A stretch of 64,000 nucleotides of DNA from Heliomicrobium modesticaldum Ice1 (lineage in GTDB: Bacteria; Bacillota; Desulfitobacteriia; Heliobacteriales; Heliobacteriaceae). The position numbers and the translations under genes are program-made. Shown here in pieces: positions 1 to 64,000 of the stretch (position 1 is its first letter; each line of letters opens with the position of its first letter). The stretch spans positions 1,479,001 through 1,543,000 of the forward strand of contig NC_010337.2 of assembly GCF_000019165.1 (NCBI RefSeq), read 5' to 3'. The notes beneath the pieces were generated by a model. That model was given only the letters and a program-made list of their open reading frames with translations, did no database searches and was not told the origin of the DNA.

Positions 1-2114
<2,114 letters not shown>

Positions 2115-2184
2115 TTGTCTTAACCCCGGAGGGCAAACTATAACTGCATCGCTCCGGAATGGATTGACGCAACACTCTTGACAG

Positions 2185-2223
2185 AAAATGGACCAGTTCC
2201 GGGAGAGGAACTGGTCCATTTTT
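2185..2223 (+). terminator. Rho-independent terminator after mdh (bidirectional)
   Basis: A perfect 16-bp stem (2185-2200 with 2207-2222) and six-base loop GGGAGA, with A-run and T-run flanks. It can serve icd-mdh on the + strand and the convergent regulator ending at 2334 on the - strand. Confidence 0.93.
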
Positions 2224-2333
2224 CAACTTGATTTTGAGTTCTCCGATTTGTCTGGTCTGCATTTGTTTTCGGCATCCTTTGTTGCTGATTGTGGAAACGT
2301 TTTCAGTTAAAAGGCCTACCTCGCCTGGGCGTT

Positions 2334-3047
2334 CTAGGCGCCCATTTCCTCGTCGCTGGCGCTCGGTAGCACGGCGATCTCGCAACAGGCGTCCCCCAAA
2401 GCCTGGCAAGACAGTGACTCCATGGCGGCCGGCCCGTAAAGGGTCTCCCAGAGGCCGCGCAGGATGGCGCGGTGTAGGGGGCAGGTCAGATGGTGGCGCC
2501 GTTCCGCCGATTCTCGGAAGGGACAATGGCGCAATCGAATGACCGTGCGGGCGGCATCACAAGTGACTGCTGAGACGGCAAGCGATTCGATGGCCGTCAA
2601 CTCGCCAAAGGACTCTGCTGCTTTTCCGTTCGCATCAGCCCCTTTTCCTGACCGGATGCCCTGGGCCAGGCGTACGCCGTGGGCGTGACCGACCTTGTTC
2701 AGTGCGACCGTCCCGGCGGCGCCGACTTCGTCGAGGGCGTCCAGGGTGAGGTCGCAGAGCAACTGGTACTCGCGAGGCGGAAAGTGCAGTGTAATCGCCT
2801 TTTTGCGCAGTGAATAGACCCGCCCTGGCCGACCGGGCATGGACTGGTGATCCCACCCCGATTCGAGCAACCCGATCTCCTCCAGCTTCGACAGGTGAAG
2901 GCGGGCCACGTTCGGATGGATGGAAAACTCCTGGGCGATCTCCTTGACCGTGCAGGTCGCGTTTGGGTGGTTGACGATATATTGATAGATGGAGAAACGA
3001 GTCCTATCGGCAAAAACTGAACTGATCTTCTGGGCGTCCTCAAACAC
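2334..3047 (-). CDS. Winged-helix regulator with C-terminal cysteine cluster (SufR/ArsR-like)
   Basis: A 237-residue DNA-binding regulator. Residues about 10-65 form a winged helix (TRFSIYQYIV, CTVKEIAQEFSIHPNVARLHLSKLEEIGLLES) typical of ArsR/SufR-like proteins. The C-terminal part carries RHCPF, LTCPLHRAIL and CQALGDACCEIAV, a cysteine pattern like that of regulators holding an Fe-S cluster (SufR type); metal or cluster binding is inferred. The start is GTG at 3045-3047, behind GAGGTGA. It is transcribed away from the MerR/B12 regulator across a 375-bp gap with a perfect palindrome. No suf genes adjoin it, so its target is unknown. Confidence 0.75.
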   Translation of the reverse strand: MFEDAQKISSVFADRTRFSIYQYIVNHPNATCTVKEIAQEFSIHPNVARLHLSKLEEIGLLESGWDHQSMPGRPGRVYSLRKKAITLHFPPREYQLLCDLTLDALDEVGAAGTVALNKVGHAHGVRLAQGIRSGKGADANGKAAESFGELTAIESLAVSAVTCDAARTVIRLRHCPFRESAERRHHLTCPLHRAILRGLWETLYGPAAMESLSCQALGDACCEIAVLPSASDEEMGA

Positions 3048-3112
3048 AGCATCACCTCATCAGTAGTCGATGAAACCCATTTCATCTTTCTTTTGAAATT
3101 AAAATCGCCTAA

Positions 3113-3129
3113 AATCGCTGACAGCGATT
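3113..3129. promoter_or_regulatory. Perfect 17-bp palindrome, candidate operator
   Basis: AATCGCTG-A-CAGCGATT is an 8-1-8 perfect inverted repeat, and an extra direct copy of AAAATCGC sits 10 bp upstream at 3101-3108. It lies in the divergent region between the Fe-S-type regulator (-) and the MerR/B12 regulator (+). Either regulator could bind it. Confidence 0.6.
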
Positions 3130-3284
3130 GCTTGCATGATCACCATTTTTATTATAAGAGATGTATCGATTTGCCGAAAGGCGCCGATACATTTTTCGCA
3201 GAGGCGCTCGTCGATATGCGGGTCCTTGGTCGGGCTAGAAAAAAGTGTCGCTGAAGTCAAACTATTTCCATATTCCATTATTGC

Positions 3285-3313
3285 TTGATGCAAAAAGAAA
3301 ATCATAGTATGAT
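3285..3313 (+). promoter_or_regulatory. Sigma-A promoter of the MerR/B12 regulator gene
   Basis: TTGATG (3285-3290), a 17-bp spacer and TATGAT (3308-3313). Transcription would start near 3320, about 100 bases before the chosen ATG at 3423, which argues against any earlier start codon. A short palindrome GTTCGAGCGAAC (3374-3385) lies in the leader. Confidence 0.7.
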
Positions 3314-3422
3314 CAAGGCAGATACCAACCTTTTTCAATATAAATGTTTTGAAATAACCTTCACAAGCGAGCTGTTCGAGCGAACTAAAGAGACAACGAT
3401 GTCTCGTAAAGGAGTGCCCGCC

Positions 3423-4340
3423 ATGAGTACAAAGGATCACGGCTTTTACAACATCAAAGCGGTAGAGAAGATGACCGGCGTTGCCGCCGGGACCCTTCGC
3501 GTGTGGGAACACCGGTATCAGGTCATCCAGCCGGATCGCAACAAGGCGGGATACCGGGTGTACTCCCAAGAAGACGTGCAGACCATCCAGTGGCTGGCCC
3601 AGCAGGTCAAAAACGGCGTGACCATCGGACAGGCCGTCAAGATGCTGCACCAGAAGGATGTCTTGCGCCCCATCAGCCCCCTCGTCGACACCGGGAAAGA
3701 CGCCCTCGGCGAACTGCACCGTCGCATCGTCCTGGCCCTGGATGACTATGACGAGCAGAAGGCGAGCGCCGCCATGGAGGAGGCCTTGAGCCTTTTCAGC
3801 ATGGAGCGCGTCGCCGTCGAGCTGATCCTGCCCATCCTGCAGGAACTGGGCGAGCGCTGGGCGCGCCGTGAACTGACTGTCGCTCATGAACACTTCGCCT
3901 CCAACTTCTTTCGCGCCCGCCTGGCTGCCATGCTCTGCGCCTTGCCGGCTAACCGCGACCTGCCCCTTGTCCTGGCGGCTTGCGTCTCCGGTGAACACCA
4001 TGACCTGGGCCTGCTGATCTTCTCCATCTTCCTGCGCCGCCGCGGTTTCCGCGTCATTTACCTCGGCCAGGATCTGCCTACAGAAGATCTCTACGAAGTG
4101 GTAGGTGAGCTGCGCCCGCGCATCGTGGCCCTCTCGGTCGGGTCCCGTCTGCTGGTGCCTGAAGTGCTCCTGATCCATGAACAACTGATGGAAATGACCA
4201 AGCGGGGCGGTTTCCCCATGCGCGTCTGCATCGGCGGGCGCGGCGTCGATTATGACGTGGAAGCGCAGGAACATCTGAAGGGATCCTATATCGCCGGTAC
4301 CATCGAGTCTTGGGACAACTGGCTGCGCACCCTCGATTGA
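3423..4340 (+). CDS. MerR-family regulator with cobalamin-binding domain (CarH/LitR-like)
   Basis: A 305-residue DNA-binding protein. An N-terminal MerR helix-turn-helix (YNIKAVEKMTGVAAGTLRVWEHRY) is followed by a helical B12-capping domain and a Rossmann B12-binding domain. It shows both CarH signatures: W-x9-EH (W146, E156, H157) in the cap, and E-x-H-x2-G (E191, H193, G196), where the His is the expected lower cobalt ligand. In CarH the residue after the Trp is the His that forms the light-induced adduct; here it is Ala147. Adenosylcobalamin binding is likely, while light switching by the CarH mechanism is doubtful. The ATG at 3423 follows AAAGGAG; earlier in-frame starts overlap the promoter. 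Confidence 0.88.
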   Translation: MSTKDHGFYNIKAVEKMTGVAAGTLRVWEHRYQVIQPDRNKAGYRVYSQEDVQTIQWLAQQVKNGVTIGQAVKMLHQKDVLRPISPLVDTGKDALGELHRRIVLALDDYDEQKASAAMEEALSLFSMERVAVELILPILQELGERWARRELTVAHEHFASNFFRARLAAMLCALPANRDLPLVLAACVSGEHHDLGLLIFSIFLRRRGFRVIYLGQDLPTEDLYEVVGELRPRIVALSVGSRLLVPEVLLIHEQLMEMTKRGGFPMRVCIGGRGVDYDVEAQEHLKGSYIAGTIESWDNWLRTLD

Positions 4341-4372
4341 CCCGATTGGAAAAGGGCATGCCGTCATATGAA

Positions 4373-4403
4373 GAAAAGCACCGCATCTGCGGTGCTTTTC
4401 GAT
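4373..4403 (+). terminator. Rho-independent terminator after the MerR/B12 regulator
   Basis: A 13-bp stem GAAAAGCACCGCA/TGCGGTGCTTTTC with a tight loop and flanking A/T runs, 33 bp past the stop codon. It is probably bidirectional, since the next gene converges from 4451. Confidence 0.85.
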
Positions 4404-4450
4404 TTGGTGCGCCTTTGGGCATTGGCCCTTCCGGTTTCGGCCTCCGCCTG

Positions 4451-5110
4451 TCAGGGGTTCCACCGGGCTCGCCAGCCTGCGGGTGTTCGCTCCACACAGA
4501 CCTGAACCTCCACCAGATCGGCGCCTGCCGCCAAGGGGATGCCGGAAAGAGCGCTCGAGTCGCCGCCGGCATGAACCTTGACAGCGGCTTCCGAAGCGGC
4601 GGGAGCGATTTCCGGTAGCTCTGCCGACACCATACCGGAAACAATCGCGATGTCAGGAGATGGATGAAAGACTTGAAGCGTCTTCGCCAGGAAAAGAAAA
4701 TAGGGGCCTTCCGTGTAGAATCCCCAAGGGAGTTCAGGCATGGCGCGAGCGCCTTCCTCCCAGACAGTGCCAATCGTCTCCTCCGTCCAGTAGGGGTCCA
4801 ACAGGCGGGACAAGTTCTCCTGCGAGAGAATGGGAACGGGGGTAAGGCCGTGACGGTGCAACCATTCCGGGTTTTGTGCAAAGAGGGCGATGGCCATGCG
4901 CTTGTCTGCTTCCAGGGCGAAGTTGGTCAACTGCTCATCGCTCCAATCGGTGAAGGTCCCATCGAGAGCTCTTTCCGGGGTTTCTGTGCGCAAAGAAGCG
5001 AAGGCAACAGGAACGAGCCAATCCGGTACAGCGCTTTCGGCAACAGGAGACAAGGCGAGGGAGAGAAAAGCAAGGAATAAGAGCGGCATTCCCTGATGAA
5101 GAAGCCTCAT
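4451..5110 (-). CDS. Secreted protein of unknown function
   Basis: 219 residues with a clear N-terminal signal peptide (MRLLHQGMPLLFLAFLSLALSPVAESA, cleavage likely after ESA near 27). The mature part is acidic with many Trp and Pro residues and no catalytic motif I recognise. ATG at 5108-5110 follows GGAGGAGA. It lies alone, divergent from the hydrogenase operon and convergent with the MerR/B12 gene. Function unknown. Confidence 0.65.
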   Translation of the reverse strand: MRLLHQGMPLLFLAFLSLALSPVAESAVPDWLVPVAFASLRTETPERALDGTFTDWSDEQLTNFALEADKRMAIALFAQNPEWLHRHGLTPVPILSQENLSRLLDPYWTEETIGTVWEEGARAMPELPWGFYTEGPYFLFLAKTLQVFHPSPDIAIVSGMVSAELPEIAPAASEAAVKVHAGGDSSALSGIPLAAGADLVEVQVCVERTPAGWRARWNP

Positions 5111-5239
5111 ACCAATCTCCTCCTTTTTCCATTTAAATGGTATATATTCCGTATTGCTTTCATTTATGCCGATCGGATCAAGGACGGTAACTGGATTGTT
5201 TGCAAATATTATGAGAAGTGAATATATTTATTTTCTTAA

Positions 5240-5252
5240 TGGCGTCACGCCA
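5240..5252. promoter_or_regulatory. Palindrome abutting the hup promoter, candidate operator
   Basis: TGGCGT-C-ACGCCA is a perfect 6-1-6 inverted repeat ending one base before the -35 hexamer at 5254. That is a typical place for an activator or repressor of hydrogenase expression. Confidence 0.5.
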
Positions 5253-5253
5253 C

Positions 5254-5283
5254 TTGCCACCCTGAAAAAGCTTCGAGTATGAT
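5254..5283 (+). promoter_or_regulatory. Promoter of the hup-hyp operon
   Basis: TTGCCA (5254-5259), an 18-bp spacer and TATGAT (5278-5283), leaving a leader of about 110 bases. The leader holds a hairpin CGAACAGA/TCTGTTCG (5326-5352) followed by TTTTCGGCTTTTT, a possible attenuator. Confidence 0.6.
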
Positions 5284-5397
5284 AGGAGAAAACGATGTAG
5301 GGTAAGCGGACTCCTTTGTGAAAGGCGAACAGAGAAGCTGTTTTTCTGTTCGTTTTCGGCTTTTTCAGAAAAATTGAAAAATCAGGGGTGAAAGTAA

Positions 5398-6516
5398 ATG
5401 GCAAAAGAGGAAACCTATTATCAGTACTTAAAGCGCCGCGGCGTCAGCCGGCGCGATTTCCTCAAGTTCTGTACCGTCATGGCCGCCTCCCTCGGTTTGA
5501 GCGCCGGATCGGTCCCGAAGATTGCCGAAGCCTTAGAAACGAAAAAACGGATCCCTGTCATCTGGCGTCACTTGGTGGAATGCACCTGCTGCACCGAATC
5601 CTTCATCCGCTCTCACCACCCCATCGCTGCCGATATCCTGCTCAACATGATCTCCCTCGACTACGATGAAACCTTGATGGTCGCTGCTGGCGAGCGGGCC
5701 GAAGAGGCCGCCCGCAAGAGCATGGAGGAGAACAAAGGCAACTACATCCTGGCTGTGGAAGGGGCCGTGTCGACGAAGGACGGTGGCATCTACTGCGTCC
5801 TGGCCGGCCGGAGTTCTGTCGAGATCCTCAAAGAGGAAGCCAAAAACGCCAAGGCGATCATCGCCTGGGGCTCCTGCGCCGTCAACGGTTGCATCGCTGC
5901 CGCCAATCCGAATCCCTCCGGTTCCGTGCCGGTCCAGGAGATCATCAAAGACAAGCCCATCATCAACGTGCCCGGCTGCCCGCCCATCGCCGAGGTGATG
6001 GCCGGCGTGATCACCCATCTGATCACCTTCGACCGCCTGCCGGAACTGGACCGCGAAGGCCGGCCGAAAGCCTTCTACGGTCACCGCATCCATGACAAGT
6101 GTAACCGCCGTGCTTATTTCGATGCGGGGATGTTTGTGGAATCCTTTGACGACGAGGGGGCCAAGCAGGGCTGGTGTCTCTACAAAGTCGGCTGCAAAGG
6201 GCCGAACACCTACAACTCCTGCGCCAACATGGAGTGGAACGGCGGCGTCAGCTATGACATCAAGTCCGGCCACCCTTGCATCGGCTGTTCGGAAAAAGGC
6301 TTCTGGGACAACACAGGCGGCCAGTCCTTCTACACCCACCTGGCCGAGGTGCCGGGCCTGCAGATCGGCATGAACGTCGACCAGTTCGGCATCGCCGCCG
6401 TCGGGGCCGCCGCTGTCGGCGCCGCCGTGCACGCCGGCTTCTCAGCCGTCACCAAGCGGGCGGAAGAGAAGAGGGAAGCCAAAGGCGGCTGCAACAAAGA
6501 TTCTCTGGGAGGTTGA
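5398..6516 (+). CDS. hupS: Uptake [NiFe] hydrogenase small subunit, Tat-exported
   Basis: The electron-transfer subunit of a group 1 membrane-bound H2-oxidising hydrogenase; it holds three Fe-S clusters between the Ni-Fe site and cytochrome b. The twin-arginine signal is RRGVSRRDFLKFC (residues 13-25). Cluster ligands are seen in VECTCCTESF, GSCAVNGC, VPGCPP, the YKVGCKGP/YNSCANMEWN region and HPCIGCSEKGFW. The C-terminus has a hydrophobic Ala/Gly/Val helix (VGAAAVGAAVHAGF) as membrane anchor. 372 residues is normal length. ATG at 5398 follows AGGGGTG. First gene of the operon; the complex should face the outer side of the membrane. Confidence 0.96.
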   Translation: MAKEETYYQYLKRRGVSRRDFLKFCTVMAASLGLSAGSVPKIAEALETKKRIPVIWRHLVECTCCTESFIRSHHPIAADILLNMISLDYDETLMVAAGERAEEAARKSMEENKGNYILAVEGAVSTKDGGIYCVLAGRSSVEILKEEAKNAKAIIAWGSCAVNGCIAAANPNPSGSVPVQEIIKDKPIINVPGCPPIAEVMAGVITHLITFDRLPELDREGRPKAFYGHRIHDKCNRRAYFDAGMFVESFDDEGAKQGWCLYKVGCKGPNTYNSCANMEWNGGVSYDIKSGHPCIGCSEKGFWDNTGGQSFYTHLAEVPGLQIGMNVDQFGIAAVGAAAVGAAVHAGFSAVTKRAEEKREAKGGCNKDSLGG

Positions 6517-6522
6517 ACATAC

Positions 6523-8259
6523 ATGGCAGAACGCATCGTCGTCGACCCTGTCACAAGGATTGAAGGCCACCTGCGCGTGGAAGCGATGGTGGAAGGCGGC
6601 AAGATCGTCGACGCCGTCAGCGCCGGCACCATGATCCGCGGTCTCGAGATCATCCTCCGCGACCGCGACCCTCGCGACGCCTGGGCGCTCGTCCAGCGCA
6701 TCTGTGGCGTCTGCACCACCATTCATGCCCTGGCCTCGGTGCGATCCGTGGAAGACGCCCTCAAGATCCGCATCCCCAAAAACGCCGAACTGATCCGCAA
6801 CATCATGTTCACGACCCTCTATGTCCATGACCATGTGGTCCACTTCTACCATCTGCACGCCCCTGACTGGGTCGACATCCCGAACGCGCTGAAGGCCGAC
6901 CCGGCCGCCACGGCCCAACTGGCCCAGAGCATCTCTCGCTGGCCCAAGTCCACCGCCGGTTACTTCAAGGATGTTCAGACGAAGCTGAAGACCTTCGTCG
7001 ACAGCGGTCAACTGGGCATCTTCGCCAACGCCTACTGGGGCCATCCGGCCTACAAGCTGCCGCCGGAAGCCAACCTGATGGCGGTGGCCCACTACCTGGA
7101 GGCGCTCTCCTGGCAGAAGGAGATCGTCAAGATCCACACCATCTTCGGCGGCAAGAACCCCCACCCGAACTATGTCGTCGGCGGCATGGCCTCGGCCATC
7201 GACATCAACAGCGACAACGCCCTCAACATCGAGCGCTTCAACATGATCGGCCGGCTCATCGACGAGGCCATGGAGTTTGTCGAGCAGGTCTACATCCCCG
7301 ACCTGCTGGCCATCGCCTCCTTCTACAAGGACACGGCGGCCTATGGCGGCGGCGTGGGCAACTTCCTCTGCTACGGTGATCTGCCCACCACCCATATCAA
7401 CGACCCGTTGGGCTTCCTCTTTCCGCGCGGCGTCATCCTCAACAAAAACCTGGGCGAGGTCCTCGACGTGGATCCCCGCGACCCCGAGCAGATCCTCGAA
7501 TATACGGACCACTCCTGGTATAAAAATTCCAAAAGCGGCCTGCATCCCTGGGCCGGCGAGACGAACATCCACTATACCGGTCCCAAGCCGCCTTATAAGA
7601 CCCTCGACGAGTCAGGCGCCTTCAACCAGGCCTACTCCTGGCTCAAATCGCCCCGCTGGCGCGAAAAGTCCGTCGAAGTGGGCCCCCTGGCCCGCATGCT
7701 CGTCGCCTATGCCAAGAAGGACTGCAAGGCCCACGACCTCGTCAAGAGCGAAGTTGACAAGGTTCTCGGCGGCCTCGGCGTCGGTCCGGAAGCCCTCTTC
7801 TCGACCCTCGGCCGGACGGCGGCCCGCGGTATCGAGACGAAGCTTTGCGCCGCCTGGCTGAAGCAGTTCTACAATGAACTGCTCGCCAACATCAAGAGCG
7901 GCGACCAGACCACCTTCAACAAGGAGCGCTGGGAGCCTTCGACCTGGGACAAGGACTGCAAGGGCGTCGGCATCGCCGAAGCGCCCCGCGGCGCCCTCGG
8001 CCACTGGATCCACATCCAGAACGGCAAGATCGCCAACTACCAGTGTGTCGTCCCGACGACCTGGAACGGTTCCCCGAAGGACCATAAGAACCAGCCCGGC
8101 GCCATCGAGGCGGCCCTCATCGGCACTCCCCTGGTCAAACCGGAGGAGCCGGTGGAACTGTTGCGGACGATCCACTCCTTCGACCCCTGTCTGGCCTGCG
8201 CCGCCCACCTTACGGACAGGGAGAACCGGGAGATCACCACCATCGATGTCTTGCGGTAA
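6523..8259 (+). CDS. hupL: Uptake [NiFe] hydrogenase large subunit
   Basis: The catalytic subunit that splits H2 at a Ni-Fe(CN)2CO centre. The N-terminal L1 motif RICGVCTTIHALASV (about residues 63-77) and the C-terminal L2 motif DPCLACAAH supply the four Ni-ligating cysteines. The 16 residues after that His (LTDRENREITTIDVLR) form the peptide expected to be removed by the HupD endopeptidase. 578 residues, as usual. It starts 6 bp after hupS with GGGAGG upstream. It has no signal peptide and would be exported folded with HupS. Confidence 0.97.
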   Translation: MAERIVVDPVTRIEGHLRVEAMVEGGKIVDAVSAGTMIRGLEIILRDRDPRDAWALVQRICGVCTTIHALASVRSVEDALKIRIPKNAELIRNIMFTTLYVHDHVVHFYHLHAPDWVDIPNALKADPAATAQLAQSISRWPKSTAGYFKDVQTKLKTFVDSGQLGIFANAYWGHPAYKLPPEANLMAVAHYLEALSWQKEIVKIHTIFGGKNPHPNYVVGGMASAIDINSDNALNIERFNMIGRLIDEAMEFVEQVYIPDLLAIASFYKDTAAYGGGVGNFLCYGDLPTTHINDPLGFLFPRGVILNKNLGEVLDVDPRDPEQILEYTDHSWYKNSKSGLHPWAGETNIHYTGPKPPYKTLDESGAFNQAYSWLKSPRWREKSVEVGPLARMLVAYAKKDCKAHDLVKSEVDKVLGGLGVGPEALFSTLGRTAARGIETKLCAAWLKQFYNELLANIKSGDQTTFNKERWEPSTWDKDCKGVGIAEAPRGALGHWIHIQNGKIANYQCVVPTTWNGSPKDHKNQPGAIEAALIGTPLVKPEEPVELLRTIHSFDPCLACAAHLTDRENREITTIDVLR

Positions 8260-8271
8260 GGAGGTAGGGCC

Positions 8272-8973
8272 ATGCAAGATATGAAAACCGGCCTGCGCTG
8301 CCTGCAGACGGTCTATGTCTGGGAACTGCCGGTCCGGTTTTACCACTGGGTGAATGCCCTCTGCATCGTCGTCCTCATGGCGACAGGCCTTTACATCGGC
8401 AACCCTGTCTTCAAGCCGACAGTTGTCAACGGCGAGGCGACGACCGTCTTTTGGATGGGCAAGGCCTTCATGTGGCACATCGCCGCCGGCTACGTCTTTA
8501 TCGCTATCTATCACTTCCGTCTCTACTGGGCCTTCGTGGGCAACGAGTATGCTCGCAGCCATCACTGGCCTTGGCAGAAGGAGTTCTGGCAAGAGTTTTT
8601 TGACGTGCTCCTTCACTACCTCTTCCTCAAGCACCACCACCAGGAGCACCTGGGCCACAACCCGGTCGCCAACCTGGCCTACTTCGGCTTCATCATGGTC
8701 GGCTCCATCTTCATGTCGGTCACCGGACTGGCCATGTACGGCGAGCTTCATCCAAATGGCATGGTCGGCAGCGCCTTTGGCTGGGTCTTCACCCTTCTTG
8801 GGCAGAGCTTCACCGTGCACATGCTGCACCGGCTGATGGCCTGGGGGATCGTGGCCTTCGTCATCGTCCACCTCTACCTGTCTATCCGCCACGATATGTT
8901 TGCCCGCAACGGCACCCTCTCTTCCATGGTCAGCGGCTATAAGTTCGACTGCCGGGAAAACGGCAGGGCCTAG
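8272..8973 (+). CDS. hupC: Hydrogenase b-type cytochrome subunit
   Basis: An integral membrane di-heme cytochrome b that passes electrons from HupSL to the quinone pool. 233 residues with four hydrophobic helices and membrane-placed histidines in the HupC/HyaC pattern: RFYHWVNALCI, FMWHIAAGYVFIAIYHFRLYW, HMLHRLMAWGIVAFVIVHLYLS. ATG at 8272 follows GGAGGTAGGGCC, 12 bp after hupL. Confidence 0.94.
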   Translation: MQDMKTGLRCLQTVYVWELPVRFYHWVNALCIVVLMATGLYIGNPVFKPTVVNGEATTVFWMGKAFMWHIAAGYVFIAIYHFRLYWAFVGNEYARSHHWPWQKEFWQEFFDVLLHYLFLKHHHQEHLGHNPVANLAYFGFIMVGSIFMSVTGLAMYGELHPNGMVGSAFGWVFTLLGQSFTVHMLHRLMAWGIVAFVIVHLYLSIRHDMFARNGTLSSMVSGYKFDCRENGRA

Positions 8974-9080
8974 AACGGGAACAAGGGCAGCAATGTCGCT
9001 TTTGTACGCCCGCGCAAAGGGGCAGAGCCGCCGAAAAGCCGAACCGGTAATGTTTCGGGTAGGCAATACCATTCCCGTGA

Positions 9081-9089
9081 TGCTACAAT
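9081..9089 (+). promoter_or_regulatory. Possible extended -10 upstream of hupD
   Basis: TGCTACAAT is an extended -10 (TG-n-TACAAT) within the 206-bp gap between hupC and hupD, the widest gap in the operon. No convincing -35 is seen, so a second promoter for the maturation genes is only suggested. Confidence 0.3.
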
Positions 9090-9179
9090 CGTGTCATAAC
9101 GTTATCAGGACGGTTGGGGTGACCTGCGCCATGGGGCGTTCAGGTTGCCCCGCCGTTCTTCTGGACAGAAAGGGTCACA

Positions 9180-9746
9180 ATGGAAAATAAGCAAAAAAAG
9201 GAAATCATCAAAAACATTCAAGATAAGGAAACTGCGCAGATCGAGGAAGCTACGAGAAACGGGAAAAAAAAGATCATCGTCATGGGCCTTGGCAACCTGC
9301 TGTTCACCGACGAGGGCCTAGGTGTCCACGCTATTCGACAGATTGAAGCTGGTTACGTTTTTTCCCCAGAGGTGGCGTTGATCGATGGGGGAACGCTCGG
9401 CCTCATCCTGCTTGAATACCTGGAAGAGGCGAGCCACTTCCTCTGCATCGACGCCGTAAAGGCCGGGCAAGCGCCGGGGAGTCTTGTCCGCCTCGAAGGG
9501 GAGGAACTGCCCCGCTATCTGGGGGTGAAGATGTCTCAGCACCAGATGGGGTTTCAAGAGGTGTTGGCCTTGGCGAGCCTGCGGGGAACCCTGCCTGAGG
9601 AGATGGTGCTCATCGGCGTCCAGCCGGAAAGCCTCGAATGGGGCACAGAGCTCTCACCGACGGTGGCGGCTGCATTGCCCGCCGTGACCGGGGCGGTCTT
9701 AGAACTGTTGGGACGCTGGGGCGTTTCGGCGATGCCGAAGGGATGA
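9180..9746 (+). CDS. hupD: Hydrogenase maturation endopeptidase
   Basis: The nickel-dependent protease that trims the C-terminal tail of HupL after Ni insertion. The family motif GNLLFTDEGLGVHAI gives the first metal-binding acid; LIDGGTLGL, DAVKAG and the SQHQMGF His follow in the expected order. 188 residues, longer than usual because of about 30 charged residues (MENKQKKEIIKNIQDKETAQ...) before the conserved start KKIIVMGLGN. A shorter start is possible, but the ATG at 9180 has AGAAAGGG upstream. Separated from hupC by 206 bp. Confidence 0.93.
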   Translation: MENKQKKEIIKNIQDKETAQIEEATRNGKKKIIVMGLGNLLFTDEGLGVHAIRQIEAGYVFSPEVALIDGGTLGLILLEYLEEASHFLCIDAVKAGQAPGSLVRLEGEELPRYLGVKMSQHQMGFQEVLALASLRGTLPEEMVLIGVQPESLEWGTELSPTVAAALPAVTGAVLELLGRWGVSAMPKG

Positions 9747-9770
9747 ACAGAGGGGAGGAGGGGAAAGGGC

Positions 9771-10118
9771 GTGCATGAGATGGCCCTGATGGAAAGTCTC
9801 GTTAGGGTGCTGGCCAGCGAGGCGCCACGGCACAACATCACCCAGATCAAAAAGGTCAAGCTCACTGTCGGCGCCTTGACCCACGCATTGCCCGATGCGC
9901 TCCGGTTTGCCTTTTCCGTCCTGCGGGAACAACCCCTCTTTGCGCCTGGTGCCGAGTTGGAAATCGAGGAGCGAAAGACGCGGTGCCGCTGCCGCGATTG
10001 CGGTGCCGACTTCGCTGTAGAGGGAAACCTCGGCTTTCTCTGCCCCGGTTGCGGCGGCTTCGCCGTAGATATTATCCAGGGCCGGGAGCTGCAAATCGAC
10101 TACTTTGAGGGTGACTGA
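9771..10118 (+). CDS. hypA: Hydrogenase nickel incorporation protein HypA
   Basis: A small metallochaperone that delivers nickel to the HupL precursor with HypB. The N-terminus MHEMALMES carries the Ni-binding MHE motif, read from a GTG at 9771 behind AGGAGGGG. The zinc site is C-R-D-C and C-P-G-C (about residues 72-95). 115 residues, as usual. Its stop lies 2 bp before the hypB start. Confidence 0.95.
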   Translation: MHEMALMESLVRVLASEAPRHNITQIKKVKLTVGALTHALPDALRFAFSVLREQPLFAPGAELEIEERKTRCRCRDCGADFAVEGNLGFLCPGCGGFAVDIIQGRELQIDYFEGD

Positions 10119-10119
10119 T

Positions 10120-10779
10120 ATGCAGATCAAGTTGGGCCAAAACCTGCTCGGCGCCAATGGGGTCATCGCCGGCGAGATCCGCCGGTTGATGGAGGAGAAG
10201 GGGATTTTCTTGCTCAACCTGATGAGCTCGCCCGGCGCCGGCAAGACGACGCTGCTGGAAAAGACGCTGACCGCCCTGAAAGACCGCCTGCGCCTCGCCG
10301 TCATCGAAGGCGATGTGGCGACGACGAAGGACGCCGAACGGATCGCTCGTCTCGGCATCTCTGTCGTGCAGATCAACACTCACGGCGCCTGCCACCTCGA
10401 CGCCGCTATGGTGCGCGACGTGCTGCCCGCCTTTGATCTGGACAGCCTCGACCTGTTGATCGTCGAGAACGTGGGCAATCTCGTCTGCCCCGCCGAGTTT
10501 GATCTGGGAGAGTCCATGAAGGTCGTCGTCCTGTCCACGACGGAAGGCAACGACAAGGTGCTCAAGTATCCGCTCATGTTCCGGGAAGCCGACGCCCTGC
10601 TCCTCAATAAGATCGACCTGTTGCCGTTCACCGATTTTCACCTTGACGAACTGGCTGACGATCTGGGGCGGATCCACCCCGGTCTGCCTCGTTTTGATCT
10701 GTCGGCCCGCACGGGGGAAGGGATGGAGCGTTGGATCGCGTGGTTGCTGGCTCAAGTGGAAGGGCATCGCCGGCGATGA
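10120..10779 (+). CDS. hypB: Hydrogenase nickel incorporation GTPase HypB
   Basis: A SIMIBI-class GTPase that powers nickel insertion. P-loop SSPGAGKTTLLEKTL (about residues 34-48), GDVATTKDAERI, the metal-site region THGACHLDA, NVGNLVCPAEFDLGE and base-recognition NKIDL are all present. It lacks the N-terminal CxxCGC motif and the His-rich nickel store of some HypBs, so only the core metal site remains. 219 residues from ATG 10120, preceded by GAGGGTGA inside the hypA end; an earlier TTG is less likely. Confidence 0.95.
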   Translation: MQIKLGQNLLGANGVIAGEIRRLMEEKGIFLLNLMSSPGAGKTTLLEKTLTALKDRLRLAVIEGDVATTKDAERIARLGISVVQINTHGACHLDAAMVRDVLPAFDLDSLDLLIVENVGNLVCPAEFDLGESMKVVVLSTTEGNDKVLKYPLMFREADALLLNKIDLLPFTDFHLDELADDLGRIHPGLPRFDLSARTGEGMERWIAWLLAQVEGHRRR

Positions 10780-13376
10780 CGGGTGGGAAGAGCGCTGAGG
10801 TAAAACGGTCTGCCGCAAGCTGCCACAGGGCGGGTCATGCTGTGTCAAAAGGCGAGAACGCGAATCAGGCCCGGATGGTCCTGATCACCGGTACTGTCCA
10901 GGGCGTCGGTTTCCGGCCTTTCGTCTACCGGTTGGCGACGAGGCTCGGTTTGGCCGGCTGGGTGCAGAACGGGGCAAAGGGCGTCGAGGTCCGGTTGGAA
11001 GGCGCGCTTGGGTCGATAGAGGCTTTTTTGCAGGCGCTGAAGGCAGAAGCGCCCCCCTTGAGCCGCATCGACCGTATCCAGGTCCGGGAGGCGCCTGTCG
11101 AGGGTCTTCGCCTTTTTTCCATCGCCGTGAGCGATGCCCCGGACAGGACCGCCGATGTGGCCCACGCCCGCGTTCCCCCGGACGTCGCCCTTTGCCCGGA
11201 ATGCCGTCGCGAGATGGACGATCCGGCCGATCGCCATTACGGCTACCCTTTTACCAACTGTACCAACTGCGGCCCGCGCTTCACCATCATCCGCCAGGTT
11301 CCCTACGACCGCGCCCAGACGAGCATGGCCGCTTTCCCCATGTGCCCGGCCTGCCGCCGCGACTACGACGATCCCCTGGACCGCCGCTTCCATGCACAGC
11401 CGACGGCCTGCCCCCTTTGCGGCCCTCGCGTCTGGTTTGCCGGTAGTGACGGGCAGGAGGTGATCGGCGACTGGGTCCGGCTCTTTCGCGATTCGATCAG
11501 GCAGGGAAACATCGTCGCCCTCAAAGGGCTGGGCGGTTTTCACCTCGTCTGCGACGGGCGAAACGCCACTGCCATCGCCGAGTTACGCCGTCGCAAGCGG
11601 CGGCCGGCGAAAGCCTTGGCGGTGATGGGACGAGACCTGACGACCCTCCGTCGGATCTGCCGGATCAGCGATCGGGAGGCGGCGGCGCTCTCGGGACCGG
11701 AAGCGCCTATCGTTGTCCTCGAACGGCGGGAGGACGCTGCGCTGCCGAGCAACCTGGCACCGGGCACACACACCTTGGGTGCCATGCTGCCCTATACGCC
11801 ACTGCACCACCTGCTTTTCGATGAATCCCTCGACCTGCTCGTGATGACCTCGGGAAACCCCGGCGGGCTGCCTCTCGTCCGGGACAATAGGCTGGCGCTC
11901 ACCCAGTTGAGCGGCATCGCCGACGCCTTTGTCTTTCATGACCGCGAGATCGTCAGCCGCGCCGATGATTCCGTAGTTCGCGTCATTGACGATACCCTTC
12001 AGTTTTACCGCCGTTCACGCGGCTATGTCCCGGAGGGGATCCCCATTCCCTGGCCGGAGGGCAAAAAGGACCGAACCCTCCTGGCTGTCGGGGCGGAGAT
12101 GAAAAACGCCTTCGCCCTCTTTGGCCGCGGCGCCGCCTATCTCAGCCAGCATATCGGCGATGTGGACACCTGCGAGGGCCGTGACAACTACCTAGAAAGC
12201 CTGCGAAACCTGGAGCGGCTGCTCGACTTGTCGCCCCAACGGGTGGCCAGGGACTGTCATCCCCAGTACCGCATGACAGCTCTGGCGGAGGAGATCGCCT
12301 TCGGCGATGGCGCGCCAACCGGCCGGTCGGAGATATCGGCCCTACCCATCGACGACATCCAGCACCACCACGCCCACCTGGCCGCTGTGCTCGCCGATAA
12401 CGGCGAGACGGGGCCGGCCATCGGCGTCATCCTCGATGGCACCGGATTCGGGGAGGACGGCATGATCCGGGGGTTTGAGATCCTTACCGGCGACCTGCGC
12501 GACTACCGCCGCCATTTTTGGCTGCGGCCCGTTCCCTTGCCCGGCGGGGAAGCGGCTATCCGCCGGCCCTGGCTGACGGCTGCCGCCTTCCTGGGCGAGG
12601 CCTTCGGCGAAGCCGGGTGGTCACAGGCGAAAGCCCTTTTTCCGGATCGAGCCGCCATGGTCGAAAAGGCCCGCCGGATGGCTGAAAAGAGGCTGAACAC
12701 GACCCTCGTCTCCAGCGCCGGACGGCTTTTTGACGCTGTGGCTGCCTTGCTCGGCCTCTGCTGGGAAAACAGCTATGACGGACAGGCGGCGATTGAACTG
12801 GGTGAGCGGGTCCGATTGCGGCTGGGGCTGACCGGCTGTGGCGAGGAACCCTTGCCTGTGACGGATGGTCTCATGGATCAAGAAGAGGCGATTGTTGCTC
12901 AGCCAGATAGGGCAGAACGGCTTGTAGAGGCAGCATTGGCGGATGGGGAGTACCCCATGGCGTGGATGAAGAAAGAGGAAGGCAGCGGAGGAATCGGTTG
13001 CGGAACCGGCTGCGGAACCGGCTGCGTAACCGCTGGAGAAAGCAGTCGCGAAACCGGTGAGATCGATTTTGGGCCGCTCTTATCAGCCCTCTTGCACGAC
13101 CGGGAGGCAGGCGTGCCTGTCGAGGTGATGGCCAGTCGTTTTCACAACACGATTGCCCGCATGGCGGAAGCGGCGGCGTCGGTCCTGCGGGAGGAAAGCG
13201 GCATTCAACGCGTCGCCCTCGGCGGCGGCGTCTTTCAGAATCCCTACCTGTTTACATTGACCCGCCGTCTGTTGGTCCGGAGAGGATTCTTCGTGCTTGT
13301 TCCTCGCCATGTGCCCGCCAACGACGGCGGACTCGCCCTGGGGCAGGGTGCCATCAGTTTGTGGAGAGGGGAATGA
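10776..13376 (+). CDS. hypF: Carbamoyltransferase HypF
   Basis: Makes the thiocarbamate on HypE that becomes the CN ligands of the active-site iron. Domains in order: acylphosphatase (GTVQGVGFRPFVYRLA, about 37-52); two zinc fingers (CPECRREMDD..., CPACRRDYDD...); a YrdC-like domain (KALAVMGRDL...); and a Kae1-like domain with HHHAHLAAVLADN. 866 residues, somewhat long. A Gly/Cys-rich insert (about residues 737-760) comes from three 12-bp tandem repeats at 12996-13031. The ATG at 10776 overlaps the hypB stop (ATGA), suggesting coupling; conserved sequence begins only near residue 33, so a later start is possible. Confidence 0.93.
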   Translation: MTGGKSAEVKRSAASCHRAGHAVSKGENANQARMVLITGTVQGVGFRPFVYRLATRLGLAGWVQNGAKGVEVRLEGALGSIEAFLQALKAEAPPLSRIDRIQVREAPVEGLRLFSIAVSDAPDRTADVAHARVPPDVALCPECRREMDDPADRHYGYPFTNCTNCGPRFTIIRQVPYDRAQTSMAAFPMCPACRRDYDDPLDRRFHAQPTACPLCGPRVWFAGSDGQEVIGDWVRLFRDSIRQGNIVALKGLGGFHLVCDGRNATAIAELRRRKRRPAKALAVMGRDLTTLRRICRISDREAAALSGPEAPIVVLERREDAALPSNLAPGTHTLGAMLPYTPLHHLLFDESLDLLVMTSGNPGGLPLVRDNRLALTQLSGIADAFVFHDREIVSRADDSVVRVIDDTLQFYRRSRGYVPEGIPIPWPEGKKDRTLLAVGAEMKNAFALFGRGAAYLSQHIGDVDTCEGRDNYLESLRNLERLLDLSPQRVARDCHPQYRMTALAEEIAFGDGAPTGRSEISALPIDDIQHHHAHLAAVLADNGETGPAIGVILDGTGFGEDGMIRGFEILTGDLRDYRRHFWLRPVPLPGGEAAIRRPWLTAAAFLGEAFGEAGWSQAKALFPDRAAMVEKARRMAEKRLNTTLVSSAGRLFDAVAALLGLCWENSYDGQAAIELGERVRLRLGLTGCGEEPLPVTDGLMDQEEAIVAQPDRAERLVEAALADGEYPMAWMKKEEGSGGIGCGTGCGTGCVTAGESSRETGEIDFGPLLSALLHDREAGVPVEVMASRFHNTIARMAEAAASVLREESGIQRVALGGGVFQNPYLFTLTRRLLVRRGFFVLVPRHVPANDGGLALGQGAISLWRGE
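12996..13031 (+). repeat. Three 12-bp tandem repeats inside hypF
   Basis: GGTTGCGGAACC, GGCTGCGGAACC, GGCTGCGTAACC in frame, encoding Gly-Cys-Gly-Thr units ahead of the C-terminal Kae1-like region. It looks like slippage expansion. Confidence 0.85.
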
Positions 13377-13379
13377 CCG

Positions 13380-13616
13380 ATGTGCCTGGCTGCGCCGTCG
13401 CGCATCACCGCCATTCAGGAAGGCGGTTTTCTCGCCGAGGTGGAATCCTTCGGCAATAAAAGAACCGTTGGGCTCACCCTTGTTCCCGAAGCGAAGGTGG
13501 GCGATTATGTGCTCGTTCACGCCGGCTTTGCTGTGCAGATCCTTGATGAGGAGGCTGCCCTTGACAGCCTGAAGGCCTGGGAGGAGATCCTAGCGGCTGC
13601 CAAAGGCGGGGCCTGA
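13380..13616 (+). CDS. hypC: Hydrogenase assembly chaperone HypC
   Basis: A small chaperone that carries the Fe(CN)2CO unit with HypD to HupL. It begins MCLAAPSRI, and Cys2 is the family's essential iron-binding residue. The VGDYVLVHAGFAVQILDEEAA segment is also typical. 78 residues from ATG 13380, 3 bp after hypF, with GAGAGGGG upstream. Confidence 0.96.
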   Translation: MCLAAPSRITAIQEGGFLAEVESFGNKRTVGLTLVPEAKVGDYVLVHAGFAVQILDEEAALDSLKAWEEILAAAKGGA

Positions 13617-13712
13617 AACAGGAGCGCAGTGCCCGCGTCAAGTACACCGCTTGCCGGAGCGGGCGCAGGGGCGTAGCGGGTCTAAAGCAAGGGGCGCTGG
13701 GGGGGATATTTT

Positions 13713-14831
13713 TTGCACAAGGAGATCCTGAAGCGGTTCCGCGATCCTGAGTTGGGACGACAGATGGCGGAGCAGGTGCGGGAGCGATTGGACCGGTTGA
13801 CTGACCGGTTGGGACGGCGGGTCAACGTGATGGAGTTCTGCGGCACCCATACGGCCGCCATCTCGCGGACCGGCATCCGGGAGTTGCTGAAGCCCCATGT
13901 CCATCTGATGAGCGGACCTGGCTGTCCCGTCTGTGTCAGCGACTACGTCGACATCGACCGGGTCATCGCTCTTGCCGGGATGTCTGGGGCTATCATCGCC
14001 ACCTTCGGTGACATGATGAAGGTGCCCGGCAGTCGGACGACCCTGCTAGAGGAAAAGGCACGCGGCGCCGATGTGCGGGTTGTCTTCTCATCCCTGGACG
14101 CCTTGGCAATCGCCCGGGAGAACGCGGATAGAGCCGTCATCTTCGTCGGCGTCGGCTTTGAAACGACGGCCCCAACGGCGGCGGTCACAGTCGAACAGGC
14201 GGTGCAGGAAGGAAGGGATAATTTTTTTCTCTACTCGCTGCATAAGATCACCCCGCCGGCCATGATGGCGCTGTTGCCGGATCGGGACCTTCAGGTGGAC
14301 GGCATCCTGCTCCCCGGCCATGTGAGCCTGATCACCGGTAGGGGCTATTGGGACTTTCTCTCTCGCGATCTCGCTTTGCCGGGGGTGGTGGCCGGTTTCG
14401 AGCTGCTGGAACTGCTGAGCGCCGTCGATGCCCTGGCCTCATCGCTTTTAGAGGAGCGCTGCGCTGTCATCAACGCTTACGGGCGAGCGGTCCGGGAAGA
14501 GGGCAACCTGTCGGCGCTTGATGCCCTGGCTCGTTGCTTTGACCTGCAGGAGGGCCATTGGCGTGGGCTCGGCATTGTGCCGGCGAGCGCTTTAAAACTA
14601 AAGCCGGAATTGGCGCCATGGGACGCCGAAGTCCGCTTTCCCCTCGAAAACAGGCCGGCTGCGCCGCCGAAGGGCTGCCTTTGCGGGGAGATCCTCAAAG
14701 GCAAAAAGACGCCTTTTGACTGCCCGCTCTTCGCCAGCCGATGTGAGCCCGCCCGGCCCGTCGGTCCCTGTATGGTTTCTCACGAAGGGACCTGCGCCAC
14801 CTACTACCGCTATGAGCGCTTCATAAGATGA
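13713..14831 (+). CDS. hypD: Hydrogenase formation protein HypD
   Basis: The Fe-S scaffold on which the Fe(CN)2CO moiety is assembled with HypC and HypE. Conserved motifs are FCGTHTAAISRTG, GPGCPVCV, GVGFETTAPT and the C-terminal cysteine set CLCGEIL, CPLF, C and GPCMVSHEGTCATYYRYE that holds the [4Fe-4S] cluster. 372 residues, as usual. The start is TTG at 13713 with a G-rich site upstream, 96 bp after hypC. Confidence 0.94.
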   Translation: MHKEILKRFRDPELGRQMAEQVRERLDRLTDRLGRRVNVMEFCGTHTAAISRTGIRELLKPHVHLMSGPGCPVCVSDYVDIDRVIALAGMSGAIIATFGDMMKVPGSRTTLLEEKARGADVRVVFSSLDALAIARENADRAVIFVGVGFETTAPTAAVTVEQAVQEGRDNFFLYSLHKITPPAMMALLPDRDLQVDGILLPGHVSLITGRGYWDFLSRDLALPGVVAGFELLELLSAVDALASSLLEERCAVINAYGRAVREEGNLSALDALARCFDLQEGHWRGLGIVPASALKLKPELAPWDAEVRFPLENRPAAPPKGCLCGEILKGKKTPFDCPLFASRCEPARPVGPCMVSHEGTCATYYRYERFIR

Positions 14832-14975
14832 CCGCCGAAGGATACATCGTTCAAATGCCAGCTAGATTCTCGCGAAGATGGACTTAATTGACCAAAAGAC
14901 GGATTACATAGACCCAAAGAGCGGGGTTGCCTTTGCCCTGAAGGATGGATCATTGATCCCGAAGGAGGGACGGAC

Positions 14976-16058
14976 TTGCCGGAGGAATGCATCTTGCTGG
15001 CCCATGGCGACGGCGGCGCCTTAACCCACCGTCTGGTGCAGGAGATCTTCCTGCGCCACTTTGACCACCCCGCCTTGCGGGACTTGACCGACGCCGCCCT
15101 GCTCCACTTGCCTGAGGGGCGGCTGGCGATGACCACGGACACCTTCGTCGTGAAGCCGCTCTTTTTTCCCGGCGGCGACATCGGCAAACTGGCTGTCGCC
15201 GGCACGGTCAACGACCTGGCCGTATCAGGGGCGCGTCCCCTCTATCTGACCGCCGCCTTTATCCTCGAAGAAGGTTTTCCCCTCGCTGACCTGGAACAGG
15301 TGGTCGCGTCGCTGGCCCGGACGGCGCGCGAAGCGGGCGTCGCTGTCGTCGCCGGCGATACGAAGGTGGTCGAGCGGGGCTGTGGCGATGGCGTCTACAT
15401 CAACACGACCGGCGCTGGCGTTGTTCCCGCCGGGCGGGACCTGGGTTACCATCGCATCATGCCCGGCGATGCGGTCATCGTCAACGGAACGATAGGCGAT
15501 CACGGGCTCGCCATCCTCTCCAAACGGGCGGGTATTGAATTTGACACGCCTGTGGAGAGCGATTGCGCGCCCATGAACGGCTTGACGGACATGCTCCTGG
15601 AACGCTTTGCCGAGGCCGTCCGGTTCATGCGCGATCCGACTCGGGGCGGCGTCGCCACCACCTTGAATGAAGTGGCCCAATCGACAGGCCTGAACATCAT
15701 TCTCGAAGAGCAGGCTCTGCCCGTCCGCGAAGAGGTGCAGGGCGCTGCGGAACTGCTCGGACTCGATCCCCTCTACCTGGCCAACGAGGGGAAGGTGCTC
15801 ATCGTCGCTGCACCGGAAGCAGTGGAAGAGATCCTGACCACCTTGCGCCGGCATCCCCTCGGCCTCAACGCCGCCGCCATCGGCCGCGTTGAGGCGGGAA
15901 CGGGGGTTGGACGAGGCCCAGGACAGGGAGCGGGCCAAAGAACGGGACAGGGATCTGGACAAGGAGCGGGGCGAGGCCGGGTCTTCCTGCGAACGCCTCT
16001 CGGAGGCCATCGCATCGTCGACATGCTTGCCGGGGATCCGCTGCCCCGGATCTGCTGA
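14976..16058 (+). CDS. hypE: Hydrogenase maturation protein HypE with glycine/glutamine-rich insert
   Basis: An AIR-synthase-like enzyme that dehydrates the thiocarbamate on its C-terminal cysteine to thiocyanate, giving CN for the iron. It ends PRIC; the terminal Cys is the modified residue. The N-terminal ILLAHGDGGALTHRL, MTTDTFVVKPLFFPGGDIGKLAV and DPTRGGVATTLNE are diagnostic. Residues about 307-335 are a Gly/Gln/Arg-rich low-complexity run between the ATP-binding fold and the tail, not normal for HypE. The start is TTG at 14976 behind AAGGAGGG. 360 residues. Confidence 0.94.
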   Translation: MPEECILLAHGDGGALTHRLVQEIFLRHFDHPALRDLTDAALLHLPEGRLAMTTDTFVVKPLFFPGGDIGKLAVAGTVNDLAVSGARPLYLTAAFILEEGFPLADLEQVVASLARTAREAGVAVVAGDTKVVERGCGDGVYINTTGAGVVPAGRDLGYHRIMPGDAVIVNGTIGDHGLAILSKRAGIEFDTPVESDCAPMNGLTDMLLERFAEAVRFMRDPTRGGVATTLNEVAQSTGLNIILEEQALPVREEVQGAAELLGLDPLYLANEGKVLIVAAPEAVEEILTTLRRHPLGLNAAAIGRVEAGTGVGRGPGQGAGQRTGQGSGQGAGRGRVFLRTPLGGHRIVDMLAGDPLPRIC

Positions 16059-16086
16059 TCACCAATCATGGATGGAGGTGGAGCCC

Positions 16087-16362
16087 ATGTGCACGGCAGG
16101 GTCTTTTTCCAATGAGTTGCAACTGCTCGTCCGGCAGATGAAAGGTCGCACCCATCGGCTCTTTCACGACGCCAAGGATGTGGCTGCTTACCTGAAAGAA
16201 AACCGGCAGGAGGTCGAACTGGCGGAACTGCTGGAGCAGATGGCAACGGCCCTGAAAGCGGCGGAAAACGCCGCCGCTCGGGCGATGGATCTGGCAGCCA
16301 GCCGGCAGGAAGCAGCCGAGGCGCAGAGACCGTCGCCGACGGCCACGGTCTTTAACGGGTGA
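16087..16362 (+). CDS. Small helical protein of unknown function at the end of the hyp operon
   Basis: 91 residues (MCTAGSFSNELQLLVRQMKG...), charged and Ala/Glu-rich, predicted helical or coiled coil through residue 80, with a short Pro-rich tail. ATG at 16087 is preceded by a strong GGAGGTGG. It begins 29 bp after hypE and the shared terminator follows at 16434, so it is expressed with the hydrogenase genes. I do not recognise the family; a hydrogenase-related role is suggested only by position. Confidence 0.65.
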   Translation: MCTAGSFSNELQLLVRQMKGRTHRLFHDAKDVAAYLKENRQEVELAELLEQMATALKAAENAAARAMDLAASRQEAAEAQRPSPTATVFNG

Positions 16363-16433
16363 TTGGGCCCGCAACAAATCTTCGCCCAAAAACCTGGAAA
16401 ACAGTGTGTTGACGATGAAATGCGCAGTCAGTA

Positions 16434-16470
16434 TCGAGAACCCGGTTTTTCATCGGGTTCTCGACGTTTT
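16434..16470 (+). terminator. Rho-independent terminator of the hup-hyp operon
   Basis: An 11-bp perfect stem TCGAGAACCCG/CGGGTTCTCGA around GTTTTTCAT, followed by CGTTTT. It closes the 11-kb operon. Confidence 0.85.
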
Positions 16471-16684
16471 AAACGAACGACGAGTATACATCATCAATCA
16501 CTTTCATGACTCGTCGAGGCATAAGCGATGATGAAAATGGCTTCTCATAAAAAAATAAAGTCATAAAACTTGTTACCGCAATTGCAACAAGAGGGAGGAT
16601 AAAAGCCTGTTCCGTCGAAAAGAGAATCTGGGTTAGACCAAAACGGTGGAACACAAAGGAACAGGCGCAAAAGGAGGAGACCCT

Positions 16685-17272
16685 GTGGAAGCGAAAAAAA
16701 TCCTCATGCTTGTAGGCGACTTTGTGGAAGATTACGAAGTGATGGTTCCCTTCCAAGCCCTGACGATGCTCGGGTACCAGGTGGACGCCGTCTGCCCCGG
16801 CAAAAAGGCCGGCGAGAAGGTGAAGACGGCGGTTCATGACTTTGAAGGCGATCAGACCTATTCGGAAAAACCGGGCCACCAGTTCACCCTTACGGCCGAC
16901 TTTGACGCTGTCCGGGAAGAGGAGTACCTGGGTCTGGTCATCCCGGGCGGACGGGCGCCCGAATACATCCGGTTGAATCCCCGGGTGATCGAGATCGTCC
17001 GGACTTTCGATGCCGCCAAGAAACCGATCGGCGCCATTTGCCACGGACCGCAGGTGCTCGTTGCCGCCGGGGTGCTTGCCGGAGGCACCTTCACCGCCTA
17101 TCCCGCCTGTATGCCCGATATCGTCTGCGCCGGGGGAAACTGGGCTGCTGTGAACGACACCGCCAGCAACGCCTGCACGAGCGGCCATATCGTGACGGCC
17201 CCGGCTTGGCCGGCTCACCCCGAATTCCTGCGCGCTTTCGTGAGTCTGCTAGGCGCGGAAATCCGCATCTGA
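16685..17272 (+). CDS. DJ-1/PfpI family protein
   Basis: A cytosolic class I glutamine-amidotransferase-like protein (PfpI/YhbO group). The nucleophile elbow [15 protein letters not shown] carries the catalytic Cys-His pair, and the early Glu is in [12 protein letters not shown]. Members act as stress-related glyoxalase/deglycase or peptidase; which holds here cannot be told. 195 residues from GTG 16685 after GGAGGAG. In the leader CTTGTT...AACAAG (16569-16591) forms a short inverted repeat around GCAATTGC. Monocistronic. Confidence 0.88.
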
Positions 17273-17382
17273 TTCCCAGCGGATGCTTAGACGATGTTTG
17301 CGCCCCATTGCAAAAGACCAACGCGCTCCCAACGCGCCCGCATGCCCTGTCGATGAAGCCGGCTACATACGCTGTTGTTGAC

Positions 17383-17419
17383 AAAAAGGGCCCCCCGGCT
17401 TGTTCGCCAGGGACCCTTT
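17383..17419 (-). terminator. Terminator after the YjbQ-family gene
   Basis: On the - strand AAAGGGTCCCTGGC pairs with GCCGGGGGGCCCTTT with minor mismatches, followed by a T-run. It lies 5 bp past the stop of the leftward gene. Confidence 0.75.
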
Positions 17420-17423
17420 CTAT

Positions 17424-17840
17424 TCACTCGCCGATGATCTTGACGAGAACGCGCTTGCGCCGCTTGCCATCGAATTCGCCATAAAAAATCTGCTCCCACG
17501 TTCCCAGATCGAGCTTTCCCTGGGTCACCGCGATGACGACCTCACGCCCCATGATCGTCCGTTTCAGGTGGGCGTCGGCGTTGTCTTCAAAACCGTTGTG
17601 GCGGTAACGGTCATAGGGTTTTTCCGGCGCCAGTTTTTCCAGCCATTCCTCAAAATCGCTGTGCAGGCTCGCCTCATCGTCATTGATAAAGACGCTGGCC
17701 GTGATGTGCATGGCGTTGCAGAGCAGCAGGCCTTCCTGGATGCCGCTTTCACGCAGAACCTCCTGGACCTGCCCGGTGATGTTGATCAACTGGCGGCGCT
17801 GTTTCGTTTCGAACCACAGTTCTGTGCGGTAATGACGCAC
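17424..17840 (-). CDS. YjbQ/UPF0047 family protein
   Basis: 138 residues matching the small YjbQ (UPF0047) fold. The motifs are [81 protein letters not shown]. Conserved His and Asp residues suggest metal or phosphate binding; E. coli YjbQ has weak thiamine-phosphate synthase activity, so the physiological role is open. The start is GTG at 17838-17840, directly behind AAAGGAGG. Confidence 0.88.
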
Positions 17841-17922
17841 CGTTGTTCCTCCTTTCGCAGGGAAGTCGTACATAACCGAAACGGGCTGATCTAAAAATAA
17901 ATCCGTTACAAGGAAAGGGGAT

Positions 17923-18429
17923 ATGCCCATGAAGGCGATTCTTTCTCGGAGAAGTGTGCGCAAATACACCGATCAGCCTGTCTCGGAAGAGATGGTCAAG
18001 GAACTGCTGGCGGCGGCCATGAGCGCGCCGTCGGCAGGGAACCAGCAACCGTGGCATTTCGTCGTCATCCGTGAGCGTGCCCTGCTGGATCAGATCCCTG
18101 CCTTCCATCCTTACGCCGGCATGGTCAAGCAGGCGCCGGTTGCGATCCTGGTTTGCGGCGATGAGACGATGGAGAAGTACAAGGGTTTCTGGGTGCAAGA
18201 CTGCGCAGCCGCCACGGAGAACCTGCTTATCGCTGTCGAAGCGCTCGGCCTCGGCGCCGTTTGGGTGGGTGTCTACCCCGAAGCGAACCGGGTGGAGCAG
18301 TTCCGGAAGCTCTTGGCGATTCCGGATCATGTCATCCCCTTTGCCTTAATCCCCGTCGGATATGCCGCAGAAAAACCGGCCCCGGCAAACCGCTTCGAAC
18401 CATCGCGCATCCATTATGATCGCTGGTAG
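17923..18429 (+). CDS. Nitroreductase family FMN-binding protein
   Basis: 168 residues of the compact nitroreductase fold. The N-terminal [17 protein letters not shown]-phosphate site, [15 protein letters not shown] and the C-terminal [12 protein letters not shown] and [13 protein letters not shown] are all standard. It uses NAD(P)H and FMN on nitro, quinone or similar acceptors; the substrate is not predictable. ATG at 17923 or 17929 follows AAGGAAAGGGG. Divergent from the YjbQ-family gene across 82 bp. Confidence 0.9.
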
Positions 18430-18450
18430 CCGCATCGTGATCGCTGTAAG

Positions 18451-19209
18451 CTATTTTAACCACAGTGGGATCAGGCCCAGGTACTCTTTCATTGCCAGGC
18501 TCGCGTTGCTCATCGCAACAGCAGAAGGGGCCCAATCGTTGAGGCTGTAGCGGGCTTGCCGATTCACCCGGTAATCGGTCGGGAAGGGAAGCGTCGACAC
18601 GCCTAACTTGGAAAAGTGGCCGACAGACCGCTCCATGTGAAAGGCCGATGTCACCAGAATCGGCTTGTGAAATCCTCGCGCGTCGAGGATTTCTTTGGTA
18701 TAGCGTGCGTTTTCCTCAGTGTTCCGGCTCATCTCCTCGACAATGATCATTGATTCGGGGACGCCGAGGCCGGTCAACTGGCGGAAGGCGATGCGGGACT
18801 CGTTGCCGCTGTTCTCAAATACCTGTCCCGCTGAAACGATGATCGGCGCGCCAGTCAACTGGTGAAGGCGAGCGGCTGTCAAGAGACGGTTGGCGCTGCC
18901 GCCGGTCATCTGTCCTAACCCGTCTATATCAGGCGTATCCATGGTGGCGCCTCCGCCGAGCATGATGATCACGTCTCCAGATGGCTTATCTGGCGGCAGG
19001 TAGCGATTTTCCAGCGAGCGGATCATCGTCTCGCCAACAGCGGAGATGGAGAACAGGTAGAGCAACAGCGCCATCGCTGTCGAGAAACGGGCAGGTCCAA
19101 GCTGGTGCTTCCGCCGGTAATAGAGCGCCGCCAACAGGAGCAGGGGAATGAACAGGCCGGGAGGAAGCATAAAACTGTAGATGAATTTTATGGCAAAGAG
19201 CGTATCCAT
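18451..19209 (-). CDS. YdcF/ElyC (DUF218) family membrane protein
   Basis: 252 residues. Two N-terminal membrane helices (FIYSFMLPPGLFIPLLLLAA and MALLLYLFSISAVGE) precede a DUF218 domain with VIIMLGGGA, ANRLLTAARLHQLTGAPIIVSAG, EEMSRNTEENARYTKEIL and ILVTSAFHMERSVGHFSKLGV. The E. coli relatives ElyC and SanA act in envelope integrity. Orientation puts the domain close to the membrane; function is inferred only. Convergent with the nitroreductase gene (21 bp between stops). Confidence 0.85.
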   Translation of the reverse strand: MDTLFAIKFIYSFMLPPGLFIPLLLLAALYYRRKHQLGPARFSTAMALLLYLFSISAVGETMIRSLENRYLPPDKPSGDVIIMLGGGATMDTPDIDGLGQMTGGSANRLLTAARLHQLTGAPIIVSAGQVFENSGNESRIAFRQLTGLGVPESMIIVEEMSRNTEENARYTKEILDARGFHKPILVTSAFHMERSVGHFSKLGVSTLPFPTDYRVNRQARYSLNDWAPSAVAMSNASLAMKEYLGLIPLWLK

Positions 19210-19348
19210 AGCGTCGCCCCTATCCTTTTTTTCGAAAAAACTGCCTATTACAGTAAAGCCATTTTCAGGATAAACGAAAGCTGAGCAAGTAATTATTGGT
19301 ATGAACAGAGGAAAAAGGAATCTGAGAAACTGGGAGAAATCGATGAAG

Positions 19349-19380
19349 GACCTGTGGCGGACGCCGCAGGTCTTTTTTTT
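19349..19380 (+). terminator. Strong terminator in the leader of the holin-like gene (attenuator or small RNA end)
   Basis: GACCTGTGGC/GCCGCAGGTC stem with loop GGAC and eight T residues. No + strand gene precedes it (the upstream gene reads leftward from 19209), so it must end a short RNA started in 19210-19340 or attenuate the 19482 gene. I could not match the preceding 100 bases to a known riboswitch. Confidence 0.75.
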
Positions 19381-19481
19381 GGCTATTCCGTCACCTTCTT
19401 CAGCATTTTCTCTATGAATGCTAATGAACCCTCTTTTAGGGCGATGGACATGGCATGTTTAGGAAAGGGAGTTGAGGCGTT

Positions 19482-19898
19482 GTGGATCCCAATCTGTTCT
19501 TGCTCGGGCTCTTTGTCATCGTCTTCGGGGTCATGGTCACGGTCACCTTTGCCATCCGTTCCTGCGGTCCGGCGCTTGTCGAGTTTATGAAGTCTGCGAC
19601 GATAGAGCAGCAACGGCAGACGGCGACTAAACTGGCGCAGTCGGCTGTCGTCTTTGCCCGGGCTCGCTTCGGCGCTCTCTCCGGCAAGGAACAGTTCGAG
19701 AAAGCGCTTCTGCTGGTGAGCAACGCCTTGGCGGAAAAGGGTCTTCAGGTTTCTTCCGATGAATTGGCGTCGACTGTCGAATTCGCCTACGAAGAAGCGA
19801 AAAAGGCGGGACTGGTCGTATCCTTGAGCGAGCTGAAGAAAATCGCCGATAGTGGAACGGAGACGCCGTCCTCAGCGGAAGAGGCGCCTGTTGCCTAA
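19482..19898 (+). CDS. LLH-type phage-holin-like membrane protein
   Basis: 138 residues: one N-terminal membrane helix (LFLLGLFVIVFGVMVTVTFAI) then a cytoplasmic helical domain (TATKLAQSAVVFARARFGALSGKEQFEKALLLVSNALAEKGLQVSS). This layout matches the phage-holin LLH family that is often found as a chromosomal single gene in Clostridia. No lysin or phage gene is near, so a lytic role is doubtful. The start is GTG at 19482; the ribosome site is weak. Confidence 0.65.
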   Translation: MDPNLFLLGLFVIVFGVMVTVTFAIRSCGPALVEFMKSATIEQQRQTATKLAQSAVVFARARFGALSGKEQFEKALLLVSNALAEKGLQVSSDELASTVEFAYEEAKKAGLVVSLSELKKIADSGTETPSSAEEAPVA

Positions 19899-20000
19899 GG
19901 ATAATCCTGTGCCGGCGGCTGGGGCCGGGCGGTAAAAACGCCATCGTCCAGACCGGTTTTTTTGCGTAATTTTCAATTATACGAATATTACACATGTCAC

Positions 20001-20029
20001 TTGCAAAGGTTATACAATTTTGTTATTGT
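20001..20029 (+). promoter_or_regulatory. Promoter for the 33-codon gene
   Basis: TTGCAA (20001-20006), a 17-bp spacer and TATTGT (20024-20029), about 108 bp upstream of the small ORF. Confidence 0.5.
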
Positions 20030-20136
20030 ACCAATTGTAGACCAGCGATCAGGAGAATCCTGTTTCCAGCAGGCGGGCAAAGGAGTCCTTTTTTCGACGG
20101 CTGGGCTCATCGTGTTGGTAGAAAAGAGGGACCAAA

Positions 20137-20238
20137 ATGGAATCACTTTGGCTGATCAACCTGTTGTTCTGCTTCTGGATCTTATTCCTGAAGACAGTCA
20201 GCAATCCTCAGGCCCAGTGGGATGACGATGATTTTTAG
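20137..20238 (+). CDS. 33-residue single-pass membrane peptide
   Basis: MESLWLINLLFCFWILFLKT is followed by a short linker and an acidic tail ending WDDDDF. One hydrophobic helix (residues 3-19) of Leu/Phe/Trp can span the membrane. GAGGG lies 7 bp before the ATG, a promoter lies upstream and a terminator 20 bp after the stop, so it looks like a complete transcription unit. No family recognised. Heliobacterial reaction centres contain a tiny one-helix subunit (PshX, about 31 residues) of similar size; I cannot claim identity. Confidence 0.6.
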   Translation: MESLWLINLLFCFWILFLKTVSNPQAQWDDDDF

Positions 20239-20256
20239 GACTTAAAGGGTAAATAA

Positions 20257-20293
20257 AAACGCCGCTACCTAGTGTAGGTGAGCGGCCTTTTTA
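20257..20293 (+). terminator. Terminator after the 33-codon gene
   Basis: AAAAAC-GCCGCTACC pairs with GGT-G-AGCGGC (one bulge) followed by CTTTTT. It supports the small ORF as a separate unit. Confidence 0.8.
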
Positions 20294-20391
20294 TTTATCG
20301 CGGGGAAAGGCGAAGGATTCTGGGAGGCGACGGCGAAGGAAGCGGTGGACCACCCTGTCTGCCTGACCTTTGACGAGGATATCAGAAGCAT

Positions 20392-20422
20392 AAAAAACGC
20401 CTGCTAGTTCAAAGCAGGCGTT
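20392..20422 (-). terminator. Terminator after tRNA-Thr
   Basis: On the - strand AACGCCTGC/GCAGGCGTT forms a 9-bp stem followed by a run of T, 12 bp past the tRNA 3' end. Confidence 0.85.
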
Positions 20423-20433
20423 CCAAATGCACA

Positions 20434-20509
20434 TGGAGCCGATGGCCGGACTCGAACCGGCGACCTATTGATTACGAATCAATTGCTCTACCAACTGAGC
20501 TACACCGGC
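20434..20509 (-). tRNA. tRNA-Thr (anticodon CGT)
   Basis: A 76-nt cloverleaf with CCA encoded. Acceptor GCCGGTG pairs with CATCGGC; the D arm (GTAGCTCAGTTGGTAGAGC) and T arm (GCCGGTTCGAGTCCGGC) are standard. Anticodon stem ATTGA/TCAAT holds the loop TTCGTAA with anticodon CGT, reading ACG. Confidence 0.96.
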
Positions 20510-20537
20510 AGTCGCTTGATTCACCCAAGCAAAAAGC

Positions 20538-20567
20538 AGTTTAGCACAGGATAGGGAGCAATGTCAA
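20538..20567 (-). promoter_or_regulatory. Promoter of tRNA-Thr
   Basis: On the - strand TTGACA (20567-20562), an 18-bp spacer and TAAACT (20543-20538) with an upstream TGC (extended -10), about 29 bp before the tRNA 5' end. Confidence 0.75.
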
Positions 20568-20747
20568 CGGGGAAGTTTCTCCCAGACCGGCTTCGGCGGA
20601 ACAAATCGACAAAACAGTCCGTCCATAAGGCATAATCGCACCGGCATGGGAATATATGATCAATAATATGATAAAACAAAAAAGGAATTACAGCGCCTAA
20701 AGCGAATACTATGCTGCTAACTTTTACGGTGGAGAAGGAGGGGCCTC

Positions 20748-21836
20748 ATGGGAATGGCAGCGGAGCGCTTGTTTCCGGGTGGCGATCAAGAAGATCTGGG
20801 CCTGGACGATTTGTTTGATGTCATCATGCGCTCCATGCGGGAGGGGTTAATCCTGATCAACCGGCAGCGCGTGATCCATGTGATCAATGAGGCCGCCGTC
20901 CGCATCCTTGGGCTGGAGAGTGTCGAAAGCACCGTCAACCGGCGCATCGAAGAGGCGGTCGGGCCCGTTTTTTCTCGCAGTCCCGAAGAGTACCTGCGGA
21001 CCAGCCCATGGATGTCGGTGCTGCGAACAGGCGAGCCTCAGTATGATGTGGTGCGCTATACCCTCTCCGGCCTGATCCTCAGCGTGAATTTCGTGCCTGT
21101 GATCAAAGGCGGTGTCGCCCAGGGGATCATGGCCACGATCCAGGACGTGACCGCCCGGAGCCGCCTGAAGGAGGACCTGCTCCGGGCCAACCAGGAGCTG
21201 GAAGAGGCTTTTTCCCTGACGCTCCCCAACCACAAGGTGACGCACAAGCTCAAGACGACGCCGGAGTATGTCGATGTCTATGATCCGGCGACAGGGAAGA
21301 TCACGATCACGGCGGTGATTGAAGACGGATCCTACCGCCACGTGATCAACGCCCTCAAGGTGCTGGCTGACCTGCACAAGCAGGGGATCACCGAGTTGAT
21401 CGGCATCGAAAAGGACACCCTGGTCCAGGCGATCCTCTTTCACGACCTGGGCAAGGTCCAACCGAAGGCGAAGGTGGGCGATGTCGTCTCGCCGAAAACC
21501 TTTTTCGAGGACAGCTTCCGCCATGCTGAGCGGAGCGCCGAGTTCGCCCGGCACGATTACAACCAGCCGCCCGATGTGGTTGAGCTGATCCGCTACCACC
21601 ACCACCGGGAAGAGGAGCTTCCCCCCAGCTTCCCCTTCCGACTCCTGCCCATGCTGCGGCTGCTCAAGCTCGTCGACGGCATCTCAGCCGGGCTGACCCG
21701 ACGGGGCAATCAGGTCTGCTTCACCGTCGACGGCAGTTTGATCATCATCAGAGAGACGTCGCTCCATCCCGATTACAACAACATCCGCTCGGTCGACCTC
21801 CTTACAGGGGCAAAACAAGTGCTTCCTAGCGAATAG
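20748..21836 (+). CDS. PAS-HD domain signalling protein
   Basis: 362 residues. A PAS domain at about 25-135 (MREGLILINRQRVIHVINEAAVRILGL..., GIMATIQDVTARSRLKEDL) precedes an HD metal-dependent phosphohydrolase domain at about 185-320 (VIEDGSYRHVINALKVLADL, AILFHDLGKVQPKAKVG, HAERSAEFARH, IRYHHHREEELP). It senses an unknown signal and probably hydrolyses a nucleotide or phosphate ester; no HD-GYP signature is seen. ATG at 20748 follows GAAGGAGGGG. Tail-to-tail with mazG (2 bp). Confidence 0.85.
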   Translation: MGMAAERLFPGGDQEDLGLDDLFDVIMRSMREGLILINRQRVIHVINEAAVRILGLESVESTVNRRIEEAVGPVFSRSPEEYLRTSPWMSVLRTGEPQYDVVRYTLSGLILSVNFVPVIKGGVAQGIMATIQDVTARSRLKEDLLRANQELEEAFSLTLPNHKVTHKLKTTPEYVDVYDPATGKITITAVIEDGSYRHVINALKVLADLHKQGITELIGIEKDTLVQAILFHDLGKVQPKAKVGDVVSPKTFFEDSFRHAERSAEFARHDYNQPPDVVELIRYHHHREEELPPSFPFRLLPMLRLLKLVDGISAGLTRRGNQVCFTVDGSLIIIRETSLHPDYNNIRSVDLLTGAKQVLPSE

Positions 21837-21838
21837 TC

Positions 21839-22174
21839 TTATGGTTGAGGGACTTTCCGGGTCCACCGGTCTTTGTCTCGTGTCTCGTACTTTTCCATGG
21901 TCCGGCGAAAGATGTCGGCCATGTCATAGCCCTGGGAATTGGAGAGGCAGACGAGGATGAAGAGCAGGTCGCCGATCTCCAGTTCCAGATCGCCCTCGGC
22001 TTCGCCGGGCTTTTTCTTTTTGGGCCCAAACCGGTGGGAGACCTCCCGGGCCAGTTCGCCCAACTCCTCACAGAGCCGGATAACGAGGGTGGGCGGGTCA
22101 AAATAGCCCTCTTCAAACTGAGAGATGTAGGCGTCCACGCGGTCCTGCAGGTCGCGCAGGCTTGGCGATTCCAT
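21839..22174 (-). CDS. MazG-like nucleotide pyrophosphohydrolase
   Basis: 111 residues of the all-alpha NTP pyrophosphatase fold, probably a housecleaning enzyme for noncanonical NTPs. The metal-binding motif EELGELAREV plus ELEIGDLLFILV shows the EExxE...ExxD set. The ATG at 22172-22174 is used because AGGGAG lies 8 bp upstream; a GTG 9 bp earlier would sit on that site. Confidence 0.88.
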   Translation of the reverse strand: MESPSLRDLQDRVDAYISQFEEGYFDPPTLVIRLCEELGELAREVSHRFGPKKKKPGEAEGDLELEIGDLLFILVCLSNSQGYDMADIFRRTMEKYETRDKDRWTRKVPQP

Positions 22175-22326
22175 GGTAATCACTCCCTTTATGAGCTAGC
22201 TTAAAGATAGCCTTCGCCGGGAGACTTGTCCAGCATGGGGGCACTGAAGGGCTTAAAATCAAACAGGTTTCACGATGAGAAATCGACGATCCCTCTTGAC
22301 GCCGTAAGTACTAAGTGGAACAATGT

Positions 22327-22342
22327 AAGTGATCACTCACTT
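22327..22342. promoter_or_regulatory. Candidate TetR operator
   Basis: AAGTGATCACTCACTT: arms AAGTGA/TCACTT around TCAC, with an inner GTGATCAC palindrome, and ATGTAA/TTACAT outside it. It lies 58 bp upstream of the tetR gene start, the normal position for autoregulation of a TetR-exporter operon. A related half site AAGTGA-ACAC lies near 22370. Confidence 0.55.
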
Positions 22343-22399
22343 ATTACATCATATTACTTATCATAGACAAGTGAACACTCGAAACAAGGAGGCGAGGGC

Positions 22400-23098
22400 A
22401 TGGACGACCGGAAGCCGAACGGTGGAGAGACTGAAGAATATCAACTCCCGCCGCGGCTGACAGACAAACAGTGGAACATCGCAGAAGCCGCCCTCAGGGT
22501 TTTTTCCGAAAAGGGATTCAGCGCCGCTACGACGAGCGAGATCGCCCGTGAGGCCGGCATTTCGGAAGGGACCATCTTCCGGCATTTCAGGACGAAAAAG
22601 GAGATCCTCCTGGCCCTGCTCGTCCCGCTCATCAGCAACACCATCGCCCCCAACAGCGTTAACTCCATCCGGCAACTGTTGCTGACGAACGAAAACCTGC
22701 CCTTGCGAGAGGTGCTGGTGCTGATCAGCGAAGAGCGGCAGCAGTTCATCCTGAGCAATGAGAAACTGATCCGCCTGATTCTAACGGAGTCGCAGTACCA
22801 TCCGGAACTGCGGGAGATCTTTTTCCGGGAAGTGGGCTATAAGACCCAGGACGTCCTCTTGCGTTTTATCGAACAGCGGCAGCAGAAGGGCGAACTCCGG
22901 CAGGATCTGCGGCCCTGGGCGCTGGCCCGCTCCTGGTTCGGGATGCTGGTCACCTTTACGCTCAGTCCTTTTTTGATGCCGGAGCGGTCCGCCGGGGAAG
23001 ACAAGCGAAAGGAACTTGAAGATGTCATCGATCTTTTCTTGCACGGCGCCCTTCCGCCAACCGGCAGGGGCGCGGCAGCGCCGGAGTGCCCGCTGTGA
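22400..23098 (+). CDS. TetR-family transcriptional regulator
   Basis: 232 residues. The N-terminal helix-turn-helix ([41 protein letters not shown]) is at about 28-72; the C-terminal ligand-binding part ends with [13 protein letters not shown]. It heads a tetR-hlyD-ABC-ABC2 cluster, so it likely represses that exporter until a toxic ligand is present. ATG at 22400 follows AAGGAGGCGAG. Confidence 0.92.
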
Positions 23099-23189
23099 AC
23101 GCCACAGCGCCACAGAAAACACCGCCCGGCGGACTCGGTCCTAACGGATAGAAGCGGGGGACAAGGGAAGGGAGAAGGGGGATGCAGCC

Positions 23190-24338
23190 ATGCAGGCAAA
23201 GGTGAAGATCATCGCCGGCGGCGCCATTGCGGTAACCCTGGGGTTGTTGGCCTTTAGCGTCACCGGAACGGTGAAAGGGGATGCAGGCGTTCTCGGGCGC
23301 TTCTTCGGACCGGCCAAGGAGGTTTATTCGGGGACCATCGAAGGGACCATGGTGCCTGTCCAGCCGGAAGTCTCCGGCCGCATCGTGGAACTGCGCGTCA
23401 CCGAAGGGCAGACCGTCGAGGCAGGTCAAGTGATCGCCCTGTTGGATGACCAGACGGCTTCCATCAGTCTGGCTGCCGCCGAGAGCGATCTCCGGCAGGC
23501 CGAGGCCAAGCTGCTCGACCTGCTCAACGGGAGCCGTGTCGAGGAGATCCGCCGCCAGCGCGCCACTGTGGACCAGTTCCAGGCAGTCGTCAACCAGAAC
23601 CGCAACCTCATCGACCAGTACAAGGCCAACCTTGCCCGCGATGAAGAGAACCTGCGCCGCGAGGAGCAGATCCTGAAAGAAAACCAGGCGCTTTTTGACG
23701 CAGGCGCCTTGAGCGCCCGCGAACTGGACAACCAGAAGACGCGGGCGAAGACGGCCCGCGCCCAGGCAGAGGCCACGAAGGCCCAGGTGGAAGCCGCCAA
23801 GTTCCAGGTTGAATCGGCGGAGGCGCAGCGCAGCGGCGCCCAGGCTGGCCTTGACCTAGCCCTGGCCGGTTACACCGAGCCGACCATCCAGGCCCAGAAG
23901 GCGGTTGTCGACGGCTTGAAGGAAAAGGTGCGCCTAGCCCAGGTGAACGCCGGCAAGGCGATCATCAAAAGCCCCGTTCAGGGCCGCGTTCTTTACAAGC
24001 ACGTGGAAACGGGACAGGTGGTCAACACAGCCAGCCGCATCATCACCGTCCTCGATGAAAACGATCTCTGGGTGAAGGTCTTTGTGCCTGAGGCGCTGTT
24101 GGGCGGCCTATCCGTCGGAACTGCCGCTGCCGTCAGCGTCGACGCTTATCCCGACGAGTCTTTCGCCGCCACAGTCACCCAGATCAGCGACAAAGCCGAG
24201 TTCACCCCGAAAAACGTGCAGACGAAGGAAGAGCGGACGAACCTCGTCTTCAGCGTCAAAACCAAGCTGACCGAGGGACTGGACCGGCTGAAACCGGGCA
24301 TGCCGGCCGACGTGGTTTTCCAGAAGACGAAGGGATAG
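23190..24338 (+). CDS. HlyD/EmrA-type membrane fusion (periplasmic adaptor-like) protein
   Basis: 382 residues: N-terminal membrane anchor (IIAGGAIAVTLGLLAFSVTGT), lipoyl half (GTMVPVQPEVSGRIVELRVTEGQTVEAGQVIALLDD), a long coiled-coil hairpin (about 90-225, rich in Ala/Gln/Glu), the second lipoyl half (IIKSPVQGRVLYKHVETGQVV) and a beta-barrel domain. It couples to the ABC transporter encoded next. ATG 23190, 91 bp after tetR. Confidence 0.93.
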   Translation: MQAKVKIIAGGAIAVTLGLLAFSVTGTVKGDAGVLGRFFGPAKEVYSGTIEGTMVPVQPEVSGRIVELRVTEGQTVEAGQVIALLDDQTASISLAAAESDLRQAEAKLLDLLNGSRVEEIRRQRATVDQFQAVVNQNRNLIDQYKANLARDEENLRREEQILKENQALFDAGALSARELDNQKTRAKTARAQAEATKAQVEAAKFQVESAEAQRSGAQAGLDLALAGYTEPTIQAQKAVVDGLKEKVRLAQVNAGKAIIKSPVQGRVLYKHVETGQVVNTASRIITVLDENDLWVKVFVPEALLGGLSVGTAAAVSVDAYPDESFAATVTQISDKAEFTPKNVQTKEERTNLVFSVKTKLTEGLDRLKPGMPADVVFQKTKG

Positions 24339-24358
24339 CCCGGCGGAGGTGAGAGACC

Positions 24359-25129
24359 ATGGAATTGGCCATCAATTGCCAGGGATTGATCAAACGCTTC
24401 GGGAGCTATACGGCTGTCGAGGGCGTAACCTTCCAACTGCCGGCCGGCTCGATCATGGGCTTCGTCGGCCCCAACGGCGCCGGCAAGACGACGACGATCC
24501 GCATGCTCTGCGGCGTGCTCATGCCGACAGAGGGCCAGGCCACCGTTCTTGGCTATGACGTGCGCACCCACCCGGAGGAGATCAAGCAGCGCATCGGCTA
24601 CATGTCCCAAAAGTTCAGCCTCTACGACGACCTGACGGTCCAGGAGAACATCGACTTCTACGCCGGCGTCTACAACCTGCGCGGCGCCGAGGCGGCGGAG
24701 CGCAAGCGCAGCGTCGTCGAACGGATCGGCCTGGAGGGCCGGCTGCCCCAACTGGTCCACTCCCTGTCGGGCGGCTGGAAGCAGCGTGTCGCCCTGGCCT
24801 GCGCCCTGCTCCATGCGCCCCGGCTGATCGTCCTCGACGAACCGACGGCCGGCGTGGACCCCGTCTCCCGGCGCGTCTTCTGGCAGATCATCCGTCAACT
24901 CCGCGCCGAGGGGATGACCATCCTGGTCAGCACCCACTACATGGATGAGGCCGACACCTGCGATTTCCTGGGCTTCGTCTTTTATGGGCGGCTGATCGCC
25001 TTCGGCACCCCGGCGGAGATGAAAGCCCGCGAAAACAAGGCCAGCCTGGACGATCTCTTCATTTACTTTGTGGAGCGCGAAGCCGCCGACGACCCGCGCA
25101 ACGCCGGCATCAAAGGGGGGCGGCGATGA
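24359..25129 (+). CDS. ABC transporter ATP-binding protein
   Basis: 256 residues. Walker A GPNGAGKTTTIRML (about 38-51), signature LSGGWKQRVALACALLHAP (note W before K where many have Q), Walker B LIVLDEPTAGVD, and the switch His in STHYMDEAD. Of the CcmA/DrrA export type. ATG at 24359 behind GGAGGTGAG; overlaps the permease start by 4 bp. Confidence 0.95.
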   Translation: MELAINCQGLIKRFGSYTAVEGVTFQLPAGSIMGFVGPNGAGKTTTIRMLCGVLMPTEGQATVLGYDVRTHPEEIKQRIGYMSQKFSLYDDLTVQENIDFYAGVYNLRGAEAAERKRSVVERIGLEGRLPQLVHSLSGGWKQRVALACALLHAPRLIVLDEPTAGVDPVSRRVFWQIIRQLRAEGMTILVSTHYMDEADTCDFLGFVFYGRLIAFGTPAEMKARENKASLDDLFIYFVEREAADDPRNAGIKGGRR

Positions 25130-26271
25130 TGATGGAACGGTTCAGTTGGACCCGCTTTCAGGCTATTTTGCGCAAGGAATTCCAGCAGATCATCCGTGAC
25201 CGGCCCAGCATCGGCCTGGCTATCGGCATGCCGGTCATGCTGCTGCTGCTCTTCGGTTACGCCGTCAACACCGATGTGGACCACCTGCCGGCGGTCGTCT
25301 GGGACCAATCGATGAGCCAGGACAGCCGGGCCTTTATCAGCGCCTTGCGCAACTCGACCTATCTCGATCCCGATTACCATGTGCGGGGATACGACGAGAT
25401 CGGACGCTACCTGGACAGCGCCGACGCCCGCGTCGCCGTGATCATCCCGCCCGATTACGGCAAACAGGTGCAGGGCAACGGCAGCGCCACCATCCAGGTG
25501 CTCGTCGACGGTTCCGACCCGACGGCGGCCCGAGCGGCCATGAACGCTGTCCAGACGGTAGGATTCAACGCCGGTTGGGACGTGCAGGCGGAGCGTCTGG
25601 CGGCGCAAGGGGGGGAGAAGCCGCGCTTGCCGGTGCAAGTGGAGACCCGCGTCTGGTACAACCCGGATATGAAGTCGGCCGTCTTCAACGTCCCCGGCCT
25701 GATCGGCCTCATTTTGCAGAACGTCGTCGCCATGCTCACGGCCTTCTCCATGGTCCGTGAGAAGGAGCGGGGCACGATGGAACAACTGGTCGTCACGCCG
25801 ATCCGGCCGGCCGAACTGATGCTGGGGAAACTGCTGCCCTTCGTCTTCATCGGCTTCGTCTCCCTGACGATGGTCTTGCTCATCGGCATCTACTGGTTTG
25901 AGGTGCCGCCGAAAGGCAGCGTGGTCTTGCTCTTTTTCTTGTCCACCCTCTTTTTGATCACCATCCTGGCCGTCGGGCTCCTCGTCTCGACGGTGGCCAA
26001 GACGCAACTCCAGGCCATGCAGATGACCTTCCTGCTCATCCTGCCCTCGATCCTGCTGTCTGGCTTTGTGTTTCCCCGGGAGACGATGCCGGCGTTCCTC
26101 CAGGGGCTCGGCGGCATGCTCCCCTTGACCTACTTCCTCATCATCGTCCGAGGGATCTTCCTCAAAGGTGTCGGCCTCCAATATCTCTGGAAAGAGACGC
26201 TGCTCCTCTCCGGCTTCGCCATCGGCCTCTTTTTCCTGGCGGCGAAGAAATTCCGCAAAAACCTGGACTGA
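25126..26271 (+). CDS. ABC-2 type permease
   Basis: 381 residues. A first membrane helix (SIGLAIGMPVMLLLLFGYAV) is followed by a large external domain (about 50-180) and five C-terminal helices, including LIGLILQNVVAMLTAFSMVREKERGTMEQL, the ABC-2 family signature region. YhhJ/DrrB-like. With the ATPase and HlyD protein it forms a multidrug or hydrophobic-compound exporter; the substrate is not predictable. ATG 25126 overlaps the ATPase stop. Confidence 0.93.
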   Translation: MMMERFSWTRFQAILRKEFQQIIRDRPSIGLAIGMPVMLLLLFGYAVNTDVDHLPAVVWDQSMSQDSRAFISALRNSTYLDPDYHVRGYDEIGRYLDSADARVAVIIPPDYGKQVQGNGSATIQVLVDGSDPTAARAAMNAVQTVGFNAGWDVQAERLAAQGGEKPRLPVQVETRVWYNPDMKSAVFNVPGLIGLILQNVVAMLTAFSMVREKERGTMEQLVVTPIRPAELMLGKLLPFVFIGFVSLTMVLLIGIYWFEVPPKGSVVLLFFLSTLFLITILAVGLLVSTVAKTQLQAMQMTFLLILPSILLSGFVFPRETMPAFLQGLGGMLPLTYFLIIVRGIFLKGVGLQYLWKETLLLSGFAIGLFFLAAKKFRKNLD

Positions 26272-26348
26272 TACCTGATACGTTCAATCATCAGACTTCA
26301 TCCATCGCAATGGGTACCGTGGATCTTTTTTCGGCAACACCGCCGCAT

Positions 26349-26396
26349 CCCCTTATCTCTTGGCGAACACGCCTCGGTGATAAGGGGCCTTTTTTC
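26349..26396 (+). terminator. Terminator of the exporter operon
   Basis: CCCCTTATC/GATAAGGGG outer stem with an inner GGCG-AACA-CGCC hairpin, followed by CCTTTTTTCTTTT. Confidence 0.88.
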
Positions 26397-26444
26397 TTTT
26401 GGCGAGGGCCAAACCGTTATTGCCGTTAAAGGGAAAACAGGCTA

Positions 26445-26473
26445 TTTACCGGAAAAAAAGAAATCTGTATAAT
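26445..26473 (+). promoter_or_regulatory. Promoter of the CoA-transferase gene
   Basis: TTTACC (26445-26450), a 17-bp spacer and a consensus TATAAT (26468-26473), about 90 bp before the ATG. Confidence 0.7.
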
Positions 26474-26484
26474 CAGAATTATAC
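26467..26484. promoter_or_regulatory. Inverted repeat over the -10, candidate operator
   Basis: GTATAAT-CAGA-ATTATAC, 7-4-7 perfect, covering the -10 hexamer and start region of the CoA-transferase promoter; a repressor bound here would block transcription. Confidence 0.5.
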
Positions 26485-26562
26485 GAATTTAGGTGCCCGG
26501 CGTTTCTTACTTAAGAAGCGCTCCCATGACATGGAACGCAAATTTAGGAGGGGTTTAAGCCG

Positions 26563-27900
26563 ATGAGTCTTCAAGATCAATACCGTTCCAAACGAATCAC
26601 AGCAAGGGAAGCGGCCCGGATGGTCAAATCGGGTGACTGGATCGAGTATGGCTTTTGCCTGGCGGCGCCGCGCGCTTTTGACGCCGCTCTGGCTGAGCGC
26701 TGTGACGACCTTACGGACGTACATATCCGGGCGGGTGTCTCTGTGTACCCATCCCTGGCCTTTGAATCGGATCCCACTGGCGAGCGTTTCACCTGGAACT
26801 CTTGGCATTTCTCCGGCTTGGATCGGCGCTATGCATCTCAGGGATCTGCTTTTTACATCCCCATGCGCTTCCGCGAACTGCCCCGTTACGTCCTGGAGAA
26901 CCAGCCTACCGATGTCTTCGTCACCCAGGCGGCCCCTATGGACCGGTACGGTTTTTTCAACTTCGGCGTCAGCAACAGCCACCATTACGGACTCATCGCC
27001 CGCGCCAAGAAAATCATCATCGAGGTGAACGAGCACTTCCCCCGCGTCCACGGCGGGCACGGTCACGGCATCCACATTGACCAGGTGGACCATATCATCG
27101 AAGGTGACAACCTGCCGCTGGCCGAGTTGCCGCCGGCGTCGGTCAGCGACGTGGACAAGGCGATCGCGACTCAGGTCTTGGCGAAGATGCATGACGGTGA
27201 CTGTGTCCAGTTGGGCATCGGCGGCATGCCCAATGCCCTCGGCAGGATGATCGCCGAATCAGACCTGAAGGATTTGGGCGGTCACACAGAGATGATTGCC
27301 GACAGCTTCGTCGACATGTTCCAGGCCGGACGCATGAACGGCTTGCGCAAGGCCATCGACCGGGGGCGTATCGCCTTCACCTTCGCCCTCGGCACGAAAC
27401 GGCTCTATGACTTCCTCGACGAAAACCCTTTCGTGGCCAGCTACCCTGTGGATTACACCAACGCCACCGAAGTGGCCGGCTCCATTGACAACCTGGTGAC
27501 CATCAACAACGCCGTCGAGGTGGACCTCTTCGGCCAGGTCTGCGCCGAATCGTCGGGCACCCGACAGATCAGCGGCACCGGCGGCCAGCTCGATTTCGTC
27601 ATCGCCGCCTATAGATCGAAGGGCGGACGCAGCTTTATCTGCCTTTCCTCCACGTACCGTGACAAGGCCGGCAACATCAAGTCGCGCATCCTGCCAACGA
27701 TCACCCCCGGCGGAATCATTACCGACACGCGGGCGACGACAATGTATGTCGTTACCGAGTATGGCATGTTCAACTGCAAGGGTCAGTCGACTTGGCAGCG
27801 GGCGGAAGGGCTGATCGGCATCGCCCATCCCCAATTCCGGGAGGAGCTGATCAGTAAAGCTGAGGCCATGGGCATCTGGCGACGGAGCAATAAGCGCTAA
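26563..27900 (+). CDS. Acetyl-CoA hydrolase/CoA-transferase family protein
   Basis: 445 residues of the Cat1/butyryl-CoA:acetate CoA-transferase family, which moves CoA between acetate and another acyl-CoA. Seen: the N-terminal SKRITAREAARMVKSGDWIEYG, the glycine loop LGIGGMPNALG, and the catalytic Glu in EVDLFGQVCAESSGTRQISGTGGQLDF, where CAES is the usual active-site context. 4-hydroxybutyrate or butyrate transferase is possible. ATG at 26563 behind TTAGGAGGGG; monocistronic between two terminators. Confidence 0.9.
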   Translation: MSLQDQYRSKRITAREAARMVKSGDWIEYGFCLAAPRAFDAALAERCDDLTDVHIRAGVSVYPSLAFESDPTGERFTWNSWHFSGLDRRYASQGSAFYIPMRFRELPRYVLENQPTDVFVTQAAPMDRYGFFNFGVSNSHHYGLIARAKKIIIEVNEHFPRVHGGHGHGIHIDQVDHIIEGDNLPLAELPPASVSDVDKAIATQVLAKMHDGDCVQLGIGGMPNALGRMIAESDLKDLGGHTEMIADSFVDMFQAGRMNGLRKAIDRGRIAFTFALGTKRLYDFLDENPFVASYPVDYTNATEVAGSIDNLVTINNAVEVDLFGQVCAESSGTRQISGTGGQLDFVIAAYRSKGGRSFICLSSTYRDKAGNIKSRILPTITPGGIITDTRATTMYVVTEYGMFNCKGQSTWQRAEGLIGIAHPQFREELISKAEAMGIWRRSNKR

Positions 27901-27976
27901 TCCCGCGTAAAGATGCCGCGATGCCGGTGCGCAAAGAACAGACAGGGCAGTCCGGCGAAGGACGACAAATGTTCAC

Positions 27977-28003
27977 AAGCATCCCTTTGGGGGTGCTTTT
28001 TTC
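27977..28003 (+). terminator. Terminator after the CoA-transferase gene
   Basis: CAAGCATCCC/GGGGGTGCTT stem with loop TTT, followed by a T-run. Confidence 0.8.
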
Positions 28004-28148
28004 TATATTTTATTAAAGGGCGGTGGGCAGAAGGGATGCATCATGTTCATGTCGAATGCATTCCAATGGCGCAATCGGACAATCCCTTTTTGCAGGTCAA
28101 GTGGGATAATTTGCATAGGCAAAAAACTGGATTACTGAGGTGTGTAAC

Positions 28149-28931
28149 ATGGATATTGCCGTCATTTTGGGGATGGTCCTAGGTGTCGTTGCCGTTGTCG
28201 GCGGGATGATCGCCAAAGGGGCCAACATCGCCGTTTTGGTCAACCCGGCCGCCATCATCATCATCTTCGTGGGCACCTTCGCCGCCCTGCTCAACTCCTT
28301 CCCGATGAAGGAGATCAAGAAACTGCCGACGCTCTTTGGGATCATCTTCAAGGAGCAGAAGTTGACGGAGCCGAAGGTGATCATCCAGCAGATGACCGAC
28401 ATGGCCCAGCAGGCCCGTCGCGAAGGCTTGCTCTCGCTGGAAGCCTCTATCGACAAACTGGAAGAACCTTTCCTGCGCAACGGTATCCGCCTGATCGTCG
28501 ACGGTCAGGGCGAAGAATTCGTTCGGGAACTCCTGGAGGCAGAGATCGCTGCTATGGAAGAACGCCACCGCGTAGGCGCCCAGATCTTCACCTCCGCCGG
28601 TTCCTATGCCCCGACGTTGGGCGTTCTGGGGGCTGTTATCGGTCTGATCGGCGCCTTGGGCAACCTGAACGACGTGAACAAGCTGGGTACCATGATCGCC
28701 GCTGCCTTTGTGGCCACCCTCTTCGGTATCTTCACCGGGTATGTTCTCTGGCACCCCTTCGCGACCAAACTGAAGCGGAAGTCTGCGGAAGAGGTCAAGT
28801 TGAAAACGATGATGCTCGAAGGCATCCTGTCGATCCAGGTCGGCAGCAGCCCGATTCAGATTCGTGAGAAGATGATGATCCACCTGACTCAAGCGGAACG
28901 GGCGGCCCTTGAGAAAGAAGGAAATATCTGA
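28149..28931 (+). CDS. motA: Flagellar motor stator protein MotA
   Basis: 260 residues with four membrane helices (MDIAVILGMVLGVVAVVGGM; NPAAIIIIFVGTFAALLNSF; ...SYAPTLGVLGAVIGLIGAL; MIAAAFVATLFGIFTGYVLW) and the cytoplasmic loop (REGLLSLEASIDKLEEPFLRNGIRLIVDG) that contacts FliG. Forms the ion-conducting stator with MotB. ATG 28149 behind GAGGTG; one base overlap with motB. Confidence 0.95.
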   Translation: MDIAVILGMVLGVVAVVGGMIAKGANIAVLVNPAAIIIIFVGTFAALLNSFPMKEIKKLPTLFGIIFKEQKLTEPKVIIQQMTDMAQQARREGLLSLEASIDKLEEPFLRNGIRLIVDGQGEEFVRELLEAEIAAMEERHRVGAQIFTSAGSYAPTLGVLGAVIGLIGALGNLNDVNKLGTMIAAAFVATLFGIFTGYVLWHPFATKLKRKSAEEVKLKTMMLEGILSIQVGSSPIQIREKMMIHLTQAERAALEKEGNI

Positions 28932-29827
28932 TGTCAAAGAAGAAGCAACACCATGAGGAGCATATCGACGAGACATGGCTGATCCCCTATGCCGACATGC
29001 TGACGTTGCTCCTGGCTCTGTTCATCGTCATGTTCGCCGTCAGCCAGGTGGACACCAAGAAGTTTGAGGCCCTGAAAAAGGCGATGGAGAGCGTCTTCAA
29101 AGGCGGCTCAGGTATTATGGCCAACCCGACGCCGCTGGACACTGAGGGGGCCAGCGACGCGCCGCCGGATATGTCGGTGATGGAATCGTTAAAGGAGACC
29201 CGCGACCTGCAAGAGATCAAAAACCGCGTCGATCGGTATATCGAAGAAAAAGGGCTGGAAAAGCAGGTGGAGACCAATCTTGTCCGCGAAGGGCTGCAGA
29301 TCAGCTTCCGCGACGCGGCGCTCTTCGACTCCGGAAAGGCCGATCTGAAGCGGGAGGCCTTGCCGGCCCTCGACCTGATCGCCGATACATTGCACAACCT
29401 CTCCAACGAGGTGCGTATCGCCGGCCACACCGACAACCTGCCCATCAGCACGGCTGAGTTTCCCTCCAACTGGGACTTGAGCGCTAAACGGGCATTGAAT
29501 GTGATGAAGTATATCCTCAATGACAAACGGAACAACCCGGTGAAGTTCACCGCTGTCGGCTACGGCGAGTACCATCCCAAGGCGACGAACGATACGCCGG
29601 AAGGACGGGCTCAGAATCGGCGCGTCGAGGTGATGATCATTCGTCAATACCCCATGCCGGGACAGAAGGCGACACCGGCCGTTGTCAAGCCAGTGCCGGA
29701 GCCGTTGGCGCCGCAGGGAAACGCCGATGCAATGCCGCCCGCCCCGGTGCTTGAAGGCCTGCCTGGCGAACCGAAGCGGCTCCCTGCCGACAAGATCCCT
29801 GACAGCCCGCTCCGGTTTGTTCCCTAG
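28931..29827 (+). CDS. motB: Flagellar motor protein MotB
   Basis: 298 residues. One N-terminal helix, PYADMLTLLLALFIVMFAVSQVD, holds the essential ion-binding Asp; a plug/linker follows, then an OmpA-like peptidoglycan-binding domain (RIAGHTDNLP...NWDLSAKRALNVMKYIL...FTAVGYGEYHPKATNDTPEGRAQNRRVEVMI). A Pro/Ala-rich tail follows to FVP. The stop codon lies in the CTAG that borders the IS element, so the last residues may be altered by the insertion. Confidence 0.95.
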   Translation: MSKKKQHHEEHIDETWLIPYADMLTLLLALFIVMFAVSQVDTKKFEALKKAMESVFKGGSGIMANPTPLDTEGASDAPPDMSVMESLKETRDLQEIKNRVDRYIEEKGLEKQVETNLVREGLQISFRDAALFDSGKADLKREALPALDLIADTLHNLSNEVRIAGHTDNLPISTAEFPSNWDLSAKRALNVMKYILNDKRNNPVKFTAVGYGEYHPKATNDTPEGRAQNRRVEVMIIRQYPMPGQKATPAVVKPVPEPLAPQGNADAMPPAPVLEGLPGEPKRLPADKIPDSPLRFVP

Positions 29828-29968
29828 AGGAGTCTGTCTAAAAACCCCCTCAAGAGAGGGCAAAAAGCAAGACGTTTTTATATGGAAATTGGTGGAATTT
29901 AAAGGGAATTCGACTCTTCGCGTCGAAGGATATAGGTACAAAGACTGTTTATAGCGAGGCGATGTACC

Positions 29969-31591
29969 TTGTTTCGATTCGATGTGGACCCCCAAGTTAG
30001 CTTTTACGACTTTGCAGCCCTCTGGGACCAACTTGTGCCTGCCGATTCCGTCTTTCGCCTGTTTCGTGAATTGGCGCCCCTATTAATACAACCGGAGGAT
30101 TTTACAGGTCTCTATTGCCTTGACAACGGACGTCCCAGTCATGCGGCCCGGCAGATGACGATGGCCTGCATGTTACAGGAAATGCTGGGCGAAACAGACC
30201 GGGGGATGGAAGCACAGACACGTGTGAACATCGAGGTCAAGTTTGCGTTAGGAATGGCCCTCGATGAACCGGGCATTGATCACGCCAATTTTGGCGTCCA
30301 CCGGCAACGGCTCATCCAAAAGGAACTTGATAAGGTCTATCTCGATCGCTTTATCCGGTTGATGTACTACCTGGGCGTTTTGACAGGGAAAGAACCTTGG
30401 ATAACGGACACGACCCATGTCATAGCTCCCATCAGTGCCCCCACGACCATCGAACTGATCCGCCAAGCCATGCGCCTGTTGGTGCGTCTTTTGGCGAAGC
30501 AATACAGTGTTCCATGGCATGCAATCCCCCATGCCCCTCGGGCGGTACGTTACCTGGAAACAGTGACGGAAGTGAAAGAGCATAACCTGGACGATAAGGC
30601 CAAAATGGAACGGCTTGTTGAAGTGGTCAGCGAGGCTGACGAACTGCTGGCCTACGTGGAGTCATCGGAGGCTTCGTGGAAGAAGAAGCCCGATGTCATT
30701 CATTACGCCCTTTTGCTTTGCCGTATCCTCCGTGAACGAATCATTCGGAAAGATGATGGAACTCTTGAGATAGCCCCCGGCGGTTCTGTCAAAGATATGA
30801 TAGTTTCGGCTGTAGACAGCGAAGCCCGTTTCGGTTGTAAGGGCAAGACGAAATGGCGCGGGTATAAGATGGCCATCGTCGAAGTCGGAAATTCCGGATT
30901 TATCGCCGCCGCCGAGGCCATGAAAGCCAACGACTATGACGGCTCCAGTCTGGTGCCGTTAGCGGATCAGCTTCCCACCGATTGTGTAGAAAACCCGACG
31001 ATCATTGGAGATACCCACTATGGTGCGGGCGATGACCGTGTCACCCTCAAGGAAAAAGGCATTGACGTAGTGGCGCCACTTTCACCAAAGACAAAATGTG
31101 ATATCCTCGCGGGCGAGGGATTTCAAGTTTCCGAAGACCAAACACAACTGATCTGCCCGAGAGGAAAAGTCATCACCACCTATTCGGAAGTGGCAGATGG
31201 GAAGAACTTCGTGCTTCGCGCCAAGGACCATGATTGCAAGCACTGCCCTCGTTACACGACCTGTTTTAAAGAAAAGAAACATCGGCGCACGATTTTTATT
31301 CACAACGCCTATGGTGTCATGCTCGAGGCGGCAAAGCACTCCCAAACGAAAATCTATAAGGAACAGATGCGTCTTCGCAGCCGCATCGAAGCCAAGCAAA
31401 ATGAACTGGTCAACCGTTACGGACTGCGCCGGGTTCGCCGTATCGGAAAACGAAATCTGGCTTATGCCGCCCGGCTCAGCGCGTTAGCGGCGAACTTTCA
31501 AAAACTCAACCGTCTACGAAATGATAAGAATGCAACCATGGTGTTGGAGGTGAGTGCCTTACGCGGTGTTGCTTTCAAAAAAGCCGCATAA
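29969..31591 (+). CDS. IS1182-family DDE transposase
   Basis: 540 residues. An N-terminal domain typical of IS1182 (DQLVPADSVFRLFRELAPLL..., GRPSHAARQMTMACMLQEMLG), a central catalytic region (WITDTTHV, VDSEARFGCKGKTKWRGYKMAIVEV, GDTHYGAGDDRV) and a C-terminal DDE_6-like part with CPRYTTCF and RIGKRNLAYAARLSALAANFQKL. Start TTG 29969 (MFRFDVDPQV) behind GAGGCGATG. Full length. Confidence 0.92.
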   Translation: MFRFDVDPQVSFYDFAALWDQLVPADSVFRLFRELAPLLIQPEDFTGLYCLDNGRPSHAARQMTMACMLQEMLGETDRGMEAQTRVNIEVKFALGMALDEPGIDHANFGVHRQRLIQKELDKVYLDRFIRLMYYLGVLTGKEPWITDTTHVIAPISAPTTIELIRQAMRLLVRLLAKQYSVPWHAIPHAPRAVRYLETVTEVKEHNLDDKAKMERLVEVVSEADELLAYVESSEASWKKKPDVIHYALLLCRILRERIIRKDDGTLEIAPGGSVKDMIVSAVDSEARFGCKGKTKWRGYKMAIVEVGNSGFIAAAEAMKANDYDGSSLVPLADQLPTDCVENPTIIGDTHYGAGDDRVTLKEKGIDVVAPLSPKTKCDILAGEGFQVSEDQTQLICPRGKVITTYSEVADGKNFVLRAKDHDCKHCPRYTTCFKEKKHRRTIFIHNAYGVMLEAAKHSQTKIYKEQMRLRSRIEAKQNELVNRYGLRRVRRIGKRNLAYAARLSALAANFQKLNRLRNDKNATMVLEVSALRGVAFKKAA

Positions 31592-31610
31592 GGTGCAAGG
31601 GGGAGATCTG

Positions 31611-31639
31611 CCCTTTTTGAGGAAAATCCTCAAAAAGGG
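31611..31639 (+). terminator. Hairpin after the transposase gene
   Basis: Perfect 13-bp stem CCCTTTTTGAGGA/TCCTCAAAAAGGG with loop AAA, 20 bp past the stop, inside the IS. No strong T-run follows. Confidence 0.7.
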
Positions 31640-31843
31640 CCGGTGAGACCGATAAAAAGACTCTAGTTTTTTGCTGTTTGTATTAAAAAATCATGCTTTT
31701 GCAAGGGCTGGCTAGGGAATTTGCTTATTTTCTAGACGGCCTCTAGAGACGACTTTGTTCTCAAAGCCGGCCCTGCCGATGCGATCCGGTTCGTTCCTCG
31801 CCAGAAGGAATTCCTTTCTTACAGTATCAAAATGAGCACCACG

Positions 31844-31876
31844 AAAAAGCGGTCTCTCGAAGAGGCCGCTTTTTTC
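31844..31876 (-). terminator. Terminator after the EAL-domain gene (bidirectional)
   Basis: AAAAAGCGGTCTCT/AGAGGCCGCTTTTTT with loop CGA. It suits the leftward gene ending at 31886 and could formerly have ended motAB before the IS arrived. Confidence 0.85.
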
Positions 31877-31885
31877 GATCCGCCG

Positions 31886-33085
31886 TCAGGTCAAGTCGAG
31901 GCATAGGAAGAGGTTGCCCGGGAGGGGGTATATGTAGGTGCGCATCTTTTTGCCCGTGTGGGCATCCGTGTAGATGGCCGATAGTTTTCCGGCCTCCTGA
32001 TGGGTGGCCTTGACGATATTGCTGAGAAAATAGGGGCGCCAAGCCCAGTTGCGTCCGATGAAATCGGAGTCCTGTTTCCAATGCCCGTTCTGGCGGGTGA
32101 AGTTCGATGACCACTGGTAGCCCCGTTCGTCGCAGAGGAAGACGCGAATCACCATCTTGGGGAGAAGTTCCAAGAAGGGATGGACGAAAGCGTCGGCGGC
32201 GCCGGGGGTGATTGCATCACAGTCGGACAGGCGATGAAGACATGTAAGGAGGCTGTCCCGGAGTTCCTCGGCGGCGCGCAGGTCAGCATGCTGCTGCCAA
32301 AGGGCGTGATCGACGAATTGCTGGATCTGGCGTTCCAGAATGGGCCGGAAGGCGTCGGGGTTTTGCATGGCCGCTTGGGGCGGAGAGAAGAAGTAGCCTT
32401 GCAGGTACCGGGCGCCGAGCGAAAGGGCGATCTGCACCTCTTCTCTCGTCTCGATGCCTTCAAAGAGCAAGAAGGCACCAATCTTTTCGGCCATCACGGC
32501 AAAGGAGCGGAGGATCTCCTGAAAAAAGGACTCGCGACCGCACTTTTTCACCAGTTCCAGGTCCAACTTGAGGATGTTTGGCTTGATGTAGGCAATGCGG
32601 TCAAAGTTGACGAATCCGCTCCCCACATCATCGATGGCGATCTGGCACCCCGCTTCCCGGTAGGTGCGAGTGACACGGGCCAGTTCCTCGATATCGTCGA
32701 AGAAGGAATCCTCCGTGATTTCGATGGTGATCCGAGAGGGGTCGATGTTATGTTCCCGTAGAAAGCGCAAGGTGGGCAGTTGCTCCGGTCTTTGGCGGAA
32801 ATGATAGATCCAGTTCGGTTTCAGGTTGAGAAAAAGGCGCGTATTCTCAGGAGCGTTGACGAGACTGGCGATCGCCTTCCGGCGGATGATGCGATCGATA
32901 GAGATATGCTCCTCCATGGAAAGGGAGGAGTCATGAAAAAAAGGTCCTAGGCTGCGCACACCCTGTGGGCCCGTATAGCGACCGAGCACCTCGTAGGCAT
33001 AGATGGTTTGCGTATCCATCGAGAGGATCGGTTGAAAGTGCGGCATGACCGTGTCAGGGTTGGGAATAAACCGGGGTCGATTCAT
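31886..33085 (-). CDS. EAL-domain protein with C-terminal sensor domain (YkuI-like)
   Basis: 399 residues. The EAL phosphodiesterase domain spans about 12-245: YEVLGR in the EAL position, LNLKP, ITIEITE, AIDDVGSGF, LKLDLELVKK, EGIETREE and LQGYFF keep the metal and catalytic acids. A PAS/Cache-like C-terminal domain (about 260-399, RVFLCDERGYQWSSNF) resembles the B. subtilis YkuI layout. It should bind or hydrolyse c-di-GMP; the Ala-to-Val change in EAL is usually tolerated. ATG at 33083-33085 behind GAGGAGG. Confidence 0.9.
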   Translation of the reverse strand: MNRPRFIPNPDTVMPHFQPILSMDTQTIYAYEVLGRYTGPQGVRSLGPFFHDSSLSMEEHISIDRIIRRKAIASLVNAPENTRLFLNLKPNWIYHFRQRPEQLPTLRFLREHNIDPSRITIEITEDSFFDDIEELARVTRTYREAGCQIAIDDVGSGFVNFDRIAYIKPNILKLDLELVKKCGRESFFQEILRSFAVMAEKIGAFLLFEGIETREEVQIALSLGARYLQGYFFSPPQAAMQNPDAFRPILERQIQQFVDHALWQQHADLRAAEELRDSLLTCLHRLSDCDAITPGAADAFVHPFLELLPKMVIRVFLCDERGYQWSSNFTRQNGHWKQDSDFIGRNWAWRPYFLSNIVKATHQEAGKLSAIYTDAHTGKKMRTYIYPLPGNLFLCLDLT

Positions 33086-33148
33086 CGCTGGGCCTCCTCG
33101 GCATGATGCCGCCCTTTTCCAGCAGTTGCGCTGCGGGAAAGCTGCTGT

Positions 33149-34126
33149 TCATTGATCCGTGTCGATGGACTGGATGATCCGTTTCCCGTGAAAACGTCCT
33201 TTTTCGATGTTGGCTTGGGTGACCCGCCAGCCTTCGCTGATGGCGCCGGCGACATAGAGGCCGGGAACGGTGGTCTCCATCGTCAATGGGTTATGGACGG
33301 GAAAGCCGGATGCATCGAGGGCTGCCCCTGCCTGGACGAGCAGATCGGTATTGGGCCGGTATCCCGTCATCAAAAAGACAAAATCGGCCTCCAACTCGAA
33401 GGGGGTCTCATCGCCCGTTGTAGACAAGGTGATCGTCTGCGGACGGATGGACAGGATCCGGGTGTGAAACAAGGCGGCGATCTCATTTTTTAAGATGCGC
33501 GCCGTCAGTTCAGCGCCGATCCAGGGTTTGACGGTGGCGTCCATCTCTCCCCGGAAGTGGACGACCGTTGTCAGGGCGCCGAAACGGGAGAGTTCCAAGG
33601 CCGCTTCGGCAGCTGAATTGCCCCCGCCGACGATGATCACCCGTCGCCCCATATAAGGGAAGGGCTCTTTGTAGTAATGACTCACATGGGGCAGTTCTTC
33701 ACCGGGCACGCCGATGAGGTTAGGCCGATCATAACAACCGGTGGCCACGACGACCCGCTTGGCGAAGACGACCGGCTCTTCGCCGTTCAGCTTATCCCGT
33801 GTGTGCAGCATGAAGCCGGACGAAGTGGGAAGAACCTCTGTCACCTCACGGTAGGTTTGGATCGGGATCCCAAAATGCTGCACGGCGCGCCAGTAGTAAC
33901 GCACCGTTTCAAGCCGGGTTGGGCGGCAGTTCCCGGAGATAAAGGGAAGTCCCCCGATCTCCAGCATGTCGGTCGTGCTGAACAGCACCATATAGACCGG
34001 GTATTCAGCCACAGAACGGACCACATTGCCTTTTTCCAAGACAACGCAGTCAAGGCCGTGCTCCTTCGCTTCGATGGCGCAGGCCAGCCCGCAGGGTCCG
34101 CCGCCTATAACCGCGATATCATACAT
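33149..34126 (-). CDS. YpdA-like FAD-dependent disulfide reductase
   Basis: 325 residues of the thioredoxin-reductase-like flavoprotein fold. FAD motif GGGPCGLACAIEAKEHG (residues 8-24), VVVATGCYDRPN, NADPH motif GGGNSAAEAALEL and FLMTGYRPNTDLL. No CxxC redox pair is seen, as in YpdA/Bdr, the proposed bacillithiol disulfide reductase. ATG at 34124-34126 behind GGAGGTGGGG. It lies 63 bp upstream of the EAL gene, possibly cotranscribed. Confidence 0.85.
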   Translation of the reverse strand: MYDIAVIGGGPCGLACAIEAKEHGLDCVVLEKGNVVRSVAEYPVYMVLFSTTDMLEIGGLPFISGNCRPTRLETVRYYWRAVQHFGIPIQTYREVTEVLPTSSGFMLHTRDKLNGEEPVVFAKRVVVATGCYDRPNLIGVPGEELPHVSHYYKEPFPYMGRRVIIVGGGNSAAEAALELSRFGALTTVVHFRGEMDATVKPWIGAELTARILKNEIAALFHTRILSIRPQTITLSTTGDETPFELEADFVFLMTGYRPNTDLLVQAGAALDASGFPVHNPLTMETTVPGLYVAGAISEGWRVTQANIEKGRFHGKRIIQSIDTDQ

Positions 34127-34297
34127 CTTTGCCCCACCTCCAAGTTGCTCTGCTTCTCATTATAGCTGCTGGAGGAGTACGAAAGTAGCGTCTCCCTTTG
34201 CTGAAGCCGATATAGAGGAAAAATGAAGAGGGATCTGATGGGGATGGGATTGTCCTTTAATCGATCGCTCCTTATCGGTCCGGAAAAAGCAAAACAG

Positions 34298-34325
34298 AAG
34301 GGAGAAGACATCTGCCTTCTCCCTT
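34298..34325 (-). terminator. Hairpin at the left edge of the transposase-less element
   Basis: AAGGGAGAAG/CTTCTCCCTT 10-bp stem with loop ACATCTGC; read on the - strand it is followed by CTGTTTTGCTTTTT. It would stop transcripts leaving the element toward ypdA. Confidence 0.65.
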
Positions 34326-34327
34326 AG

Positions 34328-34868
34328 AAGCAACTACCCCTACAGTATAAACTGTTCCCTTGAGCATCGGCATCCGAACTGTAGCAAGATCGGGACAACC
34401 AGCCAGGAACCACTGAGGATAGGACACAAACGAATGGGCTTTGCGAACCTGTCGACGATACCGAAATCCTTGCTGTGGAACGCCAACATCGCGACTTCGA
34501 AAAGATACGCGGGAATTGCAGCACCAAGTTGGGAATTGTAGCACGTTACCGGGAACCGTGACACTTGACCAAAAGCGGAGACACACAACGGGGAAACCGG
34601 AGCCCTTGACAGGAATCAAAGGCCTAAAGGAGAAAACCGAGGATTTACCCGAGAAACAAGTCTTACCAGAAACCTGACACTTGAGATAGGATCCGGCACC
34701 GAGGACAGAGAGAGGAGATTCCACGACAACCAGGTGAAAAGGGTAGATGGGAGCCGGAAATAAAAGGAACCCCACTGTTGAACGGGTCGACACCTGCACT
34801 GACCGGAAAACCGAGTTTCCAACCATCGTGAGTAGGTGAACCTGAACCTTACTGTAGGGTTGTTGCTT
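34328..34868. mobile_element. Transposase-less element with terminal inverted repeats (IS relic or MITE)
   Basis: The ends AAGCAACTACCCCTACAGTA (34328-34347) and TACTGTAGGGTTGTTGCTT (34850-34868) are inverted repeats (one mismatch, one indel). The 541-bp interior lacks a convincing gene and holds degenerate direct repeats with a 20-bp period (34511-34670), such as GGGAATTGTAGCACGTTACC. Multiple short repeats near an end are a feature of IS21-family termini, so it may be an IS21-like remnant. No target duplication found. Confidence 0.6.
34511..34670. repeat. Degenerate 20-bp-period direct repeats
   Basis: Successive 20-base units begin at 34511, 34531 and 34551 (GGGAATTG.AGCAC / GGGAACCGTGACAC), with weaker units at 34571-34670 that keep a GnGAAA-CCG-AG core. 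Units 2 and 3 share 14 of 20 bases. Confidence 0.55.
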
Positions 34869-34949
34869 GGCTTTATCTTATCACATTATTGTGAAGAAGG
34901 CAACAAGAAAAGGAGAGATTTTTTACAGCGATTTAACCGCCTTCGCTCC

Positions 34950-34979
34950 TTGACACCGGAGGGGATGCTTGACTATACT
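34950..34979 (+). promoter_or_regulatory. Promoter of the ilv-leu operon
   Basis: A consensus TTGACA (34950-34955), an 18-bp spacer and TATACT (34974-34979), directly upstream of the T-box leader. Confidence 0.8.
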
Positions 34980-34989
34980 AATTGTCAAT

Positions 34990-35317
34990 AACAGAACCTT
35001 GACCAAAGACGATGATGGGGTACTGTACACCGTTTGTCCCTTAGTCCCAGAGAGCCGGGGAAGCTGGAAACCGGCACTAATACGGCGGTGTTGTCTCTCC
35101 CGGGAGTTGCCAGTTGAACCCTTGCCGCGAGGCGGGCAGTAGATGGAGCCGGATGGAGCGCCACAGGCGCGAGCGTCCGTTATCATGCTGGCGGCAGCCG
35201 CTGGCTGTCGGTCAAGAGGTTGCGCCTTTTTTCGGGCGCGACAATCAGGGTGGTACCGCGGGAAAAATCCTCTCGTCCCTGACAGGTGAAGACCTGTCTG
35301 GGCGGGAGGTTTTTTTA
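34990..35317 (+). ncRNA. T-box leader controlling the ilv-leu genes
   Basis: A tRNA-sensing transcription attenuator. The AG-bulge region CCCAGAGAGCCGG (stem I) is near 35047, and the T-box core AATCAGGGTGGTACCGCGG at 35243-35261 pairs with the uncharged tRNA end. The terminator is at 35269-35317; the antiterminator would pair the T-box core with the first half of its stem. The specifier codon could not be assigned by eye; Leu, Ile or Val is expected from the genes controlled. Confidence 0.93.
35269..35317 (+). terminator. T-box terminator
   Basis: CCTCTCGTCCCTGACAGG pairs with CCTGTCTGGGCGGGAGG around TGAAGA, followed by seven T residues. It forms when the cognate tRNA is charged. Confidence 0.92.
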
Positions 35318-35368
35318 TTTTCTCTTTTGACATCATGGCACAGGTTAACGGAAGGGGAGATTGCGAAG

Positions 35369-36241
35369 GTGAGCCGAATCATCTACTTGGACGGCTGTTT
35401 TGTTCCGGAGGAGCAGGCAAGGATATCCGTCTTTGATCACGGTTTTCTGTACGGAGACGGGATTTTTGAAGGCATCCGGGCCTACAACGGTCGGGTCTTC
35501 AAACTGGATGCGCACATCGACCGCCTCTATGACTCCGCAAAAGCCATTCAGTTGGCGATTCCCATGGGAAAAGGGGAAATGGTCGACGTCGTCTTGGAGA
35601 CCCTGCGCCGCAACCATCTTCGCGACGCCTACATCCGCTTGGTCGTATCCCGGGGGAAGGGAGATCTGGGCCTGGACCCGCGCAAGTGCCCCGGGGCTAC
35701 GGTGATGTGCATCGCCGCCGGCATCACCCTCTACCCGCCGGAGTTCTACGAAAAGGGCCTGGAGGTCGTCACGGTGGCCACGCGCCGCAATGTGCCCGAA
35801 GCCCTAAACCCGCGCATTAAGTCGCTCAACTACCTGAACAACATCCTGGCCAAGCTGGAAGCGGCCAAGGCTGGCGTCTTAGAGGCGATCATGCTCAACC
35901 AGGAAGGCTATGTGGCTGAGTGCACCGGCGACAACATCTTTATTATCAAACAGAGACGCCTGATCACCCCGCCCGTTCATGTCGGCATTTTGGAGGGCAT
36001 CACCCGCAACACCGTCATGGACCTGGCCCGCGAAAAAGGCATTCCGGTGGTCGAAGCGGTCTTCACCCGCTTCGATGTCTATACAGCCGATGAGGTTTTT
36101 CTCACCGGCACCGCCGCCGAGGTCATCCCTGTCGTCACCGTCGACGGCCGGACCATCGGTGAAGGCGTTCCTGGTCCGATGACGAGCGACCTCATCGCCG
36201 CCTTTCGGGAATACGCCCGGAATCAAGGCACGCCGATTTAG
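35369..36241 (+). CDS. ilvE: Branched-chain amino acid aminotransferase
   Basis: A class IV PLP aminotransferase, the last step to Val, Leu and Ile. 290 residues: YLDGCFVPEEQARISVFDHGFLYGDGIFEGIRAY at the start, the PLP Lys in NPRIKSLNYLNNILAKLEA, and VAECTGDNIFII with LTGTAAEVIPV for cofactor phosphate. GTG at 35369 (VSRIIYLDG) behind AAGGGGAG is chosen; upstream in-frame codons belong to the T-box. First gene of the operon. Confidence 0.94.
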   Translation: MSRIIYLDGCFVPEEQARISVFDHGFLYGDGIFEGIRAYNGRVFKLDAHIDRLYDSAKAIQLAIPMGKGEMVDVVLETLRRNHLRDAYIRLVVSRGKGDLGLDPRKCPGATVMCIAAGITLYPPEFYEKGLEVVTVATRRNVPEALNPRIKSLNYLNNILAKLEAAKAGVLEAIMLNQEGYVAECTGDNIFIIKQRRLITPPVHVGILEGITRNTVMDLAREKGIPVVEAVFTRFDVYTADEVFLTGTAAEVIPVVTVDGRTIGEGVPGPMTSDLIAAFREYARNQGTPI

Positions 36242-36304
36242 CCATATCGACGCCATCCGTCGATAGCAAGAAAGACGAGCAAAACTGGAAATGGGGGGAG
36301 CCTG

Positions 36305-37975
36305 TTGGAAGGGAATCTGCGCAGTCAGACGGTCAAATGCGGTGTGGAAAAAGCGCCGCACCGTTCACTCTTGCGATCCATCGGTCTCACAGCGGAGGAG
36401 ATGAACCGACCGCTGATCGGTATCGTCAACGCCAAGAACGACGTAGTCCCCGGCCACATCCACCTGGACACGATCGCCGACGCCGTCAAGGCAGGCGTCC
36501 GCCTGGCCGGCGGCACACCGCTGGCATTTCCAACCATCGCCGTCTGTGACGGCATCGCCATGAATCACACCGGCATGAAGTACTCCCTCGCCTCGCGGGA
36601 ACTGATCGCCGACTCGATCGAAGTGATGACCATGGCTCATGGCTTCGACGCCCTCGTCTTCATCCCCAACTGTGACAAGGTCGTCCCCGGTATGTTGATG
36701 GCGGCGGCCCGCCTGAACATCCCCTCCATCTTCGTCAGCGGTGGCCCCATGCTGGCAGGACGCTTTCAGGGCAAAAAAGTCAACTTGAACACCGTCTTCG
36801 AAGGCGTCGGCCAGTACAATACCGGCAAGATGACGATGGAAGAGTTGGAGGAGCTCGAGAAAAACGCCTGTCCCACCTGCGGTTCCTGCTCAGGTATGTT
36901 CACAGCTAACTCGATGAACTGCCTTACCGAAGTCCTCGGCATGAGCCTGCCTGGCAACGGCACCATCCCGGCCGTCTACTCGGCCCGCATTCTGCTAGCG
37001 AAGCAGACAGGGATGCGGATCATGGACCTGTTGGCCAACAATGTTCGACCCCTCGATATGATGACTGAAGGCACATTCCGCAACGCCGTCACTGTCGATA
37101 TGGCCCTGGGCTGCTCCACCAACACGCTGCTACACCTGCCTGCTATCGCTCATGAAGCCGGCGTCGAACTGAATCTCGATATGGTCAACGAGATCAGCGC
37201 TAAAACGCCTCACCTCTGCAAGCTCGCCCCAGCCGGGGAGCACCATATTGAAGACCTCTATGAAGCGGGAGGCATCCCCGCTGTCATGAAGTCCCTCCTC
37301 GAAGCGGGGCTCATCGACGGCGACCTGCCCACAGTGACCGGCAAGACCGTCGCCGAAAACGTGGCTTCCGTCGTCAACCTGCGGCCCGATGTCATCCGTC
37401 CCCTCGACAACCCCTATTCCAAGACGGGCGGTCTCGCTGTCCTGCGGGGCAATCTCGCCCCCGACGGTGCTGTTGTCAAGAAGGGCGCCGTGGCGCCGGA
37501 GATGCTCGTCCACAAGGGTCCCGCCCGGGTTTTCGACTCGGAGGAACAAGCCTACGCGGCCATCACAGGCGGCAGAATCCAGAAGGGCGACGTCGTCGTC
37601 ATCCGCTACGAAGGACCGCGCGGCGGCCCAGGCATGCGGGAGATGCTCTCGCCCACGTCGACCATCTGCGGTATGGGCCTTGACAAGGATGTGGCCCTGA
37701 TCACCGACGGCCGCTTCTCCGGAGCGACGCGCGGAGCCGCCATCGGTCACGTCTCGCCGGAAGCGGCAGACGGCGGCCCTATCGCCTTCATCCGTGAAGG
37801 CGACATCATCGCTATCGACATCCCTGCCGGCAGACTCGATGTGGAGGTTGACGCGGCGGAACTGGCCGAGCGCCGCAAGGAATGGCAACCGCCGGCGCCG
37901 AAGGTGACGTCGGGATATATGAAACGTTACGCCCAGAACGTGCTGTCCGCCTCAACCGGGGCCCGGATGCGCTAA
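36305..37975 (+). CDS. ilvD: Dihydroxy-acid dehydratase
   Basis: An Fe-S dehydratase that forms 2-keto acids of Val and Ile. 556 residues. Cluster ligands are in [12 protein letters not shown] and [38 protein letters not shown] closes the active site. TTG start at 36305 behind GGGGGGAG. Normal length. Confidence 0.96.
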
Positions 37976-38001
37976 GAGCGGGATAAAAGGAGGCGAAGGC
38001 G

Positions 38002-39604
<1,603 letters not shown>

Positions 39605-39704
39605 TCGAAAAAAAGACGCCGGCCTGCGCGATCCGATGAGGAGGCCCCGTGACGGGGCTTTCCTTGTCGATGGGGCCGATACAGGAAGAGGGGAGTGGAA
39701 CGCC

Positions 39705-41366
39705 TTGAACGGAGCCCAGGCGCTGCTGAAATGCTTGGAAGAAAACGGCGTCGAGGTCATCTTCGGCTATCCCGGCGGGTCGGTGCTGCCGATTTATGAC
39801 GCCCTGCTCGAATCCCCCATCCGGCATATCCTTGTGCGTTGCGAACAAGGGGCTGCCCACGCGGCCAACGGATTCGCCCGCGCCGCCGGCAAACCGGGGG
39901 TCTGCCTGGCCACATCGGGACCGGGGGCGACCAACCTGGTCACAGGGATCGCCAACGCCTACATGGACTCGATCCCCATGGTCATCATTACCGGGCAGGT
40001 TCCCACCTCTATGGTCGGCACCGACGCCTTTCAAGAAGTCGATATCACCGGCATCACCATGCCGATCACCAAACACAACTACCTCGTCAAAGATGTGGGC
40101 GACATCCCCCGCGTCGTCTATGAGGCTTTCCACATCGCCTCCACCGGTCGGCCCGGACCTGTGCTGATCGACATCCCCAAGGATGTCCTTTCCGCCGAGT
40201 GCTCCCGCTGCGGTGAGAAACCGGCCATCGACATCCGCGGTTATCGGCCCAATGTCAAGGGCCATCCATCACAGATCAAAAACGCCGCCAAGTTGATTCA
40301 AGAAGCGAAACGGCCCGTGATCATGGTCGGCGGCGGCATCATCCTCGCCAACGCCGCTCAGGAACTGACTGAGCTGGCCCTGTCGGCCCAGATCCCGGTC
40401 ACGACGACACTGATGGGCATCGGCGCTTTTCCGGAGACGCACCCCCTTTCCCTGGGGATGGTGGGCATGCACGGAACTCCTTATGCCAACCGGGCCGTCA
40501 GCCAGGCCGATCTGCTCATCGGCATCGGTGTCCGCTTCGGCGATCGGGCCACCGGCAACGTGGCCAAGTTTGCCCGTGACGCCAAGATCATCCACATCGA
40601 CATAGACCCGGCTGAGATCGGCAAGAACGCCGACATTGACGTGCCCATCGTCGGCGATGCCCGCCTGGTGCTCCAGCAGCTCAACCAGTTGAAACCGGCG
40701 CCCAATCATGCCGAGTGGCTGGAACAGGTGGCCCAGTTGAAGGCCCAGAACCCCCTCAAGTACCCGAAGCAGAGCCTGACCGCTCAGTACGTCATCGAAA
40801 AAGCCGGCGACATGACGCGCGATCAGGCCTGGGTCGCCACCGATGTGGGCCAGCACCAGATCTGGGCAGCTTTGCACTATAAGTTCATCAAGCCGGGGAG
40901 ATTTGTCACCTCAGCCGGTCTCGGCACCATGGGCTACGGTCTGCCGGCTGCCAACGGCCTACAGACGGCCAGGCCTGATGATATGGTGATCCTATTTACC
41001 GGCGACGGCTCCATCCAGATGCAGATGCAAGAGTTGGGCACGGCCCGGCAGGAGAACCTGCCCCTGAAGATCATCCTCTTCAACAACAACGCCCTGGGGA
41101 TGGTTCGCCAACTCCAACACTTCTACTGCGGCAAGCGCTACTCCGGCGTGAAGCTGACCTTCAATCCTTCCTTCGAGTCCATCGCCGCCGCCTACGGCAT
41201 CCGCTACTTCGCCGTCACCCGGTTGGAGGAAGTCGAGGCGACCCTTCGGGAAGCCTTCGCCCATCCCGGCATAGTCCTTGTCGAGGTGATGACTGACGAA
41301 AACGATATGGTCTACCCGACTGTCCTCGGCGGCAAAGGGCTCGATGAGATCATCCTCTGCGAGTAA
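39705..41366 (+). CDS. ilvB: Acetolactate synthase large (catalytic) subunit
   Basis: A ThDP enzyme that condenses two pyruvates, or pyruvate with 2-oxobutyrate. 553 residues: FGYPGGSVLPIYDAL; catalytic Glu in VRCEQGAAHAANGFARA; FAD region GMHGTPYANRAVSQADLLIGIGVRFGDR; ThDP motif GDGSIQMQMQELGTARQENLPLKIILFNNN. Start TTG 39705 (LNGAQALLKCLEENGVEV) behind GAGGGGAG; an ATG at 39636 would add 23 non-conserved residues overlapping a small GC hairpin. Confidence 0.95.
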   Translation: MNGAQALLKCLEENGVEVIFGYPGGSVLPIYDALLESPIRHILVRCEQGAAHAANGFARAAGKPGVCLATSGPGATNLVTGIANAYMDSIPMVIITGQVPTSMVGTDAFQEVDITGITMPITKHNYLVKDVGDIPRVVYEAFHIASTGRPGPVLIDIPKDVLSAECSRCGEKPAIDIRGYRPNVKGHPSQIKNAAKLIQEAKRPVIMVGGGIILANAAQELTELALSAQIPVTTTLMGIGAFPETHPLSLGMVGMHGTPYANRAVSQADLLIGIGVRFGDRATGNVAKFARDAKIIHIDIDPAEIGKNADIDVPIVGDARLVLQQLNQLKPAPNHAEWLEQVAQLKAQNPLKYPKQSLTAQYVIEKAGDMTRDQAWVATDVGQHQIWAALHYKFIKPGRFVTSAGLGTMGYGLPAANGLQTARPDDMVILFTGDGSIQMQMQELGTARQENLPLKIILFNNNALGMVRQLQHFYCGKRYSGVKLTFNPSFESIAAAYGIRYFAVTRLEEVEATLREAFAHPGIVLVEVMTDENDMVYPTVLGGKGLDEIILCE

Positions 41367-41431
41367 GTTATCTGACTTCTGCGCTAAATCGAGAAAATAT
41401 TGATTCCCTTGATAATCAATAGCTGGGTTGC

Positions 41432-41459
41432 TGCAAGAGCCAGCTAGGAATTTGCTTAT
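41432..41459 (+). repeat. Sequence resembling the right end of the IS1182-type element
   Basis: TGCAAGAGCCAGCTAGG-AATTTGCTTAT matches IS positions 31700-31728 at about 24 of 29 bases. It lies in the ilvB-leuA gap. It may be an end-only relic of a related IS. Confidence 0.4.
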
Positions 41460-41515
41460 CCAGGTGCAGAGGGATAGCCAATAAGATCAAGCCATGTAGA
41501 AAAGGGGGCTTTCGG

Positions 41516-43054
41516 ATGTCCAAGCGAGTCGTCATTTTTGACACCACTCTCCGAGACGGCGAGCAATCGCCCGGGGTGAGCCTCAACCTCCATGAAAAGC
41601 TGGAGATTGCCCAGCAGTTGGCCCGCCTAGGCGTGGACGTCATCGAAGCTGGTTTCCCCATCGCCTCACCGGGCGACTTCGAGGCGGTCAAGGCGGTGGC
41701 TGAACAGGTGCGCGGTCCCGTCATCTGCGCCCTCGCCCGGGCCAACCGCAAAGATATCGAGCGGGCTGCCGAAGCGCTGCGCGGCGCCGAAGAAGCCCGG
41801 ATCCATACCTTCATCGCCACGTCGCCCATCCACATGCAGCACAAGCTGCGCATGGAGCCGGACAAGGTCCTCGATACGGCGGTCGACGCGGTCAAACTGG
41901 CCAAGTCCTTCACCTCGAATGTGGAGTTTTCCGCCGAAGACGCCTTCCGCAGCGATGTGGGCTTCCTCTGCCGCATCTTCTCGGCGGCCATCGAGGCAGG
42001 TGCGACGACGATCAACATCCCTGACACCGTCGGCTACGCCACGCCTCAGGAGTTCGGCGCCTTCATCAAAGCGATCATCAACGGCACACCGAACATAGAT
42101 AAGGCCATTGTCTCCGTTCACTGCCATAATGACCTTGGTTTGGCTGTCGCCAATACCCTGGCTGCCCTGGAAAACGGCGCCCTCCAGGTGGAAGGCACCA
42201 TCAACGGCATCGGCGAACGGGCCGGCAACGCCTCCCTCGAAGAGGTGATCATGGCCCTCTATACCCGCAAGCCCTTTTACAACCTGGAGACGTCGATCAA
42301 CAAGAGCGAGATCTACCGGACCTCGCGTCTCGTTTCCAACCTGACGGGGATGCTCGTCCAGCCGAACAAAGCCATTGTCGGTAAAAACGCCTTCGCCCAC
42401 GAGTCGGGCATCCACCAGGACGGCGTGCTGAAAGAGCGGACCACCTACGAGATCATGAACCCTGAGATGATCGGCATCTTCACGAACAACATCGTCCTGG
42501 GCAAACACTCGGGCCGACACGCCTTCCGGGAGCGCCTCAAAGAACTGGGCTACAGCCTTGACGATGAGAAGCTGACAAAGGCCTTTGCCCGGTTCAAAGC
42601 CCTGGCCGATCGCAAACGGGAGATCACAGATGAAGACCTGGTCGTTCTCGTCGAAGATGAACTGCGCGCCTTCCCCGAGGCCTACAGCCTCGAATACCTG
42701 CACATCACCAGCGGCACCGTGCTGGTTCCGACGGCGACGGTCCGGCTCCGTCGCGAAGAGGAGAACTTTGAGGAAGCTTCCTGCGGCGACGGTCCTGTTG
42801 ACGCCGCCTACAAAGCCATCGAGAAGATCACCGGCACCGGCGCCCGCCTGGCCTCCTACGCCATCAGCGCCACCACCGCCGGCGAGGACTCCCAAGGCGA
42901 GGTCAGCGTCAAGCTGGAGCGGGAAGGCCGCTTCTACACGGGACGCGGCGTCGATACGGACATCATCGTAGCGTCGGCGAAGGCTTATCTGAATGCGGTC
43001 AACAAGATTGTCTTTGATGGGCTGCCGAAGGCGAAGACGGAGCGGGCTGTCTAG
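41516..43054 (+). CDS. leuA: 2-isopropylmalate synthase
   Basis: The first committed step to leucine: acetyl-CoA plus 2-oxoisovalerate. 512 residues. [27 protein letters not shown], metal-binding [26 protein letters not shown] and the C-terminal allosteric domain for leucine feedback ([18 protein letters not shown]...). ATG 41516 behind AAAAGGGGGC. Confidence 0.95.
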
Positions 43055-43082
43055 GATTTAACCTGGAATGTATTTAACAGGC

Positions 43083-43253
43083 GGGGGGGTGGATGCGCCA
43101 CTCGCGAAGAGCTGCGCGCCTGTTCGCTGGACCGCTCCGCTAGGGCGCCAAAACGCTTGGGCTTTTCTGCATGTCGATGGCGCCCTTTGACGCTGCGCGG
43201 TCTGCGCCCATCACGCCGCTCCGCTCAAAGCGCTCGCAGCGCATCCACTCCCC
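43083..43253. repeat. Long foldable palindromic element A (leuA-leuC gap)
   Basis: The outer arms GTGGATGCGC (43089-43098) and GCGCATCCAC (43239-43248) with flanking G/C runs enclose an inner hairpin GGGCGCCA (43143)/TGGCGCCC (43178). The core TGGGCTTTTCTGCATGT (43158-43174) is an exact inverted copy of 45231-45247 in element B. Confidence 0.85.
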
Positions 43254-43329
43254 AAGCCTTACGAAACTCGTATATTTTAAGGCGTAAGATAACATTCAAC
43301 CCGTTTTATAAGGAGGGACCAAGACGGCC

Positions 43330-44592
43330 ATGGGTATGACCATCACTGAAAAGATATTGGCGGCGCATGCCGGGAAGGCGTCGGTGGAGCCGGGAGAATT
43401 GATCCAGGCGAAGCTGGATCTGGTGCTGGCGAACGACGTTACGGCGCCCGTTTCCATCAAAGAGCTGGAAAAAGCCAGCTTGGACGCGGTTTTTGACAAA
43501 GAACGGGTCGTTTTGGTTCAGGACCACTTCGTGCCGGCCAAGGACATCAAGTCTGCCGAGCAGTCTAAGATCGTGCGGGACTTCGCCCGCAAACATGACA
43601 TCACCCATCATTATGATGTGGGCGACATGGGCATCGAACACTGCCTGCTGCCGGAAAAAGGGCTCGTCGTGCCCGGTGACGCCGTCATCGGCGCCGACTC
43701 CCATACCTGCACCTACGGCGCCTTGGGCGCTTTCGCCACCGGCGTCGGCTCGACCGACCTGGCTGCCGGCATTGCCCTGGGCGAAGCCTGGTTCAAGGTC
43801 CCTGAGGCGATCAAGTTCGAGTACGAAGGCAAACTGCCCGAAGACGTGACCGGCAAGGACCTGATTTTGCATACCATCGGCGACATCGGTGTCGACGGCG
43901 CCCTCTACCAGTCGATGGAGTTCACCGGTTCCGCTATCGACGACCTGTCCATGGACGGCCGCATGACCATGTGCAACATGGCCATCGAAGCCGGCGGCAA
44001 AAACGGCATCATCGCCCCCGACAAAAAGACGATTGCCTATGTGGAGGAGCGGGCCACCCGCCCCTATAAGGTCTATACGTCCGACCCCGATGCCAAGTAT
44101 GCCCGCGTCATCAAGTATGACGTGGAGAAACTGGAGCCTGTTGTCGCCTTCCCGCACCTGCCTGAAAACACCCGGCCTGTCAGCGAAGCCGGCCACGTTG
44201 AAATCGACCAGGTCGTCATCGGCTCCTGCACAAACGGGCGCATCGAAGACCTGCGCATGGCCGCCAAGATCCTGCAAGGCAAAAAGGTGCACAAAAACGT
44301 CCGCTGCATCATCTTTCCCGGCACCCAGGCCATCTACAAGCAAGCCATCAAGGAAGGCCTCATCGATATCTTTATTGATGCCGGCGCTGCCGTGTCGACG
44401 CCCACCTGCGGTCCCTGCCTGGGCGGCCACATGGGCATCCTGGCCAAAGGCGAGCGGGCATTGGCGACGACGAACCGCAATTTCGTCGGCCGCATGGGCC
44501 ACCCTGAAAGCGAAGTCTACCTGTGCGGCCCCAACGTGGCCGCCGCTTCGGCCATCGCCGGGCGCATCGTCCATCCACGGGAGGTGGAATAA
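43330..44592 (+). CDS. leuC: 3-isopropylmalate dehydratase large subunit
   Basis: 420 residues of the aconitase superfamily (LeuC/HACN short type). [31 protein letters not shown] and [11 protein letters not shown] supply the three Fe-S cysteines. With LeuD it isomerises isopropylmalate, and probably citramalate-derived methylmalate for Ile. ATG 43330 behind AAGGAGGG; the stop overlaps the leuD start. Confidence 0.95.
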
Positions 44593-45092
44593 TGGAATTT
44601 ACAGGCCGCGTATGGAAATTCGGCAAGGACATCGATACCGACGCCATCATCCCGGCTCGCTACCTGAACACCACGTCGCCGGAAGAACTGGCCAAACACT
44701 GCATGGAAGACGCCGATCCCTCCTTCCCCCAGAAGGTGCGCAAGGGCGACATCATCGTCGCCGACAAAAACTTTGGCTGCGGCTCCTCGCGGGAACATGC
44801 CCCCATCGCCATTAAAGCCGCCGGCGTCCCTTGCGTCATCGCCAAGTCCTTCGCCCGCATCTTCTTCCGCAACGCCATCAACATCGGCCTTCCCATCTTC
44901 GAATGCCCCGAGGCTGTTGACGGCATCCGTGAGGGCGACGTCGTCCAGGTCAACGCCGATAGGGGCGTCATCTTCAACATGACCACCGGCCAGACCTACA
45001 CCGCCAAAGCCCTCCCTGCCTCGATGCAATCGATCATCCAGGCCGGCGGCCTCATGCAGTACGTCAAGACCCGGGTAGCGGAAGGGAAATAA
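44592..45092 (+). CDS. leuD: 3-isopropylmalate dehydratase small subunit
   Basis: 166 residues of the swivel domain: GRVWKFGKDIDTDAIIPARYLN and FGCGSSREHAPIAIKAAGV bind substrate. ATG at 44592 shares bases with the leuC stop (TAATG), so translation is coupled. Confidence 0.95.
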   Translation: MEFTGRVWKFGKDIDTDAIIPARYLNTTSPEELAKHCMEDADPSFPQKVRKGDIIVADKNFGCGSSREHAPIAIKAAGVPCVIAKSFARIFFRNAINIGLPIFECPEAVDGIREGDVVQVNADRGVIFNMTTGQTYTAKALPASMQSIIQAGGLMQYVKTRVAEGK

Positions 45093-45146
45093 AAGGAAAA
45101 AGGCTTTCCGGTTTCTTCGGATGTTACGAATAACGGAATATTACCA

Positions 45147-45321
45147 GCCGGGGGTAGCCGTTTGTGAGCGGTTTGGGCGTAGCGGCGAAAAGCGAGCGAG
45201 AGATGCGAAGCGGTAAGGGCGCCATGGTTCACATGCAGAAAAGCCCAGAGGTTTGGCGCCCTAGCGGAGCATCCGAGCGAGCCGCCGCGAGGCCCTAAGC
45301 GAACAAACGGCTGCCCCCGGC
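45147..45321. repeat. Long foldable palindromic element B (leuD-leuB gap)
   Basis: The outer arms GCCGGGGGTAGCCGTTTGT (45147-45165) and ACAAACGGCTGCCCCCGGC (45303-45321) are near-perfect complements. The inner GGGCGCCA (45217)/TGGCGCCC (45254) encloses the core shared with element A. The core lies in the opposite orientation to A. Confidence 0.85.
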
Positions 45322-45342
45322 CACACGAAAGGACGAGCACTG

Positions 45343-46413
45343 TTGACATACCGCATCGCAGTCCTTCCCGGCGACGGCATCGGCGCCGAAATCGTACCCC
45401 AGGCGCTGCGCGTCCTTGAGGCCGTTGGCGCCAAGTACGGTCTTTCCTTTACCTTCACGGAAGGGCTCATTGGCGGCATCGCCATCGACGAGACAGGCCA
45501 GCCCCTGCCTCAGGAAACGCTGGAACTGTGCCGAAACAGCGACGCCATCCTCCTCGGCGCCATCGGCGGACCCAAGTGGGACAACCTGCCGACCCATCTC
45601 CGACCGGAGGTGGGCGCCCTGCTGCCGCTGCGCAAGGCCTTGGGGCTGTACGCCAACATCCGCCCCTGCCGCACCTATGATGCCCTCGCAGACGCGTCGA
45701 CCCTCAAAAAAGAGGTCCTCGCCGGTACGGACATGGTCATCATCCGCGAACTGACAGGCGGTCTCTACTTCGGCTCCAAAGGACGAACAGACGTCGATGG
45801 CGTCCAGCAGGCCTGGGACACCATGATCTATTCGACGCCGGAGATTGAGCGCATCGTCCGGCTGGCCTTCGAGACAGCCCGTCATCGCCGGAAAAAACTC
45901 TGCTCCGTCGACAAGGCGAACGTCCTCGAATCATCCCGCCTCTGGCGGGAGACGGTGAACCGCCTTGCTCCCGAATACCCCGACATCGCCGTCACCCACA
46001 TGTATGTGGACAATGCAGCCATGCAGCTCATCCGCAACCCCGGCCAGTTTGACGTGGTGGTCACTGAAAACACCTTCGGCGACATCCTCTCCGATCAGGC
46101 GTCGATGCTCTCCGCCTCTCTCGGCATGCTGGCATCGGCCTCCCTTGGCGGCCGCGTCGGTCTATACGAACCGGCTCATGGCTCTGCTCCCGATATCGCC
46201 GGCCAGAAAAAAGCCAACCCCATCGCCACCATTCTGTCAGCGGCGATGATGCTGGAATACTCCTTCAACCGTGTCGCAGAAGCTCGGGCCATCGAGGCAG
46301 CCATAGAAGCGGTGCTGGCGAAAGGTTTCCGCACCGGCGACATCATGGAAGCAGGAAAAAGGCTGGTCAACACCGAAGAGATGACGGACCGTGTGTTGGA
46401 AGAGCTGGCTTGA
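45343..46413 (+). CDS. leuB: 3-isopropylmalate dehydrogenase
   Basis: 356 residues of the IMDH/ICDH family. [61 protein letters not shown] and [17 protein letters not shown] are diagnostic. NAD-dependent oxidative decarboxylation; probably also acts on 3-methylmalate in the citramalate route. TTG start at 45343 behind AAAGGACGAG. Confidence 0.95.
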
Positions 46414-46582
46414 CCGGCTCTTCTCTCATATCAGGATGTATCGCTCGTTATCACAAACGCGAACATCCAGCGCATAAACACGAACATTCATCGCTTACCG
46501 GTACGCTTCCCTGTCCCAGGACCCGCACCGCTGCAGCAGATGAATAACTCAAAGAGATACACGCATCGTTCGGTGAATCGAT

Positions 46583-46683
46583 GGTCAAGTCATGAGACTC
46601 ATCTCCTGCCGCCCCGGTCCCCAGGACGTGCGTGCCATCCACAAGCTTGACCGTTTAAGAAACTGCGCCACGCCACGGTCAAG
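46583..46683 (+). promoter_or_regulatory. Mutually exclusive pairing segments before cimA
   Basis: GGTCAAG (46583-46589) and ACGGTCAAG (46675-46683) can each pair with CTTGACCGT (46646-46654). The second pairing ends about 20 bases before the cimA ribosome site. This could be a leader switch or chance; no known riboswitch class recognised in the 299-bp gap. Confidence 0.35.
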
Positions 46684-46712
46684 TGGAACAGTTCGAGAAA
46701 GAGGTGCCCCCG

Positions 46713-48308
46713 ATGGACCGTGTATTTATTTATGACACGACGCTTCGCGACGGAACCCAGGGGGAAGGCATCTCCCTCAGTGTGGAAGACAAAGTAAAAA
46801 TCGCAGCACGTTTGGATCAACTTGGCGTAGCCTACATTGAGGGCGGATGGCCCGGATCCAACCCCAAAGACATGGAATTTTTCCAGCGGGCGCAGCAGAT
46901 GACATGGAAGCATGCCAAGATTGCCGCCTTCGGCTCGACCTGCCGCCCTGGCAGCGAGGCTTGTGACGATCCTAACCTGCGGGCGCTCATCGAGTCGGGC
47001 GCGCCGGTCGTCACGATATTCGGCAAATCCTGGGATTTTCATGTCACAGCGGCCCTACGGACCACCTTGGAAGAAAACCTGCGTCTGGTCCGCGATTCGA
47101 TCACCTTCTTGAAAAATCAGGGCCGGGAAGTGATTTTCGACGCTGAGCACTTCTATGACGGCTACAAAGGCAATCCCGCCTATGCCAAAGAGGTCGTCAT
47201 GACGGCGGAAAAAGCAGGCGCCGACTGGATCGTCCTCTGCGACACCAACGGCGGCACACTTCCCCACGATGTCCTGTCCATCACGCAGGAGATGGTCTTC
47301 ACCCTGCGGGCGCCTGTGGGCGTCCACGTCCACAACGACGGCGACCTGGCAGTGGCCAACTCCATCATGGGAGTCATGGCCGGCGCCCGCCAGGTGCAGG
47401 GCACCATGAACGGCTATGGGGAACGCTGCGGCAACGTCAATCTTTGTTCTGTCATCCCCAACCTCCAGTTGAAGATGAAGATGGAGTGCCTGCCGGAGGG
47501 CAAGTTGCAGACCTTGACTGATGCGGCTCACTTTGTCGGTGAGATCGCCAACATGCCCCTGCGCAACGACATGCCTTTTGTCGGTCATTCGGCTTTCGCG
47601 CACAAGGGCGGCATCCACGTGTCGGCCTTGATGAAGGACCCCGGCACCTATGAACACATCCAGCCGGAGGCGGTGGGCAACCATCGGCGCGTCCTCGTAT
47701 CCGAACTGTCCGGCATGAGCAACGTCATCTACAAGGCCAAGGAACTGGGCTTGGATGTAAACCGGCAGAACGCCGATACGAAGCAGATCATCGAACAGAT
47801 CAAGAACCTCGAACATCAAGGCTTTCAATTTGAAGGGGCGGAAGCGTCTTTTGAGGTGCTCCTGCGCCGCGCCTTCGGCGAAGATCCGGTGCCCTTCGTT
47901 CTTGACTCGATCCGCCTGATCATCGAGAAGCGATCTGACGCCGATTTCACCTCGGAAGCCATGATCAAGCTGCGCGTCGGCGACCAAGTCGTTCATACGG
48001 CCGCCGAAGGTAACGGCCCCGTCAACGCCGTCGACAACGCGCTGCGCAAGGCCCTTCTCAGCCACTACCCCTTCCTGGCCGAGTGCCATCTCACCGACTA
48101 CAAGGTGCGTGTCCTCGACGGGAAAGACGCCACAGAGGCAAAAGTTCGCGTCCTCATCGAGACGCGGGACTCCCACGACGCCTGGGGGACTGTTGGCGTG
48201 TCGACCAACATCATCGAGGCCTCTTGGCAGGCGTTGATGGACTCCTTCCTGTATGGCTACATGCGAGAACGGGCCCGGGCGTCGATAGAATCATCCCGAC
48301 CTGCCTAA
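46713..48308 (+). CDS. cimA: (R)-citramalate synthase
   Basis: Condenses acetyl-CoA with pyruvate to give citramalate, a threonine-independent entry to isoleucine. 531 residues of the TIGR00977-type CimA group: YDTTLRDGTQGEGISLSVEDKVKIA, EGGWPGSNPKD, metal-binding VHVHNDGDLAVANS, GHSAFAHKGGIHVSAL and a C-terminal LeuA-type allosteric domain. Those first motifs separate it from LeuA at 41516. ATG 46713 behind AGAGGTG. LeuCD and LeuB next to it can carry the next steps; no ilvA is seen. Confidence 0.92.
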   Translation: MDRVFIYDTTLRDGTQGEGISLSVEDKVKIAARLDQLGVAYIEGGWPGSNPKDMEFFQRAQQMTWKHAKIAAFGSTCRPGSEACDDPNLRALIESGAPVVTIFGKSWDFHVTAALRTTLEENLRLVRDSITFLKNQGREVIFDAEHFYDGYKGNPAYAKEVVMTAEKAGADWIVLCDTNGGTLPHDVLSITQEMVFTLRAPVGVHVHNDGDLAVANSIMGVMAGARQVQGTMNGYGERCGNVNLCSVIPNLQLKMKMECLPEGKLQTLTDAAHFVGEIANMPLRNDMPFVGHSAFAHKGGIHVSALMKDPGTYEHIQPEAVGNHRRVLVSELSGMSNVIYKAKELGLDVNRQNADTKQIIEQIKNLEHQGFQFEGAEASFEVLLRRAFGEDPVPFVLDSIRLIIEKRSDADFTSEAMIKLRVGDQVVHTAAEGNGPVNAVDNALRKALLSHYPFLAECHLTDYKVRVLDGKDATEAKVRVLIETRDSHDAWGTVGVSTNIIEASWQALMDSFLYGYMRERARASIESSRPA

Positions 48309-48342
48309 TGGGTTGACTGCCCGTCCGATTTCAGAAATGGAA

Positions 48343-48367
48343 AGAGCCTGCCCGGTGGGCAGGCTCT
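48343..48367 (+). terminator. Hairpin ending the ilv-leu-cimA operon
   Basis: AGAGCCTGCCC/GGGCAGGCTCT, 11-bp perfect stem with loop GGT, 35 bp past the cimA stop. The following T-run is poor, so termination strength is uncertain. Confidence 0.6.
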
Positions 48368-48407
48368 ACGCTTTCAGAGAAAGCTCTTGCAAAGGAGAGG
48401 CGATCAT

Positions 48408-48535
48408 CGTCAGAAACAACAGCCATCTTGACGAACAGCAGGCACCTTTAACGAGCAACAGATACCTCTAACGAGCAACAGATACCTTTGATGAACAACA
48501 GGCACCCTTGACGGAGAACAGGCGTCTTTGACGAA
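48408..48535 (+). repeat. 20-bp-period tandem array
   Basis: Five units start at 48428, 48448, 48468, 48488 and 48508 with consensus TTGACGAACAACAGGCACCT. A degenerate unit precedes them and a partial one follows at 48528. Units 2 and 3 differ at one base. Not coding (period not a multiple of 3). There are no spacers, so it is not CRISPR. Confidence 0.88.
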
Positions 48536-48542
48536 TCTCGAA

Positions 48543-48920
48543 TCAGATCTTTTCGATCGGATTCGGTTGGTTTTTCGGTCGAGGACGGATCATGCGGTCG
48601 ATCACGTAGCGGCGAATGACAGCGAGGTTTTGGAAAATCCGGACGCCGAAGGCGAAGACAGCCGCCAAAAAGAGATCGACGCCGAGGCGGTCGCCGATGT
48701 AGGCCAGCAAGGCCGCCAGGACGGCGTTTGTAAAAAATCCGGTCAGCAGGACGAGGGCGTCAAATTTGTCCTCTAGGAAGCTGCGGAGAGAGCCGAAGAC
48801 CGAATCCAGCGCTGCCAGAACGGCCACGGACATATATTTGGCATATTCCATGGGGATGGTAATGGATAAAACGGATCCGATGAAGATGCCAAGGGCCAAC
48901 CCAATCAGCGGTAGCCACAT
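48543..48920 (-). CDS. sbp: Small basic membrane protein Sbp (DUF1290)
   Basis: 125 residues with four short membrane helices. WLPLIGLALGIFIGSVL, IPMEYAKYMSVAVLAALDSVFGSLRSFLEDKFD and AAVFAFGVRIFQNLAVIRR match B. subtilis Sbp closely. Function unknown; elsewhere it lies near division genes. ATG at 48918-48920 is chosen because homologues begin MWLP; earlier in-frame codons add unrelated residues. It points away from cdaA. Confidence 0.88.
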   Translation of the reverse strand: MWLPLIGLALGIFIGSVLSITIPMEYAKYMSVAVLAALDSVFGSLRSFLEDKFDALVLLTGFFTNAVLAALLAYIGDRLGVDLFLAAVFAFGVRIFQNLAVIRRYVIDRMIRPRPKNQPNPIEKI

Positions 48921-49046
48921 CTTGTTCTGCACCACCTCGACGGGAAAAATCTTTGTCACTTCGGCTCCATTATAGTCGCAAACCTGATTTTGCCACAAGG
49001 GATTTTCGCCGCTGAGAGAGAATTTCTATACAGGGAGGTGATGACG

Positions 49047-49859
49047 ATGCTACCACCGAACTTAGAGAATTTTAATTTTATGGCCCTATTGGACATCGTT
49101 GCAGTCGCTTTTATCATCTACCGGCTGACCATGTTCATCAAGGGCACCCGCGCGGTCCAACTGCTCAAAGGGTTCGGTGTGTTGATCATCGCCTCGTACC
49201 TCAGTGAGGCCCTGAGTCTGAACACCCTCAGTTGGCTGCTGAAGCAGGCCTGGACCGCCTTGATCGTCGCTTTGCCGATTGTGTTTCAGCCGGAACTGCG
49301 CCGGACGCTGGAGCAATTGGGACGAGGCAAGCTGTTTCCGGCCCAGATCGCCGTCATGGCCGACGAGGATCGCAGCTTCCTGATCGGCGAGATCGTGCGG
49401 GCTGTCGGCGTCCTGATGAAAAACAAGATCGGCGCCTTGATCATCATCGAACGCAAGACAGGCGTCAATGATGTCATCGAGACGGGCACATGGATCGACG
49501 GCAAGGTGTCGAGCGAGTTTCTCGTGAACATATTCATTCCCAAGACGCCCCTTCATGACGGCGCCGTCGTCGTGCGCGGCGATCGTGTCGTAGCCGCCGC
49601 CTGTTATTTGCCGCTCACCGACGATCCAGGTTTGGCTCGGGAACTAGGCACCCGCCACCGGGCGGGCATCGGCATCACCGAACAGTCCGATGCCGTTGCG
49701 GTTATCGTCTCCGAGGAGACGGGAAACCTATCCATGGCGGTGGACGGCAAGCTGACTCGTTTTCTCGATGAAACCTCCCTCCGATCGCGCCTGGAAGAAC
49801 TGTTGCAACCGAAAACGACAAACTCCCGTTCGTTCTGGCAATGGAGGAGCAACCCATGA
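49047..49859 (+). CDS. cdaA: Diadenylate cyclase CdaA
   Basis: A membrane-bound enzyme making c-di-AMP from two ATP, controlling potassium and cell-wall homeostasis. 270 residues: three N-terminal helices (LLDIVAVAFIIYRLTMFI, LLKGFGVLIIASYLSEAL, WTALIVALPIVF), then the DAC domain with catalytic PLHDGAVVV and GTRHRAGIGITE (DGA and RHR motifs). ATG 49047 sits 8 bp from GGGAGG; the ATG at 49041 is too close. Overlaps cdaR by 4 bp. Confidence 0.95.
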   Translation: MLPPNLENFNFMALLDIVAVAFIIYRLTMFIKGTRAVQLLKGFGVLIIASYLSEALSLNTLSWLLKQAWTALIVALPIVFQPELRRTLEQLGRGKLFPAQIAVMADEDRSFLIGEIVRAVGVLMKNKIGALIIIERKTGVNDVIETGTWIDGKVSSEFLVNIFIPKTPLHDGAVVVRGDRVVAAACYLPLTDDPGLARELGTRHRAGIGITEQSDAVAVIVSEETGNLSMAVDGKLTRFLDETSLRSRLEELLQPKTTNSRSFWQWRSNP

Positions 49860-50953
49860 TGGATATTGCCGGAACAGCGCGCCGCAACTGGCTCTATAAA
49901 CTGGCCGCCCTTGCCATCGCCATCCTCCTATGGGTCTACGTGAACGCCGAACAACAGAGCGTCCAGACCTTTCCCGTCCAACTGGAGCGGGAAGGACTCG
50001 AAGCCGGCTATGTCCTCGACCCGGAGCCGCCTACTGTGGTGGAGCTGCGCGTCAAGGGGCCGAAGGCGATCATGGCCAACTTGTCGTCTCGCGATTTTCG
50101 CGCCCGTATCAGCCTGACCGGGGCCAAACCGGGACCGTTGACTATCGGCGTCACCGTCGACGCGCCGTCGAATGTGCAGATCATCAGCAAATCGCCAGCT
50201 GAACTGAGTCTGCATGTGGACGTGCTGGAGACGCGGACGCTGCCGCTCGCCTGGGAGTTTAAGGGCAACATGGCGGCCGGCTACCGGGTCGGCGACCCGA
50301 CGCTCCGCCCGGCGGAGGTTGTCGTCAGCGGGCCTCGTGAAAAACTGCGGCAGATTCAGCGCGTGGGAGTGCAAATCCCCGTCGGCGCCAAGGAGAGCTT
50401 CACCCGCTTGCTGCCGGTCCGTGTGATTGAGCCGGCCCTCAGCGATGACGGGAGACTGCAGATCTCGCCCAAGTCGGTCGAGGTCACCGTTCCGGTCCTC
50501 CAGGAGATGACGAGCAGAACGGTCGCTGTTCAGCCGCTCGTCACCGGCACGCCAGCCGATGGTTTTAAAGTGCTTTCGACACGGGTAGAACCGGCAAACC
50601 TGTCGGTGACCATGCCGGCGGAAGGCTTTGCCGACCTGCGCGCGCTGGCCACCTCGCCTGTCGACATCAACGGCGCGCGGGCTGATGTCGTCAAAGATGT
50701 GAACCTTGCCTTGCCCGCCGGCGTGCGGCCCGTCAACGCCGCGCTCACCGTCGTCCGGGTCATCGTCACTATCGGACCGGTTTTCCAGCCGACACCACAG
50801 CCTCCAGAAGAAGCCAAACCGGCCACCGGCGGCACAACCCAAACTGACCCTGGCAAGGAGCCCGGCAAAGAACCGGGCTCGGGCGCTGGCACAGGGGCTG
50901 CGACTACCAGCGGCGCAACCGGAGGGGCGGGGACGGGACAGCAAAGAAGGTAA
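49856..50953 (+). CDS. cdaR: CdaA regulatory protein CdaR (YbbR repeats)
   Basis: 365 residues. An N-terminal signal anchor (LYKLAALAIAILLWVYVNAEQ) and about three YbbR repeats outside the membrane (LEREGLEAGYVLDPEPPTVVELRVKGPKAIM..., PLAWEFKGNMAAGYRVGDPTLRPAEVVVSGP..., PLVTGTPADGFKVLSTRVEPANLSV) that modulate CdaA. The last ~50 residues are Pro/Gly/Thr-rich low complexity. ATG 49856 after GGAGGAG overlaps the cdaA stop. Confidence 0.93.
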   Translation: MMDIAGTARRNWLYKLAALAIAILLWVYVNAEQQSVQTFPVQLEREGLEAGYVLDPEPPTVVELRVKGPKAIMANLSSRDFRARISLTGAKPGPLTIGVTVDAPSNVQIISKSPAELSLHVDVLETRTLPLAWEFKGNMAAGYRVGDPTLRPAEVVVSGPREKLRQIQRVGVQIPVGAKESFTRLLPVRVIEPALSDDGRLQISPKSVEVTVPVLQEMTSRTVAVQPLVTGTPADGFKVLSTRVEPANLSVTMPAEGFADLRALATSPVDINGARADVVKDVNLALPAGVRPVNAALTVVRVIVTIGPVFQPTPQPPEEAKPATGGTTQTDPGKEPGKEPGSGAGTGAATTSGATGGAGTGQQRR

Positions 50954-50977
50954 AGGGAGTAAGGAGACAAAATCGTC

Positions 50978-52660
50978 TTGAAAATTCGCATCGCCAACCT
51001 GCGCGCCGGGCTGTCGGAAGATGCCGGGCGCCTTTTGCCAAAAGCGGCCCGCCGGATCGGCCTCAAGCCCGGCCAGATCGAAAACATGGAGATCCTCCGC
51101 GAGGCCGTCGACGCGCGCAAAAAAGCGGATATCCGCTTCGTCTACACGGTAGAGGTTACCCTCAAAGCTGGTGTGAAGCCCCCGCCGGGGATTTTGGACA
51201 AAGACCCCCAGGTGAGCCTCGTCGCTGAGAACAAAGCGACACCACTGTTGCGGGGGAGTGAACCCCTGACCCGTCGTCCCGTCATCGTCGGCGCAGGTCC
51301 TTGCGGTTATTTTGCGGCCCTCAAGCTGGCCGAGGCCGGCTTCAAACCTATCCTGCTGGAGCGCGGCTACGATGTGGACCGCCGGGCGGCTGACGTGGAC
51401 CGCTTTTGGGAGACAGGAAAGCTGAGGGCTGATTCGAACGTCCAGTTTGGCGAGGGTGGCGCCGGCACCTTTTCCGACGGCAAACTGACGACTCGCACCC
51501 ACGACTGGCGGATCAACGAGGTCTTCCGGCGGCTTGCTGAAGCCGGGGCGCCCCAGGAGATCCTATATAAAGCAAAACCCCATGTGGGCACCGATGTCCT
51601 GCGCCAGGTGGTCCGCAACCTGCGGCAGCGCCTGCTCGAGCAAGGCGGTCAGGTCTTTTTCGGCGCCTGCGTGGAGGAACTGATACTGGAAAAAACGGCT
51701 CTGGGCCGGCGTGTGGCTGGCGTGCGGCTCGCGCCGGGCGTTGACTTGATGGACAGGGGATCGGCGGAGGACCTGCCTCTCTCCGGAACAGCCCGTTCCG
51801 GCCTCGAACTGGCTGCCGATGTGGTCATCGTGGCTATCGGTCACAGCGCCCGCGATACGGCGAAAAACCTCTACGACCAGGAGATTGCCATGGAGGCGAA
51901 GCCCTTTGCCGTCGGCCTGCGCGTCGAGCACCCACAGGCGTTGATCGACCGCGCCCAGTACGGCCGCTTCGCCGGCCACGAGCGCCTCGGCGTCGCCGAC
52001 TACAACCTGCACACCAAGCTGGCCGAAGCTGGGCGAACCGTCTTTTCCTTCTGCATGTGCCCTGGCGGCCAGGTGGTGGCCGCCGCCTCGGAAGCGGGCG
52101 GCGTCGTCACCAACGGCATGAGCGCCTACGCCCGCGACAGCGGCGTGGCCAACTCAGCCCTCGTCGTCTCGGTGAGCCCCGGTGACTACCCTGTTCCCGG
52201 CCCCCTCGGCGGCGCCGAGTTTCAACGGATCTGGGAGCGCAAAGCCTTTGAACTGGGTGAAGGCGACTACCGCGCGCCGGCGCAGACAGTGGGCGATTTT
52301 TTAGCTGACCAAAAAGGCGACCTGTCAGACAGCCTCGTCAAGCCCACCTATCGGCCCGGCGTGACGGCAGCCAACCTCCGCGACGGCCTGCCCAAAGCGG
52401 TGGGCGAGGCGCTCGCAGCCGGCCTGGCCGACTTCGGCCGCAAGATCCAGGGATTCGACCTGCCCAAAGCCGTCCTGACCGGTGTAGAGACACGCACCTC
52501 GTCACCCTGGCGCATCAACCGCGACGAATCGCTGCAGTCGCCCGGCATCAAAGGGCTCTATCCTGGCGGAGAAGGCGCAGGCTATGCCGGGGGCATCGTC
52601 AGCGCCGCCGTCGACGGCCTGCGCCTGGCCGAGGCGATCATCGCCACTTACCGGCTGTAG
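50978..52660 (+). CDS. FAD-dependent oxidoreductase (COG2509 type)
   Basis: 560 residues. An N-terminal ferredoxin-like domain (IRIANLRAGLSEDAGRLLPKAARRIGL, about 1-90) precedes a Rossmann flavin fold: VIVGAGPCGYFAALKLAEAGFKPILLERG (about 104-132), FGEGGAGTFSDGKLTTR, IVAIGHSARDTAKNLY, and the closing YPGGEGAGYAGGIVSAAVDGLRLAEAI. The substrate is unknown. Start TTG 50978 behind AAGGAG. It sits between cdaR and glmM in the same orientation. Confidence 0.88.
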   Translation: MKIRIANLRAGLSEDAGRLLPKAARRIGLKPGQIENMEILREAVDARKKADIRFVYTVEVTLKAGVKPPPGILDKDPQVSLVAENKATPLLRGSEPLTRRPVIVGAGPCGYFAALKLAEAGFKPILLERGYDVDRRAADVDRFWETGKLRADSNVQFGEGGAGTFSDGKLTTRTHDWRINEVFRRLAEAGAPQEILYKAKPHVGTDVLRQVVRNLRQRLLEQGGQVFFGACVEELILEKTALGRRVAGVRLAPGVDLMDRGSAEDLPLSGTARSGLELAADVVIVAIGHSARDTAKNLYDQEIAMEAKPFAVGLRVEHPQALIDRAQYGRFAGHERLGVADYNLHTKLAEAGRTVFSFCMCPGGQVVAAASEAGGVVTNGMSAYARDSGVANSALVVSVSPGDYPVPGPLGGAEFQRIWERKAFELGEGDYRAPAQTVGDFLADQKGDLSDSLVKPTYRPGVTAANLRDGLPKAVGEALAAGLADFGRKIQGFDLPKAVLTGVETRTSSPWRINRDESLQSPGIKGLYPGGEGAGYAGGIVSAAVDGLRLAEAIIATYRL

Positions 52661-52793
52661 CGAGACAGGCGAAACGAAACCAGTCAAATAACGGAAACCG
52701 GTCAAAAGGGAAGCAGGCCAAAAAGACAATAAACAAGAGAACTGTGCAGAGCGGCCAATTCAGCGGAAAAGCAAAAAGAGAGGGAAAAGAAAC

Positions 52794-54173
52794 GTGGGAA
52801 AGTTATTCGGAACCGACGGCGTGCGCGGCGTCGCCAACAGCGAACTGACACCGGAACTGGCTTTTAAACTGGGGCGGGCCGGTGCCTATGTGCTCAGCAA
52901 GGAAGCGCCCCAGCCCCGCATCGTCATCGGCAAAGATACGCGCATCTCCGGCGACATGCTGGAGGCAGCCCTGATCGCCGGCATCACCTCTGTCGGCGGC
53001 GAGGCGCTGCCTGTGGGCGTCCTGCCCACCCCTGGCATCGCCTACCTGACACGGAAACTGAAGGCCACCGCCGGCGTGGTCATCTCGGCCTCCCACAACC
53101 CCGTCGCCGACAACGGCATCAAGTTTTTCTCCGCCTCGGGCTTCAAACTCCCCGACGCTGTGGAAGAGGAGATCGAGCGCTACGTCCTCGGTGAAAAAGG
53201 CCAATCCCTTGACAATGTCGGCGGCGATGCCGAGGGGCGCCATGACGACGGCCTGCCGGCCCCTACAGGCGCTCTGGTGGGCCGTGTGCGCCCTGTCGCC
53301 GACGCAGAGACGCTCTTTGTGGAGTATCTCAAGTCCACCGTCCCCGTTGACTTCTCGGGCCTCAAGGTCGTCGTCGACGGCGCCAATGGGGCCGCCTATC
53401 AGGTCGCACCCCGCATCCTGCGGGAACTGGGTGCCGAAGTGGTCACCATCTGCTGCACGCCGGACGGCACGAACATCAACGACGGCTGCGGCTCCACCCA
53501 TCCCGAAAAGCTCTGCGAAGCTGTCGTCGCCCATGGGGCGCACGTCGGACTGGCTCATGACGGCGACGCCGACCGGTTGATCGCGGTCGATGAAAAAGGC
53601 CGGATCGTCGACGGCGACCGGATTATGGTCACCTGTGCCTTACATATGAAAGCCAAAGGACAACTCCCCAAGGATACCGTCGCCGTCACCGTCATGAGCA
53701 ACATGGGTCTGCACCTGGCGCTCAAACGAGCGGGGATCCGCATTCTGGAGACGAAGGTGGGCGACCGCTATGTCCTGGAGGCTCTTTTAAGAGAGGGGGC
53801 ATCCTTCGGCGGCGAGCAGTCGGGCCATATCCTCTTTTTGCAGCACAACACCACCGGCGATGGCGTGCTCACCGGACTTCAACTGCTGACGGTGCTGAAA
53901 GAGACGGGCAAACCCCTGTCTGAACTGGCCGCCCAGATGGAGCAGCTTCCTCAACTCCTCGTCAATGTGCGCGTCAAGGACAAAGGCTGCATGAACGCGC
54001 CGGAGGCGCAGGCCGCTGTGGAAGCGGGGAAAGCCAAGCTTGCCGGAAGGGGCCGCATCCTCGTGCGCCCGTCGGGCACAGAACCGCTGATCCGGGTGAT
54101 GGGGGAAGGCCCCGATCCGGAGGAGCTGAAGCAGGTCGTCGAGGCGATCGCCGACGTTTTCCGGCGTTTTTAA
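52794..54173 (+). CDS. glmM: Phosphoglucosamine mutase
   Basis: Interconverts glucosamine-6-P and glucosamine-1-P for UDP-GlcNAc synthesis. 459 residues: [18 protein letters not shown], phosphoserine loop [15 protein letters not shown], metal-binding [15 protein letters not shown], sugar loop GGEQSGHIL and phosphate-binding [15 protein letters not shown] start at 52794 behind GAGGGAAAAG. Slightly long because of a loop near residues 130-160. In other Firmicutes GlmM binds and restrains CdaA. Confidence 0.95.
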
Positions 54174-54280
54174 GGACTGGCGAATAGGCAGTGTTCCACC
54201 CGGTTTCGAAGTCAAAAGCGATCGTGCAACAGAAATCGCTCCATAGATATTGAACCATAACGCCGAGAGAGGGCGGCGGT

Positions 54281-54307
54281 GCTGGCGACAAGGCCGGCTT
54301 TTTTTCA
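54281..54307 (+). terminator. Terminator after glmM
   Basis: GCTGGC-GACAAG-GCCGGC (one G-T pair) followed by seven T residues. Confidence 0.65.
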
Positions 54308-54315
54308 GCGGAGGG

Positions 54316-54344
54316 TTGCGCTGGACAACCCTCGCTGATACAAT
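54316..54344 (+). promoter_or_regulatory. Promoter of glmS
   Basis: TTGCGC (54316-54321), a 17-bp spacer and TACAAT (54339-54344) with an upstream TGA (extended -10). Transcription would begin about 50 bases before the ribozyme cleavage site. Confidence 0.7.
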
Positions 54345-54402
54345 GATCATGACTTAAAATAGGGCCGCAAAGGTCAGATGACGGAACGACAAGTGAATCC
54401 AT

Positions 54403-54660
54403 AGCGCCAGAACCGGCAGGACATTCAGACGAATCAGGCCGAACCATCAGCAGTCAGCGCAAAAAAGCGCATGAGTACATATCGAGCAGGATTCGCAGAC
54501 AGCCGGTTGACGAGGAAGGGGTTTATCGAAGTTTTCGGCGGATGCCCCTCGGCCGCTCACGGCCGCAGCCAAGCCACAAATTCCGGGAGCAATCGCGGGG
54601 ACAAAGGGCTGGTGGTGAGTGTCGGGATAGCTCTGTGCCTTTCGGCCGCCAACACTTTCG
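54403..54660 (+). ncRNA. glmS ribozyme: glmS ribozyme-riboswitch
   Basis: A self-cleaving RNA that uses glucosamine-6-phosphate as cofactor and destabilises glmS mRNA. Conserved pieces occur in order: AGCGCCAGAACCGGC at 54403-54417 (cleavage expected between A54403 and G54404), GGTTGACGAGGAAGGGGTTT (54505-54524), ATCGAAGTTTTCGGCGGATG (54525-54544), CCCCTCGG and GGGGACAAAGGGCTGG. The 3' boundary is approximate. Confidence 0.93.
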
Positions 54661-54775
54661 TGAAAAGAAGCACGAGAGCGGCGGCTTTTTTGCGCCTATT
54701 TTTCGAGTCGAGCTCTTCCTGGTGAAGGGCAGGCACAGCATCCGGCCTATGATTGAAGAGAGGAGAAATCATCCC

Positions 54776-56602
<1,827 letters not shown>

Positions 56603-56668
56603 CTCGGCCGGTTTCCCAGTTTGTCGGCTCTTTTCAAGTGAACCATAATGAAACCATAATGAATGAAG

Positions 56669-56701
56669 AACCCCGCCGTCCTCGGTCAGAACGGCGGGGT
56701 T
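56669..56701 (+). terminator. Terminator after glmS
   Basis: AACCCCGCCGT/ACGGCGGGGTT, 11-bp stem with a ten-base loop; little T-run. Confidence 0.7.
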
Positions 56702-56846
56702 ACGCTTGCCACGGGCCTCTTCTCGCCAAGGGGGCTGCGTCTCCAGGCGACGCAACAAGGCCACCCGTGCGGCCGCAGTGAGGCGCAGGGCATCTCGCTC
56801 GTCCGGTTGCGAACCGGCTTGGGGAACGCCCTGTAGCGTAAGACCG

Positions 56847-58103
56847 CTACTTACTCCCTACAACGCCTTCCGGCGCCACATAAGCGGCCAGCTTCCCTTT
56901 ACCTAAAAGCAATCGCAAGTTTCCTAGCATCGCCATGTACCGGATATCGATGATCGCCTTCATCATCATCGCCAGTCTGCCGCGCAGCTCGATGCCGAAG
57001 ACCTCGCCGACGGCGTCATGGCTGCCCAGGGAGGCGACGGCGCCTTTGATGAAGGGGACGAACTCTTTCAGGTCACTGCCACCCCGGACAAGCGTGGCCA
57101 GGTTTTCGGCGCAGACTGCCGACTGCAAGATGGCCAGCTGGGCCGTCGGGGGAAAGGGGCGGCCGGTGCGCTTGTCGATGACGGCGGAGCAGTCGCCGAG
57201 GACGAAGACATTGTCATGGCCGGGGGCGCGCAGGTCTTTTTCGGCGGCGATGCGGCCGCGAACTGCGGCAAAGTCTTCGTTGCAGACGACTCTATTCCCT
57301 TGCACGCCGCCGGTCCAGATGACGGTGGCCGGCGTGATCCGCTCTTCGCCCGCCTCGGTCAGCAAGGTGACGCCGTCCCTGTCGACGGACTGAATCCGGG
57401 TCGAGAGGCGGAACTGGACGCCCATGTTTTCCAGGGAGGCTTTTGCGTACTCGGCCAGGGCGGGAGCGAAGCCGCCCAGAAGGGCGGGCGCACCTTCCAC
57501 GTTGATCACCTGGACGCGCTGCCGGTCGATCCCGTGCTGTCGGCAGAGGGCGGGGATGCGTTCCGCCAGTTCTGCAGCAAACTCGATGCCGGTAAAACCG
57601 GCGCCGCCGACGACAAAGGTCAGCTTTTCCTGCCCATCGCGCCCTTTCTGCTTGGCGAATTCGGCGAAGCGGGCTTCGACGGTGAGGCGTATCTGGCGGG
57701 CGCTGTTCATGCTGCAGATGGCAAGGGCATGTTCCTTGATCCCGGGGATGCCGAAGTCGGCTCTTTCAAAACCGAGGGCCAGAACCAGGTAATCATAAGC
57801 CAGCGGTTCGCCGTGGCAGAGCATGACCCGCTGCGTCGTTGTCTCCACTTCTGTCACGGTGTCTTTGATGAAACGGATGCGGCGGCTATCGATCACATCC
57901 TTGATCGCAATGGTGATGCGCTCATCCTCGACGGTGCCGGCCGCCGCCTTATGGAGCCAGGTGGTCAGGTAATGGTAGGAATGCTTGTTCACAAGGACGA
58001 TCTCCGCTTCATCGTGGCGCAGGAGTTTTTGCAGCCTTCTAGCGGTCAAGATGCCGGCGTATCCGGCGCCCAGGATGACGATGCGCGGTTTTTTGGTTTC
58101 CAT
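56847..58103 (-). CDS. ndh: Type II NADH dehydrogenase (NDH-2)
   Basis: A single-subunit, non-proton-pumping NADH:quinone oxidoreductase on the membrane. 418 residues: FAD motif VILGAGYAGILTARRLQKLL (residues 8-27), NAD motif FVVGGAGFTGIEFAAELAERI, VFVLGDCSAV and the NDH-2 quinone-site AQLAILQSAVCAENL. An amphipathic C-terminus likely anchors it. ATG at 58101-58103 has GGAGGGAA at good spacing; an ATG 15 bp earlier lies on that site. Confidence 0.93.
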   Translation of the reverse strand: METKKPRIVILGAGYAGILTARRLQKLLRHDEAEIVLVNKHSYHYLTTWLHKAAAGTVEDERITIAIKDVIDSRRIRFIKDTVTEVETTTQRVMLCHGEPLAYDYLVLALGFERADFGIPGIKEHALAICSMNSARQIRLTVEARFAEFAKQKGRDGQEKLTFVVGGAGFTGIEFAAELAERIPALCRQHGIDRQRVQVINVEGAPALLGGFAPALAEYAKASLENMGVQFRLSTRIQSVDRDGVTLLTEAGEERITPATVIWTGGVQGNRVVCNEDFAAVRGRIAAEKDLRAPGHDNVFVLGDCSAVIDKRTGRPFPPTAQLAILQSAVCAENLATLVRGGSDLKEFVPFIKGAVASLGSHDAVGEVFGIELRGRLAMMMKAIIDIRYMAMLGNLRLLLGKGKLAAYVAPEGVVGSK

Positions 58104-58166
58104 GCAGGTTCCCTCCACTGAGACGAATTTATTAAAATCTTCACAAACAGGGGATTTGAAAAGGCA

Positions 58167-58198
58167 ATATTGACAGCTGTAGAAGGTTTGGTCAATAT
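58167..58198. promoter_or_regulatory. Inverted repeat upstream of ndh, candidate operator
   Basis: ATATTGAC (58167-58174) and GTCAATAT (58191-58198) are perfect complements 16 bp apart, 64-95 bp upstream of the ndh start. The adjacent LysR-family regulator, or a redox regulator, could bind. Confidence 0.5.
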
Positions 58199-58291
58199 CG
58201 CCCCTGCTTTTGTCTATGCTATGATTATAGTGGAGGCTGAACCATAAGCATAATGCATATTTGACATAGAGAGCATGCCTGTTAATTATGG

Positions 58292-59224
58292 CTAGGTACC
58301 GTGCCGGCTTATGGATGCGTTGCTTGCATCTTTCAGCAAAAAAGACAGGAACGCTTTGGCGGCGGTGCGAAGGGGAATCGTCTGTAGATGCGCCACCCCC
58401 ACATGGCGCGGCGGGATGGGCGTCAGCGGCTGGATCTCGTAGAGGGAGCCGCGGGCCAGTTCATCGGCGACAAAGTTTTTGATCACACAGGCAGCGCCGA
58501 AATCGATCTGGGCGAAGCGGATCAGCAGTTCAAAGTCGCTCAGTTCAAACTCCGGTTTCAGTTCAATGTTGTGCTGGGCGAAAAAATTCTCTATGTAGAT
58601 GCGGGAGCTGCTCCCCTTCTCCAGCAGGATCAGGGGGTACCGGGCCAGTTCCTCCAGCGATCGCGGCCTTGCCGCCAGTTCCTTGTACTTTTCGCCGACG
58701 ACAAAACAGTCCTGGATCTGCAAAACCTCATGAATGGACAGAAGCGCTGTCGCCGACGGGTCGTTGACGACAGGGGCATGGACAAAACCGATGTCCACCT
58801 TCCCCTTTTTCAGCAGCCGGATCGTCGAAGGCGTGTTCTCGTTGGTCACATGGATCCGGATGCCCGGGTAGGCCTCTTTGAACCTCTTCAGGTGGGGAGG
58901 GAGGTAGTTTTTGCAGATCGTGTCGCCGGCGGCGATGGTGATCTCGCCATTTTCCAACGCCGTGATCTGGGCGAGCGTTTTCTCGCCGACAGCGATGAAG
59001 TTGAAGGCCTGTTCGATGTAGGGAAAGAGCAGTTCCCCTTCTTTCGTCAGTTTGACCCCTTTCGGCGTCCGAAAAAAGAGCACACAGCCGAGCTTTTCCT
59101 CCAACTGCTGGATCGAGCGGCTCACGGCCGGCTGGGTGATGTACAACTGCTCCGCCGCTTTCGAGATGCTGCCTTCTCTGGCGACGAGATAAAAGGCGCG
59201 GTAGAGCTCGGTATTGACGAACAT
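58292..59224 (-). CDS. LysR-family transcriptional regulator
   Basis: 310 residues. The N-terminal helix-turn-helix (LYRAFYLVAREGSISKAAEQLYITQPAVSRSIQQLEEKLGCVLFFRT) is at about 4-52; the substrate-binding domain (ITIAAGDTICKNYLPPHLKRF..., VDIGFVHAP, LILLEKGSSSRIYIE) resembles CysL/CysB-type LysR regulators. ATG at 59222-59224, behind GGGAAGGGAAG. It lies upstream of ndh in the same direction; ndh may be a target. Confidence 0.9.
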   Translation of the reverse strand: MFVNTELYRAFYLVAREGSISKAAEQLYITQPAVSRSIQQLEEKLGCVLFFRTPKGVKLTKEGELLFPYIEQAFNFIAVGEKTLAQITALENGEITIAAGDTICKNYLPPHLKRFKEAYPGIRIHVTNENTPSTIRLLKKGKVDIGFVHAPVVNDPSATALLSIHEVLQIQDCFVVGEKYKELAARPRSLEELARYPLILLEKGSSSRIYIENFFAQHNIELKPEFELSDFELLIRFAQIDFGAACVIKNFVADELARGSLYEIQPLTPIPPRHVGVAHLQTIPLRTAAKAFLSFLLKDASNASISRHGT

Positions 59225-59352
59225 AGGCGCTTCCCTTCCCATATCTTCGTGCTACAGCCATAGTGTAACATAGGAGCCGCCTCTTCTCCGCTTTTTCCGA
59301 AATAGGAATTGCTAAAACAGTTACTATTTGCATACAATGGTCTTGTTATGGC

Positions 59353-59487
59353 ATGGAGGGTGTTCAATCGATCTCTGCCAGCACGGAAGAGCAAACCGCC
59401 TCCATGGCGGAACTGGCGCATAACATGCATGCCTTGTCAGAATTGGCGCGGGAGCTCAACGAGACGATCGGCAGTTTTAACCGCTAA
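59353..59487 (+). pseudogene. C-terminal remnant of a methyl-accepting chemotaxis protein
   Basis: The frame GVQSISASTEEQTASMAELAHN continuing to ELARELNETIGSFNR and a stop is the extreme C-terminus of the MCP signalling domain. About 44 codons remain; upstream sequence (ICIQWSCYG) is not MCP-like, so the gene was cut at the GVQ position. An ATG happens to open it, but a functional product is unlikely. Confidence 0.8.
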
Positions 59488-59536
59488 AAAAATATTTTGC
59501 TTTTAAGAAGGAAAAATCGCATCTCTATCGAAACTA

Positions 59537-59547
59537 GTAATCATTAC
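59537..59547. promoter_or_regulatory. PerR-like box before rubrerythrin
   Basis: GTAAT-C-ATTAC is a perfect 5-1-5 repeat keeping the TAAT-n-ATTA core of the PerR consensus (outer bases differ), 31 bp upstream of the ATG. Peroxide-inducible control is plausible for this gene. Confidence 0.45.
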
Positions 59548-59577
59548 CCATTCATATGGTTGAGGAGGAACAGGGGA

Positions 59578-60126
59578 ATGAAAAAGTTTGTCTGCCTGAT
59601 CTGCGGGTATGTCCACGAAGGGGATGCCGCTCCTGAGTTTTGCCCCACCTGCAAAGCCCCTTCCGGCAAGTTTGAGGAGAAAGGGTCCGGCGAACTGAAG
59701 TGGGCTGACGAGCACCGGATCGGCGTCGCCGCCGGTGTTGACGCCCAGGTGGTGGAAGGCCTGAAGATGAACTTTGTCGGCGAATGCACTGAAGTCGGCA
59801 TGTACCTGGCCATGAGCCGTCAGGCTGACCGGGAGGGCTACCCTGAAGTGGCGGAAGCCTATAAGCGCATCGCCTTTGAAGAAGCGGAACATGCCGCCAA
59901 GTTCGCTGAACTGCTTGGCGAAGTCGTCTTCCCTTCTACGAAGAAGAACCTGGAGCTGCGCGTGGAAGCCGAATACGGCGCCTGCCAGGGCAAACTCGAC
60001 CTGGCCCGTCGGGCGAAAGAACTGGGCCTCGATGCCATCCATGACACTGTCCACGAAATGTGCAAGGATGAGGCCCGCCACGGCGCCGCCTTCAAAGGCC
60101 TGCTGGATCGTTGCTTCGGAAAGTAA
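59578..60126 (+). CDS. Reverse rubrerythrin (NADH-linked peroxidase component)
   Basis: 182 residues with the rubredoxin site first: [20 protein letters not shown] (two C-x2-C pairs, residues 5-24), then a ferritin-like diiron domain with [43 protein letters not shown] and [10 protein letters not shown]. Reverse rubrerythrins reduce H2O2 (and O2) with electrons from NADH via a rubredoxin reductase and protect anaerobes. ATG 59578 behind GAGGAGGAACAGGGGA. Confidence 0.93.
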
Positions 60127-60138
60127 TTCTTCGAGAGT

Positions 60139-60187
60139 CAAAAAACGGGGTTTGGCCGGTTGTATAACCGAGCCGACCCCGTTTTTT
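60139..60187 (+). terminator. Terminator after rubrerythrin
   Basis: AAAAAACGGGGT/ACCCCGTTTTTT outer stem with an inner GGCCGGTT-GTAT-AACCGAGCC hairpin. Confidence 0.88.
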
Positions 60188-60267
60188 ATTTCAATAGTTT
60201 TGCGGTAAAATAGAAAGAACGGATGCAATACCAATTATGCAGTAAAACAGAAATGCGAGGTGCCCCC

Positions 60268-61560
60268 ATGGTGCGAGCCCATACTCTCCATACAGTTGTC
60301 GTGCCGAAGGCGGACAGCCCGAGTGAGACATGGACGCCTTTTTTTCACAACCTCTTTCAAAAAACCACGGATGCAGACCGCAGCAGCCGCCGCGATCGTT
60401 TCGGTTGGCCCCGTTCCTTTGAAGACACCCTGCATCAACTTGCCGATCTCGGGTATGAAGCGTATAGAAGGACCTTGGACCAGGTGAGCCAGAGTTGGTC
60501 TGTTTCGCGCCAAAAGCTTTTTCGATTGTGGGGAGCCTTTAGCTTTTTGGTCCAATTGGAACAAAAGGTGAAAGACAGTCCCTATTGGCGTTACCACCTC
60601 AACTTTCAAGATATGGACAAGGTGTTTCTGGCTACGGCAGTGGCCTTCACAGCGCAGGAGTGGCCCCCTGTCGATGATCGTGATGGGAAGGCCTTCTTGT
60701 CTCTGTTGCGGGACCGGGTGATCCGGCTTACCGAGAATGAGGTCTTTCCATGGTTGGACATTTACCGGCTCTTTTGGGGAAATGTGCTCGGCGGTACCCC
60801 TTGGGCGCTGCGGGAAGCGGACGAAATCGCTGCCATCAGTCAACACAAAACGGCGCCCCACGGCGTCAAGGAGTCGAGCTTCCAATGTACCCTCTCCTTG
60901 CTGCGCATTCACTTTCTCTTTATGGCACGAGAAGATGATGCCGTCCGGCAGGAGATCGAAGGGATGGCAGACCGGGGGCTTGTTGTCCATTGGAGTGCCC
61001 TGTTCCTCTACCTGCACGGTCTGAAGCCTTCGGGCCAATTGGAACGGCTTTTGTCCTGGCTACGCTGGTTTGAAGCGACGGGAAAGAGGTGCTTCGCGCC
61101 GCTCGATCAGTACGAACAGGCGGAGACGGTGAAGTTCTGGTTGCAGGTTGCCGAGCCTTGCGGAGCCGTTGATGAGATGCTGGATGCGGTGCGCCCCAGT
61201 GTGCCTGACTATATGTACCGGCAGTTGCTGGTTAACGTAGGCCGGTACCGGCAGTGGGCTGAGTTGTGTCTGCTTCACGGACGTCTGGATAGGGGGGATC
61301 ATTATTGGAAAGCGGTAGAGAAAGTTGATCCGGCCGTAATGCTTCCCTTGTATCATCACGCCATCGTTCGGCAGATCGCCCAGAAAAACCGGCCGGCCTA
61401 CCAAGAAGCGGTAAAAATGCTGAAAAAACTTCGCGCCCACTATAAAAAACTCAAGCAAAATGATCGCTTTGAGCGCTACTTGGCGCGGATCCTGGAAGAG
61501 AATGGGCGCTTGCGGGCTTTTCAGGAAGAACTGGTAAAAGGGAAGTTGATCACGCCATGA
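60268..61560 (+). CDS. Protein resembling the C-terminal part of SWIM zinc-finger proteins; SNF2 helicase partner
   Basis: 430 residues, Trp- and Arg-rich, helical. The C-terminal stretch (LPLYHHAIVRQIAQKNRPAY..., AVKMLKKLRAHYKK, LRAFQEELVKGKLI) is like the end of SWIM-domain proteins encoded before SNF2 helicases in Firmicutes. No CxCx(n)CxH SWIM motif is present, so the zinc finger seems lost or replaced. ATG 60268 behind GCGAGGTG. It overlaps the helicase start by 4 bp (ATGA), so the two are coupled. Confidence 0.7.
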   Translation: MVRAHTLHTVVVPKADSPSETWTPFFHNLFQKTTDADRSSRRDRFGWPRSFEDTLHQLADLGYEAYRRTLDQVSQSWSVSRQKLFRLWGAFSFLVQLEQKVKDSPYWRYHLNFQDMDKVFLATAVAFTAQEWPPVDDRDGKAFLSLLRDRVIRLTENEVFPWLDIYRLFWGNVLGGTPWALREADEIAAISQHKTAPHGVKESSFQCTLSLLRIHFLFMAREDDAVRQEIEGMADRGLVVHWSALFLYLHGLKPSGQLERLLSWLRWFEATGKRCFAPLDQYEQAETVKFWLQVAEPCGAVDEMLDAVRPSVPDYMYRQLLVNVGRYRQWAELCLLHGRLDRGDHYWKAVEKVDPAVMLPLYHHAIVRQIAQKNRPAYQEAVKMLKKLRAHYKKLKQNDRFERYLARILEENGRLRAFQEELVKGKLITP

Positions 61561-64000
61561 GCGGCGGCAAAGCGCAGGTACATGTTCAAATCCATTGGCA
61601 GCCGGAATCGGCCGACTTTTTCGTAACTGCAACGAGAGGCATGATAAACTGTTGGTATGAAGCGGGGGCGCTCCAACTGCGCCGGACTCTTTTTGCTTGG
61701 CATGAACCTTCATTTCACGGCGCTTTCATCGCTGTGGTTCGCCGTGACGATAGGTGGGGGCTGACGGTGTCGCCTTTGGCGATGTTGGAGCTGTTCGCCG
61801 ATTCGACAGCGCTGTCGGAAGTCCAGTGGTGCTGGGAGGGACAGGGCGCGGAGATAGCGAAAGCGGCGGGACCGCTGCGGGAACTGCTGCGCCAGGGGTG
61901 GTGGCGGCCTGACTATGAAGCTTGGCGATCGGGGCGAAGCGGCTGGCGGCTTGAAGAAGGGGCGGTTCAACCTGTGCGGGAAGCGGCCCCGTCGCTGGCC
62001 TGGCTGGATGATTGGGCTTCAGCGGCCATCGACGAGTTGATCGAGCAGACGCCCCAAATGCGGGAACTCTGGTTAAAGATGCAGCAGGCCTATCCCTTGC
62101 TGGCGGCGGAGGCGACGAAGGTGAAGCGCTCCGCCAAGGGCGGCGATCGGACAAGCCGCCCTGTTGAGGCGGCAGACCAAGCCGCGAAAACCCGCTCGGG
62201 TGCGGTGCTGATCGAAGATGAGCGAGACTGGCTGGAGGCTGTCGGCTGGTGGTCTGTTTCGCGCCGCTTGCGGGCAGCCTTGCGCCTCCTTGAGCCTGAA
62301 AACGATGCAGGTTTTTGGTCTCTGGGGCTCTTGCTGCAACCGATGCAGGGGGGGAGTCCGGGGCTGCCTCTCGATCCGGCTGATCCGGAGTCGATGGCGT
62401 TGTTGCCGTCTGACTGGCAGGAGCACTGGAGCGAAGTGGAGCGTGATCTGGCCAAGATGGCCCGCATCGCGCCTGTGTTGGCGCCGGAACGGGTGCTGGT
62501 TGCCGGAACAGCGGTGTCTGAGCCGGATCCTTCGCCGCATTTTTTGGCCAATCGAAAATGGCTGCTCGATGATGACGCGGCTTGGACATTTTTAAGCGAG
62601 CAGAGCGGCCCCTTGATAGAGGCCGGCTTCTCCCTCTTTTTGCCCCGCTGGTGGGAGGAGATCCAGCGCCAGTCGGCCCGGCTCAAGGTGCAGACGCGGT
62701 CAAGCGCCGGGTCGGCGGCAGATCCGCTGCTGGGGCTGGATCAGCTTGTCCAATTTGATTGGAAACTGGCTATCGGCGATATCGATCTGGACGAAAGGGA
62801 GTTTGTCGACCTTGTGGAAAAAGGTCGTCAACTGGTCCGGGTGCGCGACCGCTGGATCCGCCTTGACCTTAAGCGATGGCGGCCCCTGCTGGCGTCATTA
62901 CGAAAGACGCAAAAGGGACTCTCGCTCGGACAGGCTTTGCAACTCTATTGGGGAACACCGCCTTCGGACTGGGCACAATGGCTTGCCCCTGAAGAAGGGC
63001 AGGAACTGTCCGATGAGCAGGGCGAATCGAAAGCGCCTGAAGGGGCGGATTTTTCCGGAGCGCGGAACGAGAATGGCGAAACAACTGACGGAACCGATCA
63101 GGTTTCCCTTGCCCTTAAGGTGGAACTGGACGGACCGCTGCGGCAGCTGGCTGATGAATTGACCGGAACGGCGCGGCTGACGCCGCTGGCGCCGCCGCCC
63201 TCTTTTCAAGGGAGCTTGCGGCCCTATCAACAACTCGGCAGTGCCTGGCTGCTCTTTTTGCGCCGCTTTGGCCTCGGTGGCTGCTTGGCCGACGATATGG
63301 GACTAGGGAAGACGATCCAGTGGATCGCCTACCTGCTTCACGTGAAGGAAAAAGAAGCGCCTGGGCGGCCGTCACTGCTCGTCTGTTCCACCTCGGTGAT
63401 CGGCAACTGGCAAAAGGAGCTAGCCCGTTTTGCCCCTTCGCTTAGGATGCACATCCATTACGGAAGCAACCGTTACCGCGGCGATGCCTTTCGGGATCTT
63501 TCCGCAGAGGCGGACCTGGTGATCACCACCTACACACTGGCCCAGATGGACCAAGAGGATATCGCCTCTGTAGCTTGGGACTGCCTCTGTCTGGATGAGG
63601 CCCAGAACATCAAGAACGTCTATACGAAGCAATCAGCGGCGGTTCGCGTTTTCCCTGCGCGCCATCGGGTCGCCTTGACGGGCACGCCGATGGAAAACCG
63701 CCTGACCGAGTTGTGGTCGATCATGGACTTTTTGAACCCCGGCTATCTGGGGGGGTTGACGGAATTCAACCGCCGTTTCGTCCAGTCGATTGAACGCAAA
63801 AACGACGCCGATGCCCTCGATCGGCTCCAACGCCTCGTCCGACCCTTCTTGCTTCGCCGGGAGAAAGGCGATCCGGCCATCGAACTGGAACTGCCGGAGA
63901 AGCTGGAGAGCAAGGAGTATATCCAGTTGACGGCGGAGCAGGCGTCGCTCTATGAAAGCGTTCTCCAGGCGGCGATGGAGAAAATCGAAGAATCGACCGG
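61557..64000 (+). CDS. SNF2-family DEAD/DEAH helicase, 3' truncated by window edge
   Basis: 814 codons are visible with no stop. The N-terminal ~530 residues include the bacterial SNF2-associated region (WKLAIGDIDLDEREFVDLVEKGRQLVRVRDRWIRLD). The helicase core begins with LRPYQQLGSAWLLFLRRFGLGGCLADDMGLGKTIQWIAYLL (Walker A about 582-587), then VCSTSVIGNWQKEL, motif II LDEAQNIKN (about 679-687), motif III LTGTPMENRLTELWSIMDFLNPGYLG and LVRPFLLRREK. ATP-driven DNA translocation is expected; the second RecA lobe lies outside the window. ATG 61557 overlaps the preceding stop. Confidence 0.93.
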   Translation, partial: MSGGKAQVHVQIHWQPESADFFVTATRGMINCWYEAGALQLRRTLFAWHEPSFHGAFIAVVRRDDRWGLTVSPLAMLELFADSTALSEVQWCWEGQGAEIAKAAGPLRELLRQGWWRPDYEAWRSGRSGWRLEEGAVQPVREAAPSLAWLDDWASAAIDELIEQTPQMRELWLKMQQAYPLLAAEATKVKRSAKGGDRTSRPVEAADQAAKTRSGAVLIEDERDWLEAVGWWSVSRRLRAALRLLEPENDAGFWSLGLLLQPMQGGSPGLPLDPADPESMALLPSDWQEHWSEVERDLAKMARIAPVLAPERVLVAGTAVSEPDPSPHFLANRKWLLDDDAAWTFLSEQSGPLIEAGFSLFLPRWWEEIQRQSARLKVQTRSSAGSAADPLLGLDQLVQFDWKLAIGDIDLDEREFVDLVEKGRQLVRVRDRWIRLDLKRWRPLLASLRKTQKGLSLGQALQLYWGTPPSDWAQWLAPEEGQELSDEQGESKAPEGADFSGARNENGETTDGTDQVSLALKVELDGPLRQLADELTGTARLTPLAPPPSFQGSLRPYQQLGSAWLLFLRRFGLGGCLADDMGLGKTIQWIAYLLHVKEKEAPGRPSLLVCSTSVIGNWQKELARFAPSLRMHIHYGSNRYRGDAFRDLSAEADLVITTYTLAQMDQEDIASVAWDCLCLDEAQNIKNVYTKQSAAVRVFPARHRVALTGTPMENRLTELWSIMDFLNPGYLGGLTEFNRRFVQSIERKNDADALDRLQRLVRPFLLRREKGDPAIELELPEKLESKEYIQLTAEQASLYESVLQAAMEKIEEST

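Follow-up and report, generated by a model that had tools for sequence, protein, structure and literature searches.

A probable CarH/LitR-type AdoCbl regulator with alanine at the bis-His position in Heliomicrobium modesticaldum

Introduction

Heliobacteria are strict anaerobes, unlike the host of the CarH photoreceptor of Thermus thermophilus (TtCarH). The final, bis-His light state of TtCarH requires both O2 and an upper histidine (PMC10442372), and thus, on published work and general knowledge, a strict anaerobe could not use it. A carH-like gene of H. modesticaldum Ice1 lies in a 64,000-nucleotide stretch of the genome (hereafter the window, meaning the whole stretch of DNA that was analysed) and encodes a protein with Ala where that histidine stands. 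Is this a light-responsive regulator at all and, if so, by what route does it respond and which genes does it control?

The protein is probably a class I CarH/LitR-type AdoCbl photoreceptor-repressor of heliobacteria whose light state would be independent of bis-His ligation, a reading drawn from sequence, a structural model and analogy. It is supported by the succession of domains, the residues of the AdoCbl signature, a predicted model with the fold of CarH, the genomic supply of AdoCbl and co-occurrence with phototrophy. We regard the protein as an ordinary member of the CarH family; of greater interest is which genes of energy metabolism it may possibly control.

The gene and its domains

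3285-3313, + strand: sigma-70-like promoter of the carH-like gene, TTGATG-17-TATGAT, kept in Heliomicrobium and Heliobacterium
3423-4340, + strand: carH-like gene, 305 aa, ATG to TGA
Residues 9-77 of the protein: MerR DNA-binding domain, with a linker after it
Residues 99-169: four-helix B12-binding_2 domain
Residues 183-281: Rossmann B12-binding domain

The genome of H. modesticaldum is one contig of 3,075,407 bp, and the relatives compared with it are, in GTDB, Heliobacterium mobile, H. chlorum, Heliorestis and Heliophilum. An alternative, longer reading frame has a TTG start from 3285, but since this start lies inside the -35 box of the promoter and AAAGGAG precedes the ATG at 3423, the ATG is the likely start. 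All three domains score above their Pfam cut-offs (MerR_1 7e-15, B12-binding_2 2e-13, B12-binding 6e-13), and their succession, MerR, then B12-binding_2, then B12-binding, is the one that defines class I of CarH/LitR. The top NCBIfam model is CarH (NF052513, an equivalog), at 164.5 bits against a cut-off of 400, a shortfall that counts against the preferred reading. However, none of the genomes searched passes the 400-bit cut-off, the Thermus control included, and therefore NF052513 does not delimit the wider CarH family. For an AlphaFold2 model (pLDDT 84), structural comparison gives a Z of 24.8 with the photocobilin SasPcob, of about 21.4-22.2 with TtCarH wild type and H132A, and of 20.8 with CtMerR; these matches span the whole cobalamin domain and are evidence of fold, not function.

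Signature residues of the cobalamin pocket

3858-3863, + strand: codons of W146-A147 (TtCarH W131-H132), Trp kept, Ala replacing the bis-His ligand
3885-3893, + strand: codons of H155-E156-H157, E156/H157 being the EH of Wx9EH
3990-4001, + strand: G190-E-H-H193 (GxxH), H193 being the predicted lower cobalt ligand
4065-4079, + strand: G215-xxx-P219 (GxxxP signature loop)
4140-4142, + strand: G240, third residue of the SxT/V element, Gly in heliobacteria only (sample of 66)

A phmmer search of the PDB ranks Thermus CarH/LitR first (3whp, 5c8d; about 1e-33), and the alignment crosses the first motif without a gap (GEAWHRGEIGVAEEHL in T. thermophilus, GERWARRELTVAHEHF in H. modesticaldum), while the second motif reads GERHEIG and GEHHDLG, respectively. 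With the numbering of T. thermophilus HB8 CarH as the ruler, G128, W131, H132, E141 and H142 correspond to G143, W146, A147, E156 and H157 of the window protein, and G174, H177 and P203 to G190, H193 and P219. The class I motifs are both present: Wx9EH is in register (W146/E156/H157), and the D/ExHx2G/P lower-ligand motif is E191-x-H193-x2-G196. The original prediction had described W-x9-EH and E-x-H-x2-G as kept and had placed Ala where Thermus CarH has its bis-His histidine; both descriptions are confirmed by the alignment, the Ala147 codon being GCG at 3861-3863. The same Ala is found in the Heliomicrobium and Heliobacterium orthologues, and the histidine of the bis-His light state, absent here, is not a class-defining feature. 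H155 is a common variant, shared by 41 of 66 relatives.

The residues GxxW, EH, GxxH and GxxxP have been proposed as a light-response signature (Yu et al., PMC11796333), and this AdoCbl photoreceptor signature (SignatureFinder) is complete in the window protein (G143/W146, E156/H157, G190/H193, G215/P219). As for the remainder of the B12 motif (x41-SxT/V-x22-27-GG), S238 after x41 and G271G272 are present, the third residue is Gly and the loop has about 30 residues. This Gly in place of T/V counts against the preferred reading; residue 240 is Gly in 7/7 signature-intact heliobacterial proteins and in 0/59 others, and the longer loop before GG is likewise heliobacteria-specific within the sample. 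A CarA-like protein would have Wx9EH broken and ExHx2G kept, whereas the window protein keeps Wx9EH.

The missing histidine among relatives

CarH-like proteins were gathered from nine Heliobacteriaceae genomes, Thermus, one Caballeronia plasmid, a 299-genome sample of the phylum and a 299-genome sample of the Bacilli-type class, and the 66 in which W, EH and the lower His are all kept formed the survey set. The residue after the Trp is Glu in 51 of them, Ala in 6, His in 6, and Ser, Lys and Arg in 1 each. Every His-type protein (6/66) is from Thermus, the Ala and Ser types (7/66) are all heliobacterial, and the Glu types (51/66) are all from the Bacilli sampled. Judged from these sequences, the position is variable, and an absent His, shared by almost all Bacillota relatives, is ordinary for this phylum. 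Phylogenetically, the heliobacterial proteins are a single clade (100/100) that stands next to two clades of Glu-type Bacilli proteins and away from Thermus; since they group with Glu-bearing Bacilli, there is no sign of histidine loss in the heliobacterial line. Loss of the histidine as an adaptation to anaerobic life was considered and rejected, because the homologues of Bacilli, a class with many aerobes, also lack it. Thus, the idea in the original prediction that the absent His makes the protein peculiar is not supported in view of the Glu in 51/66 relatives and the Arg in light-responsive CtMerR, but its broader assignment to the CarH/LitR-type AdoCbl regulators stands, on domain order, motif register, signature and fold match. 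The position was indeed termed 'semi-conserved' by Takano 2016, as cited in PMC9758184.

One Glu-type Bacilli carH adjoins a phytoene desaturase gene (326.9 bits against a cut-off of 238.1), which makes Glu at this position compatible with a role as carotenoid regulator, and a second has a partial, weaker phytoene desaturase match adjacent to it. The nearest Bacilli carH genes (loci L052, L056, L059 and L066) adjoin MecA-like ORFs, not carotenoid genes, and in single cases a YpdA-like or a glutamate-dehydrogenase-like ORF is next to carH (all named by eye). These neighbours of the nearest Bacilli genes are a hint of a non-carotenoid CarH subgroup.

Occurrence and sensor decay in heliobacteria

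Across 82 genomes of the class, the carH-like gene is present in all 8 BchX-bearing heliobacteria and in 0/74 other genomes, which include one same-family genome without BchX (87% complete). The single clade of the heliobacterial proteins makes this one evolutionary event, not eight. BchX scores over its curated cut-off in this genome, in agreement with the earlier suggestion of a likely phototroph. Moreover, since a CobA-type adenosyltransferase is found in all nine family genomes, AdoCbl can be made.

Identity to the window protein, given for the DNA-binding and the sensor domain, is 97-99% and 84-93% within Heliomicrobium/Heliobacterium, 89-92% and 55-57% in Heliorestis, and 93% and 47% in Heliophilum. 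By sequence comparison, the DNA-binding domain has hardly changed across the heliobacterial carH family, but the sensor is decaying in two lineages, in Heliophilum and in the paralogues of Heliorestis. Five Heliomicrobium/Heliobacterium species have all signature residues, and Heliorestis keeps W, EH and H at about 56% sensor identity.

Heliophilum fasciatum, loci L043 and L010: syntenic carH orthologue, between the icd-mdh-side regulator and hydrogenase genes
Heliorestis, locus L011, 1501-2418, and locus L012: second CarH-like gene, in a flagellar cluster, W and EH gone

The H. fasciatum copy has lost the equivalents of G128, W131 and E141, its pocket reading Q/I/D and A-H. Because a syntenic orthologue has lost the W, E and G of the pocket, AdoCbl sensing appears dispensable in Heliophilum, which speaks against the preferred reading. 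By analogy, this copy and the paralogues of Heliorestis resemble the transition from CarH to CarA reported for Myxococcus (PMC9304148); their order is not settled by the tree (AU p 0.04-0.09). The Heliorestis paralogue has csrA, a ferritin-like gene and flagellin as neighbours (named by eye). In another genome of the same genus as H. modesticaldum (G004, loci L005 and L028), carH is frameshifted after codon 282, with the last ~23 residues in another frame, either through a sequencing error or as a C-terminal change.

Neighbouring genes

2334-3047, - strand: HTH_20 regulator, divergent from carH, with a weak V4R-like C-terminal domain below the Pfam cut-off
5398-8973, + strand: hydrogenase operon downstream of carH, small and large subunit, cytochrome b by eye

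The HTH_20 regulator adjoins carH in 8/8 heliobacteria, and the hydrogenase operon is linked to carH in 3/4 genera. The name V4R derives from BchJ, a bacteriochlorophyll 4-vinyl reductase. With its largely invariant CxFxE...CxLH...C residues, the HTH_20/V4R-like regulator is a possible metal, Fe-S or tetrapyrrole sensor. An inverted repeat, TGTATCGATTTGCCGAAAGGCGCCGATACA, lies in its 5' region at 3162-3191; the arms show compensating changes in two other Heliomicrobium genomes, and the element is absent from Heliobacterium. Elsewhere in the window, a glmS ribozyme (54392-54622, + strand; Rfam, 89.8 bits) lies upstream of a glucosamine-6-phosphate synthase gene.

Operators and candidate targets

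CarH operators consist of 11-bp TnnACA repeats in tandem (PMC9304148), of which class I would have three or four at its target promoters. No canonical operator was found at the carH locus, which weighs against the preferred reading, and none at the hydrogenase operon or, beyond chance, in the window as a whole. In this genome, the repeat is matched with up to one mismatch at 0.416, 0.646, 0.787, 2.193, 2.777 and 2.863 Mb, and nowhere near the photosynthesis cluster (BchX at 1.337 Mb). Exact triple repeats in eight genomes number 4 compared with 6 in a reversed control, an absence of enrichment that is also unfavourable to it. When one mismatch is allowed, the Heliomicrobium genomes have 33 matches against 11 in the control, 5/33 coming from one tandem coding repeat, and Heliobacterium has 37 against 45, with no enrichment.

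With one mismatch allowed, three sites of this genome have counterparts in the orthologous intergenic regions of two further Heliomicrobium species: near sdhC, near nuoA, and near a small ORF by a polyphosphate-kinase-like gene. By comparison of the listed sequences, 0/6 control sites appear to recur. The nuoA site was rejected as a CarH-type operator, since its whole 28 bp is conserved and the conservation is thus not repeat-specific. The same holds for a triple repeat close to the paralogue of Heliorestis convoluta, which was rejected because the site is not seen in H. acidaminivorans.

Locus L123, 2866-2893 (also loci L126, L130, L143 and L144): candidate site upstream of sdhC, TACACATACCATCTTCATTTCATAGACA, 11/12 core positions

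The sdhC-side triple repeat is found in five species of two genera, at the aligned place also in H. mobile and H. chlorum. Across the five species, 12/12 core positions are invariant versus 3/16 spacer positions, an invariance of the core that is partly built in because the sites were picked by their core; in shuffled H. mobile context, such a site lay within 10 nt in 5/20,000 trials. Because the site has sdhC on one side and a divergent gene, thioredoxin-reductase-like by eye, on the other, either gene could be the target. We treat it as a post-hoc lead, not a regulon, any regulon claim being exploratory. The carotenoid or photosynthesis cluster is unlikely to hold the targets, and the sdhC promoter region may be regarded as the best candidate.

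Proposed mechanism and alternatives

In the dark, AdoCbl would be bound base-off/His-on via H193, while W146 and E156 would hold its adenosyl group, and its binding would make the protein assemble head to tail into a dimer or tetramer that attaches to TnnACA repeats of 11 bp in tandem. Under green or blue light, the Co-C bond would break and adenosine would leave, whereupon the assembly would loosen without a His above the cobalt, where water or Glu156 may stand, as in CtMerR and the photocobilins. Since the cell is strictly anaerobic, photolysis would yield Co(I)/Co(II) instead of Co(III). We are doubtful of a more specific version, in which an O2-independent AdoCbl photoreceptor of strictly anaerobic phototrophs would switch electron-transport and TCA genes (sdhC, perhaps nuoA) rather than carotenoid genes, with release via a water/Glu-ligated or base-off Co(II) state instead of bis-His Co(III).

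Published proteins without the upper His bear on the proposed light response. TtCarH H132A binds AdoCbl and is photolysed, yet is mostly tetrameric after light, and its crystals show barely any movement (Poddar et al., PMC10442372); an earlier study reported light disassembly of the same variant, in conflict with Poddar et al. (cited in PMC10442372). The tetramer and the unmoved crystals favour a protein that binds AdoCbl as a cobalamin or redox-status signal, in which light has no physiological role and photolysis does not dissociate the oligomer without the upper His, and the photosynthesis cluster of this genome, devoid of the repeat at up to one mismatch, fits as well. Such a sensor, in its cobalamin form one of the two options in the original prediction, is nevertheless unlikely, since CtMerR, with Arg at the position, goes from tetramer to monomer in light, with water and the EH glutamate above the cobalt in its light structure (PMC11796333), the gene is found within the class only in phototrophs, and some Glu-type Bacilli relatives adjoin crt genes. 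SasPcob, with Gln at the position, has a water-ligated light state and, with biliverdin, goes from dimer to monomer (PMC10979010).

The protein might also be en route to a B12-independent, CarA-like repressor, its DNA-binding domain mattering and its sensor relaxing, as the gap between 93% and 47% identity and the lost G/W/E in Heliophilum, the loss of W and EH in the Heliorestis paralogues, and the heliobacteria-specific G240 and longer loop before GG would suggest. The intact signature of the five Heliomicrobium/Heliobacterium species and the W, EH and H that Heliorestis retains at ~56% sensor identity argue the other way, and we hold this course to be quite improbable. Weak matches to corrinoid methyltransferase proteins would accord with a cobalamin-binding or corrinoid-protein homologue without a CarH-like role; this is very hard to believe of a protein with a MerR DNA-binding domain and the adenosyl-capping W and EH, for which CarH is by far the best NCBIfam and PDB match, and the alignment has largely refuted it already.

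Should the gene act as a light switch of energy metabolism, heliobacteria would have in it a first candidate light-responsive transcription factor, none having been described in the open-access literature searched. In addition, because heliobacteria live without O2 and carry Ala, the effects of photolysis itself can be told apart from those of bis-His ligation with the help of this natural Ala variant and the Glu-type proteins of Bacilli.

Comparison with known systems

TtCarH (5C8D/E/F) resembles the window protein in domain order, Wx9EH, ExHx2G, GxxxP and fold, and its H132A variant (8C35-8C37) has at position 132 the Ala that the window protein carries naturally. In contrast, the sensor domains are 32% identical, the window protein has P175 for G160, H192 for R176 and G240 for V, and its gene does not adjoin crt genes. 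The CarH/LitR proteins of Bacilli, of which the CarH of B. megaterium is the one studied in published work, belong to the same phylum and the nearest tree clades and have no His at 132, but they carry Glu rather than Ala and some adjoin carotenoid genes. CarA of Myxococcus xanthus is similar to the Heliorestis paralogues and the Heliophilum copy, with the lower-ligand motif kept and Wx9EH broken, whereas the window protein keeps Wx9EH. The photocobilins SasPcob and AbDPcob and AerR of Rhodobacter capsulatus use AdoCbl/B12 domains of the same fold in light sensing, SasPcob also without a bis-His state, although their domain partners are different and AerR is a CrtJ antirepressor without a MerR domain. 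CtMerR of Chloracidobacterium thermophilum (8JBS/8JBT) is likewise a MerR-B12 regulator without the upper His and with the full signature; it differs in its Arg at the position, in a DNA-binding domain only 25% identical to that of TtCarH, and in a light response that is proven. With CtMerR and the photocobilins as precedents, a light response of the window protein by a route other than bis-His ligation, the second option in the original prediction, is plausible by analogy.
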